A DNA stretch of 64,000 nt from Lactobacillus xujianguonis (GTDB lineage Bacteria > Bacillota > Bacilli > Lactobacillales > Lactobacillaceae), in NCBI RefSeq assembly GCF_004009905.1, contig NZ_ML136876.1, forward strand, positions 1 through 64,000, in the 5' to 3' direction. Each line of letters begins with the position of its first letter. Position 1 is the first letter of the stretch. Below the pieces are notes generated by a model. The model ran no database searches, was not told the origin of the DNA, and was given only the letters and a program-made list of their open reading frames with translations. Position numbers and translations under genes: made by a program. Of this stretch, positions 1-64,000 are shown piece after piece.

Positions 1-6
1 TACTTT

Positions 7-23
7 TACGTAATTATTACGTA
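7..23. repeat. 17-bp perfect palindrome at the left edge
   Basis: TACGTAAT and ATTACGTA arms flank a central T. It lies just downstream of the EIIC stump, so it may belong to whatever replaced the rest of that gene. No transposase or IS end can be identified because the window starts here. Confidence 0.4.
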
Positions 24-107
24 ATTTTTCTATTTGAGGTTTTATTTTTAACTTTTTATCTGCTACAAGCGTTGATTTAAAGCCATTCTTTTGTCGGAGT
101 ATAAGGC

Positions 108-248
108 TTACACAATGTTGGACCCAAACATTGTTGCTGGGAAGGCAACCATCATCCCGTCACGTAAACTTGTTAAGTATTTGTTTTGACCCAGAATGCT
201 CGCCACGGGAACGAGCTTTTTCTGCATCCAATCTAAAAGCTTTTTCAT
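108..248 (-). pseudogene. 5' stump of a PTS cellobiose/beta-glucoside EIIC gene
   Basis: Only 46 codons remain. The product starts MKKLLDWMQKKLVPVA and ends in FPATMFGSNIV before a stop. This is the usual N-terminus of CelB/lichenan-type PTS EIIC permeases (normally over 400 residues), truncated where the first membrane segment should begin. An AGGGAGTTT ribosome binding site precedes the ATG. A promoter region and a palindromic site (269-288) are still present, and the LacI-family gene at 355-1389 lies directly upstream on the same strand and probably once controlled it. The DNA downstream (1-107) no longer encodes EIIC, so the loss was a deletion or rearrangement rather than a point mutation. 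Confidence 0.75.
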
Positions 249-268
249 TGTAAACTCCCTCTATATTT

Positions 269-288
269 TGTGATCGTTTGCGTTCACA
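269..288. promoter_or_regulatory. Candidate operator/cre upstream of the EIIC stump
   Basis: TGTGA and TCACA arms flank a core TCGTTTGCGT with the CG common to LacI/CcpA operators. It lies 21-40 bases upstream of the EIIC start and next to a LacI-type gene, so control by that regulator or by CcpA is the likely role. This is inferred from position and symmetry. Confidence 0.4.
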
Positions 289-354
289 TTTATAATGTAT
301 ATATGTTTATTGTTTGTTTACACAAGGGCAAAAATAAAAAAAGTGAAATTAATT

Positions 355-1389
355 TCACTTTTCGGCAATTGAGTCTCTTAATCTTAATTCGCTGCGGCAA
401 GTAATAATTAGTGGCATACGCGCCGCAGTCTTTTCAATCATTAAGTCTTTAGCAACTCGGACTGCGGTCTTGCCCATTTCCCGTGAATCCATATAAACAC
501 TTGAAAGCGACGGGGTTAAAAAGCGATTCACTTCGACATCATCAAAACTGACTACTGAAGTTTGACCAGGAATATCAATGTGGTGATTTTTCAATGATTT
601 ATAAACCCCTAAAGCCATTGGGTCACTCCCGACCATTACGGCAGATGGTAACTCATCAACTTCATTCAGCATTTGCTCACACAAATTGAAACCGTCTTGA
701 ATTGACCAATCAGCAATAAAAGTATGTTCATACTGATTAAGACCTTGAATCTTCATCCAGTCTGAGTAAGTTCTGGCCCGTGAGTCACCCTTGAGGGAAA
801 TGGTATTACCTTTTAGGTCAACTACACTCGAACTACCACCGATATAGGCAATATTTCGATGACCTAATTTATATAAGTAATCCAAAATTTGTCTAGTTCT
901 CGAAGAAAAATCATTTTGAATGTAGTTAACTGTTTCCACATCAGGATTAGCATCCACCAGAATCACATTTTTATTGCGTTTACGAATTGCTAAAACTGCA
1001 TCATCCGTCATTTGACCAACCATAATAATGGCGCCATACTTGGCGATTTGAGTCAGATCTTTATTCTTATCGTGCATCCGGAAAATGACATCCGTGTCCA
1101 AACGCCATTTGGCTGCTTCATCTAAAATTCCATCATGAATATTCTTAAAATATGGATCACTAGGTTCATTTTCTTCAGTGTGCCGTAAAATCAGCCCAAT
1201 GGTCATTCCCCGTTTACCTTTTGGTCCACGTTTATTCTTAGTTTTTGAATAGTTTAATTTTTTCGCAATCTCGATGACGCGTTGGCGGGTATTTTCGTTA
1301 ATGTGAAAAGTCGCATCTTTGTTCAAAATCCGGGAAACGCTAGCTGGGGAAACCCCTGCTACTCTAGCTATATCTCTAATACTTGGCAT
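355..1389 (-). CDS. LacI/GalR-family transcriptional regulator
   Basis: A 344-residue protein with an N-terminal helix-turn-helix (IRDIARVAGVSPASVSRILN, residues 4-23), the hinge region, and a periplasmic-binding-protein-like sugar domain (about 62-340) with the SVVSFDDVEVNRFLTPSLSS signature of the family. Length is typical. The linker is unusually basic (KNKRGPKGKRG). The ribosome binding site is weak (GAAAGAAAC). It is probably a local repressor of sugar uptake genes; the adjacent target is now only an EIIC stump, so its remaining regulon is unknown. Confidence 0.88.
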   Translation of the reverse strand: MPSIRDIARVAGVSPASVSRILNKDATFHINENTRQRVIEIAKKLNYSKTKNKRGPKGKRGMTIGLILRHTEENEPSDPYFKNIHDGILDEAAKWRLDTDVIFRMHDKNKDLTQIAKYGAIIMVGQMTDDAVLAIRKRNKNVILVDANPDVETVNYIQNDFSSRTRQILDYLYKLGHRNIAYIGGSSSVVDLKGNTISLKGDSRARTYSDWMKIQGLNQYEHTFIADWSIQDGFNLCEQMLNEVDELPSAVMVGSDPMALGVYKSLKNHHIDIPGQTSVVSFDDVEVNRFLTPSLSSVYMDSREMGKTAVRVAKDLMIEKTAARMPLIITCRSELRLRDSIAEK

Positions 1390-1499
1390 TTTTATGTTTC
1401 TTTCTTAATTTTACAGTTTATACTTTTGTTTACTGCTATTTTACACTTTTTTGCCTTGTTGTGCATAGAAAAGCACTTTTAACAAAAATAAAAATTTGC

Positions 1500-1614
1500 T
1501 TGCATCTTATTAGTGCCATCTAGTATAATTTTTGATGTCGTTCATATGACACACTTTCTTGTTTTTATATTTTTAAATTAAAGTCCTAGGGTGTCCTTCC
1601 TTAGGACTTTTTTT
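1500..1614 (+). ncRNA. Putative short orphan transcript (promoter to terminator)
   Basis: A promoter-like TTGCAT (1500-1505), 18-base spacer and TATAAT (1524-1529) is followed about 50 bases later by an intrinsic terminator: AAGTCCTA (1581-1588) pairs with TAGGACTT (1602-1609) and a T-run follows. The predicted RNA is about 80 nt and holds no convincing ORF. It lies between the divergent lacI gene and the gene at 1684, which has its own TATAAT (1637-1642). It could be an sRNA or an attenuated leader of the downstream gene. Confidence 0.4.
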
Positions 1615-1683
1615 CTTTTAATACCTATGGTATTGCTATAATTAAGATATATTTGCAACTACCCGGTCAGAAAGGATAGAAAA

Positions 1684-3390
1684 ATGCTGCAAATCAGATA
1701 CGACGATACTTTCAAAAAGGAAATTTCTCAAAACAGAAGCAAACAATTAAAGAACGAACCCTTTACCATTTGGGATGCCACTATTATTCAAATTAAGAAG
1801 AAAAAGTATTATTTATTAGTTGAAGAAAAAACAGGGTTGTCTATTTTATTAACTCGTCTTGATCCTAAGCTATTCAACTGCGTTTTAACTGAATTAATCA
1901 GAAGCTACAATTTTATTAGTAGTAAGCAACAACGCAAAATCATACAAGCTGCTTCAGCTGATAAAGTTTCATTTTATAAAAATGCTAAAACTGAAAATTC
2001 ACAAGCTAAGACTATCGCCTCATTAATTAACAGTCATCTTGATGAATATCTAGAAATGGCAACTGCTACCAATTTGGAAAAAGATGAAGTTGCCAACTTA
2101 GTTCTTAAATCAGCTGCCATTTATGTTTTAGACGAAAACCTAGGAAATTATTTTGTTGATAAAATGATGGAAGAAGTTACAACTGAGTTGCCAGTTAAGT
2201 CCCAAAAGCCAGACCAGCATTATCAATACTGGGACTTAGAAAGACGTTTCCCTGATTTTGCCGCATTTCAAGATTATGAAAATCAACCTATTAGCTCCAA
2301 TACTGACATCATTAACAAAATTAAAAAGATCAATCAAAGCATGATTGACCAATTCATTGAAACTTCTTCCGTTAGCTTTGATCCAGTTGATCCGCAAATA
2401 GCTCTTACAAATTTTGCTAATGATTTCTTACTTGAAAAGCGAATTCGTTTTGTCACTAGTGATCTGGGGCAAGTCATACCATACTTGTGGACGATTTTTA
2501 ATCAGAATGATTTAGATGAAAATACTGCTTTCGAACTTGGACATGTTTTCAAGAACTTTTATAAATTTTTGGCCCGTGTGGGAATGATTAGAAGTACTGA
2601 TCATGAATATGCTGATTTAAGTATTTATAAGTTAATGGATGATTTTACTTTTACACCTCTACCTGATTCCTCGCCTTCTGACGAAGAAATGTTAGCAGTA
2701 ATTCGCGAACATCCCGATATTTTACAAAAGTTATTCCATAAAGGCATCATCTCTGAAGAAGCATTTAATATGTTACAAGGAATGCTGAAACAAATGGACC
2801 AACATTCTCCTGAGAAGTCCTATGATAATCGGGAGCGTGACCAAGCAACTTACGAAATTCGCGCAACACTTAAACACTTTAAACCATCAACTTGGCGCCG
2901 TTTCATAATTAGTGGCAATAGTTCTATTGATACCCTAGAAAAATGTATTTTGGAAATGTTCAGAGCTGACTTTTCACGCATGTTTGATTTACAAAATATA
3001 AAAACTAAGGAAAGGTTCGAAAATACTGAAAATATCGATTCGATAAGTAAGTTAATTCCTCTTTCTAGTATTAATTCTGAAAATACAAAAGTTTCTTATT
3101 TTCACGAAAAGGATCGTTTTATCCTAACATATGGTTATGGTTCAAGTTGGACATTTCTCGTCACTATTAGAAAAATTACATTTGATAATCCAGCTCCAGC
3201 TTATCCTAAAATTTTATCTGGTAAAGGCTACGGTATTATTAAAGATGATGATGAATTAGCTGAAATCTTATGCTTAGACGAAGATGGCGAACCAGTAGAA
3301 GATGGTTCAAGACTCAACGAAATTGTTATCGACTTAAATGATTTTGATAAAGATGAACTTAATGAACTGATGAAGAAGTACAAGATTTGA
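1684..3390 (+). CDS. Plasmid pRiA4b ORF-3-like domain protein
   Basis: A 568-residue acidic protein. The C-terminal part (about 395-560, from YEIRATLKHFKPSTWRRF) matches the pRiA4b ORF-3-like family, in which the RPxxWRR-type start and a GYxYDFGDxW-like segment (here YGYGSSWTF) are typical. The N-terminal 390 residues are mostly helical and I do not recognise them. A ribosome binding site (AAAGGA) fits the ATG. The biochemical role of the family is unknown. Such proteins are often found on plasmids and in accessory DNA. No operon partners are visible. Confidence 0.7.
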   Translation: MLQIRYDDTFKKEISQNRSKQLKNEPFTIWDATIIQIKKKKYYLLVEEKTGLSILLTRLDPKLFNCVLTELIRSYNFISSKQQRKIIQAASADKVSFYKNAKTENSQAKTIASLINSHLDEYLEMATATNLEKDEVANLVLKSAAIYVLDENLGNYFVDKMMEEVTTELPVKSQKPDQHYQYWDLERRFPDFAAFQDYENQPISSNTDIINKIKKINQSMIDQFIETSSVSFDPVDPQIALTNFANDFLLEKRIRFVTSDLGQVIPYLWTIFNQNDLDENTAFELGHVFKNFYKFLARVGMIRSTDHEYADLSIYKLMDDFTFTPLPDSSPSDEEMLAVIREHPDILQKLFHKGIISEEAFNMLQGMLKQMDQHSPEKSYDNRERDQATYEIRATLKHFKPSTWRRFIISGNSSIDTLEKCILEMFRADFSRMFDLQNIKTKERFENTENIDSISKLIPLSSINSENTKVSYFHEKDRFILTYGYGSSWTFLVTIRKITFDNPAPAYPKILSGKGYGIIKDDDELAEILCLDEDGEPVEDGSRLNEIVIDLNDFDKDELNELMKKYKI

Positions 3391-3435
3391 TAGATATAAT
3401 TGAATTTCTTTTGTAGGATATAGTATAATTTAGAT

Positions 3436-3568
3436 AGCAAAAAGGAGGCCGACTCTACAACTGCCGAACCTCCTAAGCTGCAGAACCGCTAAAAGAGCGG
3501 TGGCTAAAATTATAGTTTATAAAATTTAAAAACCGTTAATTCTCGTCCAAAAGTATTAAGCGGTTTTT
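3436..3568 (+). ncRNA. Structured sRNA, antitoxin-like (RNA II type)
   Basis: A promoter TTGAAT-18-TATAAT (3400-3405, 3424-3429) precedes a transcript of about 130 nt with three hairpins: AGGAGG/CCTCCT, ACCGCT/AGCGGT (3485-3501), and a terminal AAAAACCG...CGGTTTTT stem. No ORF with a ribosome binding site is present. The last hairpin is shared with the convergent small gene at 3556-3804. The octamer ACCGCTAA at 3485-3492 recurs at 3835-3842, in the 5' leader of that gene, so the two RNAs can pair at both ends. This is the geometry of Fst/par type I antitoxins. Function is inferred from layout only. Confidence 0.5.
3528..3568. terminator. Shared bidirectional terminator
   Basis: AAAAACCGTTAA (3528-3539) pairs with TTAAGCGGTTTTT (3556-3568) with one bulged base. 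It gives a U-tract in both directions, so it ends both the sRNA on the plus strand and the small gene on the minus strand. Confidence 0.8.
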
Positions 3569-3804
3569 AATTTTGTTTCTTTTTTCGTCTTTTGCGACGA
3601 TGATCGATAATCAAACTGCTGATTACCAAGTGAAGTTGGTATACTTGGAGAATGAGAATTGTAATCCCATGAACAAGTAACCTTAAACTTGCAACATTGG
3701 CACAGAGCAAGCCGATTATAATCAATGTGTTCCTTAACAGGTCCACTGAAGACAAAATTGGCCCTCCCTTTAAACGAAGGCCGAGCATTGAAAATAAATT
3801 CCAT
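3556..3804 (-). CDS. Small Cys-rich protein convergent with an sRNA
   Basis: An 82-residue ORF whose ATG at 3804 is 8 bases from an AGGA ribosome binding site; the upstream ATG at 3810 is too close to it. The product contains LCQCCKFKVTCSWDY, a possible zinc-ribbon half, and a lysine-rich tail. A promoter TTGTCG-18-TAAAAT (3888-3893, 3864-3869 on the complement) would give a leader carrying the octamer complementary to the sRNA. The stop codon lies inside the shared terminator. A second frame (3567-3836) encodes a hydrophobic peptide with a basic RRKRRKKKQN tail, which is more toxin-like. I cannot decide from sequence which frame is used, or whether both are. Confidence 0.45.
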   Translation of the reverse strand: MEFIFNARPSFKGRANFVFSGPVKEHIDYNRLALCQCCKFKVTCSWDYNSHSPSIPTSLGNQQFDYRSSSQKTKKETKLKTA

Positions 3805-3834
3805 AGGCATCGTCCTTTCTTTGAGATAAAGGCC

Positions 3835-3842
3835 ACCGCTAA
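3835..3842. repeat. Direct repeat ACCGCTAA linking sRNA and mRNA leader
   Basis: The same 8-mer occurs in the same orientation at 3485-3492 (sRNA) and here (5' leader of the convergent transcript), so the two RNAs are complementary over this segment. Direct repeats placed this way are a hallmark of the Fst/par type I system. Confidence 0.5.
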
Positions 3843-3913
3843 TTCAACTTTTCTGCATAATTAATTTTATCAAACTGACATTCGGTGCGACAAGATTAAT
3901 TTTATTTTGGCCC

Positions 3914-3960
3914 AAAAAGCTTCCAACCTGGTTTATAAAACACCAAGCTGGAAGCTTTTT
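3914..3960. terminator. Terminator of flavoprotein gene 1
   Basis: AAAAAGCTTCCA and TGGAAGCTTTTT arms flank a nested CTGG/CCAAG stem. It serves the gene ending at 3977. A near-copy lies at 6828-6874, after the LysR gene and before flavoprotein gene 2. Confidence 0.85.
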
Positions 3961-3976
3961 CTTTCGTCTATTTTTT

Positions 3977-5770
3977 CTATCTATTCTTTAAAGCTTTATT
4001 CACTGCTTCACTAATTGCACGACTAGTGGCAGAGGCGCCAGTTACCGCATCAACATAAGCAGTATTGTTCTCAACAATTCTCTTTGGAATTTCTTCTAAG
4101 GCTGTTTTACCAATATCCTCACTTTCATGATTTTGAACTACTTCAACATTCTTGATTTTATTATCATCATAAGTAACACGAACCACTAATTTGCCACCGA
4201 TACCTGCATCTGAGGATCCCAGATATTGATTCTTATCAAGTTTAATATCTTTAATCTTATCGCCATCGACTAATTCATTAATGCCGTTGTACTTGCTTTC
4301 AACTTCATCAGTAACTTCATCGGTAACATTTGCTGCCTGCTCACCAGCGATTTTACCCCAAATCAAACATTCGGCTAAGTTACCGCCACCTTGATACTGA
4401 TTTGCACAAATTCCGCCTAATTCACCTGCACCATATAAGTGTGGAATCGGTTGATTATTTACATCCAAAATTTCAGCTTTAGTGTTTCTTTCAGGACCAC
4501 CTTGGGTATTAAGAACATTGTAACCCATCTTGATAGCATAGAATGGACCATCACTAAATGCTTTCATTGAATCGGCTTTACGACCAAATTGAATATCTTC
4601 GCCTGACTTGGCAGCTTCATTGAAAAGTTTAACTTGTTCTTCTAATCCAACTGCATTAACTCCAATTTTATCTGCTAATTCTTTTATACTATCAGCTTTG
4701 ATCAGTTTTTCATTGAACTTGTCATATGGAATTGGATTATTTTCAATTTCTTTATATTGCTTTTCATCAAAGACTAAATATGGTTTTTCATGTGTTCTTG
4801 GCACTCTCCACATACCATGATCAAAAATATGCCCGTGCCGATTCATCTCAGTTTCATTAAAGTAACGTTTACCATCATCAGCAATCATAAAAATGCTGCC
4901 ATTTGTTAATTGATCCCAGCTAAGGAATAACTCAGACCTTTCGCCTTCTGGAGTAGCAAAGGATAAGCCATGCATTAAGCCTAATGACTCATAGTTATAC
5001 ATGTGCCACATTTTTGCACCAACTTCTTGAGCCATGGTAATACCATCACCTTGGTTATAAATAGTACCTAAAGGTGAAAGACTTGGTGCTCCTAGATAGT
5101 TTTGAATCATTTCTTTATTAGCTTCAAATCCACCAGTTGTTAAGACAACACCTTTTCGTGCAAGAACATTAATCTTTTGTCCATCCTTAATAATTTGCGC
5201 ACCCTTTATAACTTTAGTTACGGGATCTTGAATTAGATGAATAGCACGTGCTTCATACCAAACATCAATTTTATCTTTACGATCTAAAACCTTTTGACGT
5301 AGAATCTTCCACATTGCTGCGTCAAACCATCCCTTATGAACTGTAGTATAATCATACGTCTTATGTCCTGGTAAGTTTGGATATTCTTGACATGCTGCAG
5401 CTTTATAATCTTCTGGCATGTCAAATTCCTTCATAAAGCTAACTAGCTCAGCATCAAGATACTTTTTGACATATTCACGAGTATGTAGCATCCCATTAAC
5501 AAAGGTTTCTACCATATCATCTGGTAAATCCATCGGATGAGTTAAACCTAAATAATATTTCTTCAACTCATCATGATCATAACCAGTACCAATTAATTGT
5601 GCTGAATAACGAGTATTACCACCTTCATGACCATAAGGAGCAAGGTCTGCAATCAAAACTTTAGCACCATTATCTGCAGCAAACCTTGCAGCTGTTGCTC
5701 CTGCTCCACCAAAGCCAAGAACAACAACATCATAATTGGCTTTCCAATCAATAACTGAATTACTTGCCAT
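3977..5770 (-). CDS. FAD/FMN flavoprotein reductase 1 (fumarate/urocanate reductase-like)
   Basis: 597 residues, cytoplasmic (no signal peptide). An N-terminal FAD fold (VVLGFGGAGATAARFAADNG, about 16-35) begins a FAD_binding_2 domain to about residue 470. A C-terminal FMN_bind domain (about 505-597) has the ApbE flavinylation motif DAVTGASATS. Family members reduce an unsaturated acid (fumarate, urocanate, cinnamates, acrylate). The candidate proton-donor arginine is in NRHGHIFDHG. At the position of the fumarate-binding Arg of FccA-type enzymes this copy has Gln (ANQYQGGGN), and the HHTMGG-like motif reads LNTQGG, so fumarate need not be the substrate. AGGAGG lies 8 bases before the ATG. 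It is divergent from the LysR gene at 5891, which probably controls it. No ApbE is seen in the window. Confidence 0.85.
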   Translation of the reverse strand: MASNSVIDWKANYDVVVLGFGGAGATAARFAADNGAKVLIADLAPYGHEGGNTRYSAQLIGTGYDHDELKKYYLGLTHPMDLPDDMVETFVNGMLHTREYVKKYLDAELVSFMKEFDMPEDYKAAACQEYPNLPGHKTYDYTTVHKGWFDAAMWKILRQKVLDRKDKIDVWYEARAIHLIQDPVTKVIKGAQIIKDGQKINVLARKGVVLTTGGFEANKEMIQNYLGAPSLSPLGTIYNQGDGITMAQEVGAKMWHMYNYESLGLMHGLSFATPEGERSELFLSWDQLTNGSIFMIADDGKRYFNETEMNRHGHIFDHGMWRVPRTHEKPYLVFDEKQYKEIENNPIPYDKFNEKLIKADSIKELADKIGVNAVGLEEQVKLFNEAAKSGEDIQFGRKADSMKAFSDGPFYAIKMGYNVLNTQGGPERNTKAEILDVNNQPIPHLYGAGELGGICANQYQGGGNLAECLIWGKIAGEQAANVTDEVTDEVESKYNGINELVDGDKIKDIKLDKNQYLGSSDAGIGGKLVVRVTYDDNKIKNVEVVQNHESEDIGKTALEEIPKRIVENNTAYVDAVTGASATSRAISEAVNKALKNR

Positions 5771-5890
5771 AATAAAAACCTCCTAAACGCTCTTTTGTTA
5801 TCGCTTACATTATGTGCTAAAATTCACTTACTGTACAATATCTTTTATTTTGAAAATTATAACCATTCGGTTACTGAAAGAACTAACATT

Positions 5891-6808
5891 ATGAGTAAAG
5901 AGAAAAATTTATACGATATATTAAAAACTGCTTCATCCGTTAATACTATTAGTGAGATCGCAAGACGTCTATTTATTAGCGAACCTTATATCAGTAAGCT
6001 TTTAAGACAAGCTGAGAATAAATATGGTGTAATCTTAATAGATAGGAATCAAAAGCCAATCAAATTAACTAAAGCTGGTGAAGTATTTCTCAAAGATTTA
6101 CAAACAATATTAGAGTCACAAAATGAATTAACATATGATCTTGAGCCTTTTAGTAAATTTAAAAATTACGAAATAAAAATTGCTTTTAATCAACCATGGT
6201 TAGAAACCTCAGCTCAAGGAGTAATTCCATTTCTAGTTCATGAATATCCAGCATTTACTTTTTCCTTCTACGATCAAACGACTAATTTAGCCCAAGAAAA
6301 CTTATTAAATCGTAGTATTGATCTGTTTGTTGGTAAGTTATTAGTAAACAAAAATATTACATCTATACACTTTACTGATTCATCCTTAGCCCTTCTTATT
6401 CCAAGTAACTGTTCACTTTTCAAACTTAAAGAGACTGAACTTACTCCAAACATCTTTAAGAAATTTAATAATCAAAAATATATTAGTTTAACTGATGATT
6501 CTTTCTTCCAAGCAATGATTGACCATCTCTTTCAGGAAAATGAGGTCACTTTAAATAAAGTAGTTAAAGTATCTAATTCTTTGATTACAAGAGAACTTGC
6601 CATACAAGGAATGGGTTATACAATAATTACTCAACAAAGTGCACAAGACATTGAAAAAGAAAATGAAGTTAAAGTCATAACCATTCCTAAGAATATGCTA
6701 GAACTCAGCAATGGCGTATCCTATTTGAATTCAAGCTCAAAAATTATAAAAGAAGTTGGAAATAAACTATATGAATTTCTAATAAGCAATAAAAATTTAA
6801 TTAATTAA
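5891..6808 (+). CDS. LysR-family regulator 1
   Basis: About 305 residues from the ATG at 5891; the longer frame from 5795 lacks a ribosome binding site and would overlap the divergent promoter. An N-terminal winged HTH (SVNTISEIARRLFISEPYIS, about 17-36) is followed by a LysR substrate-binding domain (about 95-300). The protein is Lys/Asn rich and more diverged than the other two LysR proteins here. It is divergent from flavoprotein gene 1 with a shared control region of 120 bases, so it most likely activates that gene in response to the electron acceptor or a related acid. Confidence 0.8.
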   Translation: MSKEKNLYDILKTASSVNTISEIARRLFISEPYISKLLRQAENKYGVILIDRNQKPIKLTKAGEVFLKDLQTILESQNELTYDLEPFSKFKNYEIKIAFNQPWLETSAQGVIPFLVHEYPAFTFSFYDQTTNLAQENLLNRSIDLFVGKLLVNKNITSIHFTDSSLALLIPSNCSLFKLKETELTPNIFKKFNNQKYISLTDDSFFQAMIDHLFQENEVTLNKVVKVSNSLITRELAIQGMGYTIITQQSAQDIEKENEVKVITIPKNMLELSNGVSYLNSSSKIIKEVGNKLYEFLISNKNLIN

Positions 6809-6827
6809 CTTTTATTCGATTCTACTT

Positions 6828-6874
6828 AAAAAAGCTTCCAATCTGGTTTCAAAAGACCAAGTTGGAATCTTTTT
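6828..6874. terminator. Bidirectional terminator between LysR 1 and flavoprotein 2
   Basis: AAGCTTCCAA and TTGGAATCTTTTT arms with an inner CTGGT/ACCAAG stem. It ends the plus-strand LysR gene and the minus-strand flavoprotein 2 gene. It is nearly identical to the terminator at 3914-3960, which suggests segmental duplication. Confidence 0.85.
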
Positions 6875-6875
6875 C

Positions 6876-8660
6876 TTATTTATTCAAATTCTTTAAGGCT
6901 GAGCTAACTGCTTCTTTAAAAGCATGACTAGTAACAGAAGCACCTGAAACAGCATCAACATCTGTTGTATTGTTTTCAAGCATTTCTTTAGTCAAAACAG
7001 GAATAGCTTTCCCACCTAAAGATGGAGATTCTTTTTGTTGTAAAGTTTCGATCTGCTTTAACTTATCATCATTATCAACCGTGACTCTGACAACAATTGG
7101 TAAATCACTAATTCCATTGCTGCTCATGCCAATTCCCTGATTCTTACCCGCATCAAAGTTTGCAGTAGAAGTATGGGCATCAGATTGTAATTCTGGAACC
7201 TTTGAAGCTCCAGTAATCGCATCAACTTTAAGTACTTTACGCTTTGGTAGTGCTGCATTTTCACCAGCAATTTTACCTGAAATTAACAAATCAGCAATAC
7301 TGTTAGCACCTAGATACTTGGTAGCAAAAATATCACCTAACTCACCGGCTTCATACAAGTGAGGAATAGCATTGCCATCTAAACCGATAACTTCACACTT
7401 CTCATTACGTTGAGCACCGCCATGAGTATGTAAAATATTATGACGAACCGGAATAGCATAGTATGGGCCTTCACTAAAACTACGCATCGTTTCAATCTTA
7501 CGGTTCAAGAACATGTCACGTTTCTTTTCATCAGTTAAGAAATTGAAATCAGCCACTTCTTGTTTCAATTTAGGTGCATCTATCTTCTCAGCTAATTCAT
7601 CGATGGTATCAGCTTTAATCGCATATGAAATCAATTCTTTGATTTGATCAGCTTTAGCAGAAGTATCAGCAGCTAATTGATCATATTGCTTTTGATCCAT
7701 CACAATGTGGGGATGATTTTGGTTAGGAATCATAATCCAGTTACCATGATTATACTTATATCCATGGCGATCTTCTTCATCTTCACGGAAATAACGTGCT
7801 CCGTCATCTCCTGCTACAAAGATTGATCCATTGAATAATGACTTCCAATTAATCATGTAAGCAAACTTTTCACGAGGTTCATTCTGACGTAATGACAAAC
7901 CATGTGAATCATAATTAGACATATGCCATAAACGAGCACCAGCTTCAACAGCTAGATCAATTCCTTTGCCTCGATTATAAAGACTTCCAATTGGTGCTAA
8001 TGAACCTTGTCCTAAGAAGTTTTGAACCATCTTTTGATTATTTTCAAAACCACCACAGCTCAAAACAACCCCATTTTTAGCACCCACAAAGCGTACTTGA
8101 TTATCTCGTTTAATTGAAACGCCGAGAATAGTTCCATCTTCAGGTGACTGAACTAGGTGTTCAACTGGTGAATTAAACCAAACATCAATCTTATCTAAGC
8201 GTTCATAAACTTTCTTACGCAATAATTTCCAAAAGCCACCATTATACATCCCTTGAGTCATGCTTTGAGATTGCATTGAATCAGCATGACGATATTCAGG
8301 ATATTCACCATTAGGCCGTCTACCTGTTCCTTTTGCTTCAATTCCAAAATACTTCTTGGAATATTCTTTCATCTTTATCACATTCTCGATGAAAGTGTCC
8401 AAAGCTTTTGGATCATACGCAAATGGATAATAAGTTTGCTCGTAGTAATCTTTTAAGTCATCAAAGTTTTTGCCCCAAGCAAAAGCACCACCAGCATATC
8501 TAGTATTACCGCCTTCGCTTCCTTCTGGAGCCGAATCAACTAAAAGTACACGAGCACCATTATCGGCTGCAAATCGAGCAGCACCGGCACCGGCACCACC
8601 AAAGCCAACAACGATTACATCATAGATCGTGTCCCATTTTAAAGAAGAGTTATACATCAT
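6876..8660 (-). CDS. FAD/FMN flavoprotein reductase 2
   Basis: About 594 residues from the ATG at 8660, 5 bases from an AGGTGA ribosome binding site. FAD motif VVGFGGAGAGAARFAADNG, then a FAD_binding_2 domain with DRHGYKYNHG near the proton-donor position, then a C-terminal FMN_bind domain with DAVSGASVTS. It differs from copies 1 and 3 at the substrate pocket: ILHTHGG has a His where they have Asn, and ATKYLGANS has Lys where FccA-type enzymes have Arg. A second, imperfect flavinylation-like motif (DAITGASKVPEL) sits before the FMN domain. It follows the organic-anion transporter gene after a 64-base gap that holds a terminator, so the two are probably co-expressed with partial termination. 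Confidence 0.85.
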   Translation of the reverse strand: MMYNSSLKWDTIYDVIVVGFGGAGAGAARFAADNGARVLLVDSAPEGSEGGNTRYAGGAFAWGKNFDDLKDYYEQTYYPFAYDPKALDTFIENVIKMKEYSKKYFGIEAKGTGRRPNGEYPEYRHADSMQSQSMTQGMYNGGFWKLLRKKVYERLDKIDVWFNSPVEHLVQSPEDGTILGVSIKRDNQVRFVGAKNGVVLSCGGFENNQKMVQNFLGQGSLAPIGSLYNRGKGIDLAVEAGARLWHMSNYDSHGLSLRQNEPREKFAYMINWKSLFNGSIFVAGDDGARYFREDEEDRHGYKYNHGNWIMIPNQNHPHIVMDQKQYDQLAADTSAKADQIKELISYAIKADTIDELAEKIDAPKLKQEVADFNFLTDEKKRDMFLNRKIETMRSFSEGPYYAIPVRHNILHTHGGAQRNEKCEVIGLDGNAIPHLYEAGELGDIFATKYLGANSIADLLISGKIAGENAALPKRKVLKVDAITGASKVPELQSDAHTSTANFDAGKNQGIGMSSNGISDLPIVVRVTVDNDDKLKQIETLQQKESPSLGGKAIPVLTKEMLENNTTDVDAVSGASVTSHAFKEAVSSALKNLNK

Positions 8661-8684
8661 TTTATTCACCTAATTAATTTAGTT

Positions 8685-8724
8685 AAAAAAATTCAGGATC
8701 TTTATTAAGAGGCCCTGAATTTTT
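8685..8724 (-). terminator. Terminator between transporter and flavoprotein 2
   Basis: AAATTCAGG pairs with CCTGAATTT around a loop of about 16 bases; on the minus strand a T-run follows the second arm. It would reduce read-through from the transporter gene into flavoprotein 2. Confidence 0.7.
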
Positions 8725-8733
8725 ACTATCTTT

Positions 8734-10149
8734 TTACCAGTAACCAATTACCTTAGTCCAAAGCAATCCGCCACCAAGCCAAATAATGTTAAATACAACA
8801 CCGATAATAGCACTTAATTTCCAGAAATCTTTATTGGAAATATATCCAGTTGAAGAAACCATGGCAGCCGGTCCTGCGGAATAAGTTGAGGTTGATAAGT
8901 AAACAGTCCCACACATTGCAAGCATTAAAGCAGCCATAATCTTAGGAACACCAGCACCCAAAGCAATTGAAAGAAATCCTGCGAAAAGGGCTGAAATTTG
9001 TGTTGAAACACTTGGGAACAGATAGTGTAAGTAGAAGTAAACTAACCAAAGAATTACTAATACTAATACCCAATTTACACCTTTAAGTCCTGCACCTAAA
9101 GTCTTTGAGAACCATGGGAAGAAACCTAAAGTCATCAACTTTTTGGACATCAGCATAATGATTGAAAGCCAAGTTAAAATATTCCAAGCAAAGCTTTCAT
9201 TCAAAATATCCTTAACATTGATTACCCCAGTGATCAGTAATAAGACGACTGCGATAAAACTAGTTTCGGTAGCATCAATCCCAATATGAGAACCAATTAA
9301 CCAAAGTAAAATAGCAAGAATAAAGACTACTGACATGATCTTTTCAGCAGGTGTCATCTTACCTAATTCGGCTAACTTCTTATCTGCCCAAGCATGAGCA
9401 TTTGGAGTTTGCTTAATTTCTGGTGGATAAATTTTATAAAGTAAGAATGGTACAACGAGTAATGAAATCACACCTGGAACAATAGCTGCTAAGAACCATT
9501 GCATCCATGAAATTTCAACTCCTTGAGTTTTGGCTAAACCTAAGGCTACCATGTTACCTGCAAGTCCAGTTAAAAACATCCCTGAAGTAACATTATTAAT
9601 TTCATATTCGTTGAAAACCAAGAATGAGCCTAATTTTCTTTGCGTACCCTTTTCTGGATCTGAACCCATTTCACGAGAAAGACCATCAATGATTGGGTAC
9701 ATAATTCCGTTAACTCTGGCATTATTACTTGGAATTCCGATTGCCAAAACCGTTTCAACGGCTGATAATGCATAAGCTAAACCTAAAGTACTCTTACCAA
9801 AAGTTCTTACAAAGATGTAAGCAATTCTCTTACCTAAACCTGATTTGATAAAACCGGCAGCTAAGAACATACACATTGCAACCATCCAGGCAACTGAATT
9901 ACCAAAACCAGCGGCAACTTCTTTCATGTTAAAGATACCGGTAACGGTCGCAATTACTACTGCAATTAAAGTTGTTGCCATCATTGGTAATGGCTTAGTA
10001 ATACATGCTGCAATAGTTGCAACAAAGATGGCGAATAAATGCCACGCTGGAACACTAATATCTGCTGGCTTTAACGGTGTTAACAGCCAGAGGACGATTC
10101 CAATTACTAAAGGAAGAATCCATTTCTTCCATTGAAACTTATCTAACAT
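8734..10149 (-). CDS. DASS-family organic-anion transporter (di/tricarboxylate)
   Basis: 471 residues with about 12 hydrophobic segments. It has the family features of the divalent anion:Na+ symporter group (SLC13/CitT-like): LFAIFVATIAACITKPLPM near residues 38-56 and IGIPSNNARVNGIMYPI in the first pore half, then the second half from about residue 270. Members carry succinate, fumarate, malate, tartrate or citrate, by symport or antiport. The gene lies upstream of flavoprotein 2 and divergent from LysR 2 (10370), so it probably imports the acceptor acid or exchanges it for the reduced product. Exact substrate is unknown. Confidence 0.85.
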   Translation of the reverse strand: MLDKFQWKKWILPLVIGIVLWLLTPLKPADISVPAWHLFAIFVATIAACITKPLPMMATTLIAVVIATVTGIFNMKEVAAGFGNSVAWMVAMCMFLAAGFIKSGLGKRIAYIFVRTFGKSTLGLAYALSAVETVLAIGIPSNNARVNGIMYPIIDGLSREMGSDPEKGTQRKLGSFLVFNEYEINNVTSGMFLTGLAGNMVALGLAKTQGVEISWMQWFLAAIVPGVISLLVVPFLLYKIYPPEIKQTPNAHAWADKKLAELGKMTPAEKIMSVVFILAILLWLIGSHIGIDATETSFIAVVLLLITGVINVKDILNESFAWNILTWLSIIMLMSKKLMTLGFFPWFSKTLGAGLKGVNWVLVLVILWLVYFYLHYLFPSVSTQISALFAGFLSIALGAGVPKIMAALMLAMCGTVYLSTSTYSAGPAAMVSSTGYISNKDFWKLSAIIGVVFNIIWLGGGLLWTKVIGYW

Positions 10150-10369
10150 TTTTCTACTCCCTTAAATTTGTTGAAAGCGCCTTTTATTTCGTTAACAACT
10201 TCAATTTATATTATTTATTTTGATTTGACTAATTTTTCTTTGTGAATAAAATGATGCATAAAAATGCTATAATCTACTTTGATAACAAGTATTTAAAGCC
10301 ATTGTGAAGTTTGTTATTTATAAGCTAAAAAGATCAACTTATAAATATTTTTTATATTTGAGGAAAAGT

Positions 10370-11254
10370 ATGAATAATCAAGACCTGATGTATTTTTGTA
10401 AACTAGTTGAATCTGGCAGTTATACAAAAACCGCTAAATATTTTAAAGTTACACAACCGACAATTTCTGCCGCTATCAAACGCCTGGCAACCCATTTCAA
10501 GGATCCTCTAGTTAGTCAAGTTAATCGTAAGAGTAAATTAACTACTACTGCAGCAGGCGCTCTTCTTTACCAAAAAGCCACCCATTTACTTCAAGAAATT
10601 CATAGCATTGATCATGATATTCTTCATGCTAGTGAACGCAAGATCAGGATTTCTTTTTCTGGAGTTGCCGGCAGTATCTACATCCCAGAGATTATTGCAC
10701 AGTTTTATCGTGCTGGCATTATGTCTATGCTTGATACTCATTTAGAACGATCTGCGGATATTTTTAACAGCTTAACTAACGGTGATATCGATGTTGCAAT
10801 TTACTCATGGATGGTTCCAATTAATGACCCCAGTTACTACATTCGCACTTTGAATAAGACGGAACTGGTTATCATCACAGGTTTAGATGACCCCTGGGCT
10901 ACTAAGAATGAAGTAAGAGTTTCTGAATTACGTAATAGAAACTTTATCGCTCGCTCAACTGGATACCTAACTAGAGAATGTTTAGATCAAGAAGCAAATC
11001 TTGGTAATTTCACACCCAATATCATTTTTACTGCTCGTACCATGCAATTAATGATTGACTTAGTACGTAAAAACGTGGGTATTGCCTTAGCAATGGAAGA
11101 TACCTTAACTGATCTAACGGACTTACATGTCATTCATTTAATTCCAGAACAAAGATTATGGGCTTATTCACAAATTGCAATGCGCAAAAGCTTTGTTCCG
11201 AATGAATATCAACAAAAAGGAATTGATATTTTAAGAAACTTTCACGCTATTTAG
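10370..11254 (+). CDS. LysR-family regulator 2
   Basis: 294 residues from the ATG at 10370, preceded by TTGAGGAAAAGT; the longer frame from 10304 has no ribosome binding site. The HTH is SYTKTAKYFKVTQPTISAAI (about 18-37), followed by a LysR effector domain. It is divergent from the transporter/flavoprotein 2 pair and convergent with flavoprotein 3, overlapping its stop by a few bases. Likely an acid-responsive activator of the transporter gene. Confidence 0.85.
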   Translation: MNNQDLMYFCKLVESGSYTKTAKYFKVTQPTISAAIKRLATHFKDPLVSQVNRKSKLTTTAAGALLYQKATHLLQEIHSIDHDILHASERKIRISFSGVAGSIYIPEIIAQFYRAGIMSMLDTHLERSADIFNSLTNGDIDVAIYSWMVPINDPSYYIRTLNKTELVIITGLDDPWATKNEVRVSELRNRNFIARSTGYLTRECLDQEANLGNFTPNIIFTARTMQLMIDLVRKNVGIALAMEDTLTDLTDLHVIHLIPEQRLWAYSQIAMRKSFVPNEYQQKGIDILRNFHAI

Positions 11255-13058
11255 CCTGCTTAATCGCCTTATTAACTGCTTCTTCAACCGCACGGGTAGT
11301 TGTCGAAGCACCTGAAACGGCATCAATCTCAGTTGAGTTAGCGGCAACAATCTTGTCTGGTAACTCTTTAATTGCAACAGCCCCGATACCTTCAGTTTCG
11401 TGGCTTTCTAAGACTTCAACGTTCTTGATCGTGTGGTCCTTGTAGGTGACCCGCACAACAATCTTGCCACCAATTCCGGCCTCAGTTGAAGCAACATATT
11501 GATCTGGACCTAATTCGATATTATCCATTCTTTCACCATCAGCTAAATCATTGATAGCTGGTACCGCATCAGTCACAGTGACAGCTACCGTTGCGGCGTT
11601 ACGAGCAACGTTTTCGCCGGCAATTTTACCGAAAATCAGGCATTCGGCGAGATTACCACCACCTTGGTAGCGGTTGATGCACATGCCACCTAATTCACCG
11701 GCACTGTATAAATGGGGAATTGGTTGATCTTGAGTATTCAAAATTTGAGCATTTTCATCATGCTTTGGTCCACCTTGAGTGTTCAAGACAGCAGGTACTA
11801 ACTTAATAGCGTAAACTTTTCCTTCTGCAAAAGCCTCCATTGATTGTGGTGCCCGATCAAACTTCACATCTTTGCCGTTCTTAGCAAAGTCATTGAATTC
11901 AGCTAAAGTGGCAGCCAAATTTTCAGCTGGAATGTTCATTTTAGCTGCTAAGCTCTTAATGTCTTCTGCAGCAATTATCTTGTCGAAAAGTTGGGTATAT
12001 TTAAGCTTTCCAGCATCTTTTTCTTCAACGAACTTGTTGTATTGCTTCTGGTCAAAAACAAGCCAGGCGTTGTCAAAAGCACGTGGTAAATCATATTGAC
12101 CATGGTTGTAAATGTGACCATGACGGAACTTGGCATCTTCCTTCATAAATCTCGTACCATCATCAGCTACTGCGAAGATTGAGCCTGACTTAACGTTCTT
12201 CCAACCGCTGATTTGCCGGCCGCGTTCATTTTCACCTTCAGCGATCACATAACTTGGTACAATTCCTAATGATTCATAGTTACTCATGTGCCACATCTGG
12301 GCACCCACTTCTTCTGCCATCTTCAGACCATCACCACGATTATAAAGCGTACCTAATGGCGTTAACTTAGTGACATGCAAATAGTCTTGTTGCATAACAG
12401 CATTATCCTCAAAGCCACCTGTTGCTAAAACAACACCTTTATTAGCGTGAATACAGTACTTCTTATGATTTCTTTCAATGACTGCGCCGATTACTTCATC
12501 ACTGTCTGCAGCTTGAATTAAATTAGTTGCACGTGATTTTAACCAAATATCAATTTGATTTTTGCGATCTAAAACATTCTTTCGAATCACCTTCCATAAC
12601 CCAGCATCGAAATCACGATTATGAACCAAGGCAAAATCAAAGGTCTCTGATCCTGCAAATTCTGGATATTCACAAAGGTTAGTCTTGTGAGCTAAATGAT
12701 CAGTTGGTTGATAATCTCGTGACCAAATAAAGGGCTTCATGCCTAAGTATTTTTCAAAGTATTCTGGCATCTTCACAAAACCATCTAAGTAAGTGTCCAT
12801 GGTCTTTTCTGAAACTGCGAAAGGTGCAGCTAATTGATGAAAGTACTTGCTGATTTTTTCTTTATCATGAGCCATGGCTACGTGTTGAGCTGAATATCTA
12901 GTGTTACCACCTTCATGTCCATAAGGAGCAGCGTCAACTAATAAGACCTTAGCACCGTTATCAGCAGCAAATCTTGCAGCAGTCCCACCAGCTCCACCGA
13001 AGCCTAAGACAATCACATCATAATTTCCATTCCATTTAAGATTGTTGTTTGCTTTCAT
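11247..13058 (-). CDS. FAD/FMN flavoprotein reductase 3
   Basis: About 603 residues; the ATG at 13058 has AGGAG at 8 bases, while the one at 13064 is only 2 bases from it. FAD motif VLGFGGAGGTAARFAADNG, FRHGHIYNHG near the proton-donor position, and a C-terminal FMN_bind domain with DAVSGASTTT. The substrate pocket reads LNTQGG and INRYQGGGN, so this copy keeps an Arg where copy 1 has Gln and copy 2 has Lys. It is closest to copy 1 overall. It is divergent from LysR 3 and has no transporter of its own here. Its GC-richer codons differ slightly from the other two copies. Confidence 0.85.
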   Translation of the reverse strand: MKANNNLKWNGNYDVIVLGFGGAGGTAARFAADNGAKVLLVDAAPYGHEGGNTRYSAQHVAMAHDKEKISKYFHQLAAPFAVSEKTMDTYLDGFVKMPEYFEKYLGMKPFIWSRDYQPTDHLAHKTNLCEYPEFAGSETFDFALVHNRDFDAGLWKVIRKNVLDRKNQIDIWLKSRATNLIQAADSDEVIGAVIERNHKKYCIHANKGVVLATGGFEDNAVMQQDYLHVTKLTPLGTLYNRGDGLKMAEEVGAQMWHMSNYESLGIVPSYVIAEGENERGRQISGWKNVKSGSIFAVADDGTRFMKEDAKFRHGHIYNHGQYDLPRAFDNAWLVFDQKQYNKFVEEKDAGKLKYTQLFDKIIAAEDIKSLAAKMNIPAENLAATLAEFNDFAKNGKDVKFDRAPQSMEAFAEGKVYAIKLVPAVLNTQGGPKHDENAQILNTQDQPIPHLYSAGELGGMCINRYQGGGNLAECLIFGKIAGENVARNAATVAVTVTDAVPAINDLADGERMDNIELGPDQYVASTEAGIGGKIVVRVTYKDHTIKNVEVLESHETEGIGAVAIKELPDKIVAANSTEIDAVSGASTTTRAVEEAVNKAIKQAK

Positions 13059-13322
13059 TTTCATAACTCCTATTAATCAGTTCTTTGTTTACACGGGTAT
13101 AAATATCATGAAAAAGCAAACGATGCAAATAGTTTTTCGACAAAAAGATTTTGCTATATTACATATAATTGCAGTAATGTAAGGGCTTTATGATGATTCT
13201 TGATAGTTAAATCAGAGCTAAATTTTGTTTTTAAAACTATGATCAATAATTATCGTTGAAGTCTTGATAAATTATATTTATGAAAGTACAATAGTATTAA
13301 CAAAGATTAGATAGGACAAAAA

Positions 13323-14198
13323 ATGGAATTTAAAGACTTAGAATATTTTCAAAAATTAGTTGAAACTAAGAGCTACATTGAAACAGCCAACTACTTTCAC
13401 GTTACGCAACCAGCGATTACTGCTATGGTTAAACGTTTAGAAAAAGAAGTTGACACTAAATTGATTTTTAAGATTAACAATCGGGCGCAAATGAACATCA
13501 CACCAGCTGGCTTAGTCGTTTATCGGCAGGCAAAAAATCTGTTGCAAGCTGAGCAAGCAGTGTTAATGGAAGCTAAACGCGCTAGTGAAAACAACTTCCG
13601 TTTAGTTTATTCTGAAATTGCAGGCAGTGCCTGGCTGGCCTCTGTCATCACGCAGCTTAATCAAGGGCACTTATTGGCTTCAATTGAAACGCATCAAGAT
13701 AATTCTGAGCATTTGGTGCGGAATCTACGTGAAGGTAAGTATGATGCCATTCTGTTTTCAAAACTAAGTGACGAACAGATTTCTGGCATTAAAATCACTA
13801 ACCTGCGCAAATACCAATACGATCTCATCGTGCCAGCAAACAGTGAATTGGCTCGCCAAAGTGAAATTGATATTTTTCAAACACGGAACATCCCTCTGAT
13901 TATGCGGCATAAACGCTTTTTATCACGAATTGCACTTGAAAAAGTTAAAACTCGTACCGGTTTTAAGCCAAACAAAAAATTAGTTGTCGATAGCATTGAC
14001 GCTACCACACAACTAATTAGTAAAGGGATGGGTATTGGATATTTAATGAACTTAGCTGTAAAAAATCGTCCAGGAGTTGTGGCAGTGCCACTAATTCCAA
14101 GCCAACAAGTTGATTGTTACGCTTGTTTGGCGGTTAGAGAAGATTTTATTCCGAACCAAATTCAGGAAAAATGTTTGGAAATTTTACGGAATTTCTAA
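13323..14198 (+). CDS. LysR-family regulator 3
   Basis: 291 residues. HTH SYIETANYFHVTQPAITAMV (about 18-37), similar to LysR 2, then a LysR effector domain. AGGACA precedes the ATG. It is divergent from flavoprotein 3 across a 264-base AT-rich control region and most likely regulates it. Each of the three flavoproteins thus has a dedicated LysR partner. Confidence 0.85.
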   Translation: MEFKDLEYFQKLVETKSYIETANYFHVTQPAITAMVKRLEKEVDTKLIFKINNRAQMNITPAGLVVYRQAKNLLQAEQAVLMEAKRASENNFRLVYSEIAGSAWLASVITQLNQGHLLASIETHQDNSEHLVRNLREGKYDAILFSKLSDEQISGIKITNLRKYQYDLIVPANSELARQSEIDIFQTRNIPLIMRHKRFLSRIALEKVKTRTGFKPNKKLVVDSIDATTQLISKGMGIGYLMNLAVKNRPGVVAVPLIPSQQVDCYACLAVREDFIPNQIQEKCLEILRNF

Positions 14199-14214
14199 AC
14201 TCTATTTTTGACTA

Positions 14215-14325
14215 CTATCTTACCGTGCCAACAACAAAAAGAATGGCAGCTAGTAGATAGATAATTAATGCTACTTGATTGATTCGAGTAGTATTCTTAT
14301 TGTATTTATCTTCATAATTTTTCAT
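14215..14325 (-). CDS. Small single-pass membrane protein (36 aa)
   Basis: MKNYEDKYNKNTTRINQ is a polar head, followed by one hydrophobic segment (VALIIYLLAAILFVVG) and TVR at the end. An AAGAAGGAT element lies about 12 bases upstream. It is downstream of the Fic-like gene on the same strand and could be co-transcribed. No recognised family. Confidence 0.5.
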   Translation of the reverse strand: MKNYEDKYNKNTTRINQVALIIYLLAAILFVVGTVR

Positions 14326-14344
14326 TTTACTAAAACATCCTTCT

Positions 14345-15112
14345 TTAGAATTTTTTGATCTTTCTATTTTTCAATTTATTAATGTCTATTTTGTCTGATG
14401 ATTCAAGATTATTATACGTCATTATGTCAGATTTTTTCGGTAAAGACATCTGCATCAATTTTAATGCTTGCTCTTCTTCATCTTCATTATCAGCACGATA
14501 ATAGCGCATTAAGCCTAAACTAAATTGAGCAAAGTCAATTTCGTCAAAAGGCAGAATAAAGTAATTTTCATTTTTCCAGGTATTCAAGGCAGTGTTCACT
14601 GCTAGCAAAGCCGTTCGCTTATTACCATCTTGAAATGGCTGCAACTTTGATAGTTCTGCAAATAATCGCAGCCCATCAAAATTCGTCTGTTTCGATGCTT
14701 TAAATCGATCCACTATTTGGTCAAGGTCTTCCTTAGTAACTACATCGGATGGAAAATATGCTCCTTTATCACTGCCGTATGGATCTGTCATAATAATGAC
14801 CGCATCATTGTGATTTTCCTTTGCATTACGCAAGTGTCCTGGAATTGCTGGATCCTCTTCATCAGAGTGATGCAAGGCTTTATTAATTGCAATAATTCCA
14901 TCAGTATCAAACGTGATTTCTTTAGCAATTTTTATTCCAGCCAAGGCATCATTCATTAGATCCTGATCTTTTTTAGACTCCAAAAATTTTACATCAATTG
15001 TGTCAATAACTCTTTTAACTTCTTCAAATGAACCTGTAAAATTATTGAACTTTCCCCAGGAAATAATCAGAAGAGCTAATTTAGTAGTATCTTTAGCCGT
15101 TTTAACCACCAA
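14345..15112 (-). CDS. Fic/DOC-family protein with altered catalytic motif
   Basis: 255 residues. The Fic core helix reads LQPFQDGNKRTALL; the consensus is HxFxxGNxR, and here the catalytic His is Gln (codon CAG, complement of 14639-14641). The GNKR anion hole and following Asn are kept, as is the upstream beta-hairpin region (IPGHLRNAKENHNDAVI). Fic proteins transfer AMP or other phosphate-containing groups to proteins; the His acts as the base, so this copy may be inactive or act differently. It starts at TTG (or GTG two codons in) only 2 bases after the SNF2 gene stop, so it is probably translationally coupled. Confidence 0.8.
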   Translation of the reverse strand: MVVKTAKDTTKLALLIISWGKFNNFTGSFEEVKRVIDTIDVKFLESKKDQDLMNDALAGIKIAKEITFDTDGIIAINKALHHSDEEDPAIPGHLRNAKENHNDAVIIMTDPYGSDKGAYFPSDVVTKEDLDQIVDRFKASKQTNFDGLRLFAELSKLQPFQDGNKRTALLAVNTALNTWKNENYFILPFDEIDFAQFSLGLMRYYRADNEDEEEQALKLMQMSLPKKSDIMTYNNLESSDKIDINKLKNRKIKKF

Positions 15113-15114
15113 CT

Positions 15115-18100
15115 TTAATCCCGCTGCAAAATTGCCAACAAATCATCTTTATCAAGCGTACTTGAACTAAGCTGTTCACCATTAAGCACTTCTTCAGCCA
15201 ACTTTTGCTTCCGCTCCTGCAAAGCGATAATCTTTTCTTCAATCGTACCTTTAGCGACCATCTTGTAGATCTGGACATTGTGTTTTTGTCCAATTCGGTG
15301 CGCGCGGTCAGTGGCCTGATTTTCGGCGGCAACGTTCCACCATGGATCGTAGTGAATAACTACGTCCGCACTAGTCAAGTTAATCCCCGTTCCACCAGCC
15401 TTAAGTGAAATTAAGAAGACCGCGGACTCATCCAGCTGATTGAATTCATTAATCAATTCTTGCCGCTTAACTTTCGGTGTTGCACCAGTAATTTCAAAGA
15501 ACGGAATCTTTAACTTGCCTAATTTTTCTTTGAAAATCGCTAACATTGACGTAAATTGAGAGAACAATAAAATCTTGTGCCCATCTGCTAAAGTTTGTTG
15601 AATCAAATTCAAAGTTGCAGTTAACTTAGCCGATTTGCCGCGATAATTTTCATATAATAAATGAGGATCACAACATAATTCACGTAACCTGGTAATGGCA
15701 GCTAGGGCTTGGAAACGATTCTTCTTAAATTCAGCTTCGTTTTGTTTGCCCAATTGGTTTAACAATTTTTGAACTTGCGCGCTATAAAGTTCCGCTTGCT
15801 TTCCGGATAAAGCCGCATAAACAACTTCTTCACTCTTATCTGGCAGGTCTTTGAGAACATCCTTCTTCAATCGCCGCAAAACAAACGGCGCAATAATTTG
15901 ACTCAATCGCTCTTGTAGATCTTCATCCTCTTCTTGAACAATTGGCTTTTCGTAGACTTTTCTGAAGAAATCATAATTCCCTAAGAAACCTGGCATTAAG
16001 TAGTCAAAAATACTCCATAATTCGCTCAGATTGTTCTCAATTGGTGTCCCCGTCAAGGCAATTCGGTGATGAGCTTGCATAATCTTAACGGCCTTAGCCG
16101 CTAAAGAGCGAGCATTTTTAATATTTTGCGCTTCATCAATGACTTCCAGATCAAACTTCAAATCTTGATAGAGTTCCAAGTCGCGTTTCAAGGAGTCATA
16201 AGAAGTAATTAATACGTCGCCGGCCTTAACCTGAGCCAATTGCATGCGGCGTTCTTTCTTATCGCCACCTAAAAGTACGGTTTGAATATCCGGCGCCCAT
16301 TTCTTAAACTCATTTTCCCAGTTGTAAACCACTGACGCTGGGACAACGATCAGACTTGGCAAATCCGTCTTGTTATGCCGTGACAAAATGACAGAAATTA
16401 CTTGCAAAGTCTTTCCCAGTCCCATTTCATCAGCTAACAAGCCACCTAGATTGTAGTTAATTAAAGTGGAAAGCCACTTGAAGCCTTGCTTTTGATATGG
16501 CCGCAAGATTTTGCTCAGAGCTGGCGGAATTTCTACTTTTTGCAAGCTACCTTTTTCTAGATCGTGCACAATCTGGTCAAAAGCAGAGTTACTTGTGTAG
16601 CTTAAAGTATCACACTTCTCTAACTGCTTTTCGAGGTAAAAAGCCCGATAAGCAGGGACAGCCATCTTACCATGGACAAATTTCTTCAAGCTTAATCCCA
16701 AACTAGCCATGGTATTAGCTAATTCTTCCATTGAAGGTGAGTCAATGCGCCGCACTTCCCCATTCTTCAAGACGAAGTAATGTTTCTTTTCATGATAAGC
16801 CGTTAAAATCGCATCGATATCCTCAGGTGATAACTTATCGCCATCAACTGTTAAATTTAAGGTATCACTAGCCAATTTTATGCCAAGAGAAACATTAACC
16901 TTACTTTTAATGTTGTTCATCAGTCGTTTAAAAGCGGCAGTCGCATCAACTTGGCCAAATTGGTTTAAATTATCAATGCCGTTCTCAAATAAATTATCAA
17001 CATTGTCACCCGCGCCAAGAGGCATCACATACTTATCTTCTAACTTATCAAAATGTAACTGATCCAGCAGCGCCAAACCAGCCTTTTCTTTAGCAGGATC
17101 TCTCTCGCCCAAGGACTTTTGATCAACTAATAAATGATACTGATCATCACCATATTTCGCTACCGGATCACAAATAATTTCATCGTCACGATAATCCAAG
17201 TGATAAATTAATTGCGCCGCTGGCGGCAAAATTGGTTCTAGATCTTTATCACCGGTAATTTCCACCTCACCAGTTTTCTTCAATTCTGGCAAAATTTTAC
17301 GCCCAAAAGCGCGCAAACTATCCGGCCCAAATTGCAGTCTTTCGCCACCTTCAAAGCCAAGCTTTTGCACTAATTGTGGTGAAACTCCGACTAACTTGGT
17401 CCAATGATTACGCCCATCATATAGATAGTAACCCTTTTGTCCTCTGAGAAGATCGTTCATTTCATTGCTGTTCACAACGCCGCCAATATCAACGGTAGCT
17501 ACTTTTTGGGCAACATCGGTCCTAATCCTGATTGGTAATTGCCGCTTTTCCTCAGAATAGATAATTGGTCGATTACCTGAATAAAGCGTCACGCCCTGTG
17601 CCATCAAATCACTCAGCTTATCAGCAAGCATCCCTTCAACAGGCAAAGACTTGAAGGCGACACCATAATATTCACCACGAGCTTTTTGAACAACATTGTT
17701 GTCTTGAATAATTTGCCTAATAAAGTTAAACGCCTTGCGACTCATGGGATCCATTTGGTCTAAATCGACTACTTGGTTGAAAAACTTCCCTAAGCTGATT
17801 CGATCACCTTGCGCGATATTCGACAAAATCATATCAATATTTTGAATCTTATACAGATGATCTGCCGTCCCAATTCGGAAGAATAAAGAAAGTTCGCCCC
17901 AACGATCTGTTTCTAATTCTAAGCGAAAAACTGTTGGTTCAGAAGTTGGAGTCTGACCAAATCGTTTAAGAAATTGACGGGCAGCCGCATTAGTTTTCTC
18001 AGTTGGACGATCAATGGCAAAATCATTGACAAACCGCAGCAAGGCCAGGATTTCCAAGGGTTTCGTACCAAAGTTTTTAATTGGCGAATTCACATCAATG

Positions 18101-18669
18101 TCCGTTATGGCGTTACGGGTGAAGTAAACATTGACTTGATACTTTAAAAATTGTGCATGAAAGATAACATGGTAAATAAAATCATCACTATTTACTTGTT
18201 CAAAATTATAATCATGAAGATCGATTGTTCTATCAAGCTGTCTGGCTTCATCATAATCAGCTTCAGTATAGCGGTAAGCTTTGACTAGTTCTGTTGGATC
18301 AACATCTAAATCTGCATGATCAATCCGATGTAAAATTCTTGAGGAAATCCAATCAGAAATAGGACTAGGAATAAGATCTAGGTCAGGACCAGCTGGTTGT
18401 ACTTTTTCAGCTTTTAATAAAGCTGCAACCTCATGCTTGCAACGATGACCTTTATTGGCCCAAGGGCAAGAACAAGATAATTCTGAAACTCGGCCATCTG
18501 GACGCAAGCGTCCCGAAACGCGGTAACTCAATGGTTCAGCTCCAGCAACGATTGCAATGAAGTGCTCACCATCTTGATCAAACTTAAATTTCTTTACTTT
18601 GCCTTCATAGAAGTATTCATATCCGCGATCAAAAATCCGTTCAGAAAATAATCCTTGCCAGCTTGCCAT
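15115..18669 (-). CDS. SWIM zinc-finger SNF2-family helicase
   Basis: 1184 residues. A SWIM zinc finger (CSCPWANKGHRCKH, about 64-77) is at the N-terminus. A long middle region contains the bacterial SNF2-associated domain. The SNF2 motor begins about residue 730: LLADEMGLGKTLQVISVI (Walker A), VIDEAQNIKN (motif II, DEAQ), ALTGTPIENNLSELW (motif III), then a C-terminal helicase domain with LLFSQFTSML and DRAHRIGQKHNVQIYKM. It is an ATP-driven DNA translocase typical of Firmicutes; the cellular role is not well defined. AGGATGAG precedes the ATG. The Fic-like gene follows immediately. Confidence 0.92.
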   Translation of the reverse strand: MASWQGLFSERIFDRGYEYFYEGKVKKFKFDQDGEHFIAIVAGAEPLSYRVSGRLRPDGRVSELSCSCPWANKGHRCKHEVAALLKAEKVQPAGPDLDLIPSPISDWISSRILHRIDHADLDVDPTELVKAYRYTEADYDEARQLDRTIDLHDYNFEQVNSDDFIYHVIFHAQFLKYQVNVYFTRNAITDIDVNSPIKNFGTKPLEILALLRFVNDFAIDRPTEKTNAAARQFLKRFGQTPTSEPTVFRLELETDRWGELSLFFRIGTADHLYKIQNIDMILSNIAQGDRISLGKFFNQVVDLDQMDPMSRKAFNFIRQIIQDNNVVQKARGEYYGVAFKSLPVEGMLADKLSDLMAQGVTLYSGNRPIIYSEEKRQLPIRIRTDVAQKVATVDIGGVVNSNEMNDLLRGQKGYYLYDGRNHWTKLVGVSPQLVQKLGFEGGERLQFGPDSLRAFGRKILPELKKTGEVEITGDKDLEPILPPAAQLIYHLDYRDDEIICDPVAKYGDDQYHLLVDQKSLGERDPAKEKAGLALLDQLHFDKLEDKYVMPLGAGDNVDNLFENGIDNLNQFGQVDATAAFKRLMNNIKSKVNVSLGIKLASDTLNLTVDGDKLSPEDIDAILTAYHEKKHYFVLKNGEVRRIDSPSMEELANTMASLGLSLKKFVHGKMAVPAYRAFYLEKQLEKCDTLSYTSNSAFDQIVHDLEKGSLQKVEIPPALSKILRPYQKQGFKWLSTLINYNLGGLLADEMGLGKTLQVISVILSRHNKTDLPSLIVVPASVVYNWENEFKKWAPDIQTVLLGGDKKERRMQLAQVKAGDVLITSYDSLKRDLELYQDLKFDLEVIDEAQNIKNARSLAAKAVKIMQAHHRIALTGTPIENNLSELWSIFDYLMPGFLGNYDFFRKVYEKPIVQEEDEDLQERLSQIIAPFVLRRLKKDVLKDLPDKSEEVVYAALSGKQAELYSAQVQKLLNQLGKQNEAEFKKNRFQALAAITRLRELCCDPHLLYENYRGKSAKLTATLNLIQQTLADGHKILLFSQFTSMLAIFKEKLGKLKIPFFEITGATPKVKRQELINEFNQLDESAVFLISLKAGGTGINLTSADVVIHYDPWWNVAAENQATDRAHRIGQKHNVQIYKMVAKGTIEEKIIALQERKQKLAEEVLNGEQLSSSTLDKDDLLAILQRD

Positions 18670-18730
18670 GTTTTCTCATCCTATCTTTAGTACTTATTTC
18701 TTAATTATCGCAAGAATGCGGGCAAAAATA

Positions 18731-18774
18731 AATAGCGCCGCTTGCGAAGTTGCAAGTTGGCGCTATTATTTTCT
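18731..18774. terminator. Terminator of the OppA gene
   Basis: AATAGCGCC pairs with GGCGCTATT, with an inner CTTGC/GCAAG stem. It lies just beyond the stop of the lipoprotein gene. Confidence 0.8.
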
Positions 18775-18775
18775 A

Positions 18776-20422
18776 CTATTTAATATAAGCTTCCTTATAA
18801 TTCCACTGCGTACCGGCAGTATTATGGATGATGCCATGTACCCGCTTGTTTTGTAAGTATGCCGTAGTTTGTTGGTAAATCGGCGTGATGGCTTGGTTGC
18901 CATTCACAATTTTGGCAGCCTTAACTAAATCATCCCACCGCTGATCTGGTTCGTTGGCATCTTGATTCAATGCCTTTTTAACTAAGCCATCATACTCAGA
19001 GCTCGACCACTTACCATAGTTGTAAGAGGTGCCGCCCATTGGAATCTGCATGAAGGTCATTGGATCATTGAAATCGCCGCCCCAATGAGAAAGGTACAAG
19101 TCAAATTGACCTGCACGAGCCCGCCTCAAAGCTGATTTTTCAGGAACATTCGTAATCTCAATCTTGATCCCTGGTAATTCCTTGGTCCATTGCGATTGTA
19201 AGTACTGCGTTAACTGCTCACTATCTGAGTCATCATTAGAAGCAAGTAGGTCAAAGGTTAAATGTTTCTGACCAATTTCCTTCAAGCCCTTCTGCCAGTA
19301 TTTCTTAGCTAAAGCCGGATTGTAATCAGTTGTATTCTTTACACCTTGTTCTTTAGCAAAATCCTCCTTACTCTGAGGATTATAAGCTAGTTTTTCAGCC
19401 ACAAATCCTGTCGGAATGGTTGAACCATTACCTAAAACCTTCTTTGTAATTACTTGCCGATCAATCGTTAATGATAGTGCCAAGCGAATATTCTTATTAT
19501 TCAAAGCCGCCTTATTAATAGCGTTTTTATCCGCAAAATTATACATTAAGAATCTAACCAACGAATATGGGTAAGATTTAAAGTCGGGATTACTCTTTAA
19601 GTTCTTAACTTGTTCACTTGAAAGTGGCGTTAAATCAAGCTTACCTTGTTGGTACATCTGATAGCCGGTATTCGGTGATTTAACTACTTGATAATTGATC
19701 TTGTGAAGCTTGACTTTGTCCTTATCCCAGTAATTCTTATTCTTCACAAAAGACCAAGTATCGTTAACACCATTCCAGCCCTTAATCACAAATGGTCCTG
19801 AGTAAACTTGATATTGTGCCTTAGTTGCATATTTGGAACCATATTTCTTAACTACCTTTTCGTTCTGCGGTCCAAACAAGGGATAAGCCATCAAAACTTT
19901 GAAATAAGCCACAGGTTTGTTCAAGTTCACCACTACTGTATGCTTGTTTGGTGCGGAAATTCCTAATTGACTTGGGGCTTTTTTACCATCAGCTACTTGA
20001 TCGGCATTCTTTACACTACTAAACAAGTATGAATAAGGCGAAGCTGTCTTCGGATTTAAACTTCGCCGCCAAGAATATACAAAGTCCTCGGCTGTGATCG
20101 GATCACCATTCGACCACTTAGCATCCCGAAGCTTAAAAGTCCAGGTCTTGCCATCTTTAGAAGTCGTTACCGACTTGGCTAAGCCAGCAATCGGCTTACC
20201 GTTTTTACCTAAACGATAAAAACTCTCAAACACATTTCCTGTCTGCCCGTAACCACTCGACTTACTAATGTCAATCGTATCTAGTGGTGCATTAGTACTC
20301 AAATTAAGGGTCTGTTCATCATTTCCACTTGATTGTGAACTTGAGTGTTGACCGCAAGCTGCAAGCACCAAGGCAGCAGAAACAGCGACTAGACTTGCAG
20401 TTAATATCTTCATTTTTTTCAT
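18776..20422 (-). CDS. Oligopeptide ABC transporter substrate-binding lipoprotein (OppA family)
   Basis: 548 residues from the ATG at 20422, which has a strong AAAGGAGAG site; the 10-residue longer frame has none. A lipoprotein signal peptide ends in the lipobox LVLAAC, followed by an SBP_bac_5 domain (RDAKWSNGDPITAEDFVYSW, about 95-114, is the family signature). It captures peptides outside the membrane for an Opp-type permease. No permease or ATPase genes are adjacent, so it works as an orphan receptor for a transporter encoded elsewhere. The 350-base leader contains a Cys-rich peptide ORF and an intrinsic terminator, which suggests control by cysteine supply. Confidence 0.9.
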   Translation of the reverse strand: MKKMKILTASLVAVSAALVLAACGQHSSSQSSGNDEQTLNLSTNAPLDTIDISKSSGYGQTGNVFESFYRLGKNGKPIAGLAKSVTTSKDGKTWTFKLRDAKWSNGDPITAEDFVYSWRRSLNPKTASPYSYLFSSVKNADQVADGKKAPSQLGISAPNKHTVVVNLNKPVAYFKVLMAYPLFGPQNEKVVKKYGSKYATKAQYQVYSGPFVIKGWNGVNDTWSFVKNKNYWDKDKVKLHKINYQVVKSPNTGYQMYQQGKLDLTPLSSEQVKNLKSNPDFKSYPYSLVRFLMYNFADKNAINKAALNNKNIRLALSLTIDRQVITKKVLGNGSTIPTGFVAEKLAYNPQSKEDFAKEQGVKNTTDYNPALAKKYWQKGLKEIGQKHLTFDLLASNDDSDSEQLTQYLQSQWTKELPGIKIEITNVPEKSALRRARAGQFDLYLSHWGGDFNDPMTFMQIPMGGTSYNYGKWSSSEYDGLVKKALNQDANEPDQRWDDLVKAAKIVNGNQAITPIYQQTTAYLQNKRVHGIIHNTAGTQWNYKEAYIK

Positions 20423-20450
20423 TACAAAACTCTCCTTTTTCCAGAAACAC

Positions 20451-20488
20451 AAAAAGACGAACCATAGCCTAAAATGCTACAGTTCGCC
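20451..20488 (-). terminator. Attenuator-like terminator in the oppA leader
   Basis: On the minus strand GGCGAACTGTAGC pairs over 13 positions (including G-U pairs) with GCTATGGTTCGTC, with a 7-base loop and then TTTTT. It ends about 30 bases before the oppA start, downstream of the leader peptide gene on the same transcript. A terminator in this position can only act by attenuating oppA or by ending the leader RNA. Confidence 0.7.
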
Positions 20489-20522
20489 TGACAAATTCTT
20501 ATTCTATTTAACTTGGGTCAAC

Positions 20523-20630
20523 TCAAATAGAACATCGATTTATGGGGAAAGATCGCATATTAGGCACGTCAAATAAGATGCTGCAACAGCAACATTCTTG
20601 AGCTGGCAATTGCATTTGACGTGCTAACAT
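20523..20630 (-). CDS. Cys-rich leader peptide upstream of oppA (35 aa)
   Basis: A GAAGGAG ribosome binding site is followed by MLARQMQLPAQECCCCSI, with four consecutive Cys codons (complement of 20583-20594), and one more Cys near the end. An 11-bp perfect inverted repeat (20564-20574 and 20614-20624) encloses the Cys codons, and a second hairpin (20502-20532) and a terminator (20451-20488) follow before oppA. This is the architecture of amino-acid-sensing leader peptides: a ribosome stalled for lack of Cys-tRNA would change RNA folding. The peptide is not a known family to me; function is inferred. Confidence 0.6.
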   Translation of the reverse strand: MLARQMQLPAQECCCCSILFDVPNMRSFPINRCSI

Positions 20631-20717
20631 GTTTTTCACTCCTTCGTGTTTAACTTACTTTTAGTTAGATAATATCTTAATTTGCTGCTCGCGTCAACTA
20701 TTTTCACTTCGACATGC

Positions 20718-20762
20718 AAAAAAGTTCAGGAAAAAACCTCCCTGAATCTTTTTGACAATCAA
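20718..20762 (-). terminator. Terminator of the multicopper oxidase operon
   Basis: On the minus strand AAGATTCAGG pairs with CCTGAACTTTTTT around a T-rich loop. It ends the transcript of the oxidase and small membrane protein. Confidence 0.75.
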
Positions 20763-20775
20763 GCTTTAACCACTT

Positions 20776-20976
20776 TTAATTTTGTTTACTTACTTTCATT
20801 TGTTCCTGCATTGATTGGTGGGACACAAAATGATAAACCAAAGAAACAATTGATTCACCAAGCATCCCGGCTGCCATCCAATACATCCCCATCATCATAT
20901 TACCGGTAAAGGTGAAATAGGCAGTAATAGCATAAACAACAACCCACACAATTTTCCAAAATAAATTATCAACCAT
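20776..20976 (-). CDS. Small two-helix membrane protein
   Basis: About 66 residues from the ATG at 20976 (a TTG at 20982 is an alternative). Two hydrophobic segments, LFWKIVWVVVYAITAYFTF and a Met-rich MMMGMYWMAAGML stretch, end in a polar tail. The abundance of Met near a multicopper oxidase hints at metal contact, but that is speculation. It begins 17 bases after the oxidase stop and is almost certainly in the same operon. Confidence 0.7.
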   Translation of the reverse strand: MVDNLFWKIVWVVVYAITAYFTFTGNMMMGMYWMAAGMLGESIVSLVYHFVSHQSMQEQMKVSKQN

Positions 20977-20993
20977 AATCAAATTATCCTCTC

Positions 20994-22598
20994 TTAATGT
21001 TCACTTGCACCGCTAGTTGCATCTTCATGATGTTCAACTTCTTCATGGCTAGTACCACTTGAAGCATCGCTCATGTCCATGCCGCAACCTTCAGTGTCCA
21101 TCCCTGGCATCCAAACGTCTTCTGGCTTAATGCCTTTTTCTTCAGCAAAAGCATTGGTTAAAGTTGCCATATCCATCAACTTGTAAGTCTTAGGGTGATC
21201 TGGATCAAAGACTTCAATTTGCGCCATCATCCCAGCATCTTCGTGCTCAATAATATGGCAGTGGTACATGAAGACACCTTCTAATGGGAATTGAACTAAC
21301 AACCGTACAGTTTCGCCCGGGCGAACTGGAATCGTATCTTTATAAACACCGATTTCATTAGGGAATGGCTTTTCACCGTTGCGTGAAACAACCAAGAAGT
21401 GAGTACCATGAATGTGGAATGGGTGGAGCATCCCGTGTTCTTTAGAGTTGGTATTAGTGACATCCCAGTACTCAGCTTGGCCTACACGTTGCTTCATGTC
21501 GATTCTTTGCATGGCAAATTGTTTGCCGTTCATCATGTTGTGAGCATCCATTGTGACTTTACGAACTGGTAAACTTGGGTCAACTTCTGGAATTTCTGGT
21601 GTGAATAAAGTATCAGGAAATACTGAATTGTCTGCCATAAATTTATGGATGCGAAATTCGATTAATTTAAAGTCGTCTGTGTAAAGATTTACAATATCGC
21701 CATCATGATATTGACCAAAGTCAACTACCACTTGTAATCTTTCTCCTGGTGTAACCAAAATCTTAGTCATCTTAACGGGATGTTGTAAGAAGGAATCATC
21801 ACCAGCAATTTGCGTCATGACTAGATCATCATCAAAGTGCAAGCGCCATTCACGCCGGTTAGATCCACCTAAGAAGAGTAATCTAACTTTTTGCGTTGTA
21901 ACATCAACGTAAGGACGAACAGTACCGTTAATCAAAGGCGTTTCACCAAAAACACCCATCGCATCATAGTCAGCGCGATAGTCTAATTGATTGTGTTCAT
22001 GGTAGGTCCGGTCTTGGAAGATGACTGGAAACTCATCCACACCGTACTGCTTAGGAATTGGCAACTTAGCTTCGTTCTTGTCCGTTATAACGACGCCCAT
22101 TGCTAGACCCATCCAAACCTGGGCAGCAGTTGATGGACATGGATGCGCATGAAGCCAAGTTAAGGCAGCTGGTTGGTTAACTGTGAATTCAATTTGCTTT
22201 TCTTCACCCGGATAAACAGGAGCGTGACAGCCACCATCAGTGATTGGCCCTGGAACTTCCATCCCATGCCAGTGGTAAGTCGTCAATTCTGGTAAGCTAT
22301 TCTTTAAAGTCACGTGAACACGCTTGCCTTCTTCAACGACCATGGTTTGACCCAAGAGTGGTGCGTTATAGCCCCAAGTCTTAGTCTTTTCACCAGGCAA
22401 AATTTGGCTTTCACCTTCAATTGATTCAATCGTGAACCAGACATCGGTCTCAGTTTCTTTATCTGGTTTAAGCACAGGTGGAACTGCTAAAGGTTGTTCT
22501 TCAACTCCTTCAGGGATATTTAGTTTCTTGTAACGGAAGTGGTTTTTGTCAAAATCTTCTTCGTCTACAAAATAATCGGTATAAACTTCATCTGACAT
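20994..22598 (-). CDS. Multicopper oxidase
   Basis: About 534 residues from the ATG at 22598 (GGAAAGGTG site; the longer frame lacks one). It has all four copper-binding motifs: HWHG, HAHP, HPFHIHG, and HCHIIEHEDAGMM, which together form the T1 and T2/T3 centres of laccase/CueO-type enzymes. These couple one-electron oxidation of phenols, bilirubin-like or metal substrates to reduction of O2 to water. There is no signal peptide, so it should be cytoplasmic. The C-terminus is Met/Asp/His rich (MPGMDTEGCGMDM), as in copper-tolerance oxidases. Lactobacillus homologues have been annotated as laccase or SufI-like. Confidence 0.9.
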   Translation of the reverse strand: MSDEVYTDYFVDEEDFDKNHFRYKKLNIPEGVEEQPLAVPPVLKPDKETETDVWFTIESIEGESQILPGEKTKTWGYNAPLLGQTMVVEEGKRVHVTLKNSLPELTTYHWHGMEVPGPITDGGCHAPVYPGEEKQIEFTVNQPAALTWLHAHPCPSTAAQVWMGLAMGVVITDKNEAKLPIPKQYGVDEFPVIFQDRTYHEHNQLDYRADYDAMGVFGETPLINGTVRPYVDVTTQKVRLLFLGGSNRREWRLHFDDDLVMTQIAGDDSFLQHPVKMTKILVTPGERLQVVVDFGQYHDGDIVNLYTDDFKLIEFRIHKFMADNSVFPDTLFTPEIPEVDPSLPVRKVTMDAHNMMNGKQFAMQRIDMKQRVGQAEYWDVTNTNSKEHGMLHPFHIHGTHFLVVSRNGEKPFPNEIGVYKDTIPVRPGETVRLLVQFPLEGVFMYHCHIIEHEDAGMMAQIEVFDPDHPKTYKLMDMATLTNAFAEEKGIKPEDVWMPGMDTEGCGMDMSDASSGTSHEEVEHHEDATSGASEH

Positions 22599-22824
22599 TT
22601 TGGTCACCTTTCCAAATTCTTTTGATATCTTGTTCACAATCAATTTAGCACCGGCTTTAATGCATATCAACCCAGGTAATAAGCGTTATTATTTTATTTC
22701 TTATATATAACAAAAGTGCAAACATAACTGTTATTAAATTACATTCAAGTCAACATTGTGAAACAAATTCTGAAAACAGGTTGTTTTCTATATCTCTAAG
22801 ATAACTGATTCAGAAAAGATTTAA

Positions 22825-22838
22825 TTGATTTAAATCAA
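22825..22838. promoter_or_regulatory. FNR/CRP-like palindrome TTGAT-N4-ATCAA
   Basis: TTGATTTAAATCAA is a perfect match to the FNR consensus and is part of an 18-bp palindrome (22823-22840). It lies in the 379-base region upstream of the oxidase gene, about 230 bases before its start. The rest of that region is AT-rich with a GAAAACA/TGTTTTC inverted repeat near 22770; I see no other gene in it. Confidence 0.4.
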
Positions 22839-22930
22839 TTTTGTTAAAAAGACAAAACTAAGCCTTCAAAAATTATTTATTAAAATTTCGTAAGCGTTTC
22901 ATTTACCATTAAACCGTTATTTTTGAACAC

Positions 22931-22969
22931 AAAAAAGCGCCAATTCTCATGAATTGACGCTCTTTTTAT
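22931..22969. terminator. Terminator of the sucrose phosphorylase gene
   Basis: GCGCCAATTCTCATGAATTGACGC forms a stem with a T-rich tail on the plus strand and TTTTTT on the minus strand (arms AAGCGCCAATT and AATTGACGCTCTTTTT). Confidence 0.8.
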
Positions 22970-22977
22970 CTTCTATC

Positions 22978-24420
22978 CTAGAACTTTACTTCTTCACCAT
23001 TTACCTCAATATGGTAGGTCAAGTTGACCAAATCAACAGTCGCTACAGCCTTGCGACTACCATCATGATTAGTCCGCGTAATGGTAATTTCATGCTTGCT
23101 TGGAGTTGTAACTTCAATTGCACCTTCAAGATCAAAAGCAGCTTCACTATTTCTAAACTCAAGTAGCTTAATCAAAGATTGCACTACTGGCCGTTTTACC
23201 TCTTGCTCAACTTCGTCCAAGCTGTAGTAGTGACGATTAATGTTCCGTCCTTCCTTGGTCTTTTCCAGCAATTGCAAATCATTCTTACCAGCTAACAAGC
23301 CTACATAGTAGATTTGTGGAATCCCTGGGGCAAAAATCTGTAATAACCGGGCTAAGAAGTACTTCTGATCATCATTACCTAAAGCTGAGTAATAAGTAGT
23401 ATTAATTTGGTAAATATCCAAATTATGATATTCCGCACTTGAATACTTCCGCTTAACATTAGCACCAATCTTATAAAGTTGTTGCGTTGTGTAGTCAATC
23501 TCATCATCACTCAGAATATCCTTAGCATCAACGACACCCAAGCCATCATGCGTATCAAGCGTGGTGAATTGCTTCATTGGACACTTCTTCAACCAATCAG
23601 CTAGACGCTTGCTCTTGCCGCTGTACAGTGAATAAAGTAAGACCATTGGTAAAGCAAAGTCGTAGATGAAGTAACCGTGCTTAGCCACTTTAAATGGCAT
23701 CGTGTAGTGTTCATGAATTTCTGGCAAAATCATGGCTTGCGTATCAGCCAAATAAGAGCTTACTTCTTTTAACAAGTCCCAAATTTCTGGTTCAACAAAG
23801 AAATCATCTGTATCCAGTTTCTTGGTCGCATAAGCAAAAGCATCTAACCGAATCAAACTAGCACCATGGCTAGCTAAGCCGCGCAAATTATTCTTAATGA
23901 AATCTTGTGTAACCTTCGTGCGGACATCCAGATCCATCTGATCTGGACCAAAGGTATTCCACATCTTTTCAATAGACCCATCTTTAAAGGTAATTTCTTG
24001 ATATGGTGCCTTATCCTTCCGCTTGTAGATTAAATCAATATCCTTTTGAGTTGGACGACCTTCAGGCCAGAACTTATCCCAACTTAAGAAGAGATCACGA
24101 TACTTGCTTTGATCTTTCTTTTCCTGAAAATCTTGGAAGTATTCAGACTTTTTGGACAAATGGTTGATCATAAAGTCAAACATCAAGTAGTAACGTTGCC
24201 CTAACTTTTCCACGTCAGACCAATCACCGAATTTGGGATCGACTTGGTCATAACGCATTGGTGAAAAGCCCCGGTCACCGTTTGATGGGAACAATGGCAA
24301 AATATGGATCCCGCCGATTGCCTTACTAAAGTACTTTTGCATGACATTGGATAAATCAATCAAGTTGGTACCCATACTATCAGGGTAAGTGATTAACATT
24401 GCTTTATTTTGCAGTTTCAT
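22978..24420 (-). CDS. gtfA: Sucrose phosphorylase (GH13_18)
   Basis: 480 residues, the normal length. GH13 motifs are clear: nucleophile Asp in [13 protein letters not shown], acid/base Glu in ILPEIHEHY, and transition-state Asp in [12 protein letters not shown]. The enzyme converts sucrose and phosphate into glucose-1-phosphate and fructose in the cytoplasm. It is the last gene of a fructo-oligosaccharide locus, but a terminator and about 150 bases separate it from the fructosidase gene, where acidophilus-group msm operons carry msmK. The ribosome binding site is weak (GAAAGCG). It is either expressed by read-through or from a promoter I cannot place. Confidence 0.92.
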
Positions 24421-24444
24421 TTCTATGACGCTTTCTAAAGAAAA

Positions 24445-24480
24445 AGTCCAACCTTCTTTGATTAAAAAGATTGAACTTCT
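24445..24480 (-). terminator. Terminator between bfrA and gtfA
   Basis: On the minus strand AAGTTCAATCTT pairs (with G-U pairs) with AAGGTTGGACTT and runs into TTTTTC. It occupies the place where an msmK gene would be expected. Confidence 0.7.
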
Positions 24481-24567
24481 AAATTGTGAAATTAATTTTG
24501 ATTGAAAGTAAACGTGTTTTGATTATTAGAGGGGGAATATCTTATAAACGTATTTACTTGCTGAGGG

Positions 24568-25851
24568 CTATTTTTCAAGGATAGCCTCATGAATACCAGC
24601 TACAAAGGTAACGATACTCATCGGCTTTTCACCAGCAAAGATTTCAAAACTAGAATTATCAATTACAAAAATTGGTTTATCTAATCTTATTTCCCAGGAA
24701 ATTGTTTTAATGAAAGCAGGAGAATGGATTTCGATTTGGTACTTATTCTCTGCTTGGTGAGTAAGTCGAATTTCGCCATTATCACCTTTGAGCACTAGGC
24801 TTTGACCAGTTTCAATTGGTGTTTCTAAGCGGTAACTACCAAGAGAAATTTCGGTCTTTCCTTCGACTTTTAGTGGCTCAATCGTGCCAATTGGCTCTTG
24901 CTTGATGTGGCCATTTTCGACGGTTTCACGACGAGGAATCCCCATCATCCCATTCCAAATGTGGCCACTCTTTTCAAGATAATCAACATGGTCAACACTA
25001 CGCAGCCATGGGATCACGATTCGATCGCCTTTTTCATCGAGGAAGCTTTGTGAGGCGTAGAAATCGTCACCCTCATCAATGCGATGCATGTCTTCGAGTT
25101 CAAAAGTGAATTTTGACCAGTCAAGTTTACCTTGAGCCAGGTAAACTACACTGTTTTGTCCTTCACCTTTAATGACACTGAAGGCAAGGAAGTCATGACC
25201 GTCAATGTTGAAATAATCAGGGCATTCAGTCATAATTCCAAGTTGATCATTTTGCAGTAAAACTGACTTAAATGACCAGTGCAATAAATCATCTGATTCA
25301 AAGAGAACGATGCTACCGCGCTTGTTAAGAGCCGCTGCAACGACGCAATAGTACTTGCCATCGTGTTCAAAGACCTTAGGGTCTCTGAAGTTGCCGCGAT
25401 CGGTTTCACCCGGCAGATCAACAACTGTCATTACAGGGTTGCCTTCATACTTGTGAAAATCAATCCCGTCATCTGAGTAAGCAACACATTGAGTTTCAGT
25501 GGCTTGCCTCTTGTCATCTAAGACATGTCCTGTATAAAGAACGTAGAGCTTACCATCTTTTTCAATGGCTGAACCGGAGAAGACACCACTTTTTTCATAG
25601 TCATGTTCTGGCTCCATTGCTTCAGGTAAATCTTCCCAATGAAGACCATCTTTACTTCTAGCGTGGCCCCAGTGCATATCATCCCAGTGAGGGGCATAAG
25701 GATTATGTTGATAATAGAGTTGGTAATAATTCTTGTAATAGATCAGACCATTTGGATCATTGATCCAACCAATCGGTGCGGTGTAGTGAAAAGTCGGTCG
25801 CAAAGGATCGGATTTTCGCACCTCACTATAAATATCTTTTCTTGATTGCAT
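24568..25851 (-). CDS. bfrA: Cytoplasmic beta-fructosidase (GH32)
   Basis: 427 residues. GH32 signatures: the nucleophile Asp in GWINDPNGL (about 27-35), FRDPKVF for sugar binding, and the acid/base Glu in MTECPDYF, followed by a short beta-sandwich tail. No signal peptide. It hydrolyses terminal fructose from imported short fructo-oligosaccharides and sucrose. Its ribosome binding site (GGAGATAAG) lies within the end of the msmG gene, so translation is coupled to the transporter genes. Confidence 0.93.
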   Translation of the reverse strand: MQSRKDIYSEVRKSDPLRPTFHYTAPIGWINDPNGLIYYKNYYQLYYQHNPYAPHWDDMHWGHARSKDGLHWEDLPEAMEPEHDYEKSGVFSGSAIEKDGKLYVLYTGHVLDDKRQATETQCVAYSDDGIDFHKYEGNPVMTVVDLPGETDRGNFRDPKVFEHDGKYYCVVAAALNKRGSIVLFESDDLLHWSFKSVLLQNDQLGIMTECPDYFNIDGHDFLAFSVIKGEGQNSVVYLAQGKLDWSKFTFELEDMHRIDEGDDFYASQSFLDEKGDRIVIPWLRSVDHVDYLEKSGHIWNGMMGIPRRETVENGHIKQEPIGTIEPLKVEGKTEISLGSYRLETPIETGQSLVLKGDNGEIRLTHQAENKYQIEIHSPAFIKTISWEIRLDKPIFVIDNSSFEIFAGEKPMSIVTFVAGIHEAILEK

Positions 25852-25854
25852 TCT

Positions 25855-26709
25855 TTACTTATCTCCGTTTCCGGCAGAACCCATACCTTGGACAAGGTAC
25901 TTTTGGAAGAAAATGTAAACAAAGATCAATGGAATGGTTGAAACAGTTAAGATAGCCATAACTTGGTTCATGTAAACAGGGTTCGTACTATTAATGTTAG
26001 TAATAGCAACTTGTAGTGGGAATTGATCTGAGTTAGTCAAAACCATCAATGGCCATACATAGTCGTTCCAACTACCAATGAATGATAATGTTCCGACTGT
26101 CGCAATTGTTGGCAAAGTCATTGGGAGCAATACTCTCCAGAAGATCTTGAAGTTGCTGGCACCATCAAGTTCCGCAGCTTCGGTAATACTTTGCGGAATA
26201 TCGGCAAAGGCGTTTCTAAACATGTAAATGTAGAACGGACTTGAGATCCCTGGCAAAATAACTGCTAATGGAGTGTTCAAGATACCAATGGTTTTTGCGA
26301 TTTGGAATTGCTGAATAAGCAAAGTAGTTCCAGGAATAACCAACAAGGCAATCAATAAACCAAAGATTAATTTACGACCAGTAAAGTCAAACTTAGCAAA
26401 GCCGTAACCTGCCAAAGCATTTACGACAATTGAACCAATCGTTACACTCGTAGCATAGAAAACACTGTTGATAATGTAACGAACAACATTGAATCGACTA
26501 AAGATTCCGGCATAAGCTTTGCCCCAGTCTGAAAAACTACCAGGTAAGAAAGCTTTAATGCTTGAAATATTTGAATAAATCTGTGATTCAGGCTTCATTG
26601 ATGACACAATCATCCAGACCAATGGGAAGAGGAAAAATAATGCCAAGATAGTGATCAAAATCGTTGTCCAAACGATATGAAACTTTCTGCGACTAATTAT
26701 TTTATGCAT
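25855..26709 (-). CDS. msmG: Sugar ABC transporter permease (MsmG-type)
   Basis: About 284 residues from the ATG at 26709, 8 bases from GGAGG. Six membrane segments and the EAA loop EAAELDGASNFKIFWRVLLP (about 190-209), which contacts the ATPase subunit. It pairs with the MsmF-type permease, whose stop it overlaps by 8 bases. Together they form the membrane channel for fructo-oligosaccharides or related alpha-galactosides. Confidence 0.9.
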   Translation of the reverse strand: MHKIISRRKFHIVWTTILITILALFFLFPLVWMIVSSMKPESQIYSNISSIKAFLPGSFSDWGKAYAGIFSRFNVVRYIINSVFYATSVTIGSIVVNALAGYGFAKFDFTGRKLIFGLLIALLVIPGTTLLIQQFQIAKTIGILNTPLAVILPGISSPFYIYMFRNAFADIPQSITEAAELDGASNFKIFWRVLLPMTLPTIATVGTLSFIGSWNDYVWPLMVLTNSDQFPLQVAITNINSTNPVYMNQVMAILTVSTIPLIFVYIFFQKYLVQGMGSAGNGDK

Positions 26710-27586
26710 TCTCATCGCCTCCAGCATTAGTTATCTTTCTCTGAATAATGGTAAAGATAATAATGATAATTCCGTAGATAACACTCATCGCACTAGCGTA
26801 ACCTAATTGACGATCAGTAAACCCAGTACGGTAAATGTAGTAGATAGGTGTCATAGTTGAGTTCTGTGGACCACCTTGGGTCATGATCATTGGCTGAATC
26901 ATTAAGTTGAAAGCACTAATGAAAGTAGTAGTCAAAATCATAATAGTGGTTGGCTTAAGTGATGGAAGCGTAATGTGCAAGAATCTTTGCCATGCGTTAG
27001 CACCATCAAGTTCTGCAGCTTCATATAAGGAGTGCGGAATATTTTGCAATCCGGCTAAGAAAATCAGCATCTGGTAACCAGCACCCTGCCAAGCAGATAC
27101 ACCGATAATAGTGAACATAGCTTGCTTAGGTGAGGTTAAGAATGGCTGAGCTTTAATATGAAATACTGATAAAATCCCGTTCAATAAACCTTGATCTGGG
27201 TTTAAAATGTACAGCCACAAAATTGAAACAACAGTTAAGGAAACAACTTGTGGAGCGAAGAATGAAATCTTAAAGAAAGTATTCCAAGGACGCTTTTTGT
27301 TAACAATTAAAGCTAAGGCTAGAGCTAGTCCAACTTGAATTGGCATAATGAAGATAACGAATTGAGCGATATTCTTCAAACTTTCCAAGAATACTGGATC
27401 CTTGAAAGTATTGATATAGTTTGCAAATCCTACCCAATGTTTTGACCATGGCGTCAAGATGTTATAGTCGGTGAATGAGTAATCGAATGACATCAAGAAT
27501 GGAATGATCAAAAAGGTTAGTAAGATTAGCAATGCAGGTAGGACATAAAGCCAGCCCAATTGCCTTTTTAATCCACTACTTTTCAT
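26702..27586 (-). CDS. msmF: Sugar ABC transporter permease (MsmF-type)
   Basis: 294 residues with six membrane segments and the EAA loop EAAELDGANAWQRFLHITLP (about 188-207). A MalF-like subunit lacking the large extra domain, as usual for MsmF. It lies 20 bases after the binding-protein gene and overlaps the next permease gene. The ATPase partner is not encoded in the window. Confidence 0.9.
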   Translation of the reverse strand: MKSSGLKRQLGWLYVLPALLILLTFLIIPFLMSFDYSFTDYNILTPWSKHWVGFANYINTFKDPVFLESLKNIAQFVIFIMPIQVGLALALALIVNKKRPWNTFFKISFFAPQVVSLTVVSILWLYILNPDQGLLNGILSVFHIKAQPFLTSPKQAMFTIIGVSAWQGAGYQMLIFLAGLQNIPHSLYEAAELDGANAWQRFLHITLPSLKPTTIMILTTTFISAFNLMIQPMIMTQGGPQNSTMTPIYYIYRTGFTDRQLGYASAMSVIYGIIIIIFTIIQRKITNAGGDENA

Positions 27587-27606
27587 GAGCGTTCGCCTCT
27601 ACTTTT

Positions 27607-28896
27607 TTACTTCTTCAAATACTTTTGAATTACTTTAGCTTGGTTGTTCATAACCTTTTGAACGTTTGGATTCTTCTTGTACAAGGTTACATCTTGGACA
27701 GTTTCGGCAAATGTTCTAGTAACTTGTGGGTAGTTAACTAAGACTGGACGTGCGTGACCAGTAGTTTGGTTTTGCTTAATGAAGAACTTCATAGCTGGAC
27801 CAACCTTAAGCATCATCATCTTAGAAACGCTCTTACGTGCTGGCAAAACAGTATTAGCCATGTCACTTCTGTACATACACTTCTTGTTAACAAGGAAGTT
27901 AATCAATGCACCAGCAGCCTTCTTGTTCTTAGCAGCTGAAGTCATAGCATATTGCCATGAACCAGTTGGTGAAACTTCTTTGTTAGTCTTTGGTGATACA
28001 GGATATGGAAGAACGCCCCAGTCTAAGTTCTTGTATTGGTTTTGCAAAGTTTGAACTTCCCAAGTACCACTCATAAGCATTGCATACTTACCAGTTTCAA
28101 AGCCTTTGTCCTTTGGTGAAATGGTAGTGTAGCCTTTCTTAACCATGTCTTGAATGAATTGGAAGGCTGAAGTAGTTTGCTTTGAGTTAAAGTAACCAAC
28201 GGCTTTAGTACCTGCTGGGTTAGTAATTGAACCTCCCGCTGACCACATTAATGGTGCTAATGAGTAAAGTGACATTTCTGAGTGGTCATTTAAACTCATG
28301 TTAATTGCTGGTTCGTGGAAGTGATCAGTAATCTTCTTGCAGACAGCTTCGAATTGGTTCCAGTTCCATGGTTTTTCCAAGGTTGGAATTTCTGAAGGCT
28401 TAACGCCTGCTTCTTTAAACATCTTCTTGTTGTAGTAGAAGCCAATGCTTGATTCTGAGTAACCTACAGCGTACATCTTGCCCTTGTAGGTACCTTGATT
28501 CTTAATGGTTTGTAATAAGTCCCCTTTATTGGAAATGTACTTACCGACAGGTTGAATAATCTTTGAGTGAGCGTAAGCAGCTGTGTTAGGACCATCAAGT
28601 GAAATAACATCTGGTAAACTGCCTGAATTCAAAGCGGCATTAATCTTATCTTCATAACCACCACCTGAACCAGAACGTGGAATGAATTGTACTTTAGCTT
28701 TGTAGCCGTGCTTGTTTTCCTTGTTAAAGTCGTTGATGTTCTTTTGAAGAGCCTTACCTTCTGGATCAGTGTTTGATACGTGAATCCACATGGTAACGTT
28801 CTTTGAATTACTACCGCTTTGGTTATTTCCACAACCACCTAAAGCTAATGCAGCAACAGCAGCGATTGCAGCTACTCCGATTTTCCATTTCTTCAT
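27607..28896 (-). CDS. msmE: Sugar-binding lipoprotein of ABC transporter (MsmE-type)
   Basis: 429 residues from the ATG at 28896 (AAGGGAGAG site); the longer frame would overlap the operator region. Signal peptide with lipobox LGGC, then an SBP_bac_1 domain (GTWEVQTLQNQYKNLDWGVL is typical of the family). It captures oligosaccharides outside the cell. First gene of the transporter operon; three palindromic operators and a cre-like site lie upstream. Annotated as fructo-oligosaccharide-specific from its neighbours; the ligand itself cannot be read from the sequence. Confidence 0.88.
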   Translation of the reverse strand: MKKWKIGVAAIAAVAALALGGCGNNQSGSNSKNVTMWIHVSNTDPEGKALQKNINDFNKENKHGYKAKVQFIPRSGSGGGYEDKINAALNSGSLPDVISLDGPNTAAYAHSKIIQPVGKYISNKGDLLQTIKNQGTYKGKMYAVGYSESSIGFYYNKKMFKEAGVKPSEIPTLEKPWNWNQFEAVCKKITDHFHEPAINMSLNDHSEMSLYSLAPLMWSAGGSITNPAGTKAVGYFNSKQTTSAFQFIQDMVKKGYTTISPKDKGFETGKYAMLMSGTWEVQTLQNQYKNLDWGVLPYPVSPKTNKEVSPTGSWQYAMTSAAKNKKAAGALINFLVNKKCMYRSDMANTVLPARKSVSKMMMLKVGPAMKFFIKQNQTTGHARPVLVNYPQVTRTFAETVQDVTLYKKNPNVQKVMNNQAKVIQKYLKK

Positions 28897-28910
28897 AATT
28901 TCTCTCCCTT

Positions 28911-28922
28911 TGAAACGTTTCA
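28911..28922. promoter_or_regulatory. LacI-type operator TGAAACGTTTCA, copy 1
   Basis: A perfect 12-bp palindrome overlapping the msmE ribosome-binding region. Identical cores lie at 28974-28987 and 29038-29051, and a half-site (TGAAACGA) precedes msmR near 30113. It is the probable MsmR operator, though the core also fits a cre-like CcpA site. Confidence 0.7.
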
Positions 28923-28973
28923 TTTTAATCACAAAAAAATAAAACATTTCCAAAACAAACTCTTTTTCTTTTA

Positions 28974-28987
28974 TTGAAACGTTTCAA
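28974..28987. promoter_or_regulatory. LacI-type operator TTGAAACGTTTCAA, copy 2
   Basis: A 14-bp perfect palindrome in the msmR-msmE intergenic region, 64 bases from copy 3 and 63 from copy 1. The even spacing of about six helical turns suits looping by a tetrameric or paired LacI-type repressor. Confidence 0.75.
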
Positions 28988-29037
28988 ACAAATTCTAAAA
29001 AAATAAACAGCATATAAAACGAATTAGATTTGTTAAA

Positions 29038-29051
29038 TTGAAACGTTTCAA
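29038..29051. promoter_or_regulatory. LacI-type operator TTGAAACGTTTCAA, copy 3
   Basis: Identical to copy 2 and close to the end of the msmR gene, next to a cre-like site. Confidence 0.75.
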
Positions 29052-29066
29052 TTTACAAGTAAATAA

Positions 29067-29080
29067 TAACAGCGCTTTCA
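29067..29080 (-). promoter_or_regulatory. cre-like site upstream of msmE
   Basis: On the minus strand TGAAAGCGCTGTTA fits the cre consensus TGNAAGCGNTNNCA except at the next-to-last base. It indicates CcpA-mediated glucose repression on top of the specific operators. Confidence 0.55.
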
Positions 29081-29093
29081 AAAGCTGTCAACC

Positions 29094-30065
29094 CTATTTT
29101 GTAGAATTTCCTTCAAAAAATTTGACAGGGTAAATTTTAGTTTCATTTTTAATAGTTGGATCAGTAATTTTACGTAGCACTAACTCCACGGCCCCCTTAG
29201 CTAAATCAGCTACCGGCTGAACAATTGTGGAGACACCCAATGGTAGATCAGCCGCTAAATTCATACCATCAAAACCAATTAGTTGAATATCCTTTGGAAC
29301 CTTGTATCCCAACTTTTCAATAATAGGGCGAAATATTAGTAACAAGCTGTCATTATGGCAAAAAATACCATCGATATCCGGAGCCTTTTTCATCATTTCA
29401 ATAATATAAGGAGTAAAATCAGCTACCGGCTCCATCAAGAAGATTTCCTGATATTCCATATCACGCTCATAAAGATAATCGCGGAAACCATTTCGTCTGA
29501 GCATCGTACCGTTAGTGTATTTATTGTAACTACCAATGTATGCCAGCTTTTTTGCACCATGCTTTAAGAGTTCCTCAGCAGCTAAGCATCCACCTTGATA
29601 GTTGTCAGAAGTAACATAGGAAACTTTTTTGCCAAAGTAACGGTCCAAGCTGACGAAAGGAATGTTGGAATAGATATACTGCTCAATGTCACTATAAGTA
29701 ATGGCGATGATCCCATCGATCTTATTCTGCTTCACCATCTTGATGTACTTGGCTTCTTCATCAGGATCGCCATTGGAATTGCAGAGCAAAAGTTTGTGAT
29801 CCTTCTTATCTAAGTTCTTCTCCACATAATAAGCAAATTCAGAAAAGAATGGGTACCACACAGTCGGCAAAATCAACGCAATCGTCCGCGAAGACTTAGT
29901 TTTCAATCCGCGTGCATATTCGTCAGGAATATAATTCAATTCCTTAATTGCTTTTTCAACCTTTTGCAAAGTATTCTCTTTAATTCCGGGGGCATGATTA
30001 ATCACACGCGACACTGTGCCCAAACTTACGCCTGCTCTTTTAGCGACGTCTTTCATTGTTGCCAT
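29094..30065 (-). CDS. msmR: LacI-family regulator of the fructo-oligosaccharide locus (MsmR-type)
   Basis: 323 residues. HTH MKDVAKRAGVSLGTVSRVIN (about 4-23) and a LacI effector domain ending in IGFDGMNLAADLPLGVSTIV. It lies upstream of and parallel to msmE. The three TGAAACGTTTCA palindromes in front of msmE are its likely targets, and a half-site precedes its own start, which suggests autoregulation. Confidence 0.88.
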   Translation of the reverse strand: MATMKDVAKRAGVSLGTVSRVINHAPGIKENTLQKVEKAIKELNYIPDEYARGLKTKSSRTIALILPTVWYPFFSEFAYYVEKNLDKKDHKLLLCNSNGDPDEEAKYIKMVKQNKIDGIIAITYSDIEQYIYSNIPFVSLDRYFGKKVSYVTSDNYQGGCLAAEELLKHGAKKLAYIGSYNKYTNGTMLRRNGFRDYLYERDMEYQEIFLMEPVADFTPYIIEMMKKAPDIDGIFCHNDSLLLIFRPIIEKLGYKVPKDIQLIGFDGMNLAADLPLGVSTIVQPVADLAKGAVELVLRKITDPTIKNETKIYPVKFFEGNSTK

Positions 30066-30155
30066 AAAATCACCGTTTCAAATAAAGTTCTAATTCTATT
30101 TTATACCATTTTTGAAACGATTTAATATACAAAAACTGATCATATTTCATATGTA

Positions 30156-30201
30156 CAAAAAAGCACTTACTAGCATTCTTTCAGCTAGTAAGTGCTTTTT
30201 T
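30156..30201. terminator. Bidirectional terminator
   Basis: AAGCACTTACTAGC pairs perfectly with GCTAGTAAGTGCTT, with A and T runs on either side. It ends the decayed alcohol dehydrogenase gene and insulates msmR. Confidence 0.88.
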
Positions 30202-30217
30202 GTGTTTTTAGCTTTAA

Positions 30218-30926
30218 TTATTCGCCTGGCTTGTAATCTTTATCAATGATCAAAACTGGCTTAATCGTCTTACCTGAAACAGAGTCAGCGTTGGCTTGCT
30301 TAATATCTTCGAAGTCGTAGAACTTTTCAGTCTTATCAAAGTCAAATTCACCTAACTTCCAGAAGTCGATCAAACGGGGAACGTCAACTTGTGGAATAAC
30401 GTCACCAATGTTAACACCAACCACCTTACGGTCGCTAGTGCAAGGTCGTTCCAGGTTGAGAATTCCAAATTGTGTGGCGTTACAGCGATGGCAGCTTCAG
30501 TACCACCTTGAGCTAAGGCATCGATAGCGTTCTTCATAATTGCGCTCAAGCCAGTAGTATCAACTGTGTAGTCAACACCATAACCGTTAGTCAATTCCTT
30601 GATCTTCTTAACGGCGTCTTCTTTCTTGGAGTTGATGACATCAGTAGCACCAAGTTGTTTAGCAAGTTCCAAACGTGAAGGTACAATATCAACAGCGATA
30701 ACCTTCGTACAACCGCTAATTCGACCAGCCATCATGGCAGCCAAACCAACAGCACCAGTACCAAAGACAGCAATTGATTGACATGGACGTGGCTTTAAAG
30801 TGTTGAAGACGGTTCCTGAACCAGTGATGTAACCACAGCCCAAAGGACCAACTTCGTGTAAATCAATATCGTCCTTAATTACGAAAGGATCGCCCATTTT
30901 TCAACAACAGCAGCTTTAATCCTCAT
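30218..30926 (-). pseudogene. Zinc-type alcohol dehydrogenase, decayed
   Basis: The remnant starts MRIKAAVVEK with a good GAAGG site, shifts frame, continues GDPFVIKDDIDL and then jumps straight to HEVGPLGCGYITGSG. About 100 residues holding the catalytic zinc site are missing. The Rossmann part is intact (SIAVFGTGAVGLAAMMAGRI) up to a second frameshift near 30430, after which the C-terminus reads VNIGDVIPQVDVPRLIDF. It resembles aryl-alcohol/benzyl-alcohol dehydrogenases of the MDR superfamily. Two frameshifts plus an internal deletion make a functional product very unlikely. An AAACCGGTTT palindrome (about 30948) survives upstream. Confidence 0.85.
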
Positions 30927-31144
30927 AATTCATACCTTCTCTTATTCAAAAACCGGTTTCAAATCCTTACACTTCCATGTTAACTTTTTAACAAGGATTA
31001 CCAATCGTTCTATTTAAGTTAGTTAACTATCATTTCTTAAGATTCTTTATAAGAAATAATGCTATGGTAAAGATAAAGAAGCCGCTTTCAGATGATTTTA
31101 GTTTTTAGTAAAAATAGCAATTTTTAATTATTAGGAGTACTCTT

Positions 31145-31916
31145 TTGATTAGTAGAGAAGTGAAAAATAAGTTACTTAAACTTAGTCCCATTGAAAAAAG
31201 CAAAAGGATAGGCATCAATTCGTACATGATTTAGCAGAAGAAAATGTGACACACCGAGCAAAGAAAATGATAGTTAATAAGCACAACCGCTTTGCTCCTT
31301 ATCCCTTGCACAGTCATGAATTTGTGGAAATTAACTACATGCTGCAAGGACAATGTGATGAGATTGTTGACAGCGTACCAGTCACACTTAAGCAAGGCGA
31401 CACCCTAATGATGGACATTGGCGCTCGCCACCAGATTGCTGCCTTAGGTAAAGATGACTTGTTGATCAACGTGATCTTTACTAACAAAAATTTATCTTTT
31501 AAATTGCTTGATCACGACAAAAAAACAGTCTCGTCTATCAATTCTTACTTAATACTTCACTTCATGACCCCAACTCGCAAAAACATATCCTCTCCAAGAT
31601 TCTTGAAAATTATGCTACTATTTCTCTAAGTGATTTAGCCAAACGTTACGGCTATACTCCTCCTTATTTGAGTTAATTGATCAAGCAATTAACTGGTTAC
31701 TCCTTTGCTGAGCTGCACCTGCAGTGCCGACTAGAAGCTGCTAAGCATTTGCTCAACACGACTGATTATGTAATTTCTGAAATTTGTGAAATAATCGGTT
31801 TGCACAATCAAAATACTTTTTACCGAAAATTTAAGCAGTATTGCCATTTAATGCCCGGGGAATATCGGCGTCAGCATCGTGACCAGGAAAAAGGGTCTTC
31901 TTTATCGGATTTTTAG
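31145..31916 (+). pseudogene. AraC-family regulator, decayed
   Basis: A TTG start with TAGGAGT begins a frame that stops after 30 codons. The next frame (31246-31629) holds the cupin part (RFAPYPLHSHEFVEINYMLQ). A third frame (31677 on) holds the C-terminal AraC HTH (SEICEIIGLHNQNTFYRKFK). At least two frameshifts and a stop separate them, and about 100 residues between cupin and HTH are missing. It is divergent from the decayed alcohol dehydrogenase, which it probably controlled; both halves of the module have decayed together. Confidence 0.85.
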
Positions 31917-31917
31917 G

Positions 31918-32094
31918 CAAAAAATAAGAGCTAAGCAGATTTGCTTAACTCTTACTTATAAAGTTAGATATGTATCACATACCATAGCCTAAGCCGACCA
32001 ATTAACGGGTCATCACTCCCGTTAATTTTATGCGGTCGGTCACCCTTTTTCCATCTTCACCTATGTACGTATTTTAATGCCCCGCACAGGGCAT
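31918..32094 (-). ncRNA. Candidate structured RNA
   Basis: On the minus strand a promoter TTGCTT-16-TATAAT lies just upstream (around 32100-32130). The predicted RNA of about 175 nt has an ATGCCC/GGGCAT hairpin, a long compound stem (CCGACC/GGTCGG outside AATTAACGGG/CCCGTTAATT, 32014-32060), and a final hairpin (TAAGAG...CTCTTA, 31925-31955) followed by TTTTTT. No ORF with a ribosome binding site. The compound stem could also serve as a plus-strand terminator, so strand is not certain. No known RNA family recognised. Confidence 0.45.
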
Positions 32095-32181
32095 ATTTAT
32101 TATAACTATTCGCTGTCAAAAAGCAAATAGCTTTTTGCAAAAAATCGAAATTTTTTGACTTAGAAAGGAATTGGCTGCAAG

Positions 32182-33285
32182 ATGCGGATTTTAGTCGTCA
32201 TTGATGATTATTTTAACCAAAGTAACGGACTCTGTATTTCTACTCAGCGTTTTGTTCACGAATTCAGACAAGCTGGACACGAAGTACGGATTGTTTCTTG
32301 TGCAATCAACGGTCAGCCAGATTATCCCTTACCGCAACTGTTTGTCCCCTTTTTTAATAAGATTATTGCTAAAGAAGGTTATCATTTAGCCGTACCTAAA
32401 CGCGCAGTACTTAATAGGGCGGTTGCCTGGGCAGATATCGTAGCTATTGAAACACCCTTCCCGGTTTGCTGGACCGCAGCTAAACTGGCTCGTAAGGCGG
32501 GTAAACCCGTTTATGGAACTTTTCATCTTTACCCGGGAAATATTACTGAATCACTGCACATTAATTACCCCATCTTTAATCATTTCTTTATGTCGTTTTT
32601 TAAACATATTTCCTTTCGAAATTGTGCAGCCTTGCAATGTCCAACGGTTAAAGTTAAGCAGCAACTAGAGCAGGCGCATTTTAAGCAAAAATTGTATGTC
32701 ATCTCTAATGGTATTGACGAGAAGTTTATTAATAATCCGCATAAAGAAGAAATCGGCCAGCCTTTTACCATTTTGTGCATCGGTCGTTACTCACGGGAAA
32801 AGCACCAAGAGGTATTGTTTAAGGCTTTGCATTTAACTAAACATGCGCACGAGCTGCGTGTAATCTTTGCTGGCAAAGGGCCACTGGAGAAGAAATACCA
32901 ACGCCTGGCACAAGCTTTACCTAACCGTCCTTTATTAAAGTTTTACACGCCGGCCCACCTGCGCAGTGAAATGAGTCAGGCTGATCTGGTAGTCCATTGT
33001 GCCGATGTCGAGATTGAAGGTATGGCTTGCATGGAAGCCTTTGCGGCAGGTTGTGTCCCCGTGATTGCCAATGCACCACTATCTTCGACCGCCTCATACG
33101 CGCTAAATAAGCATAATCTTTTTTCAGCTGGCGACAGTAGCGCGTTAGCCAAGCAAATTGATTACTGGTTTGAACATCCCACAGAATTAAAACAGGCGCG
33201 CCAAGCTTATCGTGAATTTGCTCAAAAATTGACAGTTAAACATTCGGCAAGGAAAGCTTTGCAAATGATGCAAGATTTACGATAA
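32182..33285 (+). CDS. GT4-family glycosyltransferase
   Basis: 367 residues with a GT-B fold. N-terminal Rossmann part (DDYFNQSNGLCISTQRFVHE, about 8-27), then a C-terminal nucleotide-sugar domain starting FTILCIGRYSREKHQEVLF (about 195) with the EGMACMEAFAAGC motif (about 275). It resembles diacylglycerol glucosyltransferases and other retaining GT4 enzymes that modify membrane lipids or wall precursors. AGAAAGGAA lies before the ATG. No operon partner. Confidence 0.85.
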   Translation: MRILVVIDDYFNQSNGLCISTQRFVHEFRQAGHEVRIVSCAINGQPDYPLPQLFVPFFNKIIAKEGYHLAVPKRAVLNRAVAWADIVAIETPFPVCWTAAKLARKAGKPVYGTFHLYPGNITESLHINYPIFNHFFMSFFKHISFRNCAALQCPTVKVKQQLEQAHFKQKLYVISNGIDEKFINNPHKEEIGQPFTILCIGRYSREKHQEVLFKALHLTKHAHELRVIFAGKGPLEKKYQRLAQALPNRPLLKFYTPAHLRSEMSQADLVVHCADVEIEGMACMEAFAAGCVPVIANAPLSSTASYALNKHNLFSAGDSSALAKQIDYWFEHPTELKQARQAYREFAQKLTVKHSARKALQMMQDLR

Positions 33286-33399
33286 TTTTTCACCGTTATA
33301 ACGTTACGTAACAAATTTATTAAGAATTTTTAACAGTCTTTTCTTTTTGATTTGTATATGACAAAATAGTCTTATCAAGTTAAGAAAGGACAAACCATC

Positions 33400-33813
33400 G
33401 TGAAGCAAATCATCAAAAAGATTATCAGCGTAACTTTGAAATCTGATCTTGTTTCCGCAGTTAAACGGTCGTTGGCCAAAATCGGTCTTACTCAAAGAAC
33501 TTTTATTAATGGCTTTATGCACTTTATTGCCAATAATAGATTCTTGCCCTTCAAGAAATTGACTAAGACTGAAGAAGAGACAGCTAACAAGCTAGCTACA
33601 ATCCAAGCTTTGAAAGCTAACGAATGCGAATACGACAAGAGTAAGATGATTCAAAAAGCAGTTGATGAGACAATCTATGAAAAAGCAATGACAGTCTTAA
33701 AGAACTGCCAATTAACGCTTTCCCATGCGATTCGGATGCTGTACGAGAAATTCGTGCTCACCGGAAAAATGCCTTATCAATTCGAAGTTACGGCAACTGC
33801 TGTAGATATGTAA
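33400..33813 (+). CDS. Tandem RelB/DinJ-like antitoxin-domain protein
   Basis: 137 residues from GTG with an AAGGA site. Two segments each look like the RelB/DinJ ribbon-helix-helix C-part: GLTQRTFINGFMHFIANNRF (about 29-48) followed by LPF, and CQLTLSHAIRMLYEKFVLTG (about 107-126) followed by KMPYQF. RelB proteins normally have one such unit and pair with a RelE/YafQ toxin, but no toxin gene is adjacent: a terminator follows and the next gene is convergent. It may be a solitary antitoxin or a DNA-binding regulator. Confidence 0.6.
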   Translation: MKQIIKKIISVTLKSDLVSAVKRSLAKIGLTQRTFINGFMHFIANNRFLPFKKLTKTEEETANKLATIQALKANECEYDKSKMIQKAVDETIYEKAMTVLKNCQLTLSHAIRMLYEKFVLTGKMPYQFEVTATAVDM

Positions 33814-33814
33814 A

Positions 33815-33853
33815 AACGAGCTTAACGTTGAACAACGTTACAAGCTCGTTTTT
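33815..33853. terminator. Bidirectional terminator
   Basis: AACGAGCTT pairs with AAGCTCGTTTTTT, with an inner AACGTTG/CAACGTT stem. It lies between the convergent RelB-like gene and rarA. Confidence 0.88.
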
Positions 33854-35166
33854 TACTGTTGATGATTTTCATGCCATTCTTTGATTTGTTCTAATCGCTT
33901 CTTAAAGCGAATTTCGTGTCCCTGTTCAGTAGGGAAATAATACTGGTGTCCAACCAAGTTATCAGGCATAGTTTGCATATTAGTCAGCTTATCAGCCGTA
34001 TCATGAGCATACTGATAGCCGGCACCATAGCCTTCATCCTTCATTAACTTAGTGACACCATTTCTAATCTGCAATGGCACCGGTTGATTCAAGGTATTTT
34101 TCACATCATCAGCCACCTTCATGGTTGCTTCATAAACGCCATTGGATTTAGGTGCTAATGACAGATAAATGACCAGTTCAGTTAAATGCACATTACATTC
34201 CGGCATCCCCAAGAACTGGCAAGCTTGAAAAACATTAATCGCTAGATTCAAGGCATTCATATCGGCTAAGCCAATATCTTCACTGGCAAAACGGACACAT
34301 CTTCGCGCAATATACAGTGGATCTTCGCCACCTTCTAGCATTCTCGTTAGCCAGTAAATTGCGGCATCAGTATCACTATTACGCATTGATTTATGCAAGG
34401 CGGAAATCAAATTATAGTGATCTTCGCCATCTTTATCATATTTCAGAGTTTTACCACCAAGAATTTGCGTTAACAAATCCTCTTCCAGTTGAACAGTCCC
34501 ATCTTTTTGAATAGTACTGTTTTCAACTAACATTTCTAGTGTATTCAAACTATTCCGGGCATCTCCATCCGCAAAAACTGCAATTTGCTTGAGAGTGTCC
34601 GCATCTAGCTTTAATTCTTGTTTAAAGCCCACTTTTAAGGCGCGCTGCAGTAATGAAATTATTTCCCGGGTACTTAACTGTTTCAAAACAAAAACACGGC
34701 AGCGAGACAATAAGGCCGAATTAACTTCAAATGATGGATTTTCCGTTGTAGCTCCAATTAAAACAATGGAACCATTCTCAACAAAGGGTAAAAAGGCGTC
34801 TTGTTGAGCCTTATTGAAACGATGAATTTCGTCCACAAAGACAATGGTCCGCTTGCCATAATCTGCATTCTTCTCTGCATCAGTCATGACTTTTTTGATA
34901 TCTTTAATCCCACTAGTCACTGCGGAAAAAGAAATAAAGTCTGACTTCGTGTGGGCAGCAATGACCCGTGCCAAGGTGGTTTTACCAACACCTGGCGGGC
35001 CCCATAAAATCATCGAAGGCACGCGATCCTGGTCAATCATTTCCCACAAGACTTTGCCTTGACCAATTAAGTGTTGCTGGCCCACAATTTCGTCTAAATT
35101 GCTCGGCCGCATCCGACTAGCTAATGGTTCATTATTCCGATTTGAAAAGAGTGATTCCTGCTTCAT
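33853..35166 (-). CDS. rarA: Replication-associated recombination protein A (AAA+ ATPase)
   Basis: 437 residues from the ATG at 35166; the ATG at 35172 overlaps the AAGGA site. AAA+ motifs: MILWGPPGVGKTTLARVIA (Walker A, about 50-68), IVFVDEIHRF (Walker B), GATTENPSFEVNSALLSRC (sensor 1 and arginine finger), then the MgsA C-terminal domain. RarA/MgsA acts at stalled replication forks together with SSB and RecA. It follows the phosphoesterase gene by 8 bases. Confidence 0.94.
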   Translation of the reverse strand: MKQESLFSNRNNEPLASRMRPSNLDEIVGQQHLIGQGKVLWEMIDQDRVPSMILWGPPGVGKTTLARVIAAHTKSDFISFSAVTSGIKDIKKVMTDAEKNADYGKRTIVFVDEIHRFNKAQQDAFLPFVENGSIVLIGATTENPSFEVNSALLSRCRVFVLKQLSTREIISLLQRALKVGFKQELKLDADTLKQIAVFADGDARNSLNTLEMLVENSTIQKDGTVQLEEDLLTQILGGKTLKYDKDGEDHYNLISALHKSMRNSDTDAAIYWLTRMLEGGEDPLYIARRCVRFASEDIGLADMNALNLAINVFQACQFLGMPECNVHLTELVIYLSLAPKSNGVYEATMKVADDVKNTLNQPVPLQIRNGVTKLMKDEGYGAGYQYAHDTADKLTNMQTMPDNLVGHQYYFPTEQGHEIRFKKRLEQIKEWHENHQQ

Positions 35167-35174
35167 ATCCATCC

Positions 35175-36032
35175 TTAATTCTTTAACGTGTTCTCATAAT
35201 TATAGACTTGCTTAACACTGCCATCTTTAGTTAAGACTACCACATTCCCATCATTATGCGGAAAACGAAGCGGGTCAGAATGAGAACCACCATCCGTAAA
35301 AATCCGCGCTGGTTCATGATCGTATTGAATTTGCCGCACTGGATTTAATAAAGAAGTATGCAAGACTGCTCCATTCTCATATTGACCAGTAATACCTGAA
35401 GTTGGTGTATGACCAGTAACGATCGTTTTCTTAGTTAAATTGTGAGCAAAGACTTGATCACTAACAGCTTGATACCAGTATTGCTGCCGAGCCCATAAGC
35501 GGTAAAAATCATAGGTGTATTGGTGATGATAAATATCTAATTCTGCGGCATAAGTTGTTGGATCATCATATTTTTCATCCGGACGCACACCTGCGTGGAC
35601 AAAAATATGCTTTGGCGTTTCATACATGATGGGAGTGGTTTTCAAGAATTGGTAATACTTACTTTGACGAACTTCTTCAGGACTTGCCTGATGTCCAAAA
35701 AGTTGCTTTAAAGTCTGATCGCCGCCGTTATAAAACCAAATGCCATCTTGGTGTTCTTGTTCATCAGCATAATTCAGCAGCATTTGTTCATGATTACCGC
35801 GAATAATGATTCCGCCACTTGCTTGGGCTGCCATTAAAAAGTCTAGAACTTCTTTTACATGGTCACGGCCATCGACATAATCACCACCAGCCACGAATTG
35901 GGCTTGCGGATAATCCTTTTGCGCTTTTTTAATCAAATCAAGGGTTTCAAGATTGCCATGAATATCGGAAATGAAAAGGTAATTACCGTGAAGTTGGTCA
36001 GTTTTTAGCGTTTTATTAATCAGGTTAGTCAC
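35175..36032 (-). CDS. Metallophosphoesterase (Ser/Thr protein phosphatase-like)
   Basis: 285 residues from GTG with a GGGAGG site. All metal-binding motifs are present: FISDIHGNLE, GGDYVDGRDH, RGNHEQML and VTGHTPTSG. The fold is that of bacterial PrpE/PP1-like and diadenosine tetraphosphatase-like phosphatases; the substrate cannot be told. Upstream of and probably co-transcribed with rarA. Confidence 0.88.
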   Translation of the reverse strand: MTNLINKTLKTDQLHGNYLFISDIHGNLETLDLIKKAQKDYPQAQFVAGGDYVDGRDHVKEVLDFLMAAQASGGIIIRGNHEQMLLNYADEQEHQDGIWFYNGGDQTLKQLFGHQASPEEVRQSKYYQFLKTTPIMYETPKHIFVHAGVRPDEKYDDPTTYAAELDIYHHQYTYDFYRLWARQQYWYQAVSDQVFAHNLTKKTIVTGHTPTSGITGQYENGAVLHTSLLNPVRQIQYDHEPARIFTDGGSHSDPLRFPHNDGNVVVLTKDGSVKQVYNYENTLKN

Positions 36033-36155
36033 TGGATTGCCTCCCTAAAAACTTTCAAAAATTAGCTGAAAATGATTATTTCTATCTGTTTTTCATATTT
36101 TACGCTATTCTACCGGAACTTTCCACGCTATTTTAAAGAAAACTGTAAAATAAAT

Positions 36156-36192
36156 TAAAAAGAGGCATCATTTTAGAAACGATACCTCTTTA
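36156..36192. terminator. Terminator of the LPXTG gene
   Basis: AAAGAGGCATC pairs with GATACCTCTTT (one G-T pair) around a short loop, with A and T runs outside. Confidence 0.8.
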
Positions 36193-36197
36193 CTTGC

Positions 36198-37310
36198 TTA
36201 TTTTTTCCGTTGTAGTTTGATCATTAAAGCACTCACACCTAATAAGAAAGCTAAGCCTAGCCAGAAGTAAACGGGATTGTGTGCATCCCCAGTTTGTGGC
36301 AAACTACGGCGTGAACGAGAATGACGTTCACTCTTGGCTGCAAAATCATCGATTGGATCATCACTCTCGTCTTTTTGTGAAGAGTGTCGGTTGGAACTTT
36401 CATAACGTTTATACTTGCTACTTGGTTGGTAAGTAAAATGCTTGCTTTTAGTCTGCTTAGTAGCTGCCGGCTGATCTGCAGTCGCAGTCGTTAAAGCTGC
36501 TTGTTTGTTTTTGGTTTGATCACCAAGTTTGATCTTTTCGTCCTTTGTCTTATCGTCTAAGCTCTGATCTACCTTATGGTCTTCAACTTTGATTTTCCAA
36601 TCATCAGTTTTCGTTTTATCTTTTTCAGTTGCAAGTTCTTTTTTATCTAATTCGGCTAAAGGCTTTTTAGCATTAAAGTAAGTCAAAAATTCTTTCATTG
36701 CCCGTAACATGAAGGCATCCATCCAACTATTTGCTGCTTCTTGTTGGTCATCATTTTTCGCATTAGTTTTTTTAGCCTTTTGATCCAGTTGCGTTAATAA
36801 ATCATCAGCTACAACATACTTAACTTGAACTCGATTTACTGGATTTTTCTCTTCTTCAGCCAAGATAGTGCGATATTTTAGGGTAACTTGCTTACCGCTT
36901 ATCTCATCTTGGGCAAAAACTAAATGGATTTCATTACTCGTTACTGCGGCTTTAGTCTTAGGAAAAGCCTTTTTAAATTCACTTAAGCTATACTGCTCTT
37001 CGTCCACTTGAAAAACCGCACTACCAGTCTTAAGAGCTTGCTCTTCAGGAATCATAATCTTAACGTCAACGTTGCCCCAGAGTTTACGCTTCTTAAAGTC
37101 AAAATTTGCAGTCCATTCCGCAATATCCGCTGTAATTAACTGCCCATGTAAATCACCATTACCAACAGCTTCTTTCGCAATAATTTCAGTCGAAGCTTGG
37201 TCATCCGCCTGCACTTTAGGCGCTGTCAAAACCAGATTCAATCCCAAAACAATGATTAAAATCGCCCACTTAATTAAGAGCGAGTGATTACTTTTTTGCA
37301 TTTGCTTCAT
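36198..37310 (-). CDS. LPXTG cell-wall-anchored surface protein
   Basis: About 370 residues from the ATG at 37310 (GAGGAAG site); the frame extends upstream but without a start signal. Signal peptide (WAILIIVLGLNLVLTAPKVQA), a folded N-terminal region to about residue 185, a Lys/Asp/Gln-rich linker, then the sortase motif LPQTG, a hydrophobic helix and the basic tail KLQRKK. The folded region (HGQLITADIAEWTANFDFKK onward) has a beta-rich look somewhat like NEAT domains but I cannot confirm one. It is covalently linked to peptidoglycan by sortase A; the ligand is unknown. Confidence 0.82.
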   Translation of the reverse strand: MKQMQKSNHSLLIKWAILIIVLGLNLVLTAPKVQADDQASTEIIAKEAVGNGDLHGQLITADIAEWTANFDFKKRKLWGNVDVKIMIPEEQALKTGSAVFQVDEEQYSLSEFKKAFPKTKAAVTSNEIHLVFAQDEISGKQVTLKYRTILAEEEKNPVNRVQVKYVVADDLLTQLDQKAKKTNAKNDDQQEAANSWMDAFMLRAMKEFLTYFNAKKPLAELDKKELATEKDKTKTDDWKIKVEDHKVDQSLDDKTKDEKIKLGDQTKNKQAALTTATADQPAATKQTKSKHFTYQPSSKYKRYESSNRHSSQKDESDDPIDDFAAKSERHSRSRRSLPQTGDAHNPVYFWLGLAFLLGVSALMIKLQRKK

Positions 37311-37495
37311 TCGTTCTTCCTCACTTAAAACGATGTCGTTTAATTTAGGATTGTGCACAAAACTTTTTCGCCAATAAATATACCGACTCCTGCAGCCCGC
37401 GTCAACTGCCATTTTTGGCTTTAGGCCAAGCATCCTCAGAGCAAATTTGAGTCCGATAATTCTTCACGCACACGAAAATTTTTGCAAAAAAATTA

Positions 37496-37530
37496 AAAAG
37501 CACCTGAAAAATTCTCATTTCTCAGATGCT
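37496..37530. terminator. Terminator after the 153-aa hypothetical gene
   Basis: AAGCACCTGA pairs with TCAGATGCTT around an AT-rich loop; A-run on one side, T-run on the minus strand. Confidence 0.75.
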
Positions 37531-37991
37531 TACTTACGCAAATGATAAACTTTGCCCCGCACTTTTCCTAGTGAACGTTGCCAATGCTTAATTTGCTTTT
37601 GTTTTAATTCATTATGCCAATATCGTAAAGCCACCCAAATTGCCAAGCGGTTATACCAAGTATAATCATGCTTTAAATAATTATAGGCACTCTTAAAATT
37701 GAGCAAATGCTCAGGGGTGACAAACTGATTGCGCGTCCAATTACTACCCGGCGTTCCATGATGGGAAACACTAACTTCAAGAATCTTGCCCACTGTTAGC
37801 CGGGCTCGATTGTTCTTATATTCCGTTGTTGCGACTGTAATATAATTGTTAATCAACTCATTTTTCCAAAAACGATTCTGCTTTTTCTCGATCAAAATTG
37901 CCTTGCGCAATACGCGACTGATGCAATACCAACTCTGCGTCCCATCCGTAAATTCAAGTTTGCACCAAATATAAGTCTTCTGCCGCGCCAT
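37530..37991 (-). CDS. Hypothetical basic protein (153 aa)
   Basis: The ATG at 37991 is 8 bases from AAGGGGA; the longer frame from 38042 lacks a site. A Trp/Lys/Arg-rich soluble protein (for example HDYTWYNRLAIWVALRYWHN) with predicted mixed alpha/beta structure. I do not recognise the family. It is a single-gene unit bounded by terminators. Confidence 0.65.
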   Translation of the reverse strand: MARQKTYIWCKLEFTDGTQSWYCISRVLRKAILIEKKQNRFWKNELINNYITVATTEYKNNRARLTVGKILEVSVSHHGTPGSNWTRNQFVTPEHLLNFKSAYNYLKHDYTWYNRLAIWVALRYWHNELKQKQIKHWQRSLGKVRGKVYHLRK

Positions 37992-38106
37992 GTTTTTCAT
38001 CCCCTTTTTTCGGCTAATTAATATTAAAACATTAACCGGCATTTTTTAGTACTATTTTTCACCAAAAAACCTGATAATTACCAAGTTGGCAATCATCAGG
38101 TCTTAA

Positions 38107-38394
38107 TTATTCATCTGTTTCTAGTTTTTTACTTTTGTCTTCTAAGTGAACGCGAGGGAATTCCGTCTTTTGCTTTGCGCGATCTTCGTCTTTTAATTGA
38201 CTAGCATCAAGTTCAGCTTGTGCATCATCGCCAACTCCTTGAGGAGCATTGAGACGTAAAATTTCTTGCTTTTCTTCAGCCTTTTTAGCCATCTTCTTCA
38301 TGACCATCTTGGTTCCAACGATGGCGGCTGCGGTTACTGCTCCGGCAGCAGTAGCGGCAATTCCGATAATGCTAAGTGTATTTAATTTCTTCAT
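38107..38394 (-). CDS. Small membrane-anchored acidic protein (95 aa)
   Basis: One N-terminal membrane helix (LSIIGIAATAAGAVTAAAIV) is followed by a charged tail rich in Glu, Asp and Lys. Layout resembles YtxH-like or general-stress membrane proteins. A perfect-looking terminator (CCTGATAATT/CAATCATCAGG, 38066-38105) follows. It shares its plan with the 82-residue protein at 41028. Confidence 0.7.
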   Translation of the reverse strand: MKKLNTLSIIGIAATAAGAVTAAAIVGTKMVMKKMAKKAEEKQEILRLNAPQGVGDDAQAELDASQLKDEDRAKQKTEFPRVHLEDKSKKLETDE

Positions 38395-38471
38395 GGATAA
38401 ACACCTCTATCTTTTTTAGTTCTTTACCCACAATTATACTGGCAAACCTCATAGAAAAGCCGCTAGACGAC

Positions 38472-40250
38472 TCAGCCTTGATGATTCTTTTTAAAATCTT
38501 TAATTATTTGCATCATGACCTTACCGTAACGCTCCATTTTGGCTTGACCAACCCCACTAATTTCTAAAAATTCATCTTCAGTGGTGGGTAATTCTGCGGT
38601 CATTTCTCTTAAAGAACGATCATTAAAAATCATAAAAGCTGGTACTTTTTGCTCTTTAGCCAGTTCTAACCGTTTTTCCTTCAAAAGGGCAAATAAGCCG
38701 TTATCAGCATTTTCTTGTCGAACCTGGCTAACTTCTTGTGGCTGACGCCGGAATACCTGTTGCTTGCCATCAAGCACATCCCAGCCCTTGTTAGTGACAT
38801 GAACTACCGGATATTGGTCACCAACTTGTTCCAGATAACCATTTGCGACCAAATAATTTATTAAACTAATGGCTTCATTTTGCGGCATTTTCAAACTATC
38901 ATAATGATCTAATTGCTCAGCATCTAGTTCTTTCATCCGTTGATTTTTAGAGCCAACCGCCACTTGCGCCACAATATTTTTACCAAAACGGCCATCTAAT
39001 TCATAAACAACCGCAATTACTTTTTTAGCAGTTTGGGTGATGTCCATTAATTCTCGTTTATCAAGACAATTGGAGCATTTGCCACAAGGCGGGCAATCTT
39101 GACCAAAATAGCGCACGATAAATTGTTGCAGGCACTCTGAAGTGTTCGCATACTGAGTGATCTTTGCTAATTTTGTGTATTGGACCTTTTGGTACTTTTC
39201 ATCAGCATCAGAATTTTCAATAAACCAGCGATAAGTTCTTAAATCTCCTGGCTTGTAGAGCATCACTGCCTCACACGGATCCCCGTCTCGGCCAGCCCGG
39301 CCAGCTTCTTGATAATAAGATTCCAGATTGCGAGCACTGTTAGCATGAATGACAAAGCGAACATTACTTTTATCAATCCCCATGCCAAAAGCATTCGTCG
39401 CTACAATTACTTGAACTTGGTCAAATTGAAAAGCATCCTGTACCTGCGCACGTTCGTCAGCTGGTAAGCCACCATGATAAGCGGCAACCGAGATTCCTTT
39501 TTTAGCTAAATAATTAGTTAAATCTTCCACTTTCTTGCGGGTGTTGGTGTAAACAATCCCTGCTTCATCCTGATGATTATGAATATATTTATAAATATAT
39601 AGATTATTATCCTTAGGTGAATTAACCACTGAGAAACTCAGATTAGGCCGCGCGAAAGAAGTAATTACGCGATTTTCTTTAGGGATTGCTAACTGGTTAG
39701 CAATATCATCTTGAACAGCTGGCGTCGCTGTAGCTGTTAACGCTAAAATGTTAGGTTGACTCTTTAAAGCTTTAATCCCAGCCATAATTTGCCGGTAGGC
39801 TGGACGAAAATCGTGTCCCCACTGCGAGATACAGTGGGCTTCATCAACAGCTACCAATGAGATATCTAAGAAATTCAACTGGTAGCGGAAATAATCCATG
39901 GCTAAACGCTCAGGAGTCACATACAAGAGTTTAATTTTGCCTTCATAAGCTTGGCGCAAAATGGGATTAACCTCTTCTTGTGGAGTAGCTGAATTTAAGG
40001 CGGCAGCTTCAATGCCGTTTTGATGTAAAGAATCAATCTGATCTTTCATCAATGAAATTAATGGTGAAATCACCAAGGTTACTCCGGGATTAACTAAGGC
40101 CGGTACTTGGTAGCAAAGTGATTTTCCCGCTCCCGTTGGCATGACCGCTAAGACATTTTGCCCTTCTAAAACTAAGTCAATGACTTTTTCTTGACCGGGT
40201 CTGAAATTCGAGTATCCAAAAGTGTTTTTTAAGACTGTGTGTGGATTAAG
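38472..40250 (-). CDS. recQ: ATP-dependent DNA helicase RecQ
   Basis: 592 residues from the ATG at 40250 (GGGAGAAAAC site). Helicase motifs: MPTGAGKSLCYQVPAL (Walker A), VDEAHCISQWGHDFRP (motif II, DEAH), then motif VI QEAGRAGRDGDPCEAVMLY. A four-Cys zinc site follows (CLQQF, then CPPCGKCSNC), then RQC and a C-terminal HRDC domain. It unwinds DNA 3' to 5' in recombination and fork repair. Confidence 0.94.
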   Translation of the reverse strand, partial: LNPHTVLKNTFGYSNFRPGQEKVIDLVLEGQNVLAVMPTGAGKSLCYQVPALVNPGVTLVISPLISLMKDQIDSLHQNGIEAAALNSATPQEEVNPILRQAYEGKIKLLYVTPERLAMDYFRYQLNFLDISLVAVDEAHCISQWGHDFRPAYRQIMAGIKALKSQPNILALTATATPAVQDDIANQLAIPKENRVITSFARPNLSFSVVNSPKDNNLYIYKYIHNHQDEAGIVYTNTRKKVEDLTNYLAKKGISVAAYHGGLPADERAQVQDAFQFDQVQVIVATNAFGMGIDKSNVRFVIHANSARNLESYYQEAGRAGRDGDPCEAVMLYKPGDLRTYRWFIENSDADEKYQKVQYTKLAKITQYANTSECLQQFIVRYFGQDCPPCGKCSNCLDKRELMDITQTAKKVIAVVYELDGRFGKNIVAQVAVGSKNQRMKELDAEQLDHYDSLKMPQNEAISLINYLVANGYLEQVGDQYPVVHVTNKGWDVLDGKQQVFRRQPQEVSQVRQENADNGLFALLKEKRLELAKEQKVPAFMIFNDRSLREMTAELPTTEDEFLEISGVGQAKMERYGKVMMQIIKDFKKNHQG

Positions 40251-40440
40251 CATGTTTTCTCCCAAAAACGTTATTATACCGGCTTTTATGGCCATGTTTC
40301 ACGATGCTGAATTGATAAGTCTTTTATTTTAAGAAATGTAATCGGCTTCAGTATCTTAATTTATGTTTCATTGCCATAATTTGGACCGTATAAATCAAAT
40401 TATACTTTGCTCTGCTAATGCAAACAAGTGAGTGGTAAGA

Positions 40441-40473
40441 AAAAAGCAGGCGAAAATCATTCGCCTGCAAATT
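40441..40473. terminator. Terminator of the nitroreductase gene
   Basis: AAGCAGGCGAA pairs with TTCGCCTGC, T-run on the minus strand. Confidence 0.8.
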
Positions 40474-40493
40474 ATTTTCTATTGTTTAAAAAA

Positions 40494-40979
40494 CTACTTA
40501 ATGACCACTTGATAGCGCTGGGAGCGGTCCTCTAACTTTGGCTGATCAGCGGCTTTGCCTACACAAACAATGACCGTTGCGTCAAAGCCGGTGGTAATGC
40601 CTAACTTTTCTTTCAAATCAGGATAACTGTTTAATTGTGAAGCCCCTGACATAATGTAGACCGAACCTAAGCCTAACTCAGTTGCTTCAATCATGACATT
40701 TTCAGCAGCAACTGAAGCATTGCGTTCGCCAAAATTATTGCCCTTCTTCGTGCTAATCACAAATAAAAGCGGAGCCCCGTAGCAGGAATTATTAGTCTTA
40801 CTCTCTACTTCCGCCCGTAAAGCCGGATCAACAATTACACTCGCCTGCATGACCGAAGCTTGGTGCATCCCGCAAGGTGCAGCTTGAAAGGCCGCAATTA
40901 ACTTTTTAATCTCTTCTTGCGTTACCGGCAGTGACATAAACTTTCTGATAGCTCTTCTTGCAATTACTGGATCTTCCAT
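40494..40979 (-). CDS. Nitroreductase-family protein
   Basis: 161 residues, at the short end of the family. FMN-binding signature RRAIRKFMSLPVTQEEIKKL at the N-terminus and GLGSVYIMSG near residue 105 match the NADH-oxidase/nitroreductase fold; members are FMN dimers that reduce quinones, nitro compounds or flavins with NAD(P)H. The substrate is not predictable. Single gene with its own terminator. Confidence 0.82.
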   Translation of the reverse strand: MEDPVIARRAIRKFMSLPVTQEEIKKLIAAFQAAPCGMHQASVMQASVIVDPALRAEVESKTNNSCYGAPLLFVISTKKGNNFGERNASVAAENVMIEATELGLGSVYIMSGASQLNSYPDLKEKLGITTGFDATVIVCVGKAADQPKLEDRSQRYQVVIK

Positions 40980-41027
40980 CGAAATCCTCCTAACAAAAAA
41001 GCTCCCACTTAAGGGAGCAAAAACATT

Positions 41028-41276
41028 CTAATATTCTTCAGGAACATAGCCGTGGTTGATTGCGTCAGCCTTAAGATCGGTTACATCATCATCTTTTTCA
41101 TCTTCAGTATTTTCAGTACTTTCAACATTTTTTTCTTCATAGACTGGTGAAACGCCGCGATCTTTTTCTGCTTCTTCGGTTTCTTCAGTACTATTCTTAT
41201 CTAAAAATACTTTAGTGGCAACACCAGCTGCTACAGCGGCAGTGACAGCCCCAAGTCCAAACATCCATTTTTTCAT
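41028..41276 (-). CDS. Small membrane-anchored acidic protein (82 aa)
   Basis: One membrane helix (MFGLGAVTAAVAAGVATKVF) and a very acidic tail with many Glu-Asp-Thr residues, ending HGYVPEEY. Same plan as the protein at 38107. It follows the nitroreductase gene on the same strand after a short gap. Function unknown. Confidence 0.65.
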   Translation of the reverse strand: MKKWMFGLGAVTAAVAAGVATKVFLDKNSTEETEEAEKDRGVSPVYEEKNVESTENTEDEKDDDVTDLKADAINHGYVPEEY

Positions 41277-41367
41277 ATTAACACCTCATTTTATAAAATT
41301 ATAAATCCGCTTTCATCACAATCATTATACGGCATTTAGCAATTTATTTTTACTATTTCGGCTTCTT

Positions 41368-42464
41368 TTAAACTTTTTCGTTCATCAACGCCACTAAACA
41401 GATGAGAGTTGCATCATAATAGTTATCTTTTGGCAAACCATCAGTAAAATGATGTTGCTCACTTAAAAAGAGCTGATCATAACTTTGATTGCGATAATGA
41501 TTAACTGCGTAAAAAACAGGCGCACTAAAACTACCAATTGTTTTAGCGTTGATCACTTCTCCGTTTAAGGTATAGCCTGAAGCTAGCGGCACATGCTTAC
41601 TGAAGAAGCTCAGCATCCGGCGCAAGATCTGCTCTGATAACTTATCCTGACTATCTGCCAGTAGCATTGGTACTCGGCAAGCATTGGCTGAATAAGCGCC
41701 ATCATAAGCAGTCGCCACCGTGTTAGCTTTAACTGGCTTGGCCTTACCCTTCTTAACCCAAGCAAAATCAGGAACCAAACCTGAAGAATTGCTTTTGCTC
41801 AGCTGATCTAGCCGCTTAAGCATTTTTTGCTTGATTACCAGCCACTTGCGCTCACCAGTAAATTGGTAAAACTGCGTAAAAACCGCTGGCATCACGTCTG
41901 AGGTCCGCATCAAATCATAATACTTTGATTTAGCTGTAGCCCAATTCCCAACGGTTAGGATCTTTTCTCGAGCGTTATATTCATACTTCAAAATATCAGC
42001 TAACAATCTCCGCGCTTGCCGCGCATATTCTTTTTTCTGCGGCCACAAGCGGTAAGCCTGGATCAAGGCTTGCGCCACCATTAAGTCCCCATCAGTCGCA
42101 CTACTATCCGCATCTTTGCCAGCCACTTGCCGCCAACTTAAGAGCTGCGTTCCAGGCAAACGATGGTTTAAATAATACTCATAGAATTGCTGGAACTGTT
42201 TTTGGTCAGTTAATCCCTTTTTAGCAGCTAGCACACTAATTAACATCCCGTAACCTTGTCCTCTGACAGAACTACCGGTTTAGTTGCCTGCGGCGTAGTA
42301 TCAACAAAGGCCTGCTCGCCCTTCTTTCTTAAATATATCCGTTGCCAATCTTGGTAGATCTGCGCCTGTGTTTCTTGATTGTTAGAAAAACGCACGTAAG
42401 TCATTATGACGCAGAACAAGATTAGGATCGTAACGAAAATGGTAATATATCTTTTCTGTTTCAT
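41368..42464 (-). pseudogene. GH8 family glycoside hydrolase, frameshifted
   Basis: The N-terminal part (42240-42464) has a membrane anchor (ITIFVTILILFCVIMTYV) and reads to VVLSE, then shifts frame. The rest (41368-42246) continues in another frame as GQGYGMLISVLAAKKGL to a complete GH8 barrel (DGDLMVAQALIQAYRLWP, DGAYSANACRVP). Joining the frames restores the GH8 signature SEGQGYGM, so one base appears lost at about 42257-42265, exactly at the codon of the catalytic Glu. Family: endoglucanase/BcsZ/PssZ/YdaJ-type hydrolases that trim exopolysaccharides. Either a real mutation or, less likely, a sequencing error. Confidence 0.85.
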
Positions 42465-42465
42465 C

Positions 42466-43773
42466 TTAGTCTGAAAATCTCTTTGTCTTTACCCATTTGG
42501 TAGTTTTACGTTTAAAAATCCGGTCGCCCATAACGGAAAAAACTGCACGCAAAGAAACCGCAATAAACAATTGCGAATAAGTGAAGTAAGCTACTAATGA
42601 CAGCCAAATCTGCCCATTTGTCGTCTGACCAAATTGCGTTGCAGTCGCGGTATTAATTTGCAAAATGTACAACATAATCATCAAGAGCCAATTAAACAGC
42701 AATACTTGCGCTAACAGAATACTGTTGGTTGAAAGCGTAAATGGAATTTGTAAAGCAGGATTCCAGAAACTGCCAAGCCAAAAGATCAAATTGGCAAAAA
42801 AGATGATATCTGATAAGACAACGGCCTTAGTAAACCAGAAAAATGTGCTGGCATAATACAGCGTTTCTAGTTTAACCCGCCAATTAGTATCATCGAATAA
42901 GTGCTTTAAGTTAGTAATGACGACTTCATAATTGCCTTTAGCCCAGCGCAAACGCTGATAATAATAGTCTCGAACGTGCTCTGGTTCTTGTTCATAAGCT
43001 TCTGAGTTATAGGCTAAAGCAATCAGCTTTCCAGAACCCATAATTTTGAAAGCCAAATCTGTATCTTCTGTTAGGGCACCATCACGCCAGCCATTAATTG
43101 ATCTGACATAGTCAGTATTGATAATGAAGTTAGTACCAGGAATGCTACCAATTTTGAACAACTCCCAGATACCGCAATGTCGAATTCGTTGCGTAACCAA
43201 AATCTCTTGGTTGATACACTTTGTTAAGAAATTTTGATTAGCATTCCGAGTTTTATTACGTCCATAGACCGCAACATACCGGTCCGGATTTTCCAATAGT
43301 TTTTGGACTAAAAAGTACAAGGCATTCTCTTCCGGCATCGCATCAGCATCATAAACTGCTAAATATTCACCATGGGCAATTTTCAAGGCATCATTTAGAA
43401 CACCTGCCTTACCACCACTGCCAGTCCGCTCAATAACTTGGGCGTGATAATTTTGATATTTTGTCTTGTTAAAAACTCGACGCACTTCTTAAGCAGTTTT
43501 GTCACTACAATTATCAGCAAAGATTAACACTTCTAGTTTATCTGCTGGATAATTCAAGTTAAGTATTGCCTCGGCTGTCTTGGCAATGACCAACTTTTCA
43601 TTGTGCGCTGGAACCACAATTGTTACTTGCGGATAGCGTTTAAGGGGCTCAATTTTGACACTAACTTTACTATGCTTTAGCCAAAACTTAACTGCTCCAG
43701 CCAAAGTTACTAGCGACATTAACAGTGAAAACCAAATGGAAATTAAGGTAATGATTTGAACTGCATCACTCAT
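42466..43773 (-). pseudogene. GT2 processive glycosyltransferase with in-frame stop
   Basis: Membrane-bound GT2 of the BcsA/YdaM/PssC type. Start at the ATG 43773 (GAGGA at 9 bases). The N-terminal helix and first catalytic part (VTIVVPAHNEKLVIAKTAEA, FADNCSDKTA) end at a TAA (complement of 43489-43491). The same frame resumes at once as EVRRVFNKTKYQNYHAQVIE and continues with YLAVYDADAMPEENALYFLV, TEDTDLAFKI, QRLRWAKGN and four C-terminal membrane segments. Apart from this one nonsense codon the gene is complete (about 436 codons). It is one base from the GH8 start. It would polymerise an exopolysaccharide. Confidence 0.85.
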
Positions 43774-43912
43774 CTTGATCATTCCTCTTATTTTTCATCA
43801 TCGTCTTTTCAACATTGAAATAAATTTTTAAAGCGCAAAAGAAAATAATGATAAAGCTGATCACAAAGATCGTCGAAATGATCAAACTGAGGGTGTAAAA
43901 ACTCTCGATCAA
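43766..43912 (-). CDS. Small membrane protein in the polysaccharide operon (48 aa)
   Basis: Starts at TTG overlapping the stop of the upstream GGDEF-like gene (TTGA) and its own stop overlaps the start region of the GT2 gene, so it is translationally coupled on both sides. One membrane helix (LIISTIFVISFIIIFFCALK) and a basic/acidic tail. Small subunits in this position are seen in related ydaJKLMN/pss operons, but I cannot match it to one. Confidence 0.6.
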   Translation of the reverse strand: MIESFYTLSLIISTIFVISFIIIFFCALKIYFNVEKTMMKNKRNDQDE

Positions 43913-44769
43913 CCTACTTGTCCTTTCAAATATTCAACTACTAACTTTGTTTCTGCTTCGCGCATCAAATGCTTGAATAAAACCGTCCAATCACTATAGC
44001 GATCTAAGTTTTCCTGAGTAACAGTCTGTGATACCACCTTTAATTGAATTGGAATTGGAACTGCTAACTCTGAAATTGTTTGCTCAGTTTGTTGATTTAA
44101 GAAATTTAATACTCTTTCAGGTTGATTAGGGGATATAACGATGAAATTTCCATTTCCCAGGAAATAAATGAATTCTGCAGTCAAGCGACTTTCTTTTAAG
44201 GCCTTACTGAGCTTGCGCATGGCTTTTAAATATTCATAATGATGAAATTCCTTAAATTGTTGACTATTTTCCCAGCGCACCAAGGTTACCGTCGTGTGAA
44301 AGTTCATCTGTTTCATTTTCTTAATGATCCGAATTTGACGCCGGTAGAGTTTAATCGCATTATAAGTCGTTTGCAACTTTACATGCGGATTATAATGTGC
44401 CAAGTAGCGATTAATTGACCGCCGATCATTTTTCATAAACTTTAATCTAATTAAATGCTGACTAGCATAATTAACCAATAGCACTTCAATTGGAAAAATT
44501 ACCAATACAATCAGTTTGATTGCGGTCGGTAAGATCATATATCCCAAAAACAAATATGCCATGCTAATCGTGGTTAAAATAATCATTAGCCAACTAACTA
44601 GGATATTTGGCAAAATAAATCCTGTAATCACTGCTAACACTAAAATTGCAGTTATTCCATTACTAATATTGTTAGTACAGTAAATTGAAGCCCATCTCAC
44701 TAAGATCAATGGGAACAAAATTGCTAGCAATAAATCACAGGGCATGAAGAAATTCTTTTTTCTGTCCAT
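43909..44769 (-). CDS. Membrane protein with degenerate GGDEF domain
   Basis: 286 residues: about five N-terminal membrane helices (to about 115), then a GGDEF-fold region in which the active-site loop GG[DE]EF is replaced by GNGNFIVISP, so no cyclase activity is expected. Such proteins (YdaK in Bacillus, PssE in Listeria) act as c-di-GMP receptors that switch on a GT2 polysaccharide synthase. Gene order (receptor, small protein, GT2, GH8) fits that system. No I-site RxxD is obvious, so c-di-GMP binding may also have been lost. Confidence 0.65.
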   Translation of the reverse strand: MDRKKNFFMPCDLLLAILFPLILVRWASIYCTNNISNGITAILVLAVITGFILPNILVSWLMIILTTISMAYLFLGYMILPTAIKLIVLVIFPIEVLLVNYASQHLIRLKFMKNDRRSINRYLAHYNPHVKLQTTYNAIKLYRRQIRIIKKMKQMNFHTTVTLVRWENSQQFKEFHHYEYLKAMRKLSKALKESRLTAEFIYFLGNGNFIVISPNQPERVLNFLNQQTEQTISELAVPIPIQLKVVSQTVTQENLDRYSDWTVLFKHLMREAETKLVVEYLKGQVG

Positions 44770-44886
44770 TTCAGTCTCTTTTTTTCACATCTATATCTAA
44801 TTCACTCATATATCTTAATTTAGAGTACTACCCACTATAATATCTTACTAATAGTAATTTTTGAATATTAAATTGCTAATTTCTGC

Positions 44887-44925
44887 AAAAAAATACAGCC
44901 ATCTCCATTAGATGACTGTATTCCT
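44887..44925. terminator. Terminator of the SLAP protein gene
   Basis: AATACAGCCATCT pairs (with a G-T pair) with AGATGACTGTATT; T-run on the minus strand. Confidence 0.8.
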
Positions 44926-44958
44926 AAAAGAATCGCTATTTATTAAGCTCAAAGTAAA

Positions 44959-45315
44959 TTAGTTCTTCACAACATCCTTTGATCTTAACCATTGCTTTTG
45001 ATTACCAATCCGGTAAATTCGCTTGCTGTTAACTTTCTTAGTAGCCTTAACTTTCCAAGTAGTACCCATCTTTACTTTTTCACCAGTAGTATGGTTCTTG
45101 GCGTTAACAACGTTAACCTTTTGATTCTTAGAGTCTTTGACGACAACAAAGATCTTGTCGCCTTTCTTAGCAACCGGATTAGTTGGTTCAACTTCAGCTG
45201 AACCTAAAGGAGCAGCCGTAGACGCAGCATTTACAGTACCAATGCCAACTAAACCTAAACTAGCAACAAACGTAATACTTGAAACAGCTTTGATTAAGTT
45301 CTTAACGTTTAACAT
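44959..45315 (-). CDS. Secreted protein with one SLAP-type wall-binding domain
   Basis: 118 residues. Signal peptide ending in VNAAS, a short spacer, then a C-terminal SLAP-like module of about 60 residues (VNVVNAKNHTTGEKVKMGTT ... RIYRIGNQKQWLRSKDVV), the cell-wall anchor of Lactobacillus S-layer proteins. S-layer proteins carry two such modules and a large N-domain; here only one module is present. A cre-like palindrome (45449-45462) and a 10-bp inverted repeat (45558-45580) lie in the 396-base upstream region. Confidence 0.75.
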   Translation of the reverse strand: MLNVKNLIKAVSSITFVASLGLVGIGTVNAASTAAPLGSAEVEPTNPVAKKGDKIFVVVKDSKNQKVNVVNAKNHTTGEKVKMGTTWKVKATKKVNSKRIYRIGNQKQWLRSKDVVKN

Positions 45316-45448
45316 TTTAACTACCTGCGATTCTATAACTCTTTCTCTTTACACTTTTATTATAAATTAACTGTTATTCAATTCAACCCTGATGAATTTG
45401 CATTCAGCCTTACAGAAGCCTCATTTTATACGCGTATAGTTTATTCGA

Positions 45449-45462
45449 TGTTAGCGCTAACA
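45449..45462. promoter_or_regulatory. Perfect cre-like palindrome
   Basis: TGTTAGCGCTAACA is fully symmetrical and fits the CcpA cre consensus TGNNANCGNTNNCA. It lies about 135 bases upstream of the SLAP protein gene. Confidence 0.55.
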
Positions 45463-45557
45463 TTTATGCTTTTTCTGTTATTTTTTATTACTAAAGCGCT
45501 CAACACCGGGATTTACCAAATACTATACGAAGCTATAATTACCCATAATTTGGAAAT

Positions 45558-45580
45558 TTTTACTAACTGAGTTAGTAAAA
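45558..45580. promoter_or_regulatory. Inverted repeat, candidate operator
   Basis: TTTTACTAAC and GTTAGTAAAA arms, 3-base spacer. It lies between the SLAP gene and the protease gene, which point the same way. Symmetry and size suit a repressor site; no T-run follows. Confidence 0.4.
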
Positions 45581-45711
45581 GATAATAACTAATATAGGCA
45601 GCAAGTAATCATAAGACAAGAATTTTGCTCAAAATCACGCGAGTTATTCTATACGATATTTTTAAATAAAAGATAATCATTGCCGTTTTCTGGCAATGAT
45701 TAACGTTTTTC

Positions 45712-46377
45712 TTATCGTTGAGTGTTATATAACGTTATCACTGAAACAACATCAATTGGTTGGATGGAATAGGCATGACCTAGATCAAGTACTGAATTCA
45801 TAACTGACGGTCTGCCATCAATATGGTTTAAGCCGATAGCATGACCTAATTCGTGTTCAGCAACATCAATCCGCGATTGAGGATCAATAATTCTCATGTA
45901 AAAATCATTCAAGCGAAATTCAGATGAACGAGTATTTTTTGTGACTCGGCGTTCAATTTCTTCACCAGCCCAGGTTGTTTGGCCGTAATTTCCATCGTGT
46001 AAATAAATATAGGCTTGTTGTGGCTTAGCAACTTGAATGAATTTAACGGCGCCGGTTTGGTTCCAAGCAGCTAAGGCTGCTTCAGTTGCCTGTCGATCTT
46101 CTGCATTACTAGTTCCCACATAGATCGTAGCTACCGGAATTCTAAGCTTCGAGGCTTTGATTTGCTTTTTGACCCGGTGATGCTTTTTCTGTCGATCAAT
46201 CTTGATTTGTTTCTTTAAGCGTTTCTTTTTATGCTGCTTCTTTTTGGCCTTTTTGGCTATCTTGTGACTAGCAGCTTGAACAGGTTGTGTGGTCTGCTCG
46301 GTCGTCACCACTCCCATACCGCCTAGCAGCATCAAGACGATGATGATTTTCTTCCAAAATTTATTTATTTTCTTCAT
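45712..46377 (-). CDS. Secreted matrixin-like zinc metalloprotease
   Basis: 221 residues. Signal peptide (KIIIVLMLLGGMGVVTT), a Lys/His-rich basic spacer (about 37-75), then an M10A-like domain with the zinc motif HELGHAIGLNH and the Met-turn SVMNS. No propeptide cysteine switch is visible. It probably acts at the cell surface; the basic spacer could bind wall polymers. Substrate unknown. Terminator at 45672-45700 (AATCATTGCC/GGCAATGATT). Confidence 0.85.
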   Translation of the reverse strand: MKKINKFWKKIIIVLMLLGGMGVVTTEQTTQPVQAASHKIAKKAKKKQHKKKRLKKQIKIDRQKKHHRVKKQIKASKLRIPVATIYVGTSNAEDRQATEAALAAWNQTGAVKFIQVAKPQQAYIYLHDGNYGQTTWAGEEIERRVTKNTRSSEFRLNDFYMRIIDPQSRIDVAEHELGHAIGLNHIDGRPSVMNSVLDLGHAYSIQPIDVVSVITLYNTQR

Positions 46378-46528
46378 CTTTGTCTACAACTTTCTATTAT
46401 GTCTAAATCATAAGCTTTACTGCAGGACAAAGTCAATTAACGATCATTTACACCGAGATTTTGCCTCATTTCTTCCTATACTATGGTAGAATCTATGTGT
46501 TATTCTTTTTTAACGGAGAAAATAAATA

Positions 46529-47158
46529 ATGAAGAAAAATTACACTGCCATTGGCATTGGCCTGCCATTGACTTTGATTTTGGCCTTCTCAATTGTGCTT
46601 CATGCCAGTTGGGTAAATCACGTTGATCATTTCTTCCAGCAGCTTGTTCATTTTAGTCCTAACTTACAAGGAATTATGTTAAAAATCTCTTTCCTTGCCT
46701 CCCCTAAAATGGATTTGGTCTGGATGTTGATCATTGTCATCATTTTATGGATTAAACACCAAAAACCGCTGGCGCTGAATCTACTTGTTTTACTAATCAG
46801 TGCCGATGCAGTTGGTTGGGTCATCAAGCACCTCATTCAACGTGCACGTCCAATTCAACATTTGGCAATTGATGACGGTTTTAGTTTTCCAAGTGGTCAC
46901 ACTTTAGGACTATCAATTTTAGTTCTGTGGTTCATCATGATTTTCTTGCCAGTATTTTTGAAAAACAAAACCACCCGCATTTGGGTTGATATCTTATTAG
47001 CAGTGATTTTGGTAATTGAAATGATTTCGAGAGTTTATCTTTATGCTCACTACCCAACTGATGTCTGCGGCTCAGTTTTAGTCTCTTGGACCTGGATCGG
47101 AGTTGTTGAACTGCTCTGGCAAAAATTTACACCAAGAACTAGTAAAAATAATTTTTAA
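46529..47158 (+). CDS. PAP2-family membrane phosphatase
   Basis: 209 residues, about six membrane helices. The three phosphatase motifs are present: KHLIQRARP, PSGHTLGLS, and SRVYLYAHYPTDV. It resembles undecaprenyl-diphosphate phosphatase (PgpB/BcrC-like) or phosphatidylglycerophosphatase B enzymes that recycle lipid carriers. ACGGAGAAAA site precedes the ATG. Confidence 0.88.
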   Translation: MKKNYTAIGIGLPLTLILAFSIVLHASWVNHVDHFFQQLVHFSPNLQGIMLKISFLASPKMDLVWMLIIVIILWIKHQKPLALNLLVLLISADAVGWVIKHLIQRARPIQHLAIDDGFSFPSGHTLGLSILVLWFIMIFLPVFLKNKTTRIWVDILLAVILVIEMISRVYLYAHYPTDVCGSVLVSWTWIGVVELLWQKFTPRTSKNNF

Positions 47159-47162
47159 ATCA

Positions 47163-47203
47163 AAAGAATGATCAAACTGAAAAATGTTTGATCATTCTTT
47201 TTT
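47163..47203. terminator. Bidirectional terminator
   Basis: AAAGAATGATCAAAC pairs perfectly with GTTTGATCATTCTTT. It lies between the convergent PAP2 and acetyltransferase genes. Confidence 0.9.
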
Positions 47204-47206
47204 CTT

Positions 47207-47824
47207 CTATTGATATGGCCAATCAGTTAACCGATCTTTTTCGGTAATTTTTCGTAATACCCGCGCTGGTGTACCCACTGCCAAAGAATGAGCCGGAATA
47301 TCTTTAGTGACGACACTACCTGCACCAATCACACTGCCTTCACCAATTGTTACTCCTGGACAAACTGTGACACTACTTGCCAGCCAACAGTTATCTTCAA
47401 TAGTAATTGGTGCGCCGTATTCAATATCAGTATAAGTCCCATCTTTTTGCAAACGAACATTTCTTTGCTCAGGAAGTAATGGATGCAGTGGCGTCGCAAT
47501 CGTGACATTTGGACCAAACATGACATTATTTCCAATTGTCACAGGACAAGTATCTAAAATCGTCAAATTGAAATTAGCATAAAACTCTTTGCCGAGATGC
47601 GTGAATTGACCATAGTCAACTTGAATTGGACCTTGCAAGTAAACGCCTTTACCATGATCAGGAAACAAGCGATCAATAATTGCATTTCTTTCTTCCTTAT
47701 CGGTATCTGCCAACATATTGTAATCCCGGCATAGACGATGGGCTAAGCGAGAAATCTTTTGCAATTCTGCTGTACCAGGACGATAAGCCTTACCGGCTAG
47801 CATATTTTTGGTATTTTCTTCCAT
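47207..47824 (-). CDS. Sugar O-acetyltransferase (LacA/Maa-like hexapeptide)
   Basis: 205 residues. N-terminal Mac domain (MLAGKAYRPGTAELQKISRL), then left-handed beta-helix hexapeptide repeats with the catalytic His in IATPLHPLLPEQRN and IGAGSVVTKDIPAHSLAVG. Enzymes of this type acetylate maltose, galactosides or other sugars from acetyl-CoA. Single gene, next to the plasmid-type module. Confidence 0.88.
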   Translation of the reverse strand: MEENTKNMLAGKAYRPGTAELQKISRLAHRLCRDYNMLADTDKEERNAIIDRLFPDHGKGVYLQGPIQVDYGQFTHLGKEFYANFNLTILDTCPVTIGNNVMFGPNVTIATPLHPLLPEQRNVRLQKDGTYTDIEYGAPITIEDNCWLASSVTVCPGVTIGEGSVIGAGSVVTKDIPAHSLAVGTPARVLRKITEKDRLTDWPYQ

Positions 47825-47878
47825 TTTAGTATTGCACCTCTTTTTGATGTTTTGCTTTTATTATATCAAATATATTGA

Positions 47879-48335
47879 TGATTACCCTTATACGGCTATG
47901 AATTATTATCTATATACTTTCGCTTATAGTTATCCGTATATTAATAATTAAAAAGTTAATTTAGCGATGTTTCCAACATCTTTGCTACAGAATAATTTTT
48001 CACTTATTTAACAAAATAAATATTAATATCCGTAGTCATATACATCTAAATATAAAGTACCGTATTCTTATACTTACCAGTATCAATATTCATATAAACT
48101 TTAAAACGACGTGATTTGGAGATTTTTTGCTTCCAAATGACGTCGTTTTTATTAAATTCTTCTCAATTGTTGGCACTATGAAATATCTAAAACCATAATG
48201 CTACATATAAGTATCCATTTTACATATATTCAGCCATGCACTATTATAATATATGTATCTTTACACGTATCTTTAAAAATATAAATACAAGTGTATTTAC
48301 AGTACTAAATATATGTATTTCATAATGTACAAAAA
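47879..48335. repeat. AT-rich region with dispersed TATA(C/A)-type motifs
   Basis: The 567 bases between the acetyltransferase and rep genes hold no ORF. They carry scattered motifs such as ACATATAAGTATCC, TTATACTTACCAGTAT and TATCCGTATA, similar to those around parA. They also hold an inverted pair of iteron-like units (48103-48149). It may be part of a partition or replication control region. Confidence 0.4.
48103..48149. repeat. Inverted pair of iteron-like sequences
   Basis: AAAACGACGT-GATTTGGAG and CTTCCAAATGACGTCGTTTT form an 18-of-19 inverted repeat with an 8-base loop. The right arm continues TTATTAA and matches the iteron family at 49693-50679 (TCCAtnnGACGTCGTTTTTATT type). It can act as a terminator or as an extra initiator-binding site downstream of rep. 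Confidence 0.6.
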
Positions 48336-48372
48336 AGGGGCGATAGATCAACGTTTTGTGACCTATCGCCTT
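48335..48372. terminator. Terminator of the rep gene
   Basis: GGCGATAG pairs with CTATCGCC around a 16-base loop, with an A-run on one side and a T-rich tail on the other. Confidence 0.8.
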
Positions 48373-48391
48373 CTTAATTTTTATTTTATTG

Positions 48392-49660
48392 TCAACTTAA
48401 ATCTTTTATATCAAACAGTGATAAGCTATCATTCAAATCTTGCCCAGCATGGGTAAAGTCAATCGAAACATTACCATTATCACGTTGAACCTGCATGTCC
48501 TTGGCACTTTCTTCCAAGGACTTGAGTCGTTCTTTTTCTGCCTTTTGATCGCGATCACGATCTTCCTCAGACTTCATGTAGCCCATTTTAAGGAGTTGCA
48601 TGTCCTCTTTGTCTTCTGGTGTCAGGAAGCCTTTTTTGCTTACTTCTTCGTATACGTGCAATAATTGCGCAAATTGAGCGTGTTTATATTGCGTCAAGGA
48701 CTTTAAATCAGAACGATGGAAAGCAGTCCGCCGTGAGCGTTTATGCAGCTTATTTGGCAAGAAATATGAGTGCAGATGGCCTTCTTTATACTCCTTAGCA
48801 CAAGTACCCAAAGTAAAGCCGTAAAAACGGTCTAAAGCTCTAAATTTCTGCTTATCCGTCAAATATGGGTTAGATTTGATGTAATAAACGGAATTCGTAT
48901 CTTCAATACTACTGTCATAGTAAACATCTTGCTGATTATTCTTTTCAGGCACCCAAGTGAAGATATAAGAATCAAGCTTGCGCCCTCTAACACCTTTACG
49001 GTAGTTCTTAGTCACCTTAAAATTCTGGAAATTAGCACACAATTCCTCAATACACAGACTAAGAACACGTCGGTCGATATCTGTAGGACGGTAAGACTTC
49101 GGAATTTGCAGCCGTTTTCTGAAATCGTCGATTTTATATTCCTTGTGTCCCACGGTACGCCACTGCTTCAATAATCTGAACAACTTACGCGAATAATTGG
49201 AATGAAGACGTACATATTGCGTAATTGAAAAGCGTGTCCAGTGTTCCAAATGGTTAAATAAATATTGAAAACTATCACTTACTTCTACACTAGTCTCAAG
49301 CGTATCAGTGTCTACTACCGATCTTTTGAAGATATTTTCTCGAATTTTGTTGATGTGTCCGGTATTTTTATCTTTTTCTTCTTTAGACAGCTGTATTGTG
49401 AGTAACCGAGAAAAGGTATCATCAACATTTTTAGCAATTTGTTTGTTAGAAATATGACTGTTGTAGCCGACTTCACGCTTAATCTGATCTGGAGAAAGTG
49501 TAATTCGGTTACTACCTTGATCCTTTACTTGCGCAGCAATTAGCCAAAAGATATTACTATTTATTTCGGGTAGGCTATCAATTGGCTCAAAGATAGGATC
49601 ATCATTGAAGCGATTATCAATCTTAATTATCTTTTGTACAGGTCTTTTTCTAATTGCCAT
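48392..49660 (-). CDS. Plasmid-type replication initiator (Rep_3 family)
   Basis: 422 residues. The Rep_3/RepB winged-helix pair is recognisable: DNRFNDDPIFEPIDSLPEIN and NIFWLIAAQVKDQGSNRITL at the N-terminus, then TQYVRLHSNYSRKLFRLLKQ (about 143-162) and the RGRKLDSYIFTWVPEKNN second domain. The C-terminal 150 residues are charged and coiled-coil-like. It binds the iterons just upstream of its own start to open the origin and usually represses itself. GGAGATTCACC lies before the ATG. Plasmid initiators are not expected amid chromosomal housekeeping genes, so this is an integrated replicon. Confidence 0.88.
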   Translation of the reverse strand: MAIRKRPVQKIIKIDNRFNDDPIFEPIDSLPEINSNIFWLIAAQVKDQGSNRITLSPDQIKREVGYNSHISNKQIAKNVDDTFSRLLTIQLSKEEKDKNTGHINKIRENIFKRSVVDTDTLETSVEVSDSFQYLFNHLEHWTRFSITQYVRLHSNYSRKLFRLLKQWRTVGHKEYKIDDFRKRLQIPKSYRPTDIDRRVLSLCIEELCANFQNFKVTKNYRKGVRGRKLDSYIFTWVPEKNNQQDVYYDSSIEDTNSVYYIKSNPYLTDKQKFRALDRFYGFTLGTCAKEYKEGHLHSYFLPNKLHKRSRRTAFHRSDLKSLTQYKHAQFAQLLHVYEEVSKKGFLTPEDKEDMQLLKMGYMKSEEDRDRDQKAEKERLKSLEESAKDMQVQRDNGNVSIDFTHAGQDLNDSLSLFDIKDLS

Positions 49661-49692
49661 AGGTGAATCTCCAATTAACGACTTTCATAATC

Positions 49693-50679
49693 TGTAACGT
49701 CGTTCCTTTTATTTAAGGTAAATATAAAGCATTTCAACAGTAGAAACAACACTTATTAGCAAATTTGCTCCATGAGATGTCACCCTTATTAAAATTCGTT
49801 CCATACGACGTCACTTTTATTCAAAAATAACTCCATAAGACGTCGTTTTTAATTCATTTTCTAAATTTAATCCATATGATGTCACCCTTATTACTCCACA
49901 TCACGTCGTCTTAAATAAAATCTCCATGAGCCGTCACCCTTATTAATTTTCAAAATCGGGTCAAAAAAATTAGCAAAAATTACAGTTTTCAACAGTTTTT
50001 CATGATTTTTAGCTTGCCTCAAATTTACAACATGTAGTGTTTTCTAGCATATTTTTAGCTATTCTTAAAAAGAAGCTCCATAAGATGTCCCCCTTATTCA
50101 AAAATTACATTAAATAAACGACCTAAAATGGGAAAATAGTTCTTTTAGAGACTTATTTAGCGCTATTTTATTTAAAAAAGGGGTAATTCTAAAAATAATC
50201 TCCACGTGGTGTCACTCTTATTAATACTAACTCTACATTTCTGAGAATTGAGTACTCAAATATTGGATATATTTAAAAAGAGCACCACAATATGTTGTGT
50301 CCATAAGGCGTCACTCTTATTAAAATGGAGCTAGTTTTGCCTAAATTACTCCATATGACGTCACCCTAATTTCAAAAATTGTGGATAACTAGGCTCCATG
50401 AGATGTCGCCCTTATTAAAATCTCGAAAATCGTCTCTCCATCAGACGTCACCGTTAATACCATAAAGCGTCGTTTAATAATTCCACATTGCGACACTGTT
50501 ATTAAAAAGTACTCAATATGTTGATACATCAGGCTTTAAAGCTATTTTGACGCTATTTTGGCTTCCATGAAACGTCACCTTTATTAAATTAAGCAAAAAT
50601 TGCCGAGCTTTGTTGATATTAAAGGGATTAGAGCATGTAAATCACGCACTAGTACTCCACAAGACGTCGTTTTTCAATT
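49693..50679. repeat. Iteron array, putative origin of replication
   Basis: About 16 degenerate 25-bp repeats, all in the same orientation, with the consensus CTCCATNNGACGTC followed by ACCCTTATTAA. Examples start at 49768, 49799, 49831, 49870, 49894, 49922, 50076, 50200, 50299, 50349, 50394, 50436, 50459, 50481, 50562 and 50655, and a partial one at 49693. Adjacent units are often 22-32 bases apart, about two to three helical turns. AT-rich DNA and a DnaA box lie between them. Variation is mostly GACGTC/GATGTC and loss of the last bases. This is the layout of an iteron-controlled theta origin next to rep. Confidence 0.85.
50380..50388 (-). promoter_or_regulatory. DnaA box
   Basis: TTATCCACA on the minus strand is a perfect consensus DnaA box. 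It lies between two iterons, as in many Rep_3 theta origins. Confidence 0.7.
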
Positions 50680-51016
50680 GCTGTAGCTTAAGCATATCAA
50701 GGCCTCCGCGTCATGCTAAAAGGATGTTAAAGGGTTTAATTAAAGGGTATATATAAAATGGTTATTAAATGACTTTCACTACAAACCGCCTCACTTGCAA
50801 TATTGACCTTAAAACGTAAGTAAATAGTGAACTGCGAATTAACTCATAATTTTGTTAAATAAAATCATGAACAACAATTGGTTACAAATAAGACATTCAA
50901 AACAGCTGCCTAGCTAAATGCTTTTTAATTCTTAAATAAAGCAATTGAAGTTTTAACTTTAAATAAAAATAAAAGCCAGATACATAAGTAAAAATACATG
51001 TATCTGACTAAAAGCT
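50680..51016. other. AT-rich intergenic region after the iterons
   Basis: No ORF. It holds a direct repeat AAAGGGTTTAATT / AAAGGGTATATAT (about 50728-50755), and a hairpin CAGATACAT/ATGTATCTG (50974-51010) that probably terminates the RHH gene. The low-melting stretch could be the unwinding element of the origin. Confidence 0.4.
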
Positions 51017-51304
51017 TTAGTTATCTTTGTTTTGTTCGATCCACTCATCAAGAAAGGCACTAGTTGAAGTAAAACCATGACGTTTAGCTATTCTATTAAG
51101 TGCTTTTCTATTACTTGGTTTTAAAGTAAAAGTAAATGGTTTAACCTTCTCTTTTTGAATAGGTGTTTTAGTGGGTAGTGAGTAATTGATAGTGGGTTGG
51201 GGTACTTCTTGAACTTCTGGTTTATTATTAAGTGCTTCTGTCATCTTTTCATGGGTTTCTTTACCATTTTGAAAAGCATTTTTCTTTGGTCTATCGAATG
51301 CCAT
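51017..51304 (-). CDS. Ribbon-helix-helix protein, probable centromere-binding partner of ParA
   Basis: 95 residues from the ATG at 51304, which has a perfect GGAGG site. The N-terminal 55 residues are polar and disordered-looking (a frequent ParA-activating tail). The C-terminal part FTFTLKPSNRKALNRIAKRH (about 55-74) followed by GFTSTSAFLDEWI is an RHH fold of the CopG/ParG/omega kind. Lying between rep and parA, it could bind the flanking ATAAGTATA-type sites as a partition adaptor or control copy number. Confidence 0.65.
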   Translation of the reverse strand: MAFDRPKKNAFQNGKETHEKMTEALNNKPEVQEVPQPTINYSLPTKTPIQKEKVKPFTFTLKPSNRKALNRIAKRHGFTSTSAFLDEWIEQNKDN

Positions 51305-51344
51305 ATTTATAACCTCCAATATGTTTATACATAACAGATATATT

Positions 51345-51640
51345 ATACCAACAAATATAAGTATAAGTACATTTATATTTAAAAGCTTTAGAAAAACAAA
51401 AGTTTATTGAAAACTAATTTGTACGGATATAACTATTTATATGTAAAATAATATGTATAAGAATAATAAAACATACAAATATATATAGACGTCTAAGTAT
51501 AAAGCTATTGGTAAATATAGAGATAATAATATGAAAATGTACTAATATAATAAGAAGTAGGTTAATACATATAAATATAAATATGCGTATTCTATAAAAG
51601 CTGATATATCAACATATGATAGATATTTTTCGAAAACAAA
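51345..51640. repeat. AT-rich tract with ATAAGTATA-like motifs (centromere candidate)
   Basis: The 356 bases between the RHH gene and parA contain no ORF but many related motifs: AATATAAGTATAAGTACAT (about 51354), ATATGTATAAGAATAAT (about 51462), CTAAGTATAAAG (about 51492) and AATATGCGTATTC (about 51580). Similar motifs recur at 52587-52600, 52722-52740 and 54056-54075. Dispersed short sites beside parA are typical of RHH-bound partition sites. Confidence 0.45.
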
Positions 51641-51675
51641 AAAGAAGCCAAAGAATAGTTTTAGCTTCTTTATTT

Positions 51676-52473
51676 TTATAATTTATCTTCAATTTGCTTA
51701 AAAGTTTTGTTGAAATCTTGGAAGAAATTATAATTTCTATTGTAGGTTCTAGTATCTTCCATCATTTCAACTACCGGTGTTTCATCTAGATTAGAACGGT
51801 TGAACAATTCTTTATCTGGAATAACAGCTATCACACTGTCGTCATCCTTAATACTTTCTAACATTTCATTAGAAGAAGAGGTATTACGTTTAATCATGTT
51901 AGCGATAAAGTAAAGTTTCGCAGTAACATAAGTTTCACCGGTACTGAACTCAATTGCTTCTTTTCGTAAGTCTTCAATCCGGTCTTCTAGGTTATATTTG
52001 GCATCAAAACCATGCTTACTTGGTGTAATAGGGCTGAGAATATCATGACTTACAATAATCGCATTCTTAGTAGCGGTAGAGAAGTCTGGGTGACAATCAA
52101 TAATAATATAGTCATAATCGCCAATACCCACCTTGTCATAATTGTTGTTAAGCCACATGTAAAGACGCATGTTTTTGTTAGTCATGTTTTCAATATTAGT
52201 TTCAATGTCGTCTAGGTGCATGTTACCGGCAATTAGATCAATATTTTCTTTAACATGGTTAATAGTTACATTGTCTTCTTGTAAAAAGATGTTAGCTACG
52301 GTACCGATATCCTTATCAGCATAGACTTCATAGGTTTGACTTAAATTGCATTGATGGTCAAGGTCAATGAAGAGTATCTTTTTGCCATTTTTAGCAAGCC
52401 GTTCACCGAAGTTGTAGGCAAGAGTGGTTTTACCTACGCCTCCTTTGATGGCAGCAAATGAGATTATTTTCAT
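51676..52473 (-). CDS. ParA-family partition ATPase
   Basis: 265 residues from the ATG at 52473 (AAGGAAGCG site). Deviant Walker A KGGVGKTTLAYNFGERLA (about 10-27), Walker A' FIDLDHQCNLSQ, and Walker B YDYIIIDCHPDFS. There is no N-terminal HTH, so it is the type Ib kind (small ParA) that works with an RHH adaptor. A terminator (AAAGAAGC/GCTTCTTT, 51637-51674) follows. Confidence 0.9.
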   Translation of the reverse strand: MKIISFAAIKGGVGKTTLAYNFGERLAKNGKKILFIDLDHQCNLSQTYEVYADKDIGTVANIFLQEDNVTINHVKENIDLIAGNMHLDDIETNIENMTNKNMRLYMWLNNNYDKVGIGDYDYIIIDCHPDFSTATKNAIIVSHDILSPITPSKHGFDAKYNLEDRIEDLRKEAIEFSTGETYVTAKLYFIANMIKRNTSSSNEMLESIKDDDSVIAVIPDKELFNRSNLDETPVVEMMEDTRTYNRNYNFFQDFNKTFKQIEDKL

Positions 52474-52559
52474 AATACGCTTCCTTTTCAATTTAATCTG
52501 TTAATAGCATCATAACACAAAGTCTAATAATGTGGCCATTAATAATTATACTTAACACT

Positions 52560-52745
52560 ACAATAAGAAATATAAGGCTATAGATAAATATAAGTATACA
52601 AATAAATATACTAGCTAATATAAGCATTAAGAAAAGGCTGGCCTAATGCAATTAATAAGCGTTTTGCATCTGAAAAAGTAAAGTTTATTGCGTTGACAAA
52701 ATTTAAAATTAGTATAAATCTAAATATAAGTGTAAGTATATTAAA
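52560..52745. repeat. ATAAGTATA-like motifs upstream of parA
   Basis: AATATAAGTATACA (52587-52600) and AAATATAAGTGTAAGTATA (52722-52740) lie within 360 AT-rich bases between the divergent parA and the acetyltransferase gene. No ORF is seen. They belong to the same family as the motifs at 51345-51640. Confidence 0.45.
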
Positions 52746-52833
52746 GTACATAATTATAAAGTACTAACAGAAGTATAAAACTAACCAAAGAACGAAAAAC
52801 ATCTATCTCTAATTATGATAAATGTGTTAAAAT

Positions 52834-54003
52834 ATGGGTATGAAATTACAAAAGAATGATGCCAATTTACAACAAATTGCAAGGCTTATCAAAGATGCTT
52901 TTGATAAAGATACCGATCTTACTAAAGACCAAGTTTTTATGTCTCGTTATGATCATAGTGACAGTTACGGCATCTTAGATAAAAACAAATTACAAAGTTA
53001 TATCATGGTTAATCCATTTCCTGCGCGTGTATTCACACAAAAGACGAAAATGGCAGGCATTGGGTATGTTTCTTCAGATAAAACTGCTCGCGGAAAGGGG
53101 AATATTACGGTATTAATGCGAGAAATACTGAAAGATTTGCATCAAGAAGAGATACCTTTTGCAAATTTAGCATCATTTTCAGAAAATTTTTACAGGCAAT
53201 ATGGCTTTGAAGATACTATTTATCAAAAGAAGTATGTATTTACGAATAAGGCTTTGCCATATCTGCGTACTATTACTGACGGAAAAACTATTACTGGTAC
53301 ATGGAGCGATTTATTAGTTCAGAATGGTGCTGCACAGTTATACGAAGTTCCGATGCATACTTCAGATGAGCGCAATACAATGAATCGTGAATACTGGTGG
53401 TGGAACCGCATGGAAAAGTACTATCCTGAACGCAATTTGGCAGTGTACTTTGGTAGAGTGGGTTTACCACAGGCATATATGTTTTATCATGTTAAGAATG
53501 ATACCTTTTTCGTTGATGAAATGTATGCAGATGCTGGTGATGGCATTAAGGGATTACTGACTTACATTAAAGAAAACTATGCTGACTGCGCTAGATTTGA
53601 GATACTCATGCCAGAAGAAAGCAAACTTGAAAACTTCTTTACTGAGCAAAGGGTTCTAGAAATCGGCATTAAACCTTACATGATGAGTCGGATAGTTGAC
53701 TTTGAAAAGATTATCTCATGCATGAAAGTGGTTAATTTCGGTAGTTATACGATTCGTGTAACAGGAGATGAATTGTGCCCTTGGAACAATGGTACTTGGC
53801 AAATTACTAATGATCATGATGGGTATCGGGTTAAAAAAGTTTCAGCCAGTGCTGACTTTACCGGAACCATTAATTCCTGGACTAAGGTTCTACTGGGGGA
53901 TATGATTCTGCACGATGCAATTAAAGCTGGTGAGATTGCGGGAGATCATTATTCAAAGCTTGAATTTGTCAAAGGTACTGTCAGCTTTTATGATTATTTT
54001 TAA
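52834..54003 (+). CDS. Eis-like GNAT N-acetyltransferase
   Basis: 389 residues (387 from the second ATG at 52840). An N-terminal GNAT domain (GIGYVSSDKTARGKGNITVL, about 73-92, holds the acetyl-CoA loop) is followed by a second GNAT-like domain and a C-terminal SCP2-like lobe ending in DYF, the three-part plan of Eis. Family members acetylate aminoglycosides or lysines on proteins. No ribosome binding site is visible, and a TAAAAT box ends right before the first ATG, so translation may be leaderless. Confidence 0.8.
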   Translation: MGMKLQKNDANLQQIARLIKDAFDKDTDLTKDQVFMSRYDHSDSYGILDKNKLQSYIMVNPFPARVFTQKTKMAGIGYVSSDKTARGKGNITVLMREILKDLHQEEIPFANLASFSENFYRQYGFEDTIYQKKYVFTNKALPYLRTITDGKTITGTWSDLLVQNGAAQLYEVPMHTSDERNTMNREYWWWNRMEKYYPERNLAVYFGRVGLPQAYMFYHVKNDTFFVDEMYADAGDGIKGLLTYIKENYADCARFEILMPEESKLENFFTEQRVLEIGIKPYMMSRIVDFEKIISCMKVVNFGSYTIRVTGDELCPWNNGTWQITNDHDGYRVKKVSASADFTGTINSWTKVLLGDMILHDAIKAGEIAGDHYSKLEFVKGTVSFYDYF

Positions 54004-54081
54004 ATTGAAAAAAGCAAGCTAGAAAATCTGCTAAAGTCTGATCTAACTTGCTTTTTTATATATACATAAGTATTAAGATTA

Positions 54082-54110
54082 ATATAAATATAAATATAAA
54101 TATAAATATT
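54082..54110. repeat. Short hexamer tandem repeat
   Basis: Nearly five units of TATAAA in a row in the intergenic region after the Eis-like gene, next to ACATAAGTATTAAG. Possibly an outlying member of the ATAAGTATA set or a slippage-prone tract. The remaining bases to 54301 hold a TATAAT promoter element (about 54264) for the next gene and no ORF. Confidence 0.5.
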
Positions 54111-54301
54111 ATGTAAAGCATAAGTACATTCATATTAATTAGCCAAAAATTCGTTTTCAGAATTCATTCTAATTAAGAACGCATCAGGGTATCTTTTTTC
54201 TCTCCTCAAAATCGTTATCTTCGACTTTTTTAAAAAAAGAATTAACTAACAAGAAAAAATGATTATAATATTTTTGGGAAATTTTTTATTTGGAGATAGA
54301 A

Positions 54302-55402
54302 ATGAATTTAAGACATCAAGTGATAACTATGATTGGTGCGGCATTTTGCGCCAGTCTCTTTTGTTGTGCGGGCAGTCGTTCGCAGACTGTTAAGGCTGAA
54401 GTGACAAGTTCTTTTGTTAAGAAGGCCCTGACTGAGGCTCACATCAAGGGGTCAGTTGTTGTGGTGCAGGATGGCAAGGCCAAAACAGTTAACGTGGGGT
54501 ATGGATATTATAAGCGCAAGCTAGATAATGGCAGTTCTAAGTTAGTTTATCCTTTGGGTTCTTTGCAAAAGGCAGTTACCGGTGCCATGATTACGCAACT
54601 GATTTACCAAGGAAAGCTTTCACAAAATACCAAGATTTCTCGCTGGTATCCATTATTGAAACATGCCAAGCATATTACCGTTGGGCAATTGATGACACAC
54701 ACTTCTGGCTTAAATATGAGTGGTAGCGAACAAAGTCATGGTATCAAGTTCTCTGAGGCAGGAGCAATTAAGTGGACTGTTGCCAAATTAGATCTGACAC
54801 CACGTTCTAAGGTAAATGATTTCAACTACAGCAATGCAAATTATGTTTTACTAGCAGGAATTATTCGCAAGGTAACGCATAAATCCTATGCTGCCAATGT
54901 TAAGAGCCGGATTATTAAGCCGTTGAAACTTCATCATACGTATATTTATAAGGATATTCCTCGTAGAAAGACAGATGCGATTTCTTATTACGGTAGTCAT
55001 AAAGGTAATTATCGTGATCCGCTTTATGCTAACCAATATACGGTGACACAATTGCCAGGTGCCGGGAATCTTTTCTCACAGCCAGGTGACTATTTGAAGA
55101 TCATCAAGGGTTTAAGTAATGGAAAAATTCTCACCGAAAAGCAATATCATTACATGACTCATTTGAAGTCCAAGAAATCGACTTATTCAGGTGGCCTGTA
55201 TCTTAAGAAGCATGGTGACCTGCAAGTGGCTTATGGCAACTTTGGAGGAACCCATTTTTCAAATTGGATTCAATTAACATCTGATAATAAAAATGGAATT
55301 GTGCTCTTCTCGAATCAAACGCAAAATAATAAGAATAAAAATCGTGCAGTAGGGTACAAGATTTTAAACAAGATTAAAAAGAATACTTTTGTTAAAAGAT
55401 AG
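54302..55402 (+). CDS. Serine hydrolase of the beta-lactamase/PBP4* family
   Basis: 366 residues from the ATG at 54302 (GGAGATAG site). Signal peptide (ITMIGAAFCASLFCCAGSRS), then a class C beta-lactamase-like domain with the SxxK motif in PLGSLQKAVTG and the YxN motif in FNYSNANYVLL. HTSGL follows the SxxK region as usual. It is probably an exported esterase or D,D-peptidase, perhaps acting on D-alanylated wall polymers. A positively charged C-terminus could bind the wall. Confidence 0.83.
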   Translation: MNLRHQVITMIGAAFCASLFCCAGSRSQTVKAEVTSSFVKKALTEAHIKGSVVVVQDGKAKTVNVGYGYYKRKLDNGSSKLVYPLGSLQKAVTGAMITQLIYQGKLSQNTKISRWYPLLKHAKHITVGQLMTHTSGLNMSGSEQSHGIKFSEAGAIKWTVAKLDLTPRSKVNDFNYSNANYVLLAGIIRKVTHKSYAANVKSRIIKPLKLHHTYIYKDIPRRKTDAISYYGSHKGNYRDPLYANQYTVTQLPGAGNLFSQPGDYLKIIKGLSNGKILTEKQYHYMTHLKSKKSTYSGGLYLKKHGDLQVAYGNFGGTHFSNWIQLTSDNKNGIVLFSNQTQNNKNKNRAVGYKILNKIKKNTFVKR

Positions 55403-55404
55403 TA

Positions 55405-55445
55405 ATGAAAAAGCAGCTTAGATTAACGATTCTAAGCTGCTTATT
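55405..55445. terminator. Bidirectional terminator
   Basis: AAGCAGCTTAGA pairs with TCTAAGCTGCTT around a short loop. It separates the convergent hydrolase and proC genes. Confidence 0.88.
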
Positions 55446-55489
55446 TTATCATTAAAAAATGATTCACGTGAAACAACGATAATTTTTGC

Positions 55490-56260
55490 CTAATTTTCAT
55501 TAGCGGCATTAACTGCGTCGATCACGGCATGACGTAAACCATTCTTTTCTAAACTAGCCACGCCCTTAATTGTAGTGCCGCCAGGTGAACAAACTTGATC
55601 ACGTAGAAGAGCAGGAGCAGTCTTGGTCTCAAGAGCTAAAGTTGCCGCACCTTTGACCATACTAGCTGCAATTTGGTTAGCTTGGTCACGTTTTAAACCA
55701 TTTAGCACTCCAGCATCCGCGAGAGCGTCAAGAAAGACATCGACAAAAGCCGGCCCACAACCACCGATTGTGCCAGCAATACTTAATTGTTCTTCTTTGA
55801 CTTCGATCACATCACCTAGGTCAGCTAACAGTTCTTTGATTGCGGTCTTACTTGTTTCATCAAGATCCTCCGGCAAATAAGTAGCAATCGTACCAGCATT
55901 AATGGCGACTGGAGTATTGGGGATGATGCGGGCGATTTTTGCTTCAGGTAAAATTTGATCTAGCTCTGCCATGGAAATGCCAGCAGCGGCAGAAATAATT
56001 GTAGCAGATGAAGTAGCTGGTAGATCCTTTAACACCGCTGACGTAATCTTAGCTGGCGTAGTTAAGATGATGAAGTCAGGCTTTAAATTAGCCAAGTCAG
56101 TCATTGAATGCACGAGTTTGAAGTTAAACTGCTCAGCTAATTGATCGACACGCGGGTTAACCGGATTTTCACCAATTAGGTCATATTTTTTAGTTCTGAA
56201 TAAACCTTCCATTATGGCGCTACCCATTTGACCAACGCCGACAATTGCAACTTTTTTCAT
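55490..56260 (-). CDS. proC: Pyrroline-5-carboxylate reductase
   Basis: 256 residues. Rossmann motif VAIVGVGQMGSAIMEGLF at the N-terminus and the P5CR signature RDQVCSPGGTTIKGVASLE (about 221-239). It makes proline from pyrroline-5-carboxylate with NAD(P)H. No proA/proB genes are nearby, so it may use pyrroline carboxylate from another route. Confidence 0.93.
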   Translation of the reverse strand: MKKVAIVGVGQMGSAIMEGLFRTKKYDLIGENPVNPRVDQLAEQFNFKLVHSMTDLANLKPDFIILTTPAKITSAVLKDLPATSSATIISAAAGISMAELDQILPEAKIARIIPNTPVAINAGTIATYLPEDLDETSKTAIKELLADLGDVIEVKEEQLSIAGTIGGCGPAFVDVFLDALADAGVLNGLKRDQANQIAASMVKGAATLALETKTAPALLRDQVCSPGGTTIKGVASLEKNGLRHAVIDAVNAANEN

Positions 56261-56338
56261 TGAGAATTCCTTTCTATCGCTAAAAATACTATAGTTAGAT
56301 TATGAGCAAAAAATTGTTGAGAATACAAGGTGAAATTC

Positions 56339-56905
56339 ATGCAAGAACGAAAAGATAAACGCAATGACGTTTTCATCAGCAAAAAGATGTCTTACTGCTT
56401 GCGGCATAATCCAGACAAATATGGCTTGCAGCTTGATGAATATGGTTTTGTTGATTTGCAAGATTTTTTGAAAGCAATGAATCGCATGCATCATTTTCAA
56501 CCAAAGCTGACGGAAATGAAAATTCGAGAAATCATGCAAGCTAGTGACAAGGTGCGTTTTGAAATTAAAAACGGTAAGATTTGTGCTCTTTACGGTCATT
56601 CTGTACCAGGAATTATTAAACGTCAAAAGGCCACGCCACCAGATGTCCTTTACCATGGCACAGCGCATCGCTTCTTAGCAAGTATTGAAAAAGAAGGACT
56701 GCTGCCAATGGGACGACAATATGTGCACTTGTCGACTGACATAGCGATGGCCGAATCAGTGGGTAAAAGACGTGATCAACAGCCAGCAATCTTAATGGTT
56801 GATGCTAAGCAAGCCCACGCTGATGGAATTGACTTTTATGTTGGTAATGATGAAGTGTGGTTATGTGATCAAATGCCAAGTAAGTATTTACACCAAATAA
56901 AATAA
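56339..56905 (+). CDS. RNA 2'-phosphotransferase (Tpt1/KptA)
   Basis: About 188 residues from the ATG at 56339 (AAGGTG site); a GTG at 56330 is an alternative. KptA motifs: SKKMSYCLRHNPDKYGLQLD, ALYGHS, LYHGTAHRFLASIEKEGLLP and VHLSTD, including the catalytic Arg-His-Arg set. The enzyme transfers a 2'-phosphate from RNA to NAD+. Bacteria lack the tRNA-splicing pathway of eukaryotes, so its natural RNA substrate is unclear. Its promoter lies in the proC upstream region. Confidence 0.9.
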   Translation: MQERKDKRNDVFISKKMSYCLRHNPDKYGLQLDEYGFVDLQDFLKAMNRMHHFQPKLTEMKIREIMQASDKVRFEIKNGKICALYGHSVPGIIKRQKATPPDVLYHGTAHRFLASIEKEGLLPMGRQYVHLSTDIAMAESVGKRRDQQPAILMVDAKQAHADGIDFYVGNDEVWLCDQMPSKYLHQIK

Positions 56906-56953
56906 TTTTAGATTTTTTCTTGACACATTCAAACGATCGTAATAAGATAATGA

Positions 56954-57255
56954 CAACGAAATTAATAAAAGCTTAGAAGAGATGAGTAATCATTCAGAGT
57001 TTCCACAGAGAGTCGAGTGAGGTGCAAGTCGATGTTACCGAGAATGATGAAGATGGTCTCTGAGCTGTTTAAAATGCAAGCCATGTTTGGTAAGCAATTT
57101 ACGTTTAACGATCGTTACCTCGTTCGAGTATGTCCCGAGTAAGGAGTACTTAGTAAGGACTTTGTTGTGAAGCAAAGTTGAAGTAAGGGTGGTAACACGT
57201 TTTAGAAGCGTCCCTAGGAAAGCTAATTACGGCTTTTCTGGAGGCGCTTTTTGCT
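56954..57255 (+). promoter_or_regulatory. T-box riboswitch (methionine-type)
   Basis: A promoter TTGACA-17-TAAGAT (56919-56924, 56942-56947) starts a leader of about 300 nt. The T-box sequence AAGGGTGGTAACACG is at 57185-57199, and the terminator AGCGTCCCTAGGAAAGC / GCTTTTCTGGAGGCGCT with a T-run is at 57205-57252. Stem I is closed by CAGAGA and TCTCTG; the codon just before that 3' arm is ATG (57052-57054, in GAAGATGG), which points to tRNA-Met. Uncharged tRNA would favour the antiterminator and turn on the methionine-recycling genes that follow. Confidence 0.88.
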
Positions 57256-57282
57256 TACCAAAATTAAAAAGGAGGATTAACC

Positions 57283-57405
57283 ATGGAGAGAATTGAAGAC
57301 AAACACGCAGTGTTAAGCAAAGAAAATATTAAGACTGGCCTTAAGCGAATGTGCGTCTTGATCTGGTTAGTCCTAATTATCATTGGGCTAGTAGTAGTGA
57401 AATAG
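57283..57405 (+). CDS. Small membrane protein in the methionine operon (40 aa)
   Basis: AAGGAGGATT lies before the ATG. A charged head of about 25 residues (MERIEDKHAVLSKENIKTGL) precedes one membrane helix (CVLIWLVLIIIGLVVV). It is the first ORF after the T-box terminator and is co-transcribed with the MetE-like gene 33 bases on. No family recognised; the strong translation signal suggests it is expressed. Confidence 0.65.
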   Translation: MERIEDKHAVLSKENIKTGLKRMCVLIWLVLIIIGLVVVK

Positions 57406-57438
57406 GCAAAATGAACTTTTTAATTTGGAGAAATAGAT

Positions 57439-58551
57439 ATGACAAATTTGCATTATGACATCGTTGGTAGTTTTCTTAGACCCACATCACTTAAAGCAGC
57501 ACGAGCAGACTTTGCAGCAGGGAAGGTTTCACTTTATGAATTACGCGAAGTAGAAAATCGAGAGATTGCTGACTTAGTTGAAAAAGAGATTAGCGCCGGC
57601 TTGAAGGTAGTCACTGACGGTGAATTTAGAAGAAGTTACTGGCACCTTGATACCTTCTGGGGCTTTGATGGTATTGCCCACACTACCCAAAAGCAAGGCT
57701 ATCTCTTCCATGATGAAGAAACGCGAAAAGATTCAGCGCAAATTAATGGCAAGATTCGCTTTGCTGGGGACCATCCAGACCTAGAAGCCTTTAAGTTTTT
57801 GCGTAATTTGACTAAAGGAAAAGGCGTGACTCCTCGGCAGAGCATCCCAGCTCCAGCTCAATGCTATGCGGAACTCGTCAGAGGAGAAGAAAATATTGCA
57901 GCTGTGCAAAAATACTATTCCAGCGAAGAGGAATTATTAACAGATCTGGCTCAAGCTTATCATGATTTGATCTTAGCTTTATATGATGTTGGCTGCCGGG
58001 ATGTGAAGCTTGATGACTGCACCTGGGGGATGGTTGTTGATGATGACTTCTGGGCAACGATGGTGAAGCAAGGCTTTAAACGTGAAGATTTAGAAGAAAA
58101 ATACTTGCAAGTCAATAATGCTGCACTGCAAGATTTGCCTGCTGATTTACGGATTTCCACTCATATTTGTCGTGGTAATTATCACTCTACTTGGGCAGCC
58201 AAGGGCGGTTATGCACCTGTAGCAGATTATGTTTTTGCTAAAGAAAATGTGGCTGCCTTTTATTTGGAATTTGATGATGAACGCTCAGGAGGCTTTGAAC
58301 CATTAGCAAAAGTTCCGGCTGATAAGGAAGTAGTTTTAGGTTTAGTCACCAGCAAGAAGCCCGAGTTAGAAAAAGAAGCGGACTTGCAAGCGCGAATTAA
58401 GCAGGCGAGCCAATACCACGACTTGGATCATTTAGCCCTGAGCACGCAATGTGGTTTTGCCTCTACTGAGGAGGGCAATCAACTGACTGAAACGCAAGAA
58501 TGGGCTAAAATTAATTTAGTTGAAAAAACCGCAAAAGATATTTGGAAATAA
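57439..58551 (+). CDS. MetE-like (YxjH/YxjG family) methionine synthase
   Basis: 370 residues, matching the C-terminal catalytic half of cobalamin-independent methionine synthase. The zinc site is formed by HICRGNYHS (about 234-242), the Glu around DDERSG and the Cys in TQCGFAST. The family transfers a methyl group to homocysteine in the cytoplasm; without the MetE N-terminal half the folate or other methyl donor is uncertain. It sits behind a Met T-box and before luxS, which makes homocysteine. Confidence 0.88.
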
Positions 58552-58574
58552 TTTTATTAAGAAGGAGAAAAATC

Positions 58575-59051
58575 ATGGGAAAAGTTGAAAGTTTTACATT
58601 AGATCACACCAAAGTTAAGGCGCCTTACGTTCGTTTGATTTCAGTTGAAGAAGGTAAAAAGGGTGATGAAATTTCTAACTTTGATTTACGGTTAGTGCAA
58701 CCAAATGATAATGCAATCCCAACCGGTGGGTTACACACAATTGAGCACTTACTCGCTAGCTTGCTTCGTGATCGGATTGATGGCTACATTGATTGTTCAC
58801 CATTTGGCTGCCGGACAGGCTTTCACTTGTTAGTCTGGGGTACGCCAAGTACGACTGAAGTAGCTAAGGCGCTGAAGTCCAGCTTGGAAGAAATCCGCGA
58901 CAACATTCAATGGGAAGATGTACCAGGAACCACAATTGAAAGTTGTGGTAATTACCGTGATCACTCATTGTTCTCAGCAAAAGAATGGTGCAAGAAGATC
59001 TTGGATGAAGGAATTTCTGATCAACCATTTGAAAGACATGTGGTTGAATAA
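58575..59051 (+). CDS. luxS: S-ribosylhomocysteine lyase
   Basis: 158 residues from the ATG at 58575 (AGGAGAAAAAT site). The metal ligands are clear: HTIEHLLAS holds the two His, and the third ligand is Cys in [10 protein letters not shown] (about 126). [13 protein letters not shown] is the family signature. It splits S-ribosylhomocysteine to homocysteine and DPD (the precursor of autoinducer-2). Co-transcribed with the MetE-like gene, so homocysteine is remade to methionine. Confidence 0.95.
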
Positions 59052-59067
59052 TGTTTAGATAGATTAA

Positions 59068-59098
59068 AAAGCTCGCATTTGCGGGCTTTTTTCTTTTG
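59068..59098. terminator. Terminator of the methionine/luxS operon
   Basis: AAAAAGCTCGC pairs with GCGGGCTTTTTT. It also separates the convergent TetR gene. Confidence 0.85.
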
Positions 59099-59099
59099 G

Positions 59100-59663
59100 T
59101 TAATAATTTCCTAACTGCTTAATATCATGTTTAATCAGCTGGGTTAAATCTTCAATTGAAATTCCTTCAGGATTTTCGAGCCATAGAGTAAAAGTATTCC
59201 AAAAAATTCCCACTGAAATTCTAGCTAGGTAAGTAACCTTGATTTCGTTATTAACATCCATATGCCATTCAACGTTCTTATTAGTTAAATGAAATTCTTT
59301 AAAAATGTCAGGAAATATTTGGTTTGCATTGTCTAGTAATTTATAACCTAGACCAGCTTTAACGAGAATTTGTAGCTTTTCAGAACGGGGTGGCCAATAG
59401 ATAAAGAAATCTTCAATTACTTGGTCGTAGGTTTTAGGGCTAAGTTCACGAATCCAAGTTGCATAATCCAGCAACAAATTTTGAAGATAAGTATCCATGA
59501 TATCGTCTTTATTTTTAAAAATTCGATAGAAAGTTCTTCTTGAAAGGTGAGCATTATTAGCAATATCAATGATATGAATTTCTGAAATTTTCTTTTTTGA
59601 AAGTAAATCAAAAAAAGAATTAATAATATTTTTTTGATGTTGTTTAGTCATTCGATTACTCAT
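59100..59663 (-). CDS. TetR-family regulator
   Basis: 187 residues with an N-terminal TetR HTH (IHIIDIANNAHLSRRTFYRI, about 30-49) and a ligand domain that resembles the TetR_C subtype of DhaS-like repressors. Divergent from a MacB-type ABC transporter operon, which it most likely represses. A 20-bp operator-like palindrome lies in the 177-base gap. Confidence 0.85.
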   Translation of the reverse strand: MSNRMTKQHQKNIINSFFDLLSKKKISEIHIIDIANNAHLSRRTFYRIFKNKDDIMDTYLQNLLLDYATWIRELSPKTYDQVIEDFFIYWPPRSEKLQILVKAGLGYKLLDNANQIFPDIFKEFHLTNKNVEWHMDVNNEIKVTYLARISVGIFWNTFTLWLENPEGISIEDLTQLIKHDIKQLGNY

Positions 59664-59774
59664 AAAGCTTTGTTACTCCGTACTTTGCCACAAATTAGTA
59701 TAAAAGTGACAAGAATTAAGATTTTGGTTTAAGTATTGAATTATATATATTTAGATGTAATCATACTTTATATA

Positions 59775-59794
59775 TTTGGCACAGATGTGTCAAA
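59775..59794. promoter_or_regulatory. Candidate TetR operator
   Basis: TTTGGCACA and TGTGTCAAA arms with a 2-base spacer. TTTGCCACA and GTGACAA half-like sites occur near 59684-59715. Position between the divergent genes supports control of both. Confidence 0.6.
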
Positions 59795-59840
59795 TAAAAT
59801 TGCGCGCGCAACTTTAATCTTGAAAAAATGAGGTAGTTGC

Positions 59841-60536
59841 ATGATTAAACTAGAAAAAATAAGTAAGTTCTATCAAGTTGGAGATGAACAAGTTACAGCT
59901 TTACAAGATATCAGTTTTCCGATTGAAAAGGGAAAATTAACAATTATTTTGGGTCCTTCAGGATCTGGAAAAAGTACTTTGCTAAATATTTTAGGTGGGA
60001 TGGATCAATCTACTGCAGGAAAGTTTTTGTTTGAAGGTGAAAATGTCACTCAGTTTGATGATCATCAATTGACAGATTATCGCAGAAAAGTAGTAGGCTT
60101 TGTTTCTCAATTTTATAATTTAGTCCCAAGTCTAACAGCTCTAGAAAACGTTGCGATTGCGGCCAGACTTACTGCTAATGATCACCGGGCTGAAGAATAT
60201 TTGGCAAAGGTGGGATTAAAACAGCGCCTGAATAATTTCCCTAGTCAGATGTCAGGTGGTGAAATGCAGCGAGTTTCAATTGCGCGCGCCTTGTCGAAAA
60301 AGCCTGAGATGTTGTTATGTGATGAACCAACAGGAGCCTTAGATACTAAAACGAGTTTACGAATCATGAAAATCCTGCAAGAAGTCGCGAAAACTTCTAA
60401 GACTGCTGTAATTGTGGTAACTCATAATCCTTCCTTTGAGCGGTATGGTGATTGTATTGTTCGCTTGAGAGATGGCAGAGTTGAATCGATTAAGAGGAAT
60501 CCTGTGCCTTCTGAAATAGGGGAGGATGTCAAATGA
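59841..60536 (+). CDS. ABC exporter ATP-binding protein (MacB/LolD-type)
   Basis: 231 residues. Walker A LGPSGSGKSTLLNILGG (about 37-53), Q-loop FVSQFYNLVPSL, ABC signature QMSGGEMQRVSIARALS, Walker B MLLCDEPTGALD and H-loop VVTHNPS. It powers the FtsX-type permease that follows with a 4-base overlap. Such pairs expel peptides, antimicrobials or sense envelope stress. Confidence 0.92.
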   Translation: MIKLEKISKFYQVGDEQVTALQDISFPIEKGKLTIILGPSGSGKSTLLNILGGMDQSTAGKFLFEGENVTQFDDHQLTDYRRKVVGFVSQFYNLVPSLTALENVAIAARLTANDHRAEEYLAKVGLKQRLNNFPSQMSGGEMQRVSIARALSKKPEMLLCDEPTGALDTKTSLRIMKILQEVAKTSKTAVIVVTHNPSFERYGDCIVRLRDGRVESIKRNPVPSEIGEDVK

Positions 60537-62782
60537 AATATTTAAATCTCAAGTTAATTAGGGATGTTAGAAAAAATTGGACACAGTTCTTTTCTGTCTT
60601 TTTAATGGCCTTTCTGTCAGTTTTACTTTTTGTAGGACTGCAAGGAGCTTGGAAGGGGCTAGACGTTAGTCTGCATCACTATAGTCGTCAATCAAGGCTT
60701 TCAAATTATTGGATCAGGGCTGTTAATATCCAAAAAGCAGATCTCAATAAGTTAAAAGCTATACCAGGAGTAACAAGTGTATCATCTGGTATTAAAATTC
60801 AAACTCAAAGTGGTAAAAAGCAAATTACCATCGAGGGAGTGAATACTAAAAGGCCAAGTTTTACTTTGGTTAAAGGAAACAACTTTAGTCAGACAAACGG
60901 TATTTGGATTGATAAAGAATATGCCATTGCAAATAATATTAAAATTGGTGACCAGCTTCCTTTGAAATTCAATCATGTAAAAGTCAAATACCCTGTTAAG
61001 GGAATTATTCAATCAGCATCAAAAATATTTTTTACTGGTAGCCAAGATTACATTGCTCCGAATCATTCAAAATATGGTTATGCTTATCTTCCAGAAGTTT
61101 ATTTAAAAAAGAGTTTTCCTAATATAATCTCCACTAATTTTGTAACGCTATCTGGGCACCATGCTAATATGCGTCAACGAATTGAACAAATCTTTGGTAA
61201 GCGACTTATGATGTATGATAATCGGTCAACTTTAACGGAAGTTGCAACGGCATTTGATCGTGTGACCGAAATTAAGAACTTATCCTATCTTTTCTCATTT
61301 ATCTTTATTTTATTGGCTATTTTAGCAATGTTCACAACTATTCGTAGACTAATAGCCGATCAAACTAGTGAAATAGCTGTGTTAAAAGCGCTGGGCTTTT
61401 CCAACCAACTAATTGGTCTTCATTACGGCAGTTTTGGTTTATTGGTTGGTGGATTGGGTTCATTAACAGGAGCGATTTTCTCTCCAGTTGTATCATTATT
61501 TGTCTTATCAACTCAGAAGACCATGTTTTCACTGCCAAAATGGCAGTTAGCTTATACTTATACTTCTTTATGGGTGCTTATTCTTGTTATTGCCATTTGC
61601 GTTCTTTCAGCTTATTTTGCTGCTTATTCGGCGATGAGGGGATTGCCAGCTGATTTTTTGCGGGGAGATTCGGAGAAAGAAGTTCATCATATTTTCTTGG
61701 AGAGATTTCCTGGAATTTTTGGCCGTTTTTCATATGGCGCTAGATGGATTATTCGCGATGCTTTTTTCAATAAAATTAGAATATTAATGGGCATTGTGGG
61801 TGTCGCTGGTGGCATGATGTTAATGATTGCTGGAATAGGGATGCCGCAATCAATTAATCATCTAGTCGATAAGACATACACGCAGGATTATGACTATGCT
61901 AAAAGACTGACAGTGAATGATTATGCAAGTTTTAAAAACAAGTATCCCCAGCAAAAGGGACAATGGCTTCAGGTTTCGCAAGCGCATTTTAGTAAAGATG
62001 ATGGGTATAATCGTTATCTGACAATTTTAGGTAAGGGACATGAAGTTAAGTTGAAAACTGTTGATGGAAAAGAAATAAAGAGTGGTGGAATTTATTTAAC
62101 TCATGGTTTTGCTGAAAAAGCTCATATCAAGAAGGGTGAAAAACTTCGCATTAAAACCTTTGGTGGAAATGATAATCATTATTTTAAAGTGAAAGGAATT
62201 ATTGATGGTCAAGTAAGTCAAGGTGCATATTTAACTGCAAAGACCTGGAAGAAGGCAAAAGGTGAATATCAACCGACCACTTTATTAATTGATAAGAATA
62301 CGGCATATCCACGAAAGGATGTTGTTTCAATCGTTTCAATTGGTTCACAGCAGGCTAATGCGAATAACTTTGTGAACAATCTGATGGGAATCTTTGCTTT
62401 AATCATTGGATTTGCAGTTGTGTTAATTGTCGTTGTTTTATATAACCTTGGTTCCCTTGGCTTTGTTGAACGTTATCGAGATTATGCTACCTTACGTGTT
62501 CTAGGAATTCATAAAAAAGAATTAAAGCAGTTAACTTTTGTGGAAAATGTCATTACAACTTTTATAGGTTGGCTAGTTGGTATTCCTGCCGGCATTTGGT
62601 TCTTAGGTCAATATGTTGCCACTTTTACGACAATTAAGATTGAATATGTTCCATATATCAATTGGATAACGATTACTTTTGCCAGCACTTTTGTGTGGAT
62701 CTGTTCGTTGTCGACAACGATATTTCTTAATAACCGAATTAAGAAAATTGATATGGTTCAAGCATTGAAAGGTGTGGAATAG
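60533..62782 (+). CDS. ABC exporter permease (FtsX-like)
   Basis: 749 residues. An N-terminal membrane helix (FFSVFLMAFLSVLLFVGL) and a large extracellular domain (about 40-240) precede three membrane helices (about 250-380). A second cycle of a helix (IRILMGIVGVAGGMMLMIAG), an extracellular domain and three C-terminal helices follows. Two FtsX domains; similar to LAB 'ABC transporter permease' proteins regulated by TetR. Function is likely efflux of an antimicrobial or lipid-like compound. Confidence 0.9.
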   Translation: MKYLNLKLIRDVRKNWTQFFSVFLMAFLSVLLFVGLQGAWKGLDVSLHHYSRQSRLSNYWIRAVNIQKADLNKLKAIPGVTSVSSGIKIQTQSGKKQITIEGVNTKRPSFTLVKGNNFSQTNGIWIDKEYAIANNIKIGDQLPLKFNHVKVKYPVKGIIQSASKIFFTGSQDYIAPNHSKYGYAYLPEVYLKKSFPNIISTNFVTLSGHHANMRQRIEQIFGKRLMMYDNRSTLTEVATAFDRVTEIKNLSYLFSFIFILLAILAMFTTIRRLIADQTSEIAVLKALGFSNQLIGLHYGSFGLLVGGLGSLTGAIFSPVVSLFVLSTQKTMFSLPKWQLAYTYTSLWVLILVIAICVLSAYFAAYSAMRGLPADFLRGDSEKEVHHIFLERFPGIFGRFSYGARWIIRDAFFNKIRILMGIVGVAGGMMLMIAGIGMPQSINHLVDKTYTQDYDYAKRLTVNDYASFKNKYPQQKGQWLQVSQAHFSKDDGYNRYLTILGKGHEVKLKTVDGKEIKSGGIYLTHGFAEKAHIKKGEKLRIKTFGGNDNHYFKVKGIIDGQVSQGAYLTAKTWKKAKGEYQPTTLLIDKNTAYPRKDVVSIVSIGSQQANANNFVNNLMGIFALIIGFAVVLIVVVLYNLGSLGFVERYRDYATLRVLGIHKKELKQLTFVENVITTFIGWLVGIPAGIWFLGQYVATFTTIKIEYVPYINWITITFASTFVWICSLSTTIFLNNRIKKIDMVQALKGVE

Positions 62783-62802
62783 GAGTAAAAATTTTGAAAA
62801 GA

Positions 62803-62834
62803 AGAAGCTCCAACAAATGTTGGAGCTTTTTTAC
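62803..62834 (+). terminator. Terminator of the ABC exporter operon
   Basis: AGCTCCAACA pairs perfectly with TGTTGGAGCT, then a T-run. Confidence 0.9.
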
Positions 62835-63035
62835 ACTATAACCAATCTCAACTATTGTCTTGATTAGCTAACGGTCGTACCGTTATTTCATAGTTAATTA
62901 TGATAAACTTTTATTCCTTAAATAGTCAAATGAATTAACAGAATTTTTAACAGAAAAATTGAATAGGTTGAATTTGAAGAAAAAATAGAAAATCATTTAA
63001 TCATTTTGCTCTTAAAAACGTGCTATAATTTTGTT

Positions 63036-63135
63036 AAAACAGCCGTTTTATGAGCGGCGACACATGATTAATATGTTCTACTAAGAGGCACTCAATATAA
63101 ACCTACCAAAGTTATGATTGAGTGGCTTTTTATTT
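63036..63135 (+). ncRNA. Putative sRNA similar in plan to the one at 3436
   Basis: A TATAAT box (63024-63029) precedes a region with a hairpin CCGTTTTATGAGCGG and GCGACAC, then a terminator CACTCAAT/ATTGAGTG with TTTTTATTT. The order (CCGyt...GAGCGGyGrC hairpin, AT linker, long-loop terminator) is the same as in the 3436-3568 sRNA. On the other strand a short reading frame (IIKAILETFYSLAFINHHNK) runs into this terminator as a type I toxin would, but it lacks a start codon. Confidence 0.4.
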
Positions 63136-63209
63136 ATTATGATGGTTGATGAATGCCAATGAATAAAAAGTTTCTAAAATTGCTTTTATAATTTCTATGC
63201 TGGAGTAGT

Positions 63210-63272
63210 ATGAATTTGAGAATTTTAATCTCGCGAAGAAATAAAATTAAATTTGGTAGGATAAAGTTATGA
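63210..63272 (+). CDS. 20-aa basic leader peptide coupled to the Rgg-type gene
   Basis: TGGAGT lies before the ATG and TATAAT (63187-63192) upstream. The peptide MNLRILISRRNKIKFGRIKL is strongly basic. Its stop overlaps the start of the regulator gene (ATGA), which couples their translation. It does not look like the hydrophobic SHP pheromones of Rgg systems; it may only be a leader. Confidence 0.4.
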   Translation: MNLRILISRRNKIKFGRIKL

Positions 63273-64000
63273 CAATTGGTGAAGCATTAAAAGAAGAACG
63301 CGAAAAATTGGGATTATCGAGATATCAATTTTCCAAAGGAATAGTGGATCGAAAATTTTATGGCAAAGTGGAGAAAAATGAGGGGACACTTAGTTCAGAA
63401 AAATTAATTCAATTTATATTCAAATATCAACTTAATCTGGATAATTTTTTTAACAAGCTTAAATCTCAAGCAATGTCAGATGCAAGTTTGCTAAGTCAAA
63501 TGATGCAAGAAGCTTTTAATGATAAAGATGTTGGTAGATGTCATAAAATTAAAGATAAAATTTTAACTCTAAAAGGTGAGCAATTATTAAAACTGCGTGC
63601 AATCGTAGCTGTGGCATACTTAGAAAATAAATTAGATCAACTTGATAAAGGCATCAAAAAAGAAATTTTTGATAAATTGTACCAAAAAGAGAACTTCTCT
63701 ATGGATCTGTCGGCCGTTAGGTTGTTTTCTAATACGATGCCTGCATTGACTACTGAACAATTGCATTACTTAATTTTGCCATTCTTACGAAATATTAAAT
63801 CTAAGAAGTATATTACTGAATTGAATGAAGAAAGAATAGCAATTATATTTAATAATTACTTGGCAATCTGCTGCGAACGTCAAATTGACGATTTTACTGT
63901 GGATGATGTAATGGAATATTTATTAAAAATCGAAGATATACACCTCTTGGTCTATAAAGAAATAGGCATTTTCTTTACTAGTCTTATAAGGCATGACTAT
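63269..64000 (+). CDS. Rgg/GadR/MutR-family regulator, cut by the window end
   Basis: 244 codons are visible with no stop before the window ends. An N-terminal XRE-type HTH (LKEEREKLGLSRYQFSKGIV, about 6-25; FYGKVEKNEGTLS) is followed by helical TPR-like repeats (AIVAVAYLENKLDQLDKG, RIAIIFNNYLAICCERQ). Usual family length is about 280-300. Rgg proteins are cytoplasmic receptors for short peptides; the cognate peptide gene is not evident upstream. AGGATAAAG lies before the ATG. Confidence 0.82.
   Translation, partial: MTIGEALKEEREKLGLSRYQFSKGIVDRKFYGKVEKNEGTLSSEKLIQFIFKYQLNLDNFFNKLKSQAMSDASLLSQMMQEAFNDKDVGRCHKIKDKILTLKGEQLLKLRAIVAVAYLENKLDQLDKGIKKEIFDKLYQKENFSMDLSAVRLFSNTMPALTTEQLHYLILPFLRNIKSKKYITELNEERIAIIFNNYLAICCERQIDDFTVDDVMEYLLKIEDIHLLVYKEIGIFFTSLIRHDY

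Follow-up and report, generated by a model that had tools for sequence, protein, structure and literature searches.

The trp and his operons of the enterobacteria are the classical examples of amino-acid leader-peptide attenuators, and polycysteine leader ORFs, which are without a Shine-Dalgarno (SD) sequence, exist in mycobacteria. Cys-codon runs precede cysteine genes in the Actinobacteria, and for the Mycobacterium leaders the accessible text of the report describes no conserved terminator hairpin and suggests the involvement of Rho (PMC1262725). Within the Rhodobacterales, the accessible part of a further report places uORFC-8-2 before cysS, with tandem Cys codons in a first stem that is followed by an intrinsic terminator (PMC8632094), while His leaders in bacilli are said, in the available portion of another, to replace T-boxes (PMC2965389). 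No Cys leader-peptide attenuator in Lactobacillaceae was found among the matches listed in literature searches, mostly outside subscription papers, and the accessible text of two reports (PMC2494555, PMC6200037) names no such Cys leader.

The leader described here precedes an oppA gene in the window, that is, the whole stretch of 64,000 nucleotides from Lactobacillus xujianguonis that was analyzed, and is very probably a ribosome-mediated transcription attenuator sensing charged tRNA-Cys. Like the trp and his attenuators, it combines an intrinsic terminator with three alternating helices and an ORF in which the regulated codon is repeated; unlike them, it employs Cys codons, occurs in Lactobacillaceae, targets a peptide-binding lipoprotein, and often (54 of 72 leaders) spans the start codon with its first helix, 1:2. 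With uORFC-8-2, to which it can be likened by layout, it shares the placement of upstream Cys codons inside a first stem and the presence of an intrinsic terminator, but uORFC-8-2, as described in the accessible text, belongs to another phylum, precedes cysS, and contains two Cys codons (PMC8632094). Membership of that family was considered and rejected, the gene here being that of an OppA and the named relatives being lactobacilli (the title of one record, L178, is doubtful). The mycobacterial polycysteine leaders were likewise set aside as a home for the oppA leader which, unlike them, possesses both an SD-led ORF and an intrinsic terminator. The class of mechanism is a classical one; no earlier account of its lineage, target, or regulon was found in the literature searched.

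Anatomy and conservation of the oppA leader

All elements of the leader lie on the minus strand. A promoter-like site (TTGACG-17-TATTAT, 20697-20669) was found by a consensus scan, and is weak taken alone since one such site was found against a mean of 2.5 in shuffles. An SD sequence, AAGGAG (20643-20638), precedes the leader ORF, MLARQMQLPAQECCCCSILFDVPNMRSFPINRCSI* (35 codons plus stop, 20630-20523), which is supported by its relatives as well as by sequence and within which four consecutive Cys codons, TGT TGC TGT TGC (20594-20583), form the proposed stall site. These codons are enclosed by a perfect 11-bp stem, 1:2, the arms of which (region 1, 20624-20614; region 2, 20574-20564) are backed by sequence, fold, and the pairing test. 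Overlapping the 3' end of this stem is the 5' strand of a putative antiterminator, GCCTAATATGC (20565-20555), which lies opposite the 3' strand GCATTTTAGGC (20477-20467, inside the terminator hairpin, region 3) with one mismatch; both strands were placed by complementarity and by tests on the leader set. A second hairpin (20532-20502, arms 20532-20525 and 20509-20502) was recovered by folding, and the intrinsic terminator, 3:4 (20489-20455, T-run 20454-20450), by folding and a terminator scan. The 240-nt leader as a whole folds at -76.4 kcal/mol (z = -5.5), a value equaled by none of 200 shuffles. The SD sequence, the 35-codon ORF with its four Cys codons, the 11-bp stem, the second hairpin, and the terminator are thus all where the original prediction had placed them on the minus strand; the stem as first described holds for this locus, but in relatives is often longer, to the point of including the start codon. 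An Rfam scan of the whole window returned no family at gathering score, the T-box family RF00230 included. Just 5' of the leader promoter, a terminator-like hairpin with a T-run (20725-20746) perhaps ends the transcript of the neighboring oxidase-like gene.

The gene downstream, oppA (20422-18776, ATG at 20422-20420), is identified by sequence and family searches as encoding an OppA-type substrate-binding lipoprotein of the SBP_bac_5 family; its NCBIfam matches all fall below their cut-offs. It is an orphan OppA, with no oligopeptide permease gene seen beside it when the window is read by eye, and the gene next door looks like a multicopper oxidase. Metal sensing, an idea prompted by this oxidase-like neighbor, was unsupported at other loci, and the neighbors of oppA differ in the two other species examined. 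Among known structures, 5kzt, possibly that of Listeria CtaP, is the nearest in sequence to this OppA, and no mention of 5KZT was found among the papers listed in a literature search. Listeria CtaP is, according to the accessible text of one report, a protein of the OppA type with a link to cysteine transport (PMC10269559). No measurements of the expression of this oppA during cysteine limitation were found in the literature searched.

When the leader peptide was searched against 100 relatives, 26 gave a match at E ≤ 1, of which 11 (the genome of origin included), read individually, proved to be Cys-run leaders upstream of an OppA gene. Conservation was then assessed by a fixed rule (an SD sequence, a start codon, 5-60 codons, and at least three Cys within six codons) applied to 90 OppA orthologs, consisting of 24 copies from 23 of 75 genomes of the genus and 66 from other genera (201 family genomes drawn), the latter with scores on the upper side of a gap that separates 602 from 526 bits. 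A Cys-run leader precedes 73 of the 90 orthologs, in 13 of 17 genera, as compared with 1 of 43 OppA paralogs (44-48% identity, taken from a longer list), in which it lies ~670 bases upstream; if only the ~450 bases nearest the gene are considered, the rule finds 73 and 0, respectively. When the 90 upstream regions were dinucleotide-shuffled, 20 rounds produced a mean of 2.8 and a maximum of 5 leaders. Because orthologs and paralogs differ so strongly under one fixed rule, the leader is not a chance occurrence. The original prediction had suggested looking for conserved short ORFs with Cys runs upstream of oppA in Lactobacillaceae, and had held that homologous leaders lacking the run or the frame would speak against it; within the genus, 23 of 24 ortholog copies keep an SD-preceded Cys-run ORF.

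The 17 orthologs outside the rule comprise six with a T-box (L030-L034, L093), five with Cys-containing ORFs recognized by eye afterwards (L037, L044, L096, L099, L103; that of L044 lacks a standard start codon), and six that showed neither Cys leader nor T-box (L042, L073, L113, L114, L116, L117), the eleven without rule leader or T-box having been scanned against Rfam at the gathering threshold only. A second set of 80 genomes, which overlaps the first, yielded 69 leaders (L193 doubtful), eight T-boxes, and three loci with neither (L190, L198, L201). Several individual loci are of separate interest. One genome (G044) carries two adjacent OppA orthologs (L079, L080), each with a Cys leader of its own and of differing sequence, and in L046, L054, and L238 a second short Cys-run ORF (MKKACCCRMLRGSI or MAKSCCCWMMTKN) lies ~80-100 bases before oppA, forming tandem Cys leaders. 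A Lactobacillus-type OppA with a leader of the same type also occurs in the record JAEDAG010000001.1 (L178), titled Faecalicatena absiana, which is probably mislabeled or contaminated.

Among 10 leaders from the genus, the columns M-L and C-C-C are invariant, and among 16 leaders the third base varies in the second and third Cys codons. Cys accounts for 14.7% of leader residues and Met, counted after the start, for 6.2%, and in some leaders MMM stands beside the Cys run. Across genera the peptides have, by eye, little in common beyond the run itself (MCCSMC, ACCECN, FCCCSTC, CCPCC). One leader, MCCMKAEADIDCCCSVVFELEENHGIKIN (L115), contains two Cys clusters, and the search found no terminator behind it.

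Alternative helices in the leader RNA

A hairpin with a T-rich tail lies downstream of 72 of 73 leaders (that of L097 is weak), and pairing was tested in these 72, L115 having been left out because no terminator was found. Each of these leaders allows pairing of its start region with the segment that follows the Cys codons (1:2), and of that segment with the 5' arm and loop of the terminator (2:3). Against shuffles, 1:2 reaches p<0.05 in 55 of 72 leaders and 2:3 in 38, with 17 and 34 failing, respectively; for the leader in the window the values are 0.003 and 0.043. The best 1:2 duplex takes in the leader start codon in 54 of 72 cases, and at least five bases of region 2 are common to both helices in 71 of 72. 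Moreover, pairing is stronger between cognate segments than after swapping (for each helix p=0.0002 among 54 dereplicated leaders, also with swaps within genera), and among the 35 leaders from outside the genus alone the within-genus swap yields p = 0.02 for 2:3. This test is alignment-free and was run before a column-based count of covariation in 1:2, in which the tally of double-changed cells is reached by 25 of 500 shuffles and the score by 72 of 500; this count, made on an alignment in which the helices are visibly shifted, does not stand clearly above shuffles. The 1:2 and 2:3 pairings of these sequences co-vary, and the predicted fold is as in attenuators of the trp and his type. A mutually exclusive antiterminator, one incompatible with both the upstream stem and the terminator, had been left by the original prediction to structure prediction; it is supported by the cognate-versus-swapped test, by the bases common to both helices, and, for the part of the leaders noted above (38 of 72), by shuffles.

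Modeling of ribosome position bears on when each helix would form. For transcripts that stop within region 3, a ribosome placed on the Cys codons leaves 2:3 with at least six expected pairs in 71 of 72 leaders (23 of 23 from the genus, 48 of 49 from elsewhere), and with the ribosome at the stop codon the median number of 2:3 pairs is zero. In the ribosome-free truncated RNA, 1:2 prevails in most leaders of the genus; 2:3 already has at least six pairs in 2 of 23 genus leaders and 21 of 49 from other genera. The leader in the window is one of those two, with 10.1 pairs when free and 15.4 when stalled. At equilibrium in the full transcript with the ribosome stalled, 3:4 has medians of 14.2 and 15.5 pairs versus 0.4 and 0.3 for 2:3. 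The terminator thus wins at equilibrium in both states, and the predicted switch must therefore be kinetic.

Leaders ahead of cysK and T-boxes ahead of oppA

A published cysteine response provides, by analogy, the nearest thing to experimental support. The accessible text of the report gives log2 values of -2.9 to -3.2 for cysK2-ctl1-cysE2 of L. paracasei FAM18149 in Met-deficient versus Cys-deficient medium, and expression of cysK-ctl-cysE ~8-fold higher without cysteine than without methionine (PMC6004538). According to the same text, 5'-UTR coverage of cysK2-ctl1-cysE2 was high, in which the authors saw support for premature termination, and the search for control elements gave a palindrome resembling a terminator and neither a T-box nor an S-box; a mechanism of control could not be named (PMC6004538). 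On the L. rhamnosus plasmid pLC1, the terminator that follows an SD-led CCC ORF upstream of cysK-ctl-cysE has the sequence of the published motif, AAGGGCGCGAAA-N16-TTTCGCGCCCTT, and a close variant with the same layout is present in L. paracasei pL11434-1. The ORFs encode M(M)SQSMFN... in L. rhamnosus and MTQSMFNAINCCCRTTRFWRCSAC in L. paracasei, both read in plasmid copies rather than in the sequence of strain FAM18149 itself. In these copies the 5'-UTR resembles the oppA leader in that a terminator follows an SD-led Cys ORF, and it differs in preceding another gene and, in the accessible text, in having been published as a terminator with no leader peptide named (PMC6004538).

The same kind of leader also occurs among close CysK homologs (61-82% identity), of which the fixed rule finds a Cys leader before 20 of 31, with positives in six genera, as compared with 0 of 13 distant ones (39-42% identity). 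The 11 close homologs missed have ORFs with CC under a looser rule applied afterwards, some of them without an SD sequence. Of 51 CysK places, 30 were read for leaders; in two more, G264 and G284, Cys leaders were seen by eye before CysK on the complement of the scanned strand. A close CysK was not matched in the genome of the window at E ≤ 1e-40. As a search pattern the published palindrome proved too strict, matching 2 of 201 genomes. Since leaders of this type also precede cysK in a number of genera, the best reading is that Cys-tRNA-sensing attenuation governs a dispersed cysteine regulon in Lactobacillaceae. The sequence CGATGTTCGGCCTGTTA, near the leader end, recurs in the leader of one oppA and in those of cysK from other genera (L035, L163, L249), as if leader cassettes move between genes.

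Ahead of the same oppA, chiefly in Liquorilactobacillus, the Cys leader is replaced by a T-box with a Met specifier. The eight T-box genomes among the 80 are seven of Liquorilactobacillus and Lactobacillus sp. UCMA15818. All 11 T-box loci that were scanned (from sets that overlap, with some identical sequence) match RF00230, 10 of them below gathering score. AUG (Met) is the specifier in each of the 10 alignments displayed, as it is in L093, and these Rfam alignments ruled out a Cys specifier, which had been suggested by eye. Like the Cys leader, the T-box senses tRNA charging, controls termination, and is found before orthologs of this oppA; unlike it, the T-box binds tRNA directly through its RNA, involves no leader peptide, and specifies Met. 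Four of the eight T-box loci (L194, L197, L200, L203) carry a second SD-led ORF between T-box and oppA, 137-152 bases before the gene, with a conserved WRGSSRG core (WHGTSRG in L203).

Proposed switching and its rivals

The leader has a short ORF with a ribosome binding site, a conserved codon run for a single amino acid, and an intrinsic terminator before the gene. Sensing and switching, which we infer from these sequences, would proceed as follows. When Cys-tRNA is ample, the ribosome would move on beyond the Cys codons, either covering region 2 or releasing it, such that the terminator forms and oppA is off; were translation of the leader not initiated, 1:2 would form, with the same outcome. 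When Cys-tRNA is short, the ribosome would stall at the Cys codons, around which 1:2 could not close, and 2:3 would form as region 3 emerges, pre-empting the terminator and allowing transcription of oppA and, in turn, greater uptake of peptides as a cysteine source. That uptake through OppA may be switched on by Cys-tRNA shortage, as originally predicted, is supported by the conserved Cys run, the antiterminator tests, and the cysK-ctl-cysE parallel. Counting against this reading are the equilibrium fold of the full transcript, the 2:3 pairs already present in some ribosome-free truncated leaders (that of the window among them), the leaders for which 1:2 or 2:3 fails against shuffles, the column-based covariation count, and the six orthologs that showed neither Cys leader nor T-box.

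Other readings of the same locus can be weighed against this one. It is highly improbable that the leader peptide is itself the product, such as a small metal- or thiol-binding peptide, with the terminator merely fixing its ratio to oppA: the peptide is Cys-rich and the neighboring gene oxidase-like, but the peptides, by eye, differ strongly between genera outside the Cys run, as would be expected if codons are sensed rather than a peptide produced, and moreover the pairing segments co-vary and the neighbors of oppA are not constant. Similarly small is the likelihood that control acts on translation or on the lifetime of the mRNA, the hairpin of the terminator serving as a stability element; the equilibrium fold of the full transcript retains the hairpin in both states, as such control would have it, yet a T-rich tail accompanies the hairpin behind 72 of 73 leaders, and the 5'-UTR coverage of cysK2-ctl1-cysE2 was seen by its authors, in the accessible text, as support for premature termination (PMC6004538).

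Broader sensing, whether of the sulfur amino acids Met and Cys together or of slow translation in general, is unlikely. The Met content of the leaders, the MMM beside some Cys runs, and the Met-specifier T-box before the same gene in Liquorilactobacillus are points in its favor; however, Cys is the more frequent residue and the conserved feature, no internal Met column is invariant among the 10 genus leaders, and in the accessible report cysK-ctl-cysE responds more to the lack of Cys than to that of Met (PMC6004538).

Beyond charged tRNA-Cys sensing at individual loci, we see about an even chance of a cysteine regulon free of regulator proteins, in which transferable cassettes of Cys leader and attenuator before oppA and cysK-ctl-cysE are evolutionarily interchangeable with Met-tRNA T-boxes, and in which the upstream helix also shuts the leader start codon as a built-in off state. 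Food and gut lactobacilli often depend on amino acids from outside, and a Cys-tRNA switch on peptide uptake would predict which OppA feeds them cysteine. Such a switch would also offer an explanation for the published, unexplained cysteine response of the flavor-related cysK-ctl-cysE genes, and would extend classical attenuation by leader peptides to cysteine genes in the Firmicutes, which usually rely on T-boxes. The exchange of Cys leader and T-box before the same gene would, finally, constitute a clear case of one type of sensor replacing another.
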